Below are positions 1-41,262 of a DNA stretch of 41,262 nt, piece after piece. The DNA comes from Chloroflexi bacterium GWC2_73_18 (GTDB lineage: Bacteria > Chloroflexota > Limnocylindria > Limnocylindrales > CSP1-4). Every line of letters begins with the position of its first letter. The stretch's first letter is position 1. The position numbers were made by a program, and so were the translations under genes. The notes below the pieces were generated by a model. That model did not search any database and had not been told where the DNA came from. It saw only the letters and a list, made by a program, of their open reading frames with translations. The stretch is from NCBI GenBank assembly GCA_001794945.1, contig MGMJ01000050.1, positions 34,547-75,808 of the forward strand, in the 5' to 3' direction.

Positions 1-2
1 TC

Positions 3-1172
3 CCCTGCGACCGGGTCCTCAAGGCGATCGGCCAGGCGCCGGAGCTCGACTGGATGGCGCGTGGCGCCGACGGCGTCGCCGCCACGAAGCAGGGCCGCAT
101 CGCCGCCGACGCGGTCACCTTCGGCTCCGGGCGCACGGGCGTCTTCGCCTGCGGCGACGTGCGGATCGGCTCGTCCACCGTGGTCGAGGCGGTCGCCGAG
201 GGGCGGCGCTGCTCCTACGCCGTCGACGCCTACCTCAAGGGGATGGACCTGGGCGAGATCCGCACGCGCCAGACGCTTGCCGAGCCGCAGCCCGAGTTCC
301 TCAGCATCGTCCCCTACACCGGCGAGGCGAAGGAGCCGCGCCACCGGATGCGGGCCATGCCGGCCGCGGAGCGGCGGGCGCACTACGTCGAGTATGAGAT
401 CGCCTACACCCGCGAAGAGGCGATGGCAGAGTCGCAGCGCTGCCTGCAGTGCACCTGCGAGGCGATCGGCTTCTGCGACCTGCGCCGCCTCGGCATCGAG
501 TACGGCACGACACTGGCCACGCTCGAGCCGAAGCTCCACCGCGGCGCCGGTCACCGGAGCATCACCGAGAACCGCTTCACCGGCGTCAACCACGACTACA
601 TCCGCGACGATTCGCACGCCTTCATCCTCCGCGAGCCGGCGCGCTGCATCGACTGCGGCCGCTGCGCCCAGGTGTGCAAGGAGATCGTCGGCGCCGCCTG
701 CTACGACTTCATGCGCCTCGGCTTCGACACGCTGGTGACGACGCCGCTCGACATGAGCCTGAACGACACGCCATGCGTCTCCTGCGGGCGCTGCGCCGAG
801 ACCTGCCCGACCGGCGCGCTGATGCCGAAGCCGCGCATCCTCGAGAAATACGAGGTGGACGAGAGCCGCTGCATCCTCTGCGGTATCTGCGTCGACGCCT
901 GCCCCTACGACGCGCTCCGCTGCGGCCCCGACTTCGAGCTTGCCTCGACCAGCCGCGAGGAGCCCATGATCGACCTGATGGCCCTCGGCGCCCTCGAGCG
1001 CGACACCGAGATCAGCTACGTCCAGCGCGAGCGCGACTGGCTGGAGCGGGCGATCGCCGGCGGGCGCGCGCTCGAGGCGGGGCGGTCGCTGCCGGTCCTA
1101 CCGGCGGCCGTCCGCGGCGACGGGCGGGGCGCGGGCGGCGTCGGCCGCGGCGGCACAGCGCCCTCCGAGTGA
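3..1172 (+). CDS. FAD-dependent (GltD-like) oxidoreductase C-terminal part fused to multi-[4Fe-4S] ferredoxin/NuoI-like domains; 5' end beyond window
   Basis: Frame is open to the left edge (PCDRVLKAIGQAPELDWM...). FAD-binding motif GVFACGDVRIGSSTVVEAVAEG. Cys motifs RCIDCGRCAQVC, PCVSCGRCAETCPTGAL and RCILCGICVDACPYDAL. Located directly upstream of nuoJ. Confidence 0.85.
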   Translation, partial: PCDRVLKAIGQAPELDWMARGADGVAATKQGRIAADAVTFGSGRTGVFACGDVRIGSSTVVEAVAEGRRCSYAVDAYLKGMDLGEIRTRQTLAEPQPEFLSIVPYTGEAKEPRHRMRAMPAAERRAHYVEYEIAYTREEAMAESQRCLQCTCEAIGFCDLRRLGIEYGTTLATLEPKLHRGAGHRSITENRFTGVNHDYIRDDSHAFILREPARCIDCGRCAQVCKEIVGAACYDFMRLGFDTLVTTPLDMSLNDTPCVSCGRCAETCPTGALMPKPRILEKYEVDESRCILCGICVDACPYDALRCGPDFELASTSREEPMIDLMALGALERDTEISYVQRERDWLERAIAGGRALEAGRSLPVLPAAVRGDGRGAGGVGRGGTAPSE

Positions 1173-1188
1173 CGGGAGACACCAGGGC

Positions 1189-1734
1189 GTGACGATCCCC
1201 GCCACGGTGCCGGTCCTGGGCTGGGCCTGGGACGACCTCCTCTTCCTGGGTCTCGCCGGGATCCTGCTCGGTGCCGCACTGCTGGTCGTCCTCGGCCGCG
1301 ACATCATCCACTCGGGGCTCTGGATGATGCTCTGCTTCGGCGCGCTGGCGGGCGTCTACGCGCTCCTCGGCGCGCCGCTGGTGGCGGTCGCCCAGGTGCT
1401 CGTCTACGTCGGCGCCATCAGCGTCCTCGTCCTCTTCGCCATCATGCTGACCCAGTCGAAGGCGGGGCCGCTCCGCCTCGTCTTCCACCGCCAGGCCTGG
1501 GTCGCGGCGATCGCCTCGATCGTCTTGTTCGCCCTCTTCGTCGTCGTCGTGGCCGAGGGCGACTGGCCGCAGCGGGCCGCCGAGGTGACGCGCACCGCGA
1601 CCGATCAGCTAGCGCGCCTCCTCTTCAACGATTACGTCCTTCCCTTCGAGGGGGTCGGCGTCCTCCTCCTGGCGGCGGTGATCGGCGGCGTCTACCTGGC
1701 CAAGCGCGACCCGGGGCAGGGGGGTTCGCTGTGA
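1189..1734 (+). CDS. nuoJ: NADH-quinone oxidoreductase subunit J
   Basis: NuoJ-like membrane protein (VAVAQVLVYVGAISVLVLFAIMLTQ). GTG start; syntenic with nuoKLMN. Confidence 0.93.
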   Translation: MTIPATVPVLGWAWDDLLFLGLAGILLGAALLVVLGRDIIHSGLWMMLCFGALAGVYALLGAPLVAVAQVLVYVGAISVLVLFAIMLTQSKAGPLRLVFHRQAWVAAIASIVLFALFVVVVAEGDWPQRAAEVTRTATDQLARLLFNDYVLPFEGVGVLLLAAVIGGVYLAKRDPGQGGSL

Positions 1735-2042
1735 GCGGGTCGCTCGATGCCTACCTGCTCCTCGCCGGCGCCCTCTTCTCCATCGGCGTCTTCGGCTTCC
1801 TGGCGCGCCGTAACGCGATCGCCATGCTGATGTCGATCGAGCTGATGCTCAACGCCGTCAACCTCGCCATCGTCACCTTCGGGGCGTTCGTGCCGGCGCT
1901 CACCACCCACGCCTCGGTGATCGCGCTGATGGTGATGGCGGTGGCGGCCGGTGAGGCGACGGTCGGCCTGGCCATCGTCATCGCCATCTTCCGCAACCGG
2001 CGGACGCCCCTCGTCGACGAGTACGACGCGATGCGCGAGTAG
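1731..2042 (+). CDS. nuoK: NADH-quinone oxidoreductase subunit K
   Basis: NuoK signature (MLMSIELMLNAVNLAIVTFG...AAGEATVGLAIVIAIFR). 4-bp overlap with nuoJ. Confidence 0.96.
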   Translation: MSGSLDAYLLLAGALFSIGVFGFLARRNAIAMLMSIELMLNAVNLAIVTFGAFVPALTTHASVIALMVMAVAAGEATVGLAIVIAIFRNRRTPLVDEYDAMRE

Positions 2043-2057
2043 CGGGGACGGCAACGG

Positions 2058-4030
<1,973 letters not shown>

Positions 4031-4034
<4 letters not shown>

Positions 4035-5560
4035 ACGGCGTGCCGATCCTCTCGCTCGTCACCTTCGTGCCCCTCCTCGGGGCGGTCCTCATCGCCTTCA
4101 TCCCGCGCGGCCACGTGCGGCTGATCCGTTACGGGGCGCTCGCCGCGTCGCTCGCCGCCTTCGCGCTCTCGCTGGCCGCGCTCGCCGACTTCGATCCCGG
4201 GGCGAGCGGCTTCCAGTTCGTCGAGCAGTGGGACTGGATCCCCGCCTTCGGCATCCGCTACAAGCTGGGGATCGACGGGATCAGCCTGGCCCTGGTGGTG
4301 CTGACGACGCTCCTCACCTGGATCAGCATCCTGGCCAGCTTCGGCCCGATCAGGGAACGGGTGAAGGAGTACATGATCTCCTTCCTCGTCCTCGAGGTCG
4401 GCATGATCGGCGTCTTCGTCGCCCTCGACCTCTTCCTCTTCTACGTCTTCTGGGAGATCGTGCTGGTGCCGATGTACCTGATCATCGGCATCTGGGGCGG
4501 CGCCAACCGGATCTACGCCACCATCAAGTTCGTCCTCTACACGCTCGTCGGCTCGCTCCTCATGCTGGTCGCCATCCTGGCGACCGCCTTCGCCTGGCAG
4601 GCGGGCCACGGCGGCGACTGGACCGGCGCCTTCGACTACGAGCAACTCCGCGGCTACGCCTTCGACGGGACGCTCCAGACGCTCGCCTTCGGCGCCTTCT
4701 TCCTGGCCTTCGCCATCAAGGTGCCGATGTTCCCCTTCCACACCTGGCTGCCCGACGCGCACGTCGAGGCGCCGACGGCCGGCTCGGTGATCCTGGCCGG
4801 CGTCCTGCTCAAGCTGGGCGGCTACGGCTTCATCCGCTACTCGCTGCCACTCTTTCCCGACGCCGCCCACGCCTGGGCGCCGGCGATCATCGTCCTCAGC
4901 GTCATCGCCATCGTCTACGGCGCGATCGTCGCCCTCGTGCAGCCCGACTTCAAGAAGCTGGTCGCTTACAGCTCGGTCAGCCACATGGGCTTCGTGACGC
5001 TCGGCATCTTCGTCTTCCAGCCCCAGGCGCTCGAGGGGGCGATCGTGCAGATGGTCGGCCACGGCCTGATCACCGGCGCCCTCTTCCTCTGCGTCGGGGT
5101 CCTCTACGAGCGGACGCACGACCGCGAGCTGGCGAAGATGGGCGGCCTGGCCGAGCCGGTCCCGCTCTACGCCGCCACGCTCGGCTTCTTCGCCCTCGCC
5201 TCGCTCGGCCTGCCCGGCTTGGCCGGCTTCGTCGGCGAGTTCCTCGTCCTGCTCGGCACCTGGGCGGTCAACCCGCCGGTCGCGGCGATCTCGGCAGGCG
5301 TCGTCATCCTCTCCGCCACCTACCTGCTCTGGATGTTCCAGCGCGTCGCCTTCGGCGAGCTGTCCGACTTCCTGCGCGGACTCGGCCAACACCTCACCGA
5401 CATGTCGCCGGTCGAGCTGCTGACGCTCAGCCCGCTGGTCGCGCTGACGGTCGTCTTCGGCCTCTTCCCGGCGCTCATCCTCGAGCTGCTCCACGGGCCG
5501 GTGGCGACCATCCTGGCGCGGACCGGCGGCGGCCTCGACCTGCTCGGGCTGGTGCGGTGA
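4031..5560 (+). CDS. nuoM: NADH-quinone oxidoreductase subunit M
   Basis: GTG start at 4031 (MNGVPILSLVTFVPLLGAVLIAF), overlapping the nuoL stop. Motifs VPMFPFHTWLPDAHVEAPTAGSVILAGVLLKLGGYG, KKLVAYSSVSHMGFV. Confidence 0.96.
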
Positions 5561-5576
5561 TGCAGCGGAGCAGCCG

Positions 5577-7088
5577 ATGACGTCGGCCGACCTGACCGCG
5601 CTGGCGCCGCTCCTGGCCGTCCTCGGCGTGGCGATCCTCGTGCTCGCGGTCGACTTCGTGCTGCCCGGCCGCGACGACCTGGCGGTCGCCCTCGGCGTCG
5701 TCGGGATCGTCGTCGTCGGCGCGGTCACCTGGGCGACCGGCGGGGGCGTCGATGGCGCGATCCAGTCGGCCTTCGGCGGCTCCTACGCCGTCGACGCGGC
5801 GACGACCTTCCTTGACCTCGTCTTCGTCGTCATCGCCCTGATCACGCTCCTCGTGGCGCCCGACTACCTGGGGCCGCGCGGCCTCCCCTTCGCCGAGTTC
5901 ACGGTGACGCTCCTCTTCGCCATCTCCGGCGCCTTCCTGATCGCCGGCTCGGCCGACCTGCTCGTCCTGTTCCTCGGCCTCGAGCTGCTCGTCCTGCCCG
6001 GCTACATGCTGGCTGGCTTCCACAAGCGAGAAGGGCTCTCCACCGAGGGCGCCATCAAGTACTTCCTGCTCGGTTCGTTCTCGAGCGCGATCTTCCTCTT
6101 CGGCCTCGCCTTCGTCTGGGGCTTCACCGGCACGACCCGGATCGCCGAGGTCGCCGCCGCGCTGGCCGGCGGGCCGCTCGGCCCCGGCCTGGCGATGGGT
6201 CTCGCCTTCCTGACGGCCGGCGCGGCCTTCAAGATCGCCGCCGTCCCCTTCCACTACTGGACGCCGGACGCCTACCAGGGCTCACCGACGCCGGTCACCG
6301 CGTACCTGTCGACCGGGCCCAAGGTCGCCGCGTTCGCCCTCATCCTGCGTGTCTTCGTCGAATCCCTCGGCGGGATCCGCGCCGAATGGGTGGGGGCGAT
6401 CGTCGTGCTGGCTGCGCTGACGATGACGCTCGGCAACCTGGTGGCGCTCACCCAGTCGAACCTCAAGCGGATGCTGGCCTACTCCTCGATCGCCCACACC
6501 GGCTACATCCTGGTCGGGCTCGCCGCCTTCGCCGCCGAGCCGGCCGGTGACCCGTCGCGCTCGGGGCTGGAGGGGATCCTCTTCTACACGGCCGCCTACG
6601 CCTTCATGAACCTGGGCGCCTTCGCCGTCGTCTCGGCGCTCCAGCGGCGCCCCGGCGTCACCAGCGAGATCGGCACCTACGCCGGCCTGATCCGACGGGA
6701 ACCCGTGGCGGCGGTGCTGATGGCCCTCTTCCTCCTCTCGCTGGTGGGCATCCCGCCGACCGCCGGCTTCTTCGGCAAAGCCTACGTCATCCTGGCCGCC
6801 GTCCAGTCGACCGACCCGGCGGTCGTGGCCCTCGCCGTGCTCGCCGTCCTGAACGCCGCGGCGGCCGCCTTCTACTACCTGCGCGTGGTCGTCTTCATGT
6901 TCATGCGCGAGGCGCCCGAGGGGATGCCGCCGGTCGGGCTGGGCGGCATCCTCCGCGAGCGGCGCCTCTTCCTCCTCTGGACCGGCCTCGCCGCGGCGGG
7001 CGTGGGGACGGTGGTCCTGGGGCTCTACCCGGTTCCCATCCTCGAGATGGTGGTCAAGGCGGCGGCGGCCCTCGTCGCGCCGGGGTAG
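5577..7088 (+). CDS. nuoN: NADH-quinone oxidoreductase subunit N
   Basis: Motifs AAVPFHYWTPDAYQGSPTPVTAYLSTGPKVAAF, NLKRMLAYSSIAHTGYILVG. Confidence 0.96.
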   Translation: MTSADLTALAPLLAVLGVAILVLAVDFVLPGRDDLAVALGVVGIVVVGAVTWATGGGVDGAIQSAFGGSYAVDAATTFLDLVFVVIALITLLVAPDYLGPRGLPFAEFTVTLLFAISGAFLIAGSADLLVLFLGLELLVLPGYMLAGFHKREGLSTEGAIKYFLLGSFSSAIFLFGLAFVWGFTGTTRIAEVAAALAGGPLGPGLAMGLAFLTAGAAFKIAAVPFHYWTPDAYQGSPTPVTAYLSTGPKVAAFALILRVFVESLGGIRAEWVGAIVVLAALTMTLGNLVALTQSNLKRMLAYSSIAHTGYILVGLAAFAAEPAGDPSRSGLEGILFYTAAYAFMNLGAFAVVSALQRRPGVTSEIGTYAGLIRREPVAAVLMALFLLSLVGIPPTAGFFGKAYVILAAVQSTDPAVVALAVLAVLNAAAAAFYYLRVVVFMFMREAPEGMPPVGLGGILRERRLFLLWTGLAAAGVGTVVLGLYPVPILEMVVKAAAALVAPG

Positions 7089-7937
7089 TCAGCCCGCCAG
7101 CAGCCCCGCCAGCTTGCCCAGCAGACGCGCCGCCGCGCGCGGCGAAGAGAGGAGCACGTCGGCGGCGCCGGCGACGTCGGGTGGCATCTCGGCATGCGAG
7201 TGGACCCCCACGGCCAGCCCGTCGAGGGCCCCCGTGGCGCGCCGTTCGCGCAGGACCAGGAACATCTCCGCGTCGGCGCGGTCGTCGCCCAGGACGACGA
7301 GGCCGGCCGGGCGCAGCTCGTCGACGAGGCGGCGGATCGTCTCGCCCTTGCCGGCGGCGTCGGGCGGGCGGAGCTCGATGACGCGCCGTCCTGCGTAGCG
7401 CCGGAAGACCGCGCCCGGGTCGGCCGACTCGATCGCCTCGGCGACGCGGAGGCGGGCCGCCTCGCCGTCGGAGGCGCCCCGGAAGTGGAAGGCGACCGAC
7501 GGACCCTTCGGCTCCACCACGAGCCAGGGCTCGGGAAGCGCCGCCGCCACGCGCCCGGCAACCTGCTCCGCCTCGACGGTGAAGGGCGCCAGCTCCGGGT
7601 CGTGCACGACGCGCATGGCGGCGGCGCGGCCGCGTCGGGCGAGCGAGGCGCGCTCGAGGCCGAAGTTGCCCAGGTAGGTCGCCCCGCCGACCCGCGCCCG
7701 CGCCGCGAGGTCGGTCACCGTGCGCCCGGAGAGGAGCACGACGTGGACACCCCGGAGCGCCGCCAGCTGCCTCAGGGCGCGCTGCGCGACCGGGAGGACG
7801 CGCGCCCCCCAGGGGTCGACGACGATCTCGCTCAGCGTCCCGTCGAAATCCGAGGCGACCAGGAAGGGGCGTCGGCCGCGCAGCGAGGCGAGGCGCCCGA
7901 GGGCGACCTCGAGCGCGGCGTCCGCGTCACGCCTCAC
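7089..7937 (-). CDS. otsB: Trehalose-phosphatase (HAD family)
   Basis: DFDGTLSEIV HAD motif I, LLSGRTVTDL, FLGDDRADAEMF-like motif (VVLGDDRADAEMF). GTG start chosen at 7937; the upstream part of the 825-aa ORF looks spurious. Confidence 0.85.
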   Translation of the reverse strand: MRRDADAALEVALGRLASLRGRRPFLVASDFDGTLSEIVVDPWGARVLPVAQRALRQLAALRGVHVVLLSGRTVTDLAARARVGGATYLGNFGLERASLARRGRAAAMRVVHDPELAPFTVEAEQVAGRVAAALPEPWLVVEPKGPSVAFHFRGASDGEAARLRVAEAIESADPGAVFRRYAGRRVIELRPPDAAGKGETIRRLVDELRPAGLVVLGDDRADAEMFLVLRERRATGALDGLAVGVHSHAEMPPDVAGAADVLLSSPRAAARLLGKLAGLLAG

Positions 7938-8683
7938 GTGTCGAAGACGACGCCCGGCAGGACCTTCCCCAGCCCATCCCCCATCTGCGGCGGCCCGATC
8001 CCGCCGAAGGCCCAGGCGCGCACGATCCCGTCGCGGTCGATCCAGAAGTGCACCGGCATGACCCAGGCGGCCCAGAAGGCCCGCGTCTTCCCGTCCGGGT
8101 CGACGCCGACCGGGAAGGTCAGGCCCATCTCCTCGGCGAAGGCGGCGGCCGTCTCGGGCGACTCCTGGATATCGACGCCGATGACCACCAGGTCGAGCTC
8201 GGGATGGCGGGCGACGAAGCTGGCGATCAGCGGCAGCTCGTCGCGGCAGGCGAGGCAGGTGCTCGCCAGGAAGTTGACCCAGACCGGGTGACCGCGGTGG
8301 GCGGCCAGGTCGATCGTCCCGCCACCGAGGCGATCGACGACGAGGGGCGGGGCGAGGTCGCCGACCTGGAGGCCGGTCGTCGGGCTGCCGGAGGCGGCCG
8401 GTGAGCCGCTCTCCGGGGGAGACGGGCTCGTCCCGGGGGACGGCTCGAGCGACCCCGAGGGCAGGACCGAGGCGGAGGGGACGACCGGGGCGGAGGGCGA
8501 CTCGGGCGGAGGCGACGAGGGAGAGGCGGCGGGTGGCGGGCTCGGCGTGGGCGCCGGCGGCGGGGTCCGCGTCGCCGGGTCGGGCGCGTTCGCGACAAGG
8601 GCGCCGATCACCAGGACGACCAGCACGAGTCCGGCGACGAACCCGAGCAGGACCGGCGCGAGGCTGCGAGCGCGTCGTGACAC
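7934..8683 (-). CDS. TlpA-like thioredoxin-fold (redoxin) protein with N-terminal TM and Pro/Ser-rich linker
   Basis: VNFLASTCLACRDELPLIASF (CxxC), VVIGVDIQES, cis-Pro region VMPVHFWIDRDG. N-terminal hydrophobic helix. 4-bp overlap with otsB. Confidence 0.87.
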   Translation of the reverse strand: MSRRARSLAPVLLGFVAGLVLVVLVIGALVANAPDPATRTPPPAPTPSPPPAASPSSPPPESPSAPVVPSASVLPSGSLEPSPGTSPSPPESGSPAASGSPTTGLQVGDLAPPLVVDRLGGGTIDLAAHRGHPVWVNFLASTCLACRDELPLIASFVARHPELDLVVIGVDIQESPETAAAFAEEMGLTFPVGVDPDGKTRAFWAAWVMPVHFWIDRDGIVRAWAFGGIGPPQMGDGLGKVLPGVVFDT

Positions 8684-8777
8684 GGCGGGCAGTGTACGCG
8701 ACGAAGACGGTGCGAAGCGTCAACGGAACCCGGTCCGGGAACGCGGCGTCGTCGGAAGGCGCTGCTACGATTCGCCC

Positions 8778-9482
8778 GTGAGCCTCCTGACGCGTCTGCT
8801 CGGCCGCCTCCTGCGCCGTCTCGTGCCGGCGCTCCTGACCGCCTCCGGCGTGACGCTCCTCGTCGCCGGGCTTCTCTCGTACGACGCGACCGCCGGCCCG
8901 AGCCCCACGCCCCCGGCGACGACCAGCCCCTCGCCGGCGCCCACCTCCGGTCCGACGCCCTCGCCGGGATCCACCACCCCCGGGCCATCGGAGAGCCCGG
9001 CGCCGGGCGGCGTCGCCAGCCGCATCGCCATCCCCGCCCTCAAGATTGACCTGCCGGTCGTCGAGGGACCCCCCGGTTACCCCTACTGCGACGTGGCGAT
9101 GTACCTCAAGGAGTACTCCCAGCCCGGCCGGCCCGGCACGACCTACATCTTCGCCCACGCCCGAAAGGGGATGTTCCTGCCGCTCCTGGAGGCGTCCCTC
9201 CGCAGCAACGGGAAGTCGATGCTCGGCGCTCTCGTCCTCGTCTACACCACCGACGACCAGCTCTTCCTCTACGAGATCGACCGGGTCAAGCGCCACGCCC
9301 TCGACTTCTCGCTTGCCGACGAGCTCCCCGATGGGGTGACCGAGCAGCTCGTCCTGCAGACATCCGAGGGGCCCCACGGCACCAAGCCCAAGCTGCAGGT
9401 CCGCGCCAGGCTCCTCTACGTCACGACCGCCGATCACGAGCTGGCCAACCCCGAGCCGCACATCGATCGCTGCGGCTTCTAG
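8778..9482 (+). CDS. Sortase-like protein with Ser at the expected catalytic Cys position
   Basis: N-terminal TM, Pro-rich linker, RIAIPALKIDLPVVEG, TYIFAHARKGMFLPLL (His region), LVLQTSEGPHGTKPKLQVRARL (TLxTC-like position reads QTS). Confidence 0.7.
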   Translation: MSLLTRLLGRLLRRLVPALLTASGVTLLVAGLLSYDATAGPSPTPPATTSPSPAPTSGPTPSPGSTTPGPSESPAPGGVASRIAIPALKIDLPVVEGPPGYPYCDVAMYLKEYSQPGRPGTTYIFAHARKGMFLPLLEASLRSNGKSMLGALVLVYTTDDQLFLYEIDRVKRHALDFSLADELPDGVTEQLVLQTSEGPHGTKPKLQVRARLLYVTTADHELANPEPHIDRCGF

Positions 9483-11118
9483 GGCCTGGGCGCGCCTGGA
9501 GGGCGATGGCGGCGTCCGCTTCCTCGCCGGCACCGTCGCCGGTCGCGCGCCGCGGTCGCCCCGCACCCAGCAGCCAGGCCGGCACGATCGCCGCGACCGT
9601 CACCGCCAGGGCAATCAGGAAGAGGAGCGACATGATCTCGGCCGCCTGCCCGGCGGCCCAGCGCTCGAGCGCCTCGACGACGAGGCCGTCGTTGAGCGGC
9701 CGCCCCCGCAGCCCCGGCGGCAGGATGGTGTCGCGGAGCAACGGGTCGCCAACGATCCGGGCGAGCGCATCGATCCGGTTGCTGCCGAACTGCGTCAGGA
9801 CCGCCAGCCCGACGGTCATGCCGACCATACGGGCGACGGTGACGGCGGCCGAGGCGGCGCCGTAGGCGCGCCGGCCGAGCGCCTCGACCGCGGCGGTCGA
9901 ACGCGGCGTCACGGTCACCCCGAAGCCGAAGCCGAAGAGGGCGAGGTCGAGGGCGATCCGGGCGAGGTCGACATCCGGGCCCCAGGCGCCCATCCGCACC
10001 AGGCCCAGCGCCGAGAACGCCAGGCCGGCGAGTGCCGAGACGCGGAAGGCGAGCGCCCGCACCAGGAAGCCGGAGAGGAAGGCACCCGCGGCGACCGCCG
10101 CGGCGAGCGCGCCGAGGGCGACGCGCTGCGTCTCGGGCCCACCGTAGAGGACGCGGTCGACGAAGACCGCGCCGCCGACGATCGCCGTAGCCAGGCCGTA
10201 CCCGGTGAGCAGGCTGACGAGGACCGCCGAAGCGTAGACCCGGTCGGCGAAGTGGCGCGTCTCGATGAACCCGTCGACCACCAGCGCCCCGCGGACGACG
10301 GCGAGCGCCACCAGCGCGGCCGAGGCGAGGGCGAGCGCGAGCAGGCCGCCCGTCCCGCCGGGGACTTCGGGCGAGCCGGCCCAGGTGACGGCGGCCAGGC
10401 CGCAGCCGAGGCCGGCGGCGAAGAGGAGAGCCCCCGGCAGGTCGACCCGCCCCGGCCGCCGCGGCGTGTCTGTTCCCATCGCCGCCCAGCTGTAGGCGAG
10501 CGCCACGAGCCCGACCGGCACGTTGACGTAGAAGACCCACCGCCAGGCCGGCGTCAGCCAGTCCATCGCCGGGCTCCCGGCCAGGCCGGCGCCGGTGAGC
10601 GGGCCCTCGAGGCGCGCCAGGTCGAGGACCGCCGCCCCCACGAACGGCCCGACCGCCATCCCCAGGAAGGTGAGCGCCCCGATCAGGCCGAGCGCGCGCG
10701 GCCGCCCGCGTTCGTCGAAGAGGTGGCTCGCCCCGGCGGTGGCCAGCGGTACGAGCGCGCCGCCGCCGGCCCCCTGGACGACGCGGGCGGCGATCAGCTC
10801 GTCGAGGTCCTGGGCGCGCCCGGCGAGCGCCGAGCCCACGGTGAAGAGGGCGAGCGCGGCGAGGAGCAGGCGGCGCGTGCCGAGGACGTCACTGGCGCGC
10901 CCCGCGACGGGCATGACGGCCACGTAGGCGAGCAGGTAACCGTTGATGATCCACGATGCCCGCCGGAGCTGCGTCCAATCGGAGAGGTCGGGCACGATCG
11001 CCGGCAGGGCGACGGCGGTCACCATCAGCTCGAGGCCGGCCAGGAAGACCCCCGCCCCCAGGACGGCGAGCAGGACGAGCCGCCCTGCCGCGGCGGCCGG
11101 CCGGGGCCCCTGCACCAT
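9421..11118 (-). CDS. MFS transporter, DHA2 (EmrB/QacA)-like, 14-TMS type
   Basis: ATG at 11118 (MVQGPRPAAAAGRLVLL...). ASWIINGYLLAYVAVMPVAGRASDVLGTRRLLLAAL and RVVQGAGGGALVPLA are MFS-DHA2 signatures. Confidence 0.88.
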   Translation of the reverse strand: MVQGPRPAAAAGRLVLLAVLGAGVFLAGLELMVTAVALPAIVPDLSDWTQLRRASWIINGYLLAYVAVMPVAGRASDVLGTRRLLLAALALFTVGSALAGRAQDLDELIAARVVQGAGGGALVPLATAGASHLFDERGRPRALGLIGALTFLGMAVGPFVGAAVLDLARLEGPLTGAGLAGSPAMDWLTPAWRWVFYVNVPVGLVALAYSWAAMGTDTPRRPGRVDLPGALLFAAGLGCGLAAVTWAGSPEVPGGTGGLLALALASAALVALAVVRGALVVDGFIETRHFADRVYASAVLVSLLTGYGLATAIVGGAVFVDRVLYGGPETQRVALGALAAAVAAGAFLSGFLVRALAFRVSALAGLAFSALGLVRMGAWGPDVDLARIALDLALFGFGFGVTVTPRSTAAVEALGRRAYGAASAAVTVARMVGMTVGLAVLTQFGSNRIDALARIVGDPLLRDTILPPGLRGRPLNDGLVVEALERWAAGQAAEIMSLLFLIALAVTVAAIVPAWLLGAGRPRRATGDGAGEEADAAIALQARPGPRSRSDRCAARGWPARDRRS

Positions 11119-11188
11119 GCACGGAGTGTAGGGGCGAGGCCGGCGCCGCGGTCTGCCCCACGTCCGGCTCGTCACCGAGGGCCGGCCC

Positions 11189-11217
11189 TTGACACCGCAT
11201 CAACATTCCTTTATATA
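11189..11217 (+). promoter_or_regulatory. Sigma-A-type promoter for the ArsR gene: TTGACA (11189-11194), 17 bp, TATATA (11212-11217)
   Basis: Near-consensus -35/-10 with 17-bp spacer, immediately upstream of ATG 11229. Confidence 0.75.
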
Positions 11218-11221
11218 AAGG
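11208..11221. promoter_or_regulatory. Candidate operator: perfect 14-bp palindrome CCTTTATATAAAGG overlapping the -10
   Basis: Exact palindrome read from sequence, overlapping the -10 of the ArsR-family gene. Confidence 0.6.
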
Positions 11222-11228
11222 GCCGCTT

Positions 11229-11588
11229 ATGAAGAACGCAGCGCTCGAGACGCTCGGCCTCCGCGCCCCGGCGGGCGAGGACCTGCGCGACCTCAAGGTC
11301 TTCCACAAGGCGCTCGCCGACGTGACGCGCCTGCGCATCGTGCAGCTCCTCTCGGCCCGGCCGCGCACCGTCAACGAGTTGATCGAGGCGATCGGGCTCT
11401 CGCAGCCGCTCGTCTCCTGGCATCTGCGGCGGCTCCGGGTCGCCGGGATCGTGGCCACCCAGCGGACGGGTCGCGAGGTCCTCTGCTCCCTGCGTCACGA
11501 CGTCATCGAGCGCTTCACCCACCGCGAACGCGCGCTCCTCGGCCTGGCGCCCCTGGCCGAGCCGGCGGGCGGCAGCGGCGCCCGCTGA
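11229..11588 (+). CDS. ArsR-family winged-helix transcriptional regulator
   Basis: VFHKALADVTRLRIVQLLSARPRTVNELIEAIGLSQPLVSWHLRRLRVAGIVATQRTGREVLCSL. Confidence 0.9.
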   Translation: MKNAALETLGLRAPAGEDLRDLKVFHKALADVTRLRIVQLLSARPRTVNELIEAIGLSQPLVSWHLRRLRVAGIVATQRTGREVLCSLRHDVIERFTHRERALLGLAPLAEPAGGSGAR

Positions 11589-11606
11589 CGTGGAGGCGAG
11601 CTGCCG

Positions 11607-12275
11607 ATGAGCCCGGTCACCGGCGATCGCTCGTTCGTCGGCGTGGGCCTGCGCCAGCGGGTCCGCGAGGCGGTGGTCCCGCTCGCCCGCGCCCTCGGAA
11701 GGCTCGGGCTGACGCCCGACGCACTCACCCTGATCGGCTTTGCCGTCTCCGTGGTCGCGGCACTCGCCGCGGCGGCCGGCCTCTGGGTGGCGGCCGGGCT
11801 CCTCGTCGTCTTCGGCGGCCTCTTCGATCTCTTCGACGGCGCCCTCGCCCGAGTCCAGGGGAAGGCCTCGCCCTACGGCGCCTTCCTCGACGCCACCTTC
11901 GACCGCTGGGGTGAGACGGTCGTCTTCATCGGCATCGCGGCCGGGCTGCTGGGCCCGGGCGCCGCGGGAGTCGTCTTCCCCGCCCTGGGCGAGTGGCCGG
12001 CGGCGGCGCTGGTCGCCGTCCTCGCCGGAGCGGCGATGGGGGCCGCCTTCATGGTCAGCTACAGCCGTGCGAAGGCCGAGAGCGTGGGCTTCGAGGCGGC
12101 TGTCGGTGTCGCACCGCGGGCAGAGCGCATCGCCGTCCTCGCCGCCGGTCTCGTCCTCCAACCGGCGACCGGCTGGAGCCTCGGAGCCGCGCTCCTCATC
12201 ATCTTCGCCCTCGCCACCGTCACCGTCATCCAGCGCGTCGCGCACGTCCGCGCCCAGGCGCGTACGGGGCGTTGA
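11607..12275 (+). CDS. CDP-alcohol phosphatidyltransferase (PgsA-like; candidate PI / PI-phosphate synthase)
   Basis: Complete CDP-OH-P motif [23 protein letters not shown] (DGx2ARx8Gx3Dx3D) and multiple TM segments. Confidence 0.9.
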
Positions 12276-12301
12276 GCGGGCCAACTCAAGGAGACCGAGC
12301 A

Positions 12302-13522
12302 GTGGAGCAACAGCAGACCGCCGGCGGTGGCAACGGCCGGGCGCCGCGACGCCGCGACGGCAAGATCCGGGTCGCCATCGTCGGCGTGGGGAACTGCGCC
12401 AGCTCGCTCGTCCAGGGCCGCTACTACTACGAGAACGCCGAGCGGGGTCAACCCATCCCGGGCATCATGCACGTCGAGCTGGGCGGCTACCACATCCGCG
12501 ACATCGAGTTCGTGGCCGCCTTCGACATCGACCGCAACAAGGTCGGTCGCGACCTCGGCGAGGCGATCTACGCGGCGCCGAACAACACCTACGTCTTCAA
12601 GCAGGTCGGCACGCTCGGCGTCCCCGTCGAGCGCGGCATGACCCACGACGGCCTGGGCAAGTACCTGAGCCGCGTGATCGAGAAGGCGCCCGGCCCGACC
12701 GCCGACATCACCGGCATCCTGCGCGAGCGGGAGGTCGACGTCGTCGTCTCCTACCTGCCGGTCGGCTCGGAGGAGGCGACCAAGTGGTACGTGGAGCAGT
12801 GCCTCCGCGCCGGCGTCGCCTTCGTCAACTGCATCCCGGTCTTCATCGGTCGCGAGCCCTACTGGCAGCGCCGCTTCGTCGAGGCCGGCGTCCCGATCAT
12901 CGGCGACGACATCAAGAGCCAGGTCGGCGCCACGATCACCCACCGCGTGCTGACCCGCCTCTTCATGGATCGCGGGGTCAAGCTCGAACGCACCTACCAG
13001 CTCAACTTCGGCGGCAACACCGACTTCCTCAACATGCTCGAACGCGAGCGGCTCGAGTCGAAGAAGATCTCCAAGACGAACGCGGTCACCTCCATGCTGG
13101 ACTACGAGATCGCCGAGGGTGACGTGCACGTCGGCCCCAGCGACTACGTCCCCTGGCTCGACGACCGCAAGTGGTGCTACATCCGGATGGAGGGGACGAC
13201 CTTCGGTGACGTGCCGCTCAACGCCGAGCTCAAGCTCGAGGTGTGGGACAGCCCGAACAGTGCCGGCGTGGTGATCGACGCCATCCGCTGCGCCCGGCTC
13301 GGCCTCGACCGTGGCCTCGCCGGCACGCTCGTCGCGCCGTCGGCCTACTTCATGAAGAGCCCGCCACGCCAGCTGCACGATGACGAGGCCCGCGAGCTGG
13401 TCGAGGCATTCATCGCCGGCCGCGACGCGAGCGTGCTGACCGGCAGCGAGCCGGCGACGGCGCGGTCCCGGCCCACCCGCCGCGCCGCCGCCGGTCGTGC
13501 CCGGTCCGGGACCGACCGCTGA
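12302..13522 (+). CDS. ino1: Inositol-1-phosphate (myo-inositol-3-phosphate) synthase
   Basis: GTG start; [99 protein letters not shown]. Confidence 0.95.
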
Positions 13523-13530
13523 GGCCGGCC

Positions 13531-14562
13531 GTGCAGCCGCGCATGATGGGCCTCCGACGGCCGGGCGGCGCCGAGGGCGCCCCCCACCGCCGGCCCGCCC
13601 GGCGGCGGAGCCGGCTCACGGTCACCATCCAGGAGCGCCCTGTCCTGCTCGGCTGGCGCGCCCTGGAGTGGTTCTTCGCCCGCATGCCGCCACGCCTTGC
13701 CGTGGCGGCGATGCGGGGGCTCTACACGCTCGCCTACTACGCCTGGCCGCCCAAGGCCGAGGTGATGCGCTCGAACATGGCGCACGTCATGGGCTGGCCC
13801 CGCGACGACGCGCGCACGGCGGCCATGGCCCGGCGTTCCTACCGGACGTACGGGCGGTACCTGGCCGAGCTCCTCCGCCTCCCGTCGCGCCCGCGCGAGG
13901 AGGTGAGCGGCCTGATGGACGAGCACCAGCTCGAGAGCTTCATGTCGCTGCGCGAGGGATCGCACGGGATGATCGTCGCGTCGGCCCATCTCGGCAACGG
14001 CGAGGCGATGGTCGCCGCCTTCGCCCACCTCGGACTCCCGAGCAACGTCCTGGCCGACGACAGCTCGCAGCTCGAGCTCTTCGAGTATCTCAACGCCCAG
14101 CGGTCGCGCTGGGGCGTGCGCATGGTCCCGTGGCGCAACCTGCGCGAGGTCTACCGCATCCTGCGGCGGGGCGAGATCCTGGGGATCACCGTCGACTGGG
14201 GCTACCGGCCCGGCGACGTGCCGGTGCGCCTCTTCGGCACCTGGACCACGCTGCCGGCCGGCCCCGCCACCCTTGCCGCGCGGACCCGGGCGCTGATCCT
14301 GCCGATCTTCTCGTACCGCCAGTCGAACGGCCGCTACTTCGCCTTCCATACCGAGCCGATCCGGGTCGCCGACGACGCGCCGGCGACGATCCAGCAGGCG
14401 ACACAACGGATCGCCGAGGCGCTCGAGGAGGCTGTGCGCCGGGCGCCCGAGCAGTGGTACAGCTTCAAGCGCGTCTGGCCACGCACGGCCGAAGAGCAGC
14501 TCCGCCTCGAGACGCGGGCGGCCGAGCTGCTCGGCGCCGGGGCACGGGCGGGGAGCGCGTGA
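13531..14562 (+). CDS. Lysophospholipid acyltransferase-family protein (HtrB/PatA-like)
   Basis: HX4E motif in ASAHLGNGEAMVAAF; EQWYSFKRVWP C-terminal motif typical of the family. Confidence 0.85.
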   Translation: MQPRMMGLRRPGGAEGAPHRRPARRRSRLTVTIQERPVLLGWRALEWFFARMPPRLAVAAMRGLYTLAYYAWPPKAEVMRSNMAHVMGWPRDDARTAAMARRSYRTYGRYLAELLRLPSRPREEVSGLMDEHQLESFMSLREGSHGMIVASAHLGNGEAMVAAFAHLGLPSNVLADDSSQLELFEYLNAQRSRWGVRMVPWRNLREVYRILRRGEILGITVDWGYRPGDVPVRLFGTWTTLPAGPATLAARTRALILPIFSYRQSNGRYFAFHTEPIRVADDAPATIQQATQRIAEALEEAVRRAPEQWYSFKRVWPRTAEEQLRLETRAAELLGAGARAGSA

Positions 14563-15575
14563 GGCCGATGGCCGCCACCGTCGCTCCGGCCGCGCCAGAC
14601 CAGGGGACCGCGTCGGCGACGCTCCTCGACCGAGCCGGCGCGACGCTCGTCTCGCTCATCTCGTGGATCGCCTGTCGCCTCCCCGACCGGCCGCTCCATC
14701 GGATCGCGGGGCTCGTCGGGCTCGGCTGGTACCTCCTCGCGCCGCGCCGGCGGGCGCGGGCGCGGCGCAACCTGCGGCGGGTCGCCGAGGCGCTGGCGGC
14801 CGACGGGCGGGCGGGCCCGCGCATCGCGGCCGCGGCCCGCGACCGGCGCGCGCTCGAACGGCTGGTCCGCGACGCCTTCCGCCACAATGCCCGCTACTAC
14901 CTGGAGGTCGCCCTGGCGCCCTCCTACGACGAGCGCTGGCTCGCCGAGCGGATCGTCAACGAGTCGCCCGAGCTGATCGAGGAGGCGTTCGCGGGAGGGC
15001 GCGGCGCGGGTCGGACGCCCGGGCACGCCGTCATCTTCGCCGGCCTCCACTTCGGGGCGATCGAGTTGCCCGCCTTCTTCCTGACCCAACGCGTCGGCCT
15101 GCGCGTCGTCGCCCCGATGGAGACGATCCGCGACACGCCACTGCAGCGCTACTTCGTGCGCACCCGCGGGGCGGTGGGCCTGCAGCTGGTGACGCTGCGG
15201 ACCGCGCGGCGCGAGGCGTCGCGCGCGCTGGCGCGCGGCGAGGCGGTCGGGCTGGTGACCGACCGCGACATCACCGGCGGCGGCATCGACGTCCCGCTCT
15301 TCGGCCACCCCGCCCCGCTGGCGGTGGGAGCCGGCCTGCTCGCCATCGAGTCGGGTGCGCCGGTCTACGTGGCCGCCGTCAGGCGGCTCGACGACGGCCG
15401 CTACGCCGGCAGCATCGTCCCGCTCCCCGTGCCGGCCGACGGGACGCGACGCGAGCGGCTGGAGCGCTTCCTGCGCGACCAGGCGGCGATCTTCGAGTCG
15501 TTCATCGCCGCGGCTCCGGAACAGTGGTGGTCGGTCTTCTTCCCCATCTGGCCCGACCTCGAGGTGGCGTCGTGA
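14559..15575 (+). CDS. Second lysophospholipid acyltransferase-family protein (HtrB/PatA-like)
   Basis: HX4E in IFAGLHFGAIELPAFF; EQWWSVFFPIWP. GTG at 14559 or ATG at 14568. Confidence 0.85.
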   Translation: MRPMAATVAPAAPDQGTASATLLDRAGATLVSLISWIACRLPDRPLHRIAGLVGLGWYLLAPRRRARARRNLRRVAEALAADGRAGPRIAAAARDRRALERLVRDAFRHNARYYLEVALAPSYDERWLAERIVNESPELIEEAFAGGRGAGRTPGHAVIFAGLHFGAIELPAFFLTQRVGLRVVAPMETIRDTPLQRYFVRTRGAVGLQLVTLRTARREASRALARGEAVGLVTDRDITGGGIDVPLFGHPAPLAVGAGLLAIESGAPVYVAAVRRLDDGRYAGSIVPLPVPADGTRRERLERFLRDQAAIFESFIAAAPEQWWSVFFPIWPDLEVAS

Positions 15576-16342
15576 CGAAACGCCTCGGCAAGGCCGACCT
15601 CCACATCCACTCGGTCGCCTCGGACGGGACCGCGACCGTCGGGGAGATCCTCCGTTTCGCCGAGGAGCAGACCGACCTCGACGTGATCGCCGTCACCGAC
15701 CACGACCGCGTCGATGCCGCGCTCCACGCCAGGGAGCTGGCGCGACGACGCGGTGGCCGCGTCGAGGTGATCGTCGGGGAGGAGGTCTCGACGCGCAGCG
15801 GGCATCTGCTCGCGCTCTTCGTCGAGGAGCGGATCCGGCCCTGGCAGCCGCTCCGCCGCTCGGTCGCGGAGATCCACGAGCAGGGCGGCCTGGCGATCCC
15901 GGCGCACCCGCTGGCACCGTATCCGATCTGTATCCGGCGGGGCGCGCTCCTCTCCATCGTGGAGGACGCCGATCCGCTCCTCTACTTCGACGGCCTCGAG
16001 ACATTCAACCCCTCCTACGCGGGTCGCACCCACCACCGCGCCACGGCCGAGCTGAATGAGCGGCTCCACCTCCCGGCGATCGGCAACAGCGACGCCCACG
16101 TCACCTCGCTCATCGGCTGCGCCTACACGACCTTCCCGGGCCGCACGACAGAGGACCTGAGGCGGGCGATCCTGCTCGGCCGGACCCACGCCCACGGGCA
16201 GTTCCTCGACCTGCCGGCGGAAGTGCGCATCTACGGGCGGCAGCTGCGCAAGTACGCCCGCGATGTCCGCGACGACCTGCGGCGGGCGATCCTCGGCCGC
16301 GGCTCCGGCCGCGACCTCGGGATCCGCAAGGAGTCCTCGTGA
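15572..16342 (+). CDS. PHP-domain metal-dependent phosphoesterase
   Basis: KADLHIHSVASDGTATVGEILRFA, VIAVTDHDRVDAAL, GLAIPAHPL, GNSDAHV. Confidence 0.9.
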   Translation: MTKRLGKADLHIHSVASDGTATVGEILRFAEEQTDLDVIAVTDHDRVDAALHARELARRRGGRVEVIVGEEVSTRSGHLLALFVEERIRPWQPLRRSVAEIHEQGGLAIPAHPLAPYPICIRRGALLSIVEDADPLLYFDGLETFNPSYAGRTHHRATAELNERLHLPAIGNSDAHVTSLIGCAYTTFPGRTTEDLRRAILLGRTHAHGQFLDLPAEVRIYGRQLRKYARDVRDDLRRAILGRGSGRDLGIRKESS

Positions 16343-17601
16343 GGATCGGCCTCGTCACTCCCTACATCTACCCGCTCCCCGGCGGCGTCAACGAGCACGT
16401 CCGCTACCTCTACCAGGAGCTGCGGGCGCGCGGCCACGAGGTGCGCATCATCAGCGCCAGTCACGGGCTCCAGCCCGGCCAGGATGGAGACGTCATCCGC
16501 GTCGGCAAGGGGTTCTCGGTCCCTTCCAACGGCTCGATGGGCAACCTGACCGTTTCGCCCCGCTTCAACTCGCAGGTTCGCGCCCTGCTCGATCGCGAGC
16601 GCTTCGACCTGCTCCACTTCCACGAGCCGTTCGTGCCGTTCCTCTCGCTGGTGACCCTCCGCCAGTCGACCAGCGTCAACATCGCCACCTTCCATGCCTA
16701 CGCCGGCTGGAGTCTCGCCTACGAGTTCGGCCGGCGTGCCCTGCGCGGCTACGCCGCGCGCCTCCACGGCCGGATCGCCGTCAGCGCCGCCGCCCGCCAT
16801 TTCGCCGACCGCTACTTCCCCGGCGACTACAAGGTGATCCCCAACGGCGTCGACCTCTCGCGCCTCGAGGGCGCCGAGCCGATCGAGCGCTGGCGCGACG
16901 GCACGAAGAACGTCCTCTTCGTGGGGCGTTTCGAGCCTCGCAAGGGGCTGCTTCACCTGCTCAAGGCATACCGGCTCCTGCGCAAGGCGGGCTGCGACTG
17001 CCGGCTCCTCGTCGTCGGCACCGGCCCGCAGGAGCGCGAGGTGCGACGCTACATCATGACCCGCCGCATGGGCGGGGTCGAGCTGCTCGGGCGCGTCTCG
17101 GACGCCGATAAGGCGCGGCTCTTCGCCACGGCCGACGTCTTCTGCTCACCGGCGACCGGGGGCGAGTCGTTCGGCATCGTCCTGCTCGAGGCGATGGCGG
17201 CCGGTCGTCCGATCGTCGCCTCGGACATCCACGGCTACAAAGGCGTCGTCCACCGTGATGAGCAGGCGCTCCTCGTCCCGCCGCGAGATCACCGCGCCCT
17301 CGCCGGGGCGCTCGGCCGGCTCCTCGCCGACGAGGAGCTGCGGCGGTGGATGGGCGAGGCCGGGCGGCTGCGGGCGGCCCAGTTCAGCTGGGAGCGCGTC
17401 GCCTCCAAGGTGGACGACTACTACGGCTTCGTCATCCGGCGCCTGGCCGCTCAGGGAGCGCTGCCGTCGGGCTTCCGCGCCGAGGTCCCGCCGGCCCCGC
17501 CGCGCGCCGCCGAACGGTCCGGGTCGATCGCCGCGGAGGCACCCGTGGCAGCGCCGGCCGCGGCCGACCCGATCGGCCGCCAGCCGGCCGTCGCTCAGTA
17601 G
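16339..17601 (+). CDS. Glycosyltransferase family 4, PimA (phosphatidylinositol mannosyltransferase)-like
   Basis: MRIGLVTPYIYPLPGGVNEHVRYLYQELRARGHEVRII, VIPNGVDLSRL, VLFVGRFEPRKGLLHLLKAY, GGESFGIVLLEAMAAGRPIVASDIHGYKGVV. Confidence 0.88.
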   Translation: MRIGLVTPYIYPLPGGVNEHVRYLYQELRARGHEVRIISASHGLQPGQDGDVIRVGKGFSVPSNGSMGNLTVSPRFNSQVRALLDRERFDLLHFHEPFVPFLSLVTLRQSTSVNIATFHAYAGWSLAYEFGRRALRGYAARLHGRIAVSAAARHFADRYFPGDYKVIPNGVDLSRLEGAEPIERWRDGTKNVLFVGRFEPRKGLLHLLKAYRLLRKAGCDCRLLVVGTGPQEREVRRYIMTRRMGGVELLGRVSDADKARLFATADVFCSPATGGESFGIVLLEAMAAGRPIVASDIHGYKGVVHRDEQALLVPPRDHRALAGALGRLLADEELRRWMGEAGRLRAAQFSWERVASKVDDYYGFVIRRLAAQGALPSGFRAEVPPAPPRAAERSGSIAAEAPVAAPAAADPIGRQPAVAQ

Positions 17602-18365
17602 GTGATGGAGCGCGGCTCGCCCCAGGGCGAGATGTTGCCGGCCCGGTCGCGCTCACGCACGCGAACCTCGTAGCGGACGCCCGGGAAGGCGTTCAAGCGC
17701 AGCGACGTCGCGGTCGAATCGCGCAGGGGACGGTCGCCGCCGGCCCAGCGGAAGGTGACCGAGCCCGCGCCGCGCGTCGCGGTCGGCGCCGACACCCAGC
17801 CCGGGGTCCGATCCGGTCCCTTGATGAAGACCGCGGTGTAGAGGCGTCGCCCGGAGCCGTCGATCGCGGCGCCGACTCCCGCGTAGTTGTAGTCGCGACC
17901 CAGGATGATGGCCCGGTGGCCGGGGCTTTCCATCCACTGCTCGACCGCGGTCTCGGCCGAGGTGGCCCACGTCGGCCAGGTGTTCCAGGCGATGATCTCG
18001 CCGGCCCAGTACCAGGTGATCTCCCAGTCGGAAAGGATGTCGAAGACGGTCCGCCCATCGGGCTGGGTGTGGCAGAAGTAGCCCTTCGTCGCCATGTCGA
18101 GGCTCCGCTCCCGCGCGATCCGACCCAGGCGGGGGTCCTGGCGGACCGGCACCAACCCGGCCGCCTGGCGCTCCGCGTTGAACAGGCGGAAGACGATCTC
18201 CTCCGCGTCCCACGCGGACGTGTCGACGGCGGCCACGGTGCGCGGCGCCAGGGCGGCGACGAGGGGGAGGGCCAGGGCGGCGGCGAGCAGGGCCGCCGCG
18301 AGGCGGGTGACCGGGCGGGGCGGGCGGGACATCGCGAGGCTTCTCCGCGTGGTTCGATCGGGCAC
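17595..18365 (-). CDS. Secreted CAP/SCP-domain protein (YkwD-like) with C-terminal Ig/FN3-like segment
   Basis: Signal peptide-like N-terminus; LFNAERQAAGLVPVRQDPRLGRIARERSLDMATKGYFCHTQPDG and WMESPGHRAIILGRDYNYAGVGAAI. Start could be the internal Met of MSRPPRPV. Confidence 0.82.
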   Translation of the reverse strand: MPDRTTRRSLAMSRPPRPVTRLAAALLAAALALPLVAALAPRTVAAVDTSAWDAEEIVFRLFNAERQAAGLVPVRQDPRLGRIARERSLDMATKGYFCHTQPDGRTVFDILSDWEITWYWAGEIIAWNTWPTWATSAETAVEQWMESPGHRAIILGRDYNYAGVGAAIDGSGRRLYTAVFIKGPDRTPGWVSAPTATRGAGSVTFRWAGGDRPLRDSTATSLRLNAFPGVRYEVRVRERDRAGNISPWGEPRSITY

Positions 18366-18500
18366 GTGATCTCAGCCCGAGTCTCGCCGCCGGGGCCCCG
18401 ACCGCCCATGGCCCGCTGGTATCGACGAGGCGCGACCGTTGGTACGGGCCGCCGTCTGCGCGTTTCGGACTAGGGCACAGGGCTGGGGACCGGACTAGGA

Positions 18501-21500
18501 CTAGGCGCGGTCCACCCCCGCCCCGAGCGCGTCCGACGCGCCGTCGCCGGGGGCCCCGGTGCGTCGGGCCCAGACCGCGTAGCCCGTCGCCGCGGCGAAG
18601 AACCCGGTGCCGGCGACGAAGAGGAGCGGCCAGGGGCCCAGGATCGAGGTGGCGTTCGCCGGCGCGGTGTTGACCGCGAACTGGAACGAATAGTCCCAGG
18701 TGGGCAGAAGGCGCTGATACGAGTACGCCTCCGGGTCGGCCGGCAGCGGCAGGCCCGAGATGTTCGGGTAGACGGCCAGGAAGTAGAGCGCGGCCGCCGC
18801 CAGCGCCACCATCACGTAGCGGCGAGGGTCGCGCGCGCCGAGTACCAGCCAGCCGAGCGCCCCCGCGAGGGCCAGGTAACCGACGACCAGCACGACCGCG
18901 GTGGTGATGAGGGCGCGGGTCGAGCCGGGGTCGAGGCTGCCCGAGCCGGTGCAGAGGTAAGCGCCCGGGTTGACCTGCCCGACGCCGGCGGCGGCGCAGA
19001 GCGGGTCCTTGAGCAGCCAGAGCAGCCCGGGCGCCATGATCGTCACCGCGGCCACGGCGCGGGCGAACTGCCAGGTGCGACGCGAGGGGCCGTGCCAGAG
19101 CTCGGCCAGGAAGTAGGCGAGCAGGAGCAGCGCGAAGGGGAGCGCCGTGTACCAATGGTACTGGAAGGTGGCGCGGTCGATGCGCGCCCAGGGGAGCCAC
19201 TGGGAGAGGAACGCCAGGACGACGAAGCCGAGCGCCGCGCTGCGTCGCCCCCAGGCCTGCCAGGCGCCGAAGGCCGCCGCCGGGACGGCCAGCCAGAAGA
19301 GGACCAGGTTGCCCATGTCGAAGATGTAGCCCTGCGTCCCACCGCCGTACGCCTGCGATGAGAACCAGACCGGCTTGAGATCGAACGGCCAGGCCCACCA
19401 GGGCGACGAGGCGGGGTGCGTGGCGCGCAGGTGGTCGTGGTAGTCGTACATGCCACCCTGCAGGTCGACGAAGAGCTGGCCCTCGTGGCCGGGTGGCCAG
19501 CCTGGCACGATCTGCGGGCCGCCGGCGTGCCACGGCATCGCCCACGGGACGTAGCTGAGCACGTAGACCGCCAGCGGCAGCGCGGTGAGGGCGAGGAGCG
19601 CCAGAAGGAAGGGGGCGCCGCCCAGGCGGACCGGGTCCGCCCAGCGCGGCTCGACCCGTCCAGCCACGGGGCGGAGCACGATCCCCGCGGCGAGCAGGGC
19701 GGTCAACCCGACCATCAGGCCGAAGAAGAAGAGGTTCGGCGGCGTCTGGACGACGGCCAGGTAGCCGAGGACGCCGGTCAGCACGACCATCCCCGCGAGC
19801 GCCAGGAGCCGCCCGGCACTCGAGCGGAACAGGACGATCAGCACCGCGCCGCCGATGGCGTAGGCGCCGACCCACTTCGCCGCCAGCGCCAGGCCGAGCA
19901 GGCCGCCGATGGCCGGCAGCCCGAGGAGGACGGCCAGGCGCCCGGTCCGGCCGGCCGGCGGGTCGATGAGCAGCCAGGCCAGCGCCAGGTAGGCGGCCAC
20001 GATGAAGAGGCCGACGTAGGTGTCGTTCATGGCGATCCGCGAGGTGGCGAAGAGCATCCCGTCGAGCAGCGCGACCACCGCCACCAGGAGCCCGACGGCA
20101 CGCCGCCGGAAGAGCCGGCGCGCCAGCAGGTAGAGGGCGGCCGCCAGCAGCACGCCGGCGACGACACCGGGGAAGCGCCAGGCGAAGGCGTTGCCGCCCG
20201 TGTCAACGGCGGCGACCCGGCCGCCGGCCTCGAAGACGAGCGCCTCCTCGCGGTCCAGCGCCGGGGTGTCCCGGGCGGCGTCAAGCACCAGGACGGCCGG
20301 GCGGAAGGGGAGGGCCGCGTCGGCGAAGACGGCGTTGGCGTGGGGCTCGACCACGTAGATCGTGGAGCGGCCGTCCGGCGTCTCGCCGAGCACGTGGACC
20401 AGGTTCGTCGCGGCGTTCCAGCGCACCTCGCCGACCGGTCCTGGCATCGCGAAGCCGGATCCCGGTCGGGGCGGCCCGTCGTCGCCCAGCTGGAACGTCT
20501 CGATGCGGGCGCCTTCCGTGGCGACGTAGAGCGTCGGCCGGTCGAGGCCGCCGACGCGGTCGAGGCCGGTCGCCGCCGCCGTCAGCGGCTCCTGGTCGAT
20601 CGTCTCGAGGGAGACCGCGTCGAGGATGGAGAGTCCGCTCCCGGCGGCCACGGCGAGCGCCTCGCGGTCGGTCACCTCGATGCCCGGCAGGTCGCCCGCG
20701 TCGATGGCGGCCTGCAGCTCGCTGCGCTGCTCGGCAGTCAGGTAGGAGGCGAGGCGGAGCTCATCGCCGCCGGCGCGGAGCCGCGCCGCGAGCGAGGCGC
20801 CGGAAACGCCGAGGACGTCGCCGAGGCGCGCGCCGGCCGCCTCCGGGTCGGTCACCTGCGCCGGATGGGCGACCAGGCTGCTGACCCCGCTCAGCGGGAT
20901 CGCGGCGGCCAGGCCCGGCACCGTCGCCGCGCCGGCCACTTCGCCCGTTTCCGGGTCGAGGCTGCTCAACCGGTCCCCCGCGCCGCGCAACACGACACGC
21001 CGGCCGGCGACCCAGAGCCGCTGGACGGGGCCTTCGACGCGCCCGACCTCGACGGGCTGCGCCGCCTGCGGCTCGCCGCCGACGCTCCGCAGGAGGTCGA
21101 GCCGGCCGGTCTCGAGCTGCCAGACGAGGCCCGTGTCGGTGCCGACGTAGAGCCGGTGCGCCGAGCTGTCGACGGCGACCGCGGAGGCTCCGTTGACGGA
21201 GAGGCGCGACTCGTCCTCACGGGAGAGCAGGTCGAGGACGCGGACGGCCGAGCCGGTGGCCACGAAGAGCCGGTCGCCGGCGCGCCGCTGCGGCTCGAGC
21301 GGGTCGGCGTAGCGCGGCTCGACGGCGACGTCGCGGACAGGCGTCCCGAGCGAGCTCTCGCCGGTGACGCGATCGTCGCCGAAGAGCACGATCCCCGCCG
21401 CGATCAGGTACTTCGCCAGGTGGGGGTGCGTGTACTCGTAGATGTCGTGCGGCATCCCGTAGCGCCAGTCCTGCAGGAACTCGGTCGCCGTTCGCGCGTG

Positions 21501-23360
21501 GTAGACCTCGTCGAAGTGCATCCCGTAGGGCTGGTCGAGCCGGAAGGTGCGGAGGGTCAGGGCGGCCACGATCAGCAGCGCCACGACCAGCGCATCGAGG
21601 CGGTCGAGACGGCCGGAGCCTTCGGCCCCCAGGAGCCGGCTCCGGTCGGCCCGCACCGCCGGGCGGGACAACCGGCGGCGCAGGGAGCCGAGCGCCACCG
21701 CCCCCGTGGCGGGTCCTGCGATTTCGGGCGCCTCGGTCACCGCCGGGGCGGGCACGAGGGTTGGGGCGGCCGCCCGCTCGAGTGGCACGGTCGGCCCTCC
21801 CGGCGCCCCGGCCGGCGGCCGGCTCCAGGGAGTCCGCCAGACGCGCCTCACCGGTTCGATCTCGGGCTCCGGCGCCGGTCTCGGCGCCCGGCCCAGGAGG
21901 CCGAGCAGGTCGTCGACCGCGGGTCGCAGCTGCCAGAGCGCCCAGGCGAAGAGGGCGGTGTGGGCGATCGCCACGATCACGACGGCGGCCTCGGTGCGGG
22001 TCTCCTCGGCGAAGAGGAGCCCGCGGAGCTGGGGCGTCCCGTAACCCTCCTGGGGCCGCGTCAGCACGGCGTGGAGGTTGACCAGGTTGACCAGCCCCAG
22101 CAGGACGTACCAGCGCCGCCAGGCGACCGAGCCGGCGGCCAGGAGCGCCCCCACCGCGAAGACCGGGAAGAGGTATCGCTCGTGGACGCGGGTGGGGAGG
22201 ACGAAGAGGCCGAGGGCGAGCACGGTCGTGGCCACGACGATCGAGGTCCGGTCGTCACGGCGCAGGAGCTGCCAGGCGATGAAGGCGAGGCCGGCGAGCA
22301 GAAGTCCCGTGCCGACGGCGACAAAGGGGACGGCCCCGAAGGCGAGGCCCAGGTCGCTCGTCCAGACGCCGGCGTGGGCCAGCGAGGTCGGGCCCACGAG
22401 CGCCCACAGGTTGTAGGCGTTGACCGTCAGGTAGTGGTACTCGCCTGCCGTCGAGCCGACCAGCACGAGCAGGCCGCCCAGGTCCCCGCCGATCGGGAAG
22501 CCGGGCGCCCGAGCCACCGCCAGCTCGGCCAGGTCGAAGGGAGTGATCGTGGCGAACGCGACGAGGAGTCCGACCGCCGCCGAGGAGACGAGCCGCCAGG
22601 GACCCTGCTCCGTGGTGAACCAGCCGCCCAGGCGGCCATCGAGCCAGGCGAGCGCGCCGCGCGGCTCGGGCACCGGCCCGCTCCCGGGGCGGAGCAGGTG
22701 GCGCCGCAGCAAGACGATCCCGACGACGAGCAGGACGATCCCGTACTGCGGCTTGATGATCGGGGCGAGCACGGCGGCGGCGACCGCCGGCTCGCTCCAG
22801 CCGCGGATCAAGAGCAGGACGGCGCCGAGCAGGACGAGCGCGCCGACCGCATCGACCTGGCCCCAGAGCGCCGACTCGTACCAGGTGATCGGGATGAAGA
22901 GATAGAGGGCGGCGGCGGCGAGCCCGGCGCGCTCGCCGGACCAGCCACGCGCCGTGCGATAGAGGACGCAGGCGAGGATGAGGTCGAAGACGATGGCGGG
23001 GACCTTGATCAGCGAGCTGACGTAGGCGCCCGCGCCGGCACCGGTGAGGTCGCCCAGGAAGCGCGCCGTCAGGCCCACCATCCAGAGCGGGTAGAGGTAG
23101 CCGGGGGTGTAGTCGGCGAAGCCGGCGTTCCGGTAGAAACCGTCCGGGCCGTGCTCGGCGAGGGTCAGCGCCCAGCTCGAGAAGCTGTCGATGTCGACCT
23201 TGAAGCCGGCGCCGGGGAAGAGGCCGTATGCGATGATGACCCGGAGCGCGAGGCCGGCGAGCAGCACGGCCACGAGGGCGGGGGTGATCGCCGGTACCGG
23301 GACCCGGCCTCCCGACGCTCCGGAGCCCCGACCGGGTTCACCCGTCTGGGGCGCTCTCAA
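18501..23360 (-). CDS. Giant bimodular GT-C membrane protein: N-terminal mannosyltransferase-like module, Pro-rich linker, C-terminal PMT (GT39)-like module with a beta-propeller-like insertion
   Basis: Single uninterrupted ORF. Candidate TTG start at 23360. N-module FKVDIDSFSSWALTLAEHGPDGFY...WYESALWGQVDAVGALVLLGAVLLL; PMT module MHFDEVYHARTATEFLQDWRYG...YTHPHLAKYLIAAGIVLFGD. Confidence 0.8.
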   Translation of the reverse strand: MRAPQTGEPGRGSGASGGRVPVPAITPALVAVLLAGLALRVIIAYGLFPGAGFKVDIDSFSSWALTLAEHGPDGFYRNAGFADYTPGYLYPLWMVGLTARFLGDLTGAGAGAYVSSLIKVPAIVFDLILACVLYRTARGWSGERAGLAAAALYLFIPITWYESALWGQVDAVGALVLLGAVLLLIRGWSEPAVAAAVLAPIIKPQYGIVLLVVGIVLLRRHLLRPGSGPVPEPRGALAWLDGRLGGWFTTEQGPWRLVSSAAVGLLVAFATITPFDLAELAVARAPGFPIGGDLGGLLVLVGSTAGEYHYLTVNAYNLWALVGPTSLAHAGVWTSDLGLAFGAVPFVAVGTGLLLAGLAFIAWQLLRRDDRTSIVVATTVLALGLFVLPTRVHERYLFPVFAVGALLAAGSVAWRRWYVLLGLVNLVNLHAVLTRPQEGYGTPQLRGLLFAEETRTEAAVVIVAIAHTALFAWALWQLRPAVDDLLGLLGRAPRPAPEPEIEPVRRVWRTPWSRPPAGAPGGPTVPLERAAAPTLVPAPAVTEAPEIAGPATGAVALGSLRRRLSRPAVRADRSRLLGAEGSGRLDRLDALVVALLIVAALTLRTFRLDQPYGMHFDEVYHARTATEFLQDWRYGMPHDIYEYTHPHLAKYLIAAGIVLFGDDRVTGESSLGTPVRDVAVEPRYADPLEPQRRAGDRLFVATGSAVRVLDLLSREDESRLSVNGASAVAVDSSAHRLYVGTDTGLVWQLETGRLDLLRSVGGEPQAAQPVEVGRVEGPVQRLWVAGRRVVLRGAGDRLSSLDPETGEVAGAATVPGLAAAIPLSGVSSLVAHPAQVTDPEAAGARLGDVLGVSGASLAARLRAGGDELRLASYLTAEQRSELQAAIDAGDLPGIEVTDREALAVAAGSGLSILDAVSLETIDQEPLTAAATGLDRVGGLDRPTLYVATEGARIETFQLGDDGPPRPGSGFAMPGPVGEVRWNAATNLVHVLGETPDGRSTIYVVEPHANAVFADAALPFRPAVLVLDAARDTPALDREEALVFEAGGRVAAVDTGGNAFAWRFPGVVAGVLLAAALYLLARRLFRRRAVGLLVAVVALLDGMLFATSRIAMNDTYVGLFIVAAYLALAWLLIDPPAGRTGRLAVLLGLPAIGGLLGLALAAKWVGAYAIGGAVLIVLFRSSAGRLLALAGMVVLTGVLGYLAVVQTPPNLFFFGLMVGLTALLAAGIVLRPVAGRVEPRWADPVRLGGAPFLLALLALTALPLAVYVLSYVPWAMPWHAGGPQIVPGWPPGHEGQLFVDLQGGMYDYHDHLRATHPASSPWWAWPFDLKPVWFSSQAYGGGTQGYIFDMGNLVLFWLAVPAAAFGAWQAWGRRSAALGFVVLAFLSQWLPWARIDRATFQYHWYTALPFALLLLAYFLAELWHGPSRRTWQFARAVAAVTIMAPGLLWLLKDPLCAAAGVGQVNPGAYLCTGSGSLDPGSTRALITTAVVLVVGYLALAGALGWLVLGARDPRRYVMVALAAAALYFLAVYPNISGLPLPADPEAYSYQRLLPTWDYSFQFAVNTAPANATSILGPWPLLFVAGTGFFAAATGYAVWARRTGAPGDGASDALGAGVDRA
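20185..21375 (-). other. Beta-propeller (YVTN/PQQ-like) insertion within the PMT module of the preceding CDS (approximate limits)
   Basis: Repeats such as GDRLFVATGSAVRVLDLLSRE, SSAHRLYVGTDTGLVWQLETG, RPTLYVATEGARIETFQL and GRSTIYVVEPHANAVF, lying between LIAAGIVLFGDD and AFAWRFPGVVAGVLLAAALYLLARRLF. Confidence 0.65.
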
Positions 23361-23390
23361 TCGGTCCGGCCTCCTGGACGAGCGACGAAG

Positions 23391-24662
23391 GTGCAGCGCA
23401 GTATAGCAACGCGCATCCGGTCGACCGGGCTCGCGCTGGTGCTGCTGGCGCTGCTCGTCTACCTGGTTTCCAACCCGGGCCGCGCGAACCTCTACGGCCA
23501 CTACGTCTGGCAGGCGGACGCCTGGCTGCACGGGCGATTCGCCATCCCCTTCCCGGTCGCCGAGGGGGCGGTCACCAACGACCGGTACCTCGACGTGATC
23601 CCCATCCCTGGATCTCCCGGCTACGGCCTCATCCCCTACCCGCCGCTCCCGGCGATCCTGCTGCTGCCGGCCGTGGCGATCTTCGGGCTGGCCGCCGACG
23701 CGGGCCTCCTCGCCCTCGCCCTTGGGGCGGTGAGCGTCGGGCTCGCCTGGCGCCTGGTGAGGCGCCTCGTCACCGACCGGCGCGCCGCGCTCCTGGCGAC
23801 GCTCTTCTTCAGTTTCGGCACCGGCGCCTGGTACGCCGCCGCCCGGGGAAGCACCTGGTTCGAGGCGCACGTCGTGGCGCTCGCCTGCACGCTGTTGGCC
23901 ATCACCCTGTCGCTCGACGCGGAGCGTTCGGAGAGCCCGCGTCGCCTCGACCCACGCCAGGTCGCGGCGGGCTTCCTGCTCGGGCTGGCGGCCCTGGCGC
24001 GCCTGCCGACGATCTTCGGGCTTCCGTTCCTCCTGCTCGTCGGGGGCGGTCGTTCACCCTTCCGGCGGGGTGCCGCAGCGGCGCTCGGGGCGGCGGTCCC
24101 GCTTCTCTTCCTGCTCGCCTACAACCTCGCCTCGTCGGGCGCGCCGTTCCAGCCGGGATACGAGTCGCTCTACCGTACCGAGACGCCGGCCCTCCCCGCC
24201 TTCCATCACCCGGATTGGGCGATCGAGGACCCGCGCTATCTGCCCCAGAACCTGCTGATCATGCTCGCCGAGCCGCCGACGATCCGGCTCGAGTGCGGCC
24301 TCCGCTTCTTCGACCCCGACTGCCCCACGATCAGCCCCGACCCGCTCGGCATGAGCCTGCCGCTGACCAGCCCGGCCTACCTGCTGGCGCTCCCGCTGCT
24401 GGTCGGGATCCGTCGCGACCGGCTGCTGGCCGGCGCCTTCCTCGCCATCGCCGCGATCGCCGCGGTCGACCTGATGCACTTCAGCCAGGGCTGGGTCCAG
24501 TTCGGCTACCGCTTCAGCAACGACTGGGCGCCGTTCGCCCTGGTGCCGGTCACGCTCGCCCTGGCCCGGCCCGACGCCCGCCGCATCGGAGTCGTCCTTG
24601 TCGCCGCGTCGATCGCCGTGAACGCCTGGGGGAGCCTGTGGGGTGCGCTGCGCGGCTGGTGA
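23391..24662 (+). CDS. Polytopic membrane protein, probable GT-C-type glycosyltransferase/mannosyltransferase
   Basis: GTG start; multiple TM helices; NLYGHYVWQADAWLHGRFAIPFPVAEGAVTNDRYLDVIPIPGSPGYGLIPYPPLPAILLLP. Divergent from the giant GT-C gene. Confidence 0.65.
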   Translation: MQRSIATRIRSTGLALVLLALLVYLVSNPGRANLYGHYVWQADAWLHGRFAIPFPVAEGAVTNDRYLDVIPIPGSPGYGLIPYPPLPAILLLPAVAIFGLAADAGLLALALGAVSVGLAWRLVRRLVTDRRAALLATLFFSFGTGAWYAAARGSTWFEAHVVALACTLLAITLSLDAERSESPRRLDPRQVAAGFLLGLAALARLPTIFGLPFLLLVGGGRSPFRRGAAAALGAAVPLLFLLAYNLASSGAPFQPGYESLYRTETPALPAFHHPDWAIEDPRYLPQNLLIMLAEPPTIRLECGLRFFDPDCPTISPDPLGMSLPLTSPAYLLALPLLVGIRRDRLLAGAFLAIAAIAAVDLMHFSQGWVQFGYRFSNDWAPFALVPVTLALARPDARRIGVVLVAASIAVNAWGSLWGALRGW

Positions 24663-24705
24663 TCGGCGGGCTGACGCCGCCCGGCATTGTGGGACACTTC
24701 GCGCC

Positions 24706-25494
24706 GTGACCGCTGCCCGGGTCCCCGAGATCTCCTACTTCTTCCCGGCCCACAACGAGGAGGCCAATCTCGAGGCGCTCATGGACGAGGCGCTCGAGGC
24801 GCTCCCCGAGCTGGCCGAGCGCTTCGAGATCATCGCCGTCGACGACGGCAGCCGCGACGGCACGCCGGCGATCGCCGACCGCCTGGCGGCGTCCCATGCG
24901 GGCGTCGTCCGCGTCGTCCACCACCCCACGAACCTCGGCTACGGCGCCGCGCTGCGCAGCGGCTTCCGCGCCGCCCGCTACCCGCTCGTCTGCTTCACCG
25001 ACGGCGACCGCCAGTTCAGGGTCGCCGACCTCGGCCGCCTTCTCGAGCGCGCCGCCGGGCCCGACCGCCCCGACGTCGTGGCCGGCTTCCGCTTGAAGCG
25101 CGCCGATCCGCCGCTCCGGCTCGCCTATGCGCACATCTACCGGGCCTGCCTGGGCCTCTTCTTCAGGCTCTGGGTCCGCGACGTCGACTGCGCCTGCAAG
25201 CTCTTCCGGCGCGGTGCGCTCGAGGGGATCCGCCTCGAGTCGGGCGGGGCGTTCCTCTCGGCCGAGCTCCTGATCAAGCTACGCGCGGGGGGCCGCTCGC
25301 TCGTCGAGGTCGGCGTGCCGCACTACCCGCGAACGGCCGGCTCGCCGACCGGGGCGAAGCCGTCGGTGATCCTGCGCGCGGTGCGCGACTTCTGGCGGCT
25401 CCGCCTCCTGCTCTGGTTCGCCCCGGCGCGCGCCCGGGGCCGCGGAGCGGCGGTGCTCGGCGACGCCGCTGCGGATGGCGGTCGAGAAGCCTAG
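24706..25494 (+). CDS. Glycosyltransferase family 2, dolichyl/polyprenyl-phosphate mannose synthase-like
   Basis: ISYFFPAHNEEANLEALMDEALEAL, IIAVDDGSRDGTPAIADRL, NLGYGAALRSGFRAARYPLVCFTDGDRQF. GTG start at 24706. Confidence 0.87.
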   Translation: MTAARVPEISYFFPAHNEEANLEALMDEALEALPELAERFEIIAVDDGSRDGTPAIADRLAASHAGVVRVVHHPTNLGYGAALRSGFRAARYPLVCFTDGDRQFRVADLGRLLERAAGPDRPDVVAGFRLKRADPPLRLAYAHIYRACLGLFFRLWVRDVDCACKLFRRGALEGIRLESGGAFLSAELLIKLRAGGRSLVEVGVPHYPRTAGSPTGAKPSVILRAVRDFWRLRLLLWFAPARARGRGAAVLGDAAADGGREA

Positions 25495-25503
25495 TTCCTA
25501 GTC

Positions 25504-26043
25504 CTAGTCGGGCCGGCGCCGGCCCTCGGCGGGAGACTCCTCGTCCGTGTCGAGCGAGTTGATGAACTCGCGGAAGACGGAGAGGCGCTCGTCTTCCCGG
25601 TGCTCCCCCTCGCCCCCCTCCTCGTCGTCCTCGGCCGGCGTCACCCCGGCGCGATCGAGGACCGCCCGGGTCACGAAGATCGGGGTCGCCGCGCGGACGG
25701 CCAGCGCGATCGCGTCGGAGGGGCGGGAGTCGATCTCGACGGTCCGACCGTCCGTCTCGAGCTGGATGCGGGCGTGGAACGTTTCCTCGGCCAGGTCGGA
25801 GACGACGACGCGGCGCAGGTGGACGGCGAGCTGCTCGAGGGTCGCGGCAAAGAGGTCGTGCGTGAGCGGCCGCTCCGACGTGAAGCCCTGCAGCCGCATG
25901 GCGATGGCGCTCGCCTCCCACTGACCGATCCAGATCGGGAGGTAGCGGCGCTGTTCGGCCGCCTTGAGGATGACGACGTGCTGGTTCGAGAGCATGTGCA
26001 CGCGCACGCTCTCCACGACCATCTCGATCAGCTCGTCGGGCAT
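25504..26043 (-). CDS. Bifunctional nuclease (BFN/DUF151)-domain protein
   Basis: VVESVRVHMLSNQHVVILKAAEQRRYLPIWIGQWEASAIAMRLQG...RPLTHDLF...EIDSRPSDAIALAVRAATPIFV. Confidence 0.9.
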   Translation of the reverse strand: MPDELIEMVVESVRVHMLSNQHVVILKAAEQRRYLPIWIGQWEASAIAMRLQGFTSERPLTHDLFAATLEQLAVHLRRVVVSDLAEETFHARIQLETDGRTVEIDSRPSDAIALAVRAATPIFVTRAVLDRAGVTPAEDDEEGGEGEHREDERLSVFREFINSLDTDEESPAEGRRRPD

Positions 26044-26096
26044 GGTGCGTCGGATTCTATACCGCGGCCCGCGGTACCCCGGACCGTGCCGGCGGC

Positions 26097-26801
26097 TCAG
26101 CCGGCGCGGAGCGGCACGCGCACGAGGCCCGCCATGCGGAGCGCGCCGGCGACGGCCAGGCCGGCGGCGAAGCCCCCGATGTGGGCGAAGTAGGCGACCC
26201 CGCCGGCGCTGCTCGTCGCCCCCAGCACGGCGACGCCGTCGAGGAGCTGCAGCACGAACCAGAAGCCGAGCACGAAGATGGCCGGGATCGAGACGAGCTG
26301 GTAGAAGAGGCCCAGGAAGACAAGCGAGAGGACGCGCGCCCGGGGGAACCAGACGAGGTAGGCCCCCAGCACCGCGGCGATCGCCCCGCTGGCACCCACC
26401 AGCGGCACGTCCGACGCCGGGTCGATGGCGACCTGGGCGAGGCCGGCGACGATGCCGCCCCCCAGGTAGAAAAGAAGGAAGGGGAGCCGCCCCAGCAGAT
26501 CCTCGACGTTGTTGCCGAAGATCCACAGGTAGAGCATGTTGCCCAGGATGTGCATCCAGCCGCCGTGGAGGAACTGGGAGGTGAGCAGGGCGGCGGCGGC
26601 CGGCACGGTGCCGCCCAACGGGTCGGCGGTCAGCTGCGCGGGCACGACCCCGAAGTCGGTGAAGAACCGCTCGAGATCGGCCGGGGCACCGACCTGCTCG
26701 AGCCAGAGCTCGTACGCGAAGATGACGAAGTTGGCAGCGATCAGGCCGATGGTGAGGACGGCCGGCCGAGCCGTCGGGTTGGCGTCGCGAAGCGGGATCA
26801 T
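26097..26801 (-). CDS. Rhomboid-family intramembrane serine protease
   Basis: MIPLRDANPTARPAVLTIGLIAANFVIFAYEL; FLHGGWMHILGNMLYLWIFGNNVED; GASGAIAAVLGAYLVWFPRARV; AHIGGFAAGL. Confidence 0.93.
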   Translation of the reverse strand: MIPLRDANPTARPAVLTIGLIAANFVIFAYELWLEQVGAPADLERFFTDFGVVPAQLTADPLGGTVPAAAALLTSQFLHGGWMHILGNMLYLWIFGNNVEDLLGRLPFLLFYLGGGIVAGLAQVAIDPASDVPLVGASGAIAAVLGAYLVWFPRARVLSLVFLGLFYQLVSIPAIFVLGFWFVLQLLDGVAVLGATSSAGGVAYFAHIGGFAAGLAVAGALRMAGLVRVPLRAG

Positions 26802-26817
26802 CGCCGCCGGCCGACGC

Positions 26818-29103
26818 TCAGGGGGCGGGTGAAGCGTCGCCGGAGGGGGTCGGACTGGCGGCGCCCGGGCTGCCGCTCGGGCTACCGCCCGGGCTGGCGC
26901 CCGGCGAGAGACCGGGCGACGGGCTCGCCGTCGTTCCCGCATCCTCCAGGACGCTAACCAGGAGCGAGTCGCGGTCGATCCAGTAGAGGAGCGGTGCGGC
27001 GTCGGCGCGAGGGACGGCGAAGAGGCCGCGCACGTCCGTGAAGGATTGGGCCGGGCCCTGGAGCGTGAACTGCTCGACGTAGTCGCCGGTCGCGCGGGCG
27101 AAGCGGATGATCCGGTCGTTCCCGGTGTCCCAGACGAAGAGGGAACCCTGGCGTCGCTCGCCGACGGCGTCGAAGAGGCGCAGGTCGATCTCGGGACGCA
27201 GGTCGGTGTCCTCCGGCATGCTGAGCCCGAAGTCGGTCTTCTGGCCCCCCTCGTAGCGCGCCAGTCCGTCGCCCTCGAGCAGGTAGATGTCGCCATCGAT
27301 GAGGATCTGGCGGACGCCGTCGAGGTCCCGCGGCGCCGCCAGGTAGTCGGACGGGCCGGCCTGGAAACCGCTCCCGTCGAGCGCCGGCGTGTAGCGCAGG
27401 ATCTGGCGGCTCGACGGATCGACGATGTAGAGGTTGTAGAGGCCCTGCTCGGCGTTGCGCAGGTAGGTGCCGACGTCGCCGATGTCGTCTCCCCACGAAA
27501 TGTCGCCCCCGACCAGGACGGCGGAGAGCGTCCCCTCGCCCTTCGTGTCGGCCGGGCGCCAGCGCCAGAGCGCCCCGGCGCGGTCGAGCACCAGCAGGTC
27601 GGGACCGCCGGTCGCCAGCATCCAGGGTTCGTCCACCGTGCGGTCCCCGACCTTCGTCCCGGCGGCAACGATCGCGACCGCCTCGCGGGTCGGCAGGTCG
27701 ACGCGGTAGACGGCCTTCGTCGAGCGCTCGATCACGTAGGCGGCCTGCTCCCCGAGCGGCCCGCGCACGACGTCGCCGAGGTCGGGCGTCTCGACAACCG
27801 TGTCGAAGCGGAAGACGGTCGTCGCCCCCGTGTGGCGGACCTCGTAGAGGCGGTCGAGCCCCGCCACGATCTGCTGGCGGAGCAGCACCAGCTTGCCCTC
27901 GCTGACACCCGCCGTGGCCGCCTTGGTCAGCCACTCGTACGCCTCGCGGAGAAGCCGCCTGGCCCGGTTCGGGTCGCTTTCGACGAGGTCGGCGCCGCCG
28001 CCGAAGACCTGGTCGACGCGCTGTTTCACCTCGGCGAGCGCCTTCTCCCCCTCGGTCACCTGGTGGATCTGCTCGCCCGGTCCCGGTCCCTGCCCGCCGA
28101 TCCACCAGGCTCCCACGGCGAGGACGACGACGACGCCGAGGAGCGCGATCGCCGCGACCGCCAGCCGCCGCTCGGACTCGCGCCGGTCGGCCAGCGCGGT
28201 GACACGCCGGATGCCGGCGCCGCGCCGCGGCAGCCGCTCCTGGATCGCCCCGAAGAAGCGCGCGATGGCGCCGCCGGCTCGCTGGCGCGCCTGGCGTCCA
28301 GCGGTGCTGAGCGCCTCGACGCCGCCGCTCAGTGGCTCGGCGAGTGGGATCGGCGAGCGGTCGGGGACACCGGCGAGCGGCTCGGCCGGCTTGACCGGCA
28401 CCAGCGCGTGGCCGGCGGTCGTCGCCGACACCTCGGTCGCTTCGATGACGAGGAGCGCGTCGGAGGTCTCGCCGCCGGCGGCGACGTAGAGGTGGTGGAG
28501 GTGCTCCGCCGCCGACTGGGGGTGGAGCGTCACGATGGCGCTCTTCAGCTCGTCGCTGCCGATCGTCTCGACCGTGCTGCGGCTGGTCAGCACCAGCGTG
28601 TCGCCCACGGAGAGCTCGCCCCACCAGACGTCGGGGAGCGCGTCTCCGCCATAGGGGAGCGCCATCTCGCGCCCCTCGTCGGGGAGCGTCAGCAGCCTCG
28701 CCTGGCGGAGGAGGAAGGCGGCACCCTCGCCGACGGTGGTGACGTAGAGCTCGTGGCCGCGCACGACCGCGGCGGCGACGCCGATCGAGCGCAGCGGGAC
28801 GCCGAGCCGCTCCCGCTGGTGGCGGAGCCGCTGGTCGGCGGCCCGGATCGCCTTCTTGAGGCAGACGGCGATGCCGGCCGACTCGTCGTAGTAGTACTGG
28901 CGCTGGACCGTCTCGGCGACGAGGGCGGTCGCCTCTCGCATCCGGGGGCCGCCCTCGGAGGCCGCCGCGACGAGGTAGAGGCCCCCCTTGCTTCGCGCGG
29001 TGGCACCGACCGTCGGCTCGCTGACGAGGACGGAGTCGGGTGCCGACGCGAGCCTCTCCTGCTCGCCCACCACCCCGAGCCGCATGTGGAGTCGGACGGC
29101 CAT
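26818..29103 (-). CDS. PP2C-like (apparently catalytically degenerate) domain, TM helix, extracellular beta-propeller-like domain and Ser/Pro/Gly-rich tail
   Basis: N-terminal ~240 aa resemble the PP2C fold with VAAASEGG at the DG position; TM LAVAAIALLGVVVVLAVGAWWIGG; C-terminal propeller-like repeats (LLVLDRAGALWRWRP, LYNLYIVDPSSRQILRY, SLFVWDTGNDRIIRFARATGDYVEQF). Confidence 0.65.
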   Translation of the reverse strand: MAVRLHMRLGVVGEQERLASAPDSVLVSEPTVGATARSKGGLYLVAAASEGGPRMREATALVAETVQRQYYYDESAGIAVCLKKAIRAADQRLRHQRERLGVPLRSIGVAAAVVRGHELYVTTVGEGAAFLLRQARLLTLPDEGREMALPYGGDALPDVWWGELSVGDTLVLTSRSTVETIGSDELKSAIVTLHPQSAAEHLHHLYVAAGGETSDALLVIEATEVSATTAGHALVPVKPAEPLAGVPDRSPIPLAEPLSGGVEALSTAGRQARQRAGGAIARFFGAIQERLPRRGAGIRRVTALADRRESERRLAVAAIALLGVVVVLAVGAWWIGGQGPGPGEQIHQVTEGEKALAEVKQRVDQVFGGGADLVESDPNRARRLLREAYEWLTKAATAGVSEGKLVLLRQQIVAGLDRLYEVRHTGATTVFRFDTVVETPDLGDVVRGPLGEQAAYVIERSTKAVYRVDLPTREAVAIVAAGTKVGDRTVDEPWMLATGGPDLLVLDRAGALWRWRPADTKGEGTLSAVLVGGDISWGDDIGDVGTYLRNAEQGLYNLYIVDPSSRQILRYTPALDGSGFQAGPSDYLAAPRDLDGVRQILIDGDIYLLEGDGLARYEGGQKTDFGLSMPEDTDLRPEIDLRLFDAVGERRQGSLFVWDTGNDRIIRFARATGDYVEQFTLQGPAQSFTDVRGLFAVPRADAAPLLYWIDRDSLLVSVLEDAGTTASPSPGLSPGASPGGSPSGSPGAASPTPSGDASPAP

Positions 29104-29114
29104 CGGAGCGGCGA

Positions 29115-29507
29115 TTATAGGCGCTCGGTCGCGCCGCCGGCCCCCGGTCGGAGCCGGCCACGCCCGACGACCACCCTCAACTCGCGCGCGCGCGCGCCGC
29201 CCGGCACCGTGCGGAACGCCTCCAGCAGCTCGCGGCCGCGCAGGCGGAGCTCCTGGGCGACGATCGACTCGTCGGCGCTCACCACGACCACGCCCTGGCT
29301 CACCTGGACCAGGTGGGATGCGCCGGCCGCCGCGGGGACGCGCTCCGCCACCAGCCGTTCCCAGCTCGCCATGGCGCGCGCCAGGCGTAGCTCCTCCTCG
29401 AGGCCGAGCGAGGAGGCGACCGCGGGGAGGATGTCGCCCAGGCGTCGCGGCTCGCGCATGCGCCTCTCCGCTTCGGACGGCCGCCGTCGGATCCGCTCGT
29501 CGCTCAC
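29115..29507 (-). CDS. dciA: DUF721 / DciA-family protein (helicase-loader-like)
   Basis: RLGDILPAVASSLGLEEELRLARAMASWERLVAERVPAAAGASHLVQVSQGVVVVSADESIVAQELRLRGRELLEAF; adjacent to recF. Confidence 0.85.
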   Translation of the reverse strand: MSDERIRRRPSEAERRMREPRRLGDILPAVASSLGLEEELRLARAMASWERLVAERVPAAAGASHLVQVSQGVVVVSADESIVAQELRLRGRELLEAFRTVPGGARARELRVVVGRGRLRPGAGGATERL

Positions 29508-30643
29508 GGAGGGCTACCCGCGTCCGACTCGACCCGTCCCGGCGTCACCCGCCAGCGCGTGGCATGGCCGATCAGCTCGCGATCGAGCTCGGCCAGCGTG
29601 GTCGTGGTCAGAAACGCCTGCGGCAGCGCCAGGATGCGACGGGCGAGGTGGGCACGGCGGAGCGGGTCGAGCTCGGAGAAGACGTCATCGAGCAGCAGGA
29701 GCGGCGGCGAGCCATTCACCGCCGCGAGCAGTTCGAGCTCGGCCAGCTTGAGGGCGAGGATGGCGGCGCGCTGCTGGCCGCGGGAGGCGAACTCGGGGAG
29801 CGAGCGGCCGTCGAGCTCGAAGACGATGTCGTCGCGATGGGGGCCGACGAGCGTCGCCCCGTTCCAGATCTCCTTCTCGGCAGTCTCGGCGAGGCGCCGC
29901 CGGAGGGCGTCGCGGGGCGACTCGCCGCGAGCCGCGTCTGGTGGCGCGTTCGTCTCGTAGCGGAGCGCCAGGCGCCCCTCGCCGGGGGCGATCTCAGCGT
30001 AGGCGGCGGCCAGCCCTCCGGCAAGGTCCGTCAGCAGGGCCAGGCGCGCCTCGACGATCGCGCCTCCCTCCTCGACGATGGCGCGGTCCCAGAAGGCGAG
30101 CTCCGTCCGCTCGGCCGTCCCCTCGCGGATCGCCCGGACGAGGCCGTTGCGCTGCTGGAGGGCGCGCCCGTAGGTCGCCAGGGCCCGTGCGTGGCCGGGC
30201 GAGCGCTGGGCGCCGAGCTCGTCGAGCTCGGCGCGCCGGAGCGCCGGTGCGCCAGTGACGAGGAGCATGTGCTCGGGCGCGAAGAGGACGATGCGGAACG
30301 TCTCGGCCAGGCGGGAGGCGCGGCGCGGAACGCCATTGACGCGCAGTCGCTTGCGGCCACCGCGGAAGGGCTCGCGGGCGACGACCAGCTCGATCTCCGC
30401 CCCTGCGCCGCCGTCGCCCCTCACCGTCCCGAGGATGCGGGTGAAGGGGCGCCCCCAGGCGATCAGCTCGAGGTCGCTGCCGGCGCGGTGGGACCGCCCC
30501 AGGGCGAGCGTGACGAGCGCCTCGATCAGGTTGGTCTTGCCGGCCGCGTTCTCGCCCCAGAGGATCTGGGGGCCCGTGCCGAACTCCACCTCGAGACGGG
30601 GGTAGCTGCGCAGGTCGGTCAGCGACAGATGGGCGATCCGCAT
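29504..30643 (-). CDS. recF: DNA replication/repair protein RecF
   Basis: MRIAHLSLTDLRSYPRLEVEFGTGPQILWGENAAGKTNLIEAL; SRGQQRAAILALKLAELELL; PPLLLLDDVFSELD. Confidence 0.97.
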   Translation of the reverse strand: MRIAHLSLTDLRSYPRLEVEFGTGPQILWGENAAGKTNLIEALVTLALGRSHRAGSDLELIAWGRPFTRILGTVRGDGGAGAEIELVVAREPFRGGRKRLRVNGVPRRASRLAETFRIVLFAPEHMLLVTGAPALRRAELDELGAQRSPGHARALATYGRALQQRNGLVRAIREGTAERTELAFWDRAIVEEGGAIVEARLALLTDLAGGLAAAYAEIAPGEGRLALRYETNAPPDAARGESPRDALRRRLAETAEKEIWNGATLVGPHRDDIVFELDGRSLPEFASRGQQRAAILALKLAELELLAAVNGSPPLLLLDDVFSELDPLRRAHLARRILALPQAFLTTTTLAELDRELIGHATRWRVTPGRVESDAGSPP

Positions 30644-30671
30644 CGCGGGTGCGTGCGGGGCCGCAGCCGCG

Positions 30672-31790
30672 TCAGGAGGCGGTGCGGACGGGCATGATGA
30701 CGTGCACGTAGTCGTCGTCCCCGACCGGGCGGATGACACCCGGGGAGAGCGGGCCGCTCAGCTCGAGCCCGATCTGCTCGGCGTCGACGTTCTGCAGCAC
30801 GTCGGTCAGGTAGCGGGCGTTGAAGGCGATCGTGGTCCCGTCGCCCTCGACCTTCGCCTCGACCTCGCCCTGGTTGTCGCCGACATCGGCGGCTGCGGTC
30901 ACCATGACGGCGGCCGCGCCGTCGGACGGGACGGAGAGCTTGACCACGTTCGCCGAGGCGCTGGCGATGTAGCTCGCCAGGCGGACGGCCTCGAGCAGCT
31001 CAGCCCGTTCCATCTCCGCCCGCGTGGTGTGGGACGTCGGCAGGATCTGCTGGTAGTTGGGAAACTGCCCGTCGATCAGCCGCGAGACGAGGTCGATCCC
31101 CTCGTCGAGGTGGAAGAGGACCTGGTTGCGGGCCGGGGCAAGGACGATGTCGATCGGGTCGTCCGAGTCCGCCAGGATCCGCGAGAGCTCGGTATAGGAG
31201 CGGGCCGGCACGACGATGGTCGTCTCCTCGACCGGGTCGAGCGCGCCGATCGTCCTGACGCTGATCCGGTAGTTGTCGGCGGCGGCCAGGGTGATCCGGT
31301 CGCCCGAGAACCGCGTCAGAACGCCGGTCAGGATCGGCCGGGCCTCGTCGGTGGCGGCGGCGAATGTGACCTGGGCAAGCGCCGCCTTGAGCACCTTCTG
31401 GGAAACGCGCGTCGTCGGGCGCTCGCCGGCCGTCGGGATGGCCGGAAACTCGTCGGCGTCGATCCCCTTGATGTGGGCCTCGTAGCGGCCGCAGCGAAGG
31501 TGGATCGTGTCACCCTGGAGTTCGAGGTCGATCGCCGGTTGTGCCGGGAGCGTGTTGACGAAGTCGGTGAAGAGCTTGGCGGGGACGGTGATCGCGCCGT
31601 CGGCATCGATCCTGCCCGGGACCCAGTAGGTGACACCGATCTCCAGGTTGGTGGCGGTCAGCTTGAGCCCGGCATCCTCGGTACGCAGCAGTACGTTGCC
31701 GAGGACCGGGAGGCTGCTCCGCGCGCTGACGGCCCGGCTCACCACCTGGAGCCCCCGCGCCAGGTTCTCCTGTACGACCGAAAGCTTCAC
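30672..31790 (-). CDS. dnaN: DNA polymerase III beta sliding clamp
   Basis: MKLSVVQENLARGLQVVSRAVSARSSLPVLGNVLLRTEDAGLKLTATNLEIG...DDYVHVIMPVRTAS. Confidence 0.97.
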   Translation of the reverse strand: MKLSVVQENLARGLQVVSRAVSARSSLPVLGNVLLRTEDAGLKLTATNLEIGVTYWVPGRIDADGAITVPAKLFTDFVNTLPAQPAIDLELQGDTIHLRCGRYEAHIKGIDADEFPAIPTAGERPTTRVSQKVLKAALAQVTFAAATDEARPILTGVLTRFSGDRITLAAADNYRISVRTIGALDPVEETTIVVPARSYTELSRILADSDDPIDIVLAPARNQVLFHLDEGIDLVSRLIDGQFPNYQQILPTSHTTRAEMERAELLEAVRLASYIASASANVVKLSVPSDGAAAVMVTAAADVGDNQGEVEAKVEGDGTTIAFNARYLTDVLQNVDAEQIGLELSGPLSPGVIRPVGDDDYVHVIMPVRTAS

Positions 31791-32056
31791 GGCAGATCCG
31801 CTCCCCTGGATGATCGACGATGAGTCTTGGTCAATCTTCTCACGTTCATCGTCGTAGTCATAAGGCCGTTGAGCGTGTGGATGCCCGTGCCTGGTGGCGC
31901 TCCCCGCGCCGGTGGACTGGTGGCCGCAGCGGTGTGCAGAACAGACTTACCGACGTGGAGATCCGGCGAACCGGCCGGGTCGCCGCGTGGATGCAGCCCG
32001 CCCCCGAAAGCCGGCTTCCCACGAAGGCCCGAGGCCCGCCGAGAGGGGCGGGCGCA
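31791..32056. other. dnaA-dnaN intergenic region; candidate part of oriC
   Basis: Position between dnaA and dnaN, locally AT-richer part near dnaN, inverted repeat CGACGATGA...TCATCGTCG. No convincing DnaA-box cluster; TGTGGATGC is only a partial match to TGTGGATAA. Confidence 0.3.
31815..31854. repeat. Inverted repeat, 9-bp perfect arms CGACGATGA (31815-31823) / TCATCGTCG (31846-31854)
   Basis: Read directly; 22-nt spacer, just upstream of dnaN. Confidence 0.7.
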
Positions 32057-33403
32057 TCAGTCGGCGTAGATCAACTCCCGGAGGGCCGAGAGGTCGCGGC
32101 GGAGCTCGTCGTTCTCCGTCGTCTCGCGCCCGATCTTGTCACAGGCGTGGAGCACCGTGGAGTGGTCGCGGCCACCCAGCTCGGCGCCGATACGCAGGAG
32201 GGACGCGTCGGTCTCCTCGCGTATCAGGTACATGGCGATGTGGCGCGGCACGACGATCGACTTATCGCGGCGTTGACCGCGCAGCGCCTCGGGCTCGACC
32301 CCGTAGTAGTCGGCCACGGCCTGGGCGATGCGCTCGGGCGTCACCACTCGCTTCTTCGGGTTGTAGAGGACGTTGGAGAGGACCGCCTGGGCTAGATCGA
32401 TGCCGATCGGCATGGCGCCCATCGAGGCGTAGGCGACGATCCGGTTGAGGGCGCCCTCGAGTTCGCGGATGTTCGAACTGATCTTGCGGGCGATGAACTC
32501 GATGACGTCCGAGCTGATCGGTACCGACTGCTCTTCCGCCTTGGCCCGCAGGATGGCGATGCGCGTCTCGAGGTCGGGCGTCGTCAGGTCGGCGATCAGG
32601 CCCCATTCGAAGCGGCTGCGAAGCCGTTCCTCCAGGGTCATGATCTGCTTGGGCGGTCGGTCGGACGAGAGGACGATCTGCTTGCCGTCCTCGTGGATCG
32701 CGTTGAAGGTGTGGAAGAACTCCTCCTGGGTCCGCTCTTTGTCGGCGATGAACTGGATGTCGTCGATGAGCAGCAGGTCGATCCTCCGATAGCGGTTCCG
32801 GAAGTCATCCACCTTGCCCTGCTGGATGCTCGTGATGAACTCGTTGGTGAACTTCTCGCTGGTGGCGTAGACGACCTTCTTGCGCGGGAACCTGGCGATC
32901 ACCTGGTTGCCGATGGCATGCATCAGGTGGGTCTTGCCGAGCCCCACGCCGCCGTAGAGGAAGAGCGGGTTGTAGGCATGGCCGGGTCGCTCTGCGACCG
33001 AGAGGCTGGCCGCGTGCGCCAAACGGTTGGCCGAGCCCACGATGAAGTTGGCGAAGGTGTAGCGCGGGTTGATGTTGGAGGCGCTCACCTCGCCGGGCGG
33101 ACGGGCCGGCTCGAGGCGGACGGGGGCGCTCGTCGGCGTCCCGTTGCCGGCCCCCGCGGGCTCCCGTACGACGAACTCGACCTGGACGCTGTAGCCGACG
33201 ACACGGGCCAGGGTCTGGCTGATGAGCGAGCGGTAGCGCCGCTCCAGGTAGTCCTTGGCGAACCCGTTGTTGACGCCCACCCGGAAGCGGTTGTCGTCGA
33301 CCTCGATCAGCTGCGTGTCACGCAGCCACGTCTCGAAGTTCGCCGGGGAGAGAGAGACCTGCAGCTCGCCGAGCGCTGCGCGCCAGACCTGCTTCGCGTC
33401 CAT
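32057..33403 (-). CDS. dnaA: Chromosomal replication initiator protein DnaA
   Basis: MDAKQVWRAALGELQVSLSPANFETWL; NPLFLYGGVGLGKTHLMHAIGNQV; LLLIDDIQFIADKERTQEEFFHTFN; GGRDHSTVLHACDKI. Confidence 0.98.
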   Translation of the reverse strand: MDAKQVWRAALGELQVSLSPANFETWLRDTQLIEVDDNRFRVGVNNGFAKDYLERRYRSLISQTLARVVGYSVQVEFVVREPAGAGNGTPTSAPVRLEPARPPGEVSASNINPRYTFANFIVGSANRLAHAASLSVAERPGHAYNPLFLYGGVGLGKTHLMHAIGNQVIARFPRKKVVYATSEKFTNEFITSIQQGKVDDFRNRYRRIDLLLIDDIQFIADKERTQEEFFHTFNAIHEDGKQIVLSSDRPPKQIMTLEERLRSRFEWGLIADLTTPDLETRIAILRAKAEEQSVPISSDVIEFIARKISSNIRELEGALNRIVAYASMGAMPIGIDLAQAVLSNVLYNPKKRVVTPERIAQAVADYYGVEPEALRGQRRDKSIVVPRHIAMYLIREETDASLLRIGAELGGRDHSTVLHACDKIGRETTENDELRRDLSALRELIYAD

Positions 33404-33622
33404 CGAACCGAACGTCCCCGACTTGACACTGGGTTGTGTGGTGATCGGACTCCCCGGGATGTCCGATCCGGCGCGCTCGAGGTCCACGGTGCGAGTCGCC
33501 TCGAGCCCCGGCTGGTGGCGGACGATCGTGCCGGCCACCGGGTCGCCACGATCGCCCAGGGCCCTCGCCGGTAGCCATCCCGGAGGGGCTGCCACCGGCG
33601 TCCCGGCGCTGGAGGCCGGGTT

Positions 33623-33651
33623 ACTGTAGCACCGGCCCCGGGGCGCCGCAA
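33623..33651 (-). promoter_or_regulatory. Candidate dnaA promoter on minus strand: TTGCGG-17 bp-TACAGT
   Basis: -35 at 33651..33646, -10 at 33628..33623, 17-bp spacer, upstream of dnaA. Confidence 0.4.
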
Positions 33652-33656
33652 CCCGA

Positions 33657-33687
33657 ATCCATGATACTCCTGGGGAGTATCATGGAT
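33657..33687. repeat. Perfect inverted repeat ATCCATGATACTCC-TGG-GGAGTATCATGGAT
   Basis: 14-bp perfect arms, 3-nt spacer, AT-rich relative to surroundings, in the dnaA/rpmH divergent intergenic region. Confidence 0.95.
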
Positions 33688-33773
33688 CAGGCGACCGGGT
33701 CGCCCGGCTCGGCGCCCGCGTCGACCCCGAGGAGGGGGATCCGGCCGTCCCGAGCGAGGGCGCCGATGCGCCT

Positions 33774-33803
33774 TTGACACCCCCTCCGCTCGCTCCATAT
33801 AAT
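33774..33803 (+). promoter_or_regulatory. Sigma-A promoter for rpmH: TTGACA (33774-33779), 18 bp, TATAAT (33798-33803)
   Basis: Exact consensus hexamers with an 18-bp spacer. Confidence 0.85.
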
Positions 33804-33816
33804 CGCGCGGACCTGT

Positions 33817-33852
33817 GACGCGCCGACACGCCTCTCCGGCGACTGGCGCGTC
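33817..33852 (+). promoter_or_regulatory. Stem-loop in rpmH 5' leader: GACGCGCC ... GGCGCGTC
   Basis: 8-bp perfect GC-rich arms at 33817-33824 and 33845-33852, downstream of the promoter and before ATG 33925. Confidence 0.5.
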
Positions 33853-33924
33853 GTGGCTCTCCAGGGGCCCACGCGGCGAGATGGACGCCCCGCCACCCAC
33901 ACCGGAAGGATCGCGCCACCATCG

Positions 33925-34059
33925 ATGAAGCAGACCTACCAGCCGAAGAAGCGGCACCGGGCGCGCGAGCACGGTTTCCGCGCGCGGATGAAGACGAGGG
34001 GCGGACGCCGGGTGATCGCCACGCGGCGGGCGAAGGGGCGCAAGCGGCTGAGCGCCTGA
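33925..34059 (+). CDS. rpmH: 50S ribosomal protein L34
   Basis: [44 protein letters not shown]. Confidence 0.98.
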
Positions 34060-34088
34060 CGGTCGCGGCCCGGCCACGACCGCCCGAG

Positions 34089-34424
34089 ATGCTGCGCCAT
34101 CCCAGGGAGATCTCGGCGGTGCAGCGGTCGGGGACGGGCAAGACCCATCCGCTCCTGCTCGGCCGGTTTCTCGCCAACGGCCTGGGGCGGACCCGCATCG
34201 CGCTCTCGACCGGTCGCAGACTGGGCGGCGCGGTCGTGCGCAACCGCGTGCGACGTCGGCTCCGCGAGGGCCTGCGGGCCCTCGCACCGGGGTTCGACCC
34301 CGGGTGGGACATCCTGATCGTCGCGCGACCGGAGAGCGCGACGGCCGGTTCGCGCGAGCTGCGGGCGGCGCTGGGAGAACTCCTCCGCCGGGGAGGAGTG
34401 CTGGGAGAACGAAGCGGATCGTGA
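34089..34424 (+). CDS. rnpA: Ribonuclease P protein component
   Basis: [30 protein letters not shown]; position after rpmH. Confidence 0.93.
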
Positions 34425-34627
34425 AGCTGCTGGGGTTCGGCATCATCAAGACCTACCGGCTCGCCTTCTCATGGCTGCCGCCCGTCTGCCGCTACGAGCC
34501 GAGCTGCTCCGAGTACACGTACCAGGCGATCGCCCGCTACGGCTTCTTCCGGGGCTGGTGGATGGGCTTCAGGCGGATCGCTCGCTGCGCGCCCTGGCAC
34601 CCGGGCGGCTTCGACCCTGTACCGTGA
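34421..34627 (+). CDS. yidD: Membrane protein insertion efficiency factor YidD
   Basis: [65 protein letters not shown] start at 34421. Confidence 0.96.
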
Positions 34628-35952
34628 CGACCAGCACGACCGTTTCCGGCGACACACCCAGCGTGGGCGCGCACCGCCGGCGCGTGCGCGGCGCCGTCCT
34701 CCTCCTCGGTGGCCTCGCCTTCGCGCTCCTGCTGGCCGCCGGGGGGCCGGCCGCCGCGGAGAGCCCCTCGCCGGTCGCGACCTCGACCCCGGCTCCCTCC
34801 GCCACCCCGGCTCCCTCCCCCTCGCCGCTGCCGGGCGGCGCGACGCCCGCGCCCTGCCCCATCCCGACCCCGGGTCTCACCCCGACGCCCGCGCCGGGCA
34901 CGACGCCCGCCCCCACGCCCCCGCCCAACCTCTGTCCCGCACCCGGCCCCGGTGACCCGGGCTTCGACCCCATCACCGGGCTCCTCTCCTGGCTCTTCAC
35001 GCCGATCTTCCAGGCGATCTTCCTCGCCCTCGTGCTCATCTACAACCTGGTGGGCGACATCGGCATCGCCATCGTCGTGCTGACGGTGGCGATCCGCCTC
35101 GTCCTGGTGCCGCTCTTCCGCAAGCAGATCGTCTCGCAGCGACGCATGCAGACGCTCCAGCCGGAGCTGCGGGCGATCCAGCAGAAGTACCGCGGCGACC
35201 GGGCACGCATCTCCCAGGAGCAGATGCGCCTCTACCAGGAGCGCGGCGTCAACCCGACCGCCGGCTGCCTGCCGACGATCCTGCAGCTGGCGCTCCTCTT
35301 CCCCATGTACTACGCCTTCAGCCAGGGGCTGCAGGCGCCCAACATCGACTCGCTGCTGCACGTCTTCGGCGTGCAGGTCACCAGCGTCGCCTGCTACGCG
35401 GCGACCGACCCGCTCGCCGGCTGCATCGACCCGACCGTGCGCTGGCTCTTCGACCTGAACGCGGCGAAGCCGGAGGTCATCTTCAACCCGTTCAACCCGG
35501 CCAACCCCGCCAGCATCGGCGGCATCAGCCTGCTGGCCATCCTCTCCGCCTTCCTGCAGCTCGTCCAGACCCGGATGGTGACGCCGAAGACAGACGATCC
35601 GCAGACCCGCACACAGCAGCGGATGTTCCTCTTCCTGCCGCTCATCTCGCTGGTCTACGGCGGGATCTTCCCGGCCGGGCTCTTCCTCTACTGGATCGTC
35701 ACCACCATCTTCTCCATCGTCCAGCAATACCTGATCGTCGGATTCGGGTCCCTCTTCCCCCTCTTCGGATGGACGCCGCGGTTCGCCCTCGAGCACACTC
35801 CGCGCTTCGCGGTCACGGCCGAGCATCGGCCGCCGAGTGGCGGACCGCAGCCGGCCACCGGGCCGCGCGGCAGCGCGGCCGACCGGGCCGCCGGTACCAT
35901 CCGTCCATCGAGGGTGCGGGGACGGACCAGCCGACGGGGGAGGCGTCGATGA
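34624..35952 (+). CDS. yidC: YidC/Oxa1-family membrane protein insertase with long Pro/Ala/Thr-rich N-terminal linker
   Basis: [74 protein letters not shown] start at 34624. Confidence 0.94.
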
Positions 35953-36950
35953 GCGAATACCGTGAGTTCACCGGGAAGACCGTGGAGGAGGCGCTGCGCC
36001 AAGCGCGGGACGCCTTCGGGGTCGCCAACCTGGACGACCTCGATTTCGAGATCCTCTCGCCCGGCAGCCGTGGCGTCCTGGGCATGGGCACCGAGCCGGC
36101 GCGCATCGTGGCCGCGCCGCGCGCCGCCCTTGGCGGCGCCGCGCCACGTCGCGAGGCCGCCGCCGCCGCACCGTTGCCCCCGCCGCCGCCCCGCCACGAG
36201 CGCGAGGGGGGTCGGGAGCGTGGGCGTGGGGGCGAGCGGCCCTTCCGGGACGAGCGACCCCGCCGCGAGGAGCACGAACCGCGCCGCGAGGAACGACCGC
36301 GGGGACCCCGCCGCGAGGAGCGCGGACCCGCGCCCCGACGGGACGAGGGACGGCCCGTCAGCCGATCGGGGCTCGACGCCGTGGTCGCCGGCGCCGCCGT
36401 TTCCCCGGGGGAGGAGGCGATGGTCCAGGCGGCCCGCGCGTCGCTGACCGCAGAGCGCGAGGAGCTGCAGGCGGCGACCGCCTCGCCCGAGGCGCTGCAG
36501 GCCGGCCAGGTGATCCTGGCCGCCCTGATGGCCCACCTCGGTTACGAGGTGCGCGTCGAGATCAGCGCCGGAGAGACGTCCCGGCTGGAGGTCTACGGCG
36601 CCAACGACACCGAGCGCCGCGCCCTCGGCGCGCTGATCGGCCGCAAGGGCGAGCGCCTCTCCGCGCTCCAGCACCTGCTCAACCTGATGCTCTCCAAGCA
36701 GATCGGCCACTGGACCCGCCTCCTCGTGGACGTGGAGGGCTACCGCGGCCGCCGCGAGCATCAGTTGCGCGAGATCGCGCTCCGGGCCGCGGCGCGCGTC
36801 ATCGAGACCGGCAAGATGCTCCAGCTCGAGGCGATGCCGGCGCTCGAGCGCCGCTGGATCCACCTCGCCCTCCGGGAGCACCCGTCCGTGTCGACGCAGT
36901 CGATCGGCGAGGAGCCAGAGCGGCGCGTCGTCGTCCTGCCGCGCGGCTGA
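35949..36950 (+). CDS. khpB: KhpB/Jag RNA-binding protein (Jag-N, KH, R3H) with Arg/Glu-rich linker
   Basis: [78 protein letters not shown]. Confidence 0.94.
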   Translation: MSEYREFTGKTVEEALRQARDAFGVANLDDLDFEILSPGSRGVLGMGTEPARIVAAPRAALGGAAPRREAAAAAPLPPPPPRHEREGGRERGRGGERPFRDERPRREEHEPRREERPRGPRREERGPAPRRDEGRPVSRSGLDAVVAGAAVSPGEEAMVQAARASLTAEREELQAATASPEALQAGQVILAALMAHLGYEVRVEISAGETSRLEVYGANDTERRALGALIGRKGERLSALQHLLNLMLSKQIGHWTRLLVDVEGYRGRREHQLREIALRAAARVIETGKMLQLEAMPALERRWIHLALREHPSVSTQSIGEEPERRVVVLPRG

Positions 36951-36963
36951 CCGATGGCCGGGG

Positions 36964-36998
36964 GGGCCCCTCCCGTACGGGCGTGGCGTGAGGGGTCC
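36964..36998 (+). terminator. GC-rich hairpin downstream of khpB (no U-tract)
   Basis: Arms GGGCCCCTC (36964-36972) / GAGGGGTCC (36990-36998) with one G-U pair; CCCGTACGGG palindrome overlaps the left arm and loop. Confidence 0.3.
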
Positions 36999-37123
36999 GT
37001 AACGCCAACGCGACGCTCAGCGTCTATGCTGCGCCTCGCCCGATGGGACGAGTCGCCGGTGCCGGGCGACCGAAAGTGCGGCTAGGCACCATTCCGGGGA
37101 GCATCTAGAATGCGGGGCCTGTC

Positions 37124-39031
37124 ATGACCGACGAACCGCTCGCCCTCGATACCGGGACGCTCGATGCTGCGGGGGCGGCGCGCGCCGGCTCGAGCTGGCT
37201 CCGCCTCATCGCCGCCTTCCTCGCCACGACGCTCGCCGGCGTGCTGCTGGCGGTCGGTCTGCTGGCGGCGATCCAGGTCGCCTATGCCGGCAAGGTCCTC
37301 CCCGGCGTGCGCGTCGGCGGTGTCGATCTCTCCGGGCTTGATCGCGCCGCGGCCGCGGCGCGCCTCGACGCGTCGCTGACCGCCCTCGACGGCGGCCACG
37401 TCACGCTGGCGCTCGGACGGCAGGGGATCGCCCTCGGTCAGGCCGCGCTCGGCCGCGGCTACGACACCGAGACGATGCTGGACGCCGCCTTTGCCGTCGG
37501 CCGGAGCGGCGACCTGGTCGCGCGCGCCTCCGACCAGCTCTACGCGATGGGCCGTGGCACCGACCTCGGGGTCCGCGTCCGCTGGGACTCGGCGGCGCTC
37601 GAGGCGGAGGTCGCCCGCGCGGCCAACCGGCTCGACCGGCGGCCGACCGATGCCGCCGTCCTGCTCGATGCGGCCGGTCACTTCACCCTCGTTCCGGCGA
37701 CCCACGGCCGCCAGATCGACCGCGCCGCCGCGCTGGAGGCGGTGGCCGAGCTCCTGTCCGACCCGGCCAGCCCGGCCGAGACGACGGTCGAGGTCCATGC
37801 GGCGCCGGTCGCGCCGGCGATCATCACCGAGGTCGCCAGGCTGGCGCGGCTTCGCGCCCAGTGGATGACCGCTCAGGACCTGACGCTGACCGCCGGTGCC
37901 GACAGCTGGACGATCCCCGCCGCGAACCTGCCCCGCTGGATCACCTTCACCCCCGACCGCGGCCAGCTCCGCATCGACGCGGGAGGCACCGCCGCCGAGG
38001 CCGACGTGGCGGTGTTTGGCGACGAAGTGAAGGTCGAGCCGAAGGACGCCACCTTCCTGGCCGGGAAGGGCGGCGTCGTGGGCGTCCTGCCGGGCGTCGA
38101 CGGGCGCGCGCTCGACGTGCCCGGCACGATCCGCAATGTGGGCGCCGCACTCGCCGCCCAGGGCGGAGGCGCCCCGCCCCCGACGGTGGCGATGGCGATG
38201 GTGTCCGTGAAGCCCGCCCTCCCCACCGAGGAGGCGGAGAAGATCGCCCCGGTGATGAAGCGGATCAGCGTCTGGACGACCTACTACCAGGTCAGTGAGC
38301 GCAACTTCTACGGCAACAACATCACGATCCCGGCGCGCACGATCAACGGCACGGTCGTCAAGCCGGGCGAGTGGTTCTCCTTCTGGAAGACGGTCGGCGA
38401 GCCGACACCGGAGAAGGGCTACGGGCCGGGCGGCGCGATCATCAACGGCCACACCGAGCCGACCGGCGCCTTCGCCGGCGGGCTCTGCTCGGCCTCGACC
38501 ACCCTCTTCAACGCCGCCGCTCGGGCCGGGCTCGAGCTGGGTGATCGGATCAACCACTTCTACTACATCAGCCGCTACCCGCTCGGCCTCGATGCCACCG
38601 TCTGGATGTACTCGCGGACCTCTTACCAGGATGTCTCTTTCCGGAACGACACCCCCTACCCGATCCTGATCCGCGGCATCGGCTCGCTGGGCGTCGTCAC
38701 CTTCGAGTTCTACAGCGTCGACACCGGCCGCACGGTCGAGTTCAGCAAGCCGATCGTGAAGAACTACCAGAAGGCCTCCGATACCACGGTCTACACGACG
38801 AAGATCCCGGCCGGGACGACGCAGCGCGTCGAGTTCCCGGTGGACGGGATGGACGTCTGGGTGACCCGCTACGTCCGGGACCGGGACGGCAAGTCGATCC
38901 ATCAGGAGACCTTCTTCTCCCGGTATCACCGGATCACCGGTGTCCTCTGGGTGGGCAAGGAGCCGGAGCCCCAGCCGAGCCCTTCGCCCCAGCCGAGCCC
39001 CTCGCCGACGGGAGCGCCTGCGACCCGCTAG
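37124..39031 (+). CDS. VanW-family protein with N-terminal TM and repeated peptidoglycan-binding-4 (YoaR-like) domains
   Basis: VKPGEWFSFWKTVGEPTPEKGYGPGGAIINGHTEPTGAFAGGLCSASTTLFNAAARAGLELGDRINHFYYISRYPLGLDATVW; repeated PG-binding-like regions; Pro/Ser tail. Confidence 0.92.
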   Translation: MTDEPLALDTGTLDAAGAARAGSSWLRLIAAFLATTLAGVLLAVGLLAAIQVAYAGKVLPGVRVGGVDLSGLDRAAAAARLDASLTALDGGHVTLALGRQGIALGQAALGRGYDTETMLDAAFAVGRSGDLVARASDQLYAMGRGTDLGVRVRWDSAALEAEVARAANRLDRRPTDAAVLLDAAGHFTLVPATHGRQIDRAAALEAVAELLSDPASPAETTVEVHAAPVAPAIITEVARLARLRAQWMTAQDLTLTAGADSWTIPAANLPRWITFTPDRGQLRIDAGGTAAEADVAVFGDEVKVEPKDATFLAGKGGVVGVLPGVDGRALDVPGTIRNVGAALAAQGGGAPPPTVAMAMVSVKPALPTEEAEKIAPVMKRISVWTTYYQVSERNFYGNNITIPARTINGTVVKPGEWFSFWKTVGEPTPEKGYGPGGAIINGHTEPTGAFAGGLCSASTTLFNAAARAGLELGDRINHFYYISRYPLGLDATVWMYSRTSYQDVSFRNDTPYPILIRGIGSLGVVTFEFYSVDTGRTVEFSKPIVKNYQKASDTTVYTTKIPAGTTQRVEFPVDGMDVWVTRYVRDRDGKSIHQETFFSRYHRITGVLWVGKEPEPQPSPSPQPSPSPTGAPATR

Positions 39032-39183
39032 GACCGGAGGCGCGGCCCCGACGCCGGCGGCCGCGGATCCACCTCATCACATCCATCGGCACTGGTGCAG
39101 CGGGCCCCGAACGTCCACGATCTCGGCACGTCGGCCGTCTCCACGGGTGGGACACCTCGGCCGTCCGCCGGTATCTCTTGGTC

Positions 39184-39726
39184 ATGACGGGGCTCGCCAT
39201 GGACGCCGCATCGATCGCCGCCACGGTGGAGCGCGCCAGCGCCGGCGACGAGGCGGCGTTCGCCCGCATCGTGGGCGCCTACCACGCCGACATGGTCCGC
39301 GTGGCGTTCGTCACCTGCGGCGACGAGGGCCTCGCCCAGGACGCTGCCCAGGCGGCCTGGTGGATCGCCTGGCGAAAGCTCCCCTCGCTGCGCGACCCCA
39401 CGCGTGTCAAGCCCTGGCTCGTGGCGGTGGCGGCCAACGAGGCCCGCAAGCTCGGCGGCCGCCAGCGGCGGCACACGATCGTCGAGCTGCGGGTCGCGGC
39501 GCCCGACTCCGCCGGGCCCGATCCTGCGCGAGAGATCGACCACGTCGACCTGGCGAACGCGCTCGGTCACCTGAAGCCCGACGATCGGGCGCTCGTCGCC
39601 CTGCGCTACGCCGCGGACCTCGATTCGAGCGAGATCGCGCCCCTGGTGCGGCTCTCCCCCTCGGGGGTGCGGACCCGCCTCTCCCGGGTGCTGGACCGGC
39701 TCCGGAAGGACCTCGACGATGACTGA
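39184..39726 (+). CDS. RNA polymerase sigma factor, ECF-type sigma-70
   Basis: AFARIVGAYHADMVRVAFVTCGDEGLAQDAAQAAWWIAWRKLPSLRDPTRVKPWLVAVAANEARKL and region 4 LKPDDRALVALRYAADLDSSEIAPLVRLSPSGVRTRLSRVLDRLRKDL. Confidence 0.9.
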   Translation: MTGLAMDAASIAATVERASAGDEAAFARIVGAYHADMVRVAFVTCGDEGLAQDAAQAAWWIAWRKLPSLRDPTRVKPWLVAVAANEARKLGGRQRRHTIVELRVAAPDSAGPDPAREIDHVDLANALGHLKPDDRALVALRYAADLDSSEIAPLVRLSPSGVRTRLSRVLDRLRKDLDDD

Positions 39727-41042
39727 GCGCGAAGCGTTCGAGCCCCGCCTCCACGACGAGGTCCACCGCTACGCCGAGCGCGTCACCACGGAGATCGACG
39801 CGGCGGCGTTCGCCCACGCCGTCGCGACGGGGGCACCGCGGGGGCGGGGACTCGCTTCCCTGCTCGGCTGGCGCGTCGCTCTCGGCGCGCGGCCGGCCTG
39901 GCTCCTGCTCGTCGCCGCCCTCATCCTCGCCCTCCTGGCCGCGGCGGTCTGGGTCGGCTCGCGCCCTCGCGTGGCCGCCTGGCAGCGCGTCGAGCTGCCG
40001 GTGGGCGGGTCGGTCCACGACATCACCGCGATGCCGTCCGGCTACCTTGCGGTCGGCGAGGCGGACGGCAACGCCGCCGCGTGGACCTCGCCCGATTGCC
40101 TCCACTGGACGCCCGCCTCGACGCCGGAGAAAGAGTGGAAACAGTCAGGGACGATGAGTGCGGTCTTCCCGGCGGTCCCGGTTTCGTCGCCGTGGGCCGG
40201 CTCCCGAGATTCTGTGAGCCGGGCTCGGCCGCCGTGTGGACGTCCCCGGACGGCCGCACCTGGGCGCTGGTCCCCGGCGAGCCGGTCTTCGACTCGTTGA
40301 GGGGCACGGACGCCGCCATGACCGACATCGCCACGCTGGATGGGCGGCTCGTGGCGGTGGGGTGGTCCTCCGCCCCGAGGGTACCCGCGATCTGGGTGTC
40401 CGAGGACGGCTTCCACTGGCAGCAGGTCGGCCGGCTCCGGGGCGAGACCGGGGAGGCTACTTCGGAGCCCTCCCGCAGGTCGTCGCCGGGGGGCCGGGGC
40501 TCGTCGCGGTGAGCAGCGGCACCGAGGTCCCGGTCTTCACCTCGTCCGACGGTCTCGCCTGGGCACCGGTGCCGGCTCCCCCGTTCGACCCCCTCTGGGC
40601 GCAGCGGATGGGAGGGTTCCAGGGGATCGCCGTCGGGCGAGACGGGACGCTCCTCGCCTACGGCGGGCTGACGCCAGAGCTGTGGGCTTCGGACGACGGT
40701 CGCACCTGGGGGCCGATCCAGGGCGCCATGCCCTTCCCCGCCGGCGGGCTCTCCTCGATCGTGGCGACCGACGGCGGCTTCGTGGCCGTTGGCTACGGCT
40801 CTGGCCGGGGGTCCGTCTGGCGATCGGCCGACGGGCGCACCTGGACCCGCGAGCCGCCGCACGCGGACTTCGAGGACGCCGACCTCGGTGCTGTCTTCGT
40901 CTGCGGGGAGACCCTCTTCGTCAGCGGCCATGTGATCCGGAACCGGTGGGTGGCGGACCCGGCCGCCTGGGCCCTGCCCGGTGGGGCGGCCGGGAGCCGT
41001 CGCTCTGGCCGTCGCCCTAGATGCAGCGGCCGGCAAGCCTGA
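39719..41042 (+). pseudogene. Frameshifted anti-sigma-like membrane protein with exo-sialidase/beta-propeller-like repeats (three frames)
   Basis: TM AWLLLVAALILALLAAAVWVG, then repeats (SGYLAVGEADGNAAAWTSPDCLHW / GFVAVGRLPRFCEPGSAAVWTSPDGRTW / GRLVAVGWSSAPRVPAIWVSEDGFHW / GFVAVGYGSGRGSVWRSADGRTW) continuing through three successive reading frames. Confidence 0.6.
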
Positions 41043-41144
41043 GATGGCAGCCCGTGTTTGCCGGTCCATGACGATACGAGGCCCGATCGGGGCCGAGTGG
41101 CCCCACGCGAACGGCCCGGTAAGAGCGTCCCAGGAGGTGGATCG

Positions 41145-41262
41145 ATGAAGCGTTCGATGGCGATCCTTGCGGTGGTGGCGTTCTTCTTCGCCCTGGCGGC
41201 GCCGGCAAGCGCGACGACGACCCGGATCCCGGTCTCGGCGACCGAGACGTACCGGGTGATCG
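41145..41262 (+). CDS. Start of a secreted protein (signal peptide), truncated by window end
   Basis: AGGAGG at ~41132 then ATG at 41145: MKRSMAILAVVAFFFALAAPASATTTRIPVSATETYRVI. Confidence 0.6.
   Translation, partial: MKRSMAILAVVAFFFALAAPASATTTRIPVSATETYRVI

Follow-up and report, generated by a model that had tools for sequence, protein, structure and literature searches.

A predicted beta-propeller inserted beside the catalytic aspartate of a PMT-like glycosyltransferase fused to a second GT-C enzyme in Chloroflexota

The locus and its fused membrane enzyme

The window analysed here, the whole stretch of 41,262 nucleotides from Chloroflexi bacterium GWC2_73_18, contains a minus-strand open reading frame at positions 18501-23870 with a nominal length of 1789 amino acids, in which two multi-spanning modules follow an N-terminal stretch that looks noncoding. 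We placed the whole fused gene at 18501..23360 on the minus strand; it encodes an N-terminal GT-C module and a protein O-mannosyltransferase (PMT)-type GT-C enzyme that carries a predicted propeller as an insert. The start of the gene is uncertain: of the common start codons, only TTG at 23360 lies upstream of the first transmembrane segment (TM; residues 171-205 examined), which lies near residue ~195, and the next candidates, GTG at 23273 and GTG at 23267, both fall within that segment. The divergent neighbor gene starts near 23391. An open frame of 1748 amino acids antisense to the PMT gene (19416-24662, plus strand) was rejected as a high-GC artifact, with only its 3′ end, from 23391, being gene-like, and matches to SufS in a single-sequence PDB search with the whole protein were dismissed as chance.

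The fused gene lies between two groups of genes. Divergent from it are a third GT-C-like membrane protein, PMT_2/GT87-like (23391..24662, plus strand), and a GT2 glycosyltransferase (24643..25494, plus strand), the likely donor synthase, whose closest solved relatives are polyprenyl-phosphate sugar synthases. The similarity of GT2 to ArnC somewhat exceeds that to dolichol-P-mannose synthase, which leaves room for a sugar other than mannose. On the other side, in convergent orientation, a phosphatidylinositol-mannoside (PIM) biosynthesis-like cluster at 11607-17601 consists, in order, of a phosphatidylinositol-phosphate (PIP) synthase-like CDP-alcohol phosphatidyltransferase (11607..12275, plus strand), the inositol-3-phosphate synthase Ino1 (12365..13522, plus strand; TIGR03450, E 3e-159), a PatA-like PIM acyltransferase (13531..14562, plus strand), a PHP protein, and a PimA-like GT4 phosphatidylinositol mannosyltransferase (16339..17601, plus strand; PDB 4n9w/2gej, E 3e-64). 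A secreted protein with a CAP/YkwD domain, encoded between pimA and the PMT gene (17595-18365, minus strand), was dropped as a partner, being present in 1 of 59 loci.

The N-terminal module (21831..23288, minus strand) is a second GT-C enzyme that precedes the PMT within one fused open reading frame, and it is conserved in the class. Its AlphaFold2 (AF2) model (pLDDT 81.6) has a GT-C_A fold resembling ALG6 and PimE, the only Foldseek matches with a target TM-score of at least 0.6 (0.66 and 0.60, respectively), among several GT-C folds that show low E-value contrast. At the sequence level, Pfam matches to GT87 and Alg6_Alg8 were obtained in the N-terminal half of relatives; GT87 was matched in 13/37 of them (best E 1.6e-6) and not in the window protein. 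The module carries Asp226 in loop 1, Lys373, and an HERY motif at residues 563 to 566, all invariant wherever present. In PimE, an Asp acts as the base, and Lys and His contact the phosphate (PMC12041525), suggesting that Asp226, Lys, and His of the N-terminal module could stand in for PimE D58, K195, and H322, a correspondence inferred for unaligned residues. The fold and the conserved loop-1 Asp are what this half has in common with the lipid-acceptor transferases PimE and ALG6, whereas the sequence similarity is too weak for a family call and the half is fused here to a PMT.

The PMT half is split into two parts on the minus strand. Part 1 (21372..21605) covers TM1 and the N-terminal half of extracytoplasmic loop 1, including the catalytic D787-E788 (21507-21512) and HPHLAKY at residues 815 to 821, whereas part 2 (18504..20192) runs from TM2 to the C terminus and contains SRIAMND (D1283), a WWAWP loop, and RATF (R1566, F1569). 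In a Pfam scan, PF02366 (PMT; E 3.8e-11, 43.5 bits versus a cutoff of 22.7) and PF16192 (PMT_4TMC; E 2e-15, 57.3 bits versus a cutoff of 32.4) were recognized, while the score for the Pmt equivalog NF058602 fell far short of its cutoff (43.7 versus 800 bits). In the Mycobacterium tuberculosis PMT (MtPMT), D74, D176, R441, and Y444 are experimentally essential (PMC12331936). Their counterparts in the window protein are D787, D1283, R1566, and F1569, none of which varies among 51 relatives. Phe at the last of them is the residue found in yeast Pmt1, and MtPMT with F in place of Y444 keeps almost half of its activity (PMC12331936). In alignments, FDEVYH of loop 1 matches FDEVHF of Pmt1/Pmt4 (D and E invariant in 51), SRIAMND, with the loop-2 Asp, matches SRYILLD of yeast Pmt1 (Asp invariant in 51), and RATF, the loop-5 Rx2[F/Y] motif, matches RQMF of Pmt1 in a weak stretch of the alignment (R and F invariant in 51). 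Loop 4 also has a PMT-type stretch, MYDYH...HPASSPWWAWP, that can be aligned with Pmt4 and favors a PMT-like reaction. The TM1-loop 1 DE, HP[PH]L, loop-2 Asp, loop-5 Rx2[FY], and PMT plus PMT_4TMC domains are common to the bacterial GT39 PMTs of M. tuberculosis, Streptomyces, and Corynebacterium, to which the window protein adds a 393-residue predicted propeller in loop 1, an N-terminal second GT-C module, and a penicillin-binding protein (PBP)-related module nested in the propeller. Near model residues ~650-670 and ~915 of part 2, relatives have ~90 and ~80 extra residues that are absent from the window protein, which thus has two loops shorter than those of most relatives.

The loop-1 insert and its nested module

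The earlier note on this DNA had described a PMT interrupted by about 395 residues at 20185-21375. Our alignment agrees within a few bases, placing the insert at 20193..21371 on the minus strand (393 amino acids, residues 834 to 1226; boundaries are alignment based). The loop-1 segment HFDEVYHARTATEFLQDWRYGMPHDIYEYTHPHLAKYLIAAGIVLFGDD is followed by the 393 residues and then by NAFAWRFPGVVAG, the start of TM2, so that the GT39-like enzyme is split between HPHLAKY...FGDD and NAFAWRFPG, which begins at residue 1227. An insert of 300 to 453 residues occurs at the identical joint in 51/51 aligned relatives. Both this joint and the motif positions bear out the location proposed in the note, the first extracytoplasmic loop. 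The insert follows directly on the C-terminal side of the catalytic DE/HP segment, and the PMT domain is recognized by HMM only downstream of the insert.

Next, the PMT half (1034 residues) was modeled with AF2 from an alignment of 51 sequences, giving a pLDDT of 88.7 and a pTM of 0.89. Model residues 80 to 468 are all-beta, with about 28 strands, interrupted by a helix-helix-strand-helix excursion at 254 to 302 and a short helix at 166 to 175. The top Foldseek match of the model was Chaetomium Pmt4 (9i5k), and propellers of the BamB and WD40 types made up most of the remainder (E 1e-8); the target TM-score was 0.62 to 0.71 for most seven-bladed WD40 structures and ~0.5 for the eight-bladed BamB. 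The propeller postulated from YVTN/PQQ-like repeats in the earlier note is thus recovered by structure prediction. The insert is predicted to form a closed ring of four-stranded blades, probably seven, to judge from the strand count and the TM-scores. The sequence profile agrees weakly (YncE, E 2.7e-5), and the Pfam and NCBIfam matches in the insert were scattered PQQ_2/WD40 propeller hits, all below threshold, with PQQ_2 under its curated cutoff. The fold is shared with YncE/YVTN, BamB/PQQ, and WD40 propellers, while the window protein has no propeller Pfam family above cutoff, and it is mainly because of structure and conservation that we take the insert to be more than a weak repeat match. 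No free-standing copy of the propeller was found in 261 Chloroflexota genomes among the candidates scored (at most 7 per genome).

Conservation is lower in the propeller than in the enzyme core, with a mean column identity of 0.49 versus 0.66 and with 21/393 versus 156/606 positions conserved at at least 90%. Two of its residues, E420 and G462 (A2 numbering; E1175 and G1217 of P0001), do not vary among 51 sequences. Locally, the insert is most stable at a PHG/HG turn close to its end, which reads VVEPHG in family f1, VVVEPHG or VETHG in f3/f5, and MPHG in one member of f4.

A GT39 membrane core and an all-beta accessory domain on the lumenal or extracytoplasmic side are also found in the eukaryotic MIR-containing PMTs (Pmt1/Pmt2/Pmt4 and POMT). 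Their MIR beta-trefoil is located in lumenal loop EL4, whereas the window protein has a propeller in loop 1, a difference in position that the note had pointed out, and a Pfam scan for a MIR domain in the fused protein gave no match. The MIR domain binds peptide that already carries mannose and adjusts processivity (PMC7759382). That the propeller might play a similar role is offered as an idea only, by analogy. A search of open-licence PMC papers found no described PMT subfamily with such an insertion, in keeping with the new position that the note had inferred.

Within the insert, profile positions 165 to 254 match class B PBPs and not propellers. This nested module (20658..20882, minus strand) comprises ~75 alpha/beta residues homologous to the dimerization/pedestal region of these proteins (PBP_dimer, PF03717). 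The whole insert matched 4ovd with an E of 8e-7 and the 75-residue subalignment with one of 8e-9, and profile-profile comparison by hhalign with PF03717 proteins gave 98.1% (E 8e-14, 72/75 columns). As a control, eight whole genomes were searched in six frames with the subalignment; in the six genomes that were also scanned for PF03717, the best matches after the f1 PMT genes fell in PBP_dimer genes. An Ala-rich chance match was ruled out by this search together with the profile-profile comparison. The module corresponds to part of the dimerization/pedestal region. A Pfam scan for a transpeptidase domain in the fused protein gave no match, and the module sits inside the propeller of a glycosyltransferase. 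It is missing from 5/45 relatives, the f4 propellers align across the gap where it is absent, and it is doubled in one relative (L160, from G002; residues 1064 to 1135 and 1179 to 1246, inside one propeller), indicating an insertion within an insertion. Most simply, the module was acquired inside family f1, and its PBP origin suggests a docking surface toward envelope-building partners. To our knowledge, reuse of a PBP pedestal module within a glycosyltransferase has not been reported.

Distribution of the insert and conservation of the neighborhood

Relatives were sampled deeply within Chloroflexota, and a collection of 85,000 species was scanned; the named organisms among the best 80 of its 261 matches were Chloroflexi CSP1-4, Candidatus Limnocylindrales, and Candidatus Aquidulcis. 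A PMT_4TMC gene is present in 114/121 genomes of the sampled class. Long PMT forms, with open frames mostly of 1100 to 2400 residues, characterize families f1 to f5, and the f4 genomes additionally keep canonical PMTs of ~500 residues; elsewhere in the phylum the open frames are mostly 470 to 850 residues long. In a tree built from the core only, the insert-bearing enzymes formed one clade (SH-aLRT 99), sister to the insert-free Chloroflexota PMTs L122, L130, and L144, so that the search for homologues with and without the insertion, which the note had proposed, yielded both kinds. The flanks of the joint are closely similar in L130 and L144, and the empty site of L130 reads IFGDN-SFGWRF, against LFGDD-[393 aa]-NAFAWRF in the window protein; the N-terminal sequences of L130 and L122 are too short for the GT-C module. 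By hhalign, the f1 insert is homologous to those of the other families (96.8% with f3/f5 and 98.6% with f4). Overall, a single gain of the propeller insert, conserved across the class and absent from the sister PMTs, is well supported. The accessory domains known from PMTs, MIR and a WW-like loop 4, are located at other sites in the enzyme. The large domain described here entered a single time, next to the catalytic Asp, and has been retained class-wide, with insert-free sisters available for comparison on the question of how PMTs select acceptors.

Two divergent paralogues, L158 (G016:C67) and L161 (G005:C7), have open frames of 3001 and 2616 residues with 44 to 56 predicted TM peaks and are apparently fused to further membrane domains. 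L161, from an f1 genome, and L152, from an f4 genome, cluster together near the window protein, which could reflect horizontal transfer.

The placement of the fused gene between a divergent GT2 and the PIM cluster is conserved across the class. GT2 lies near it in 43/51 loci with flank, and in the same contig region also in f2, f4, and f5; pimA is found on the opposite strand in 36/51 loci with enough flank. In genomes from five families, PimA and Ino1 were present in 15/15 and GT2 in 12/15, and several copies of PimA/Ino1 in f3, f4, and f5 share a contig with the fused gene. At the f2 loci, PimA does not adjoin the fused gene, yet it is encoded elsewhere in the genome, so the linkage is not obligatory. 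This neighborhood, the N-terminal GT-C enzyme, and the nested PBP module all lie beyond what the earlier note had described. Physical and genomic links tie the PMT to a PimE/ALG6-like enzyme, to a gene resembling a donor synthase, and to a PIM cluster, which suggests a PIM-type envelope pathway in these Chloroflexota; among open-licence PMC articles we found no paper on PIMs or such a pathway in Chloroflexi.

Possible function and rival explanations

The architecture, fold, active-site residues, single gain, nested module, and conserved neighborhood computed here are, taken whole, best explained by a two-headed polyprenyl-P-mannose-dependent enzyme whose propeller would serve as an extracytoplasmic platform for acceptor or product and whose PBP-derived module would serve in docking, an explanation that we put forward tentatively. 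One membrane protein would then expose a pair of GT-C active sites at the outer face. Its C-terminal half would act as a GT39/PMT-type inverting transferase taking mannose from polyprenyl-phosphate-mannose, which is probably supplied by the neighboring GT2, and the N-terminal ALG6/PimE-like GT-C would probably add a further sugar to the product of the PMT half. Growing out of extracytoplasmic loop 1 beside the catalytic Asp, the propeller may form a rigid platform for recruiting or holding either the acceptor, in the likeliest case an exported protein with a stretch rich in Ser/Thr, or the product once mannosylated, so that both heads could act on it. The module borrowed from class B PBPs would most simply be a docking surface for the envelope-building machinery. 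We counted against the platform that the propeller is conserved less well than the core and shows no recognized sugar- or peptide-binding site.

A protein acceptor is somewhat more likely than a PIM or lipoglycan because the PMT half retains the full GT39 active site together with the Pmt4-like loop 4, and all characterized GT39 enzymes, as far as we know, act on proteins. A lipid acceptor is close behind because of the PIM neighborhood and the PimE-like N-terminal half. In that case, which we consider possible if doubtful, the enzyme would work on the outer face, using polyprenyl-P-mannose to extend PIMs or a glycolipid of the lipomannan type, in the manner of PimE, MptA, or MptB, and the propeller would hold the growing lipoglycan. 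The conserved neighborhood is indeed that of the PIM pathway, not a protein secretion or glycoprotein locus, which counts against a protein acceptor: the PIP synthase-Ino1-PatA-PHP-PimA series converges on the fused gene, pimA recurs on the opposite strand in most loci, and PimA and Ino1 occur in every genome tested, several times on the contig of the fused gene. The N-terminal module, PimE-like in fold, keeps the loop-1 Asp, the Lys, and the His, and in f4 genomes the separate canonical 500-residue PMT could do the protein work. However, the complete set of GT39 residues and the loop 4 of the PMT half argue against a lipid acceptor, as does the absence of PimA linkage at f2 loci.

Departing from the platform in another way, the propeller could be a structural or assembly module for dimerization, partner binding, or positioning at the site of cell-wall synthesis, with no direct part in acceptor choice. 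Its surface and length (300 to 453 residues) vary freely, and the nested module is absent or doubled in some relatives, as expected of a docking surface. Further support comes from PBP2, in which binding of the regulator MreC has been proposed to make the head and anchor domains open and close (PMC10449877). We nevertheless judge a purely structural role unlikely, since the insertion beside the catalytic Asp, kept in every relative examined across the class, suggests a link to catalysis, and E1175, G1217, and the recurrent PHG/HG turn also speak against it. Less probable still is a bolder proposal, in which a two-headed mannan-building enzyme would couple outer-face mannosylation, of protein or of PIM/lipoglycan, to cell-wall synthesis, the propeller feeding acceptor to both sites and the PBP-derived module docking to the elongation or division machinery. 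Finally, the source is a metagenome-assembled genome of 137 contigs, and a GC content of 72 to 75% leaves many frames open, so a chimeric contig or two genes taken as one had to be weighed. Such an artifact has a negligible probability: the identical order and joint recur in one open frame in over 50 genomes that different studies assembled independently, a recurrence by which we ruled out both forms of it, and a single AF2 model with high pTM spans both joints.

Elsewhere in the window, an open reading frame with a sortase domain (8547-9482, plus strand) overlaps a frame with a trehalose-phosphatase domain on the opposite strand (7089-9566, minus strand).
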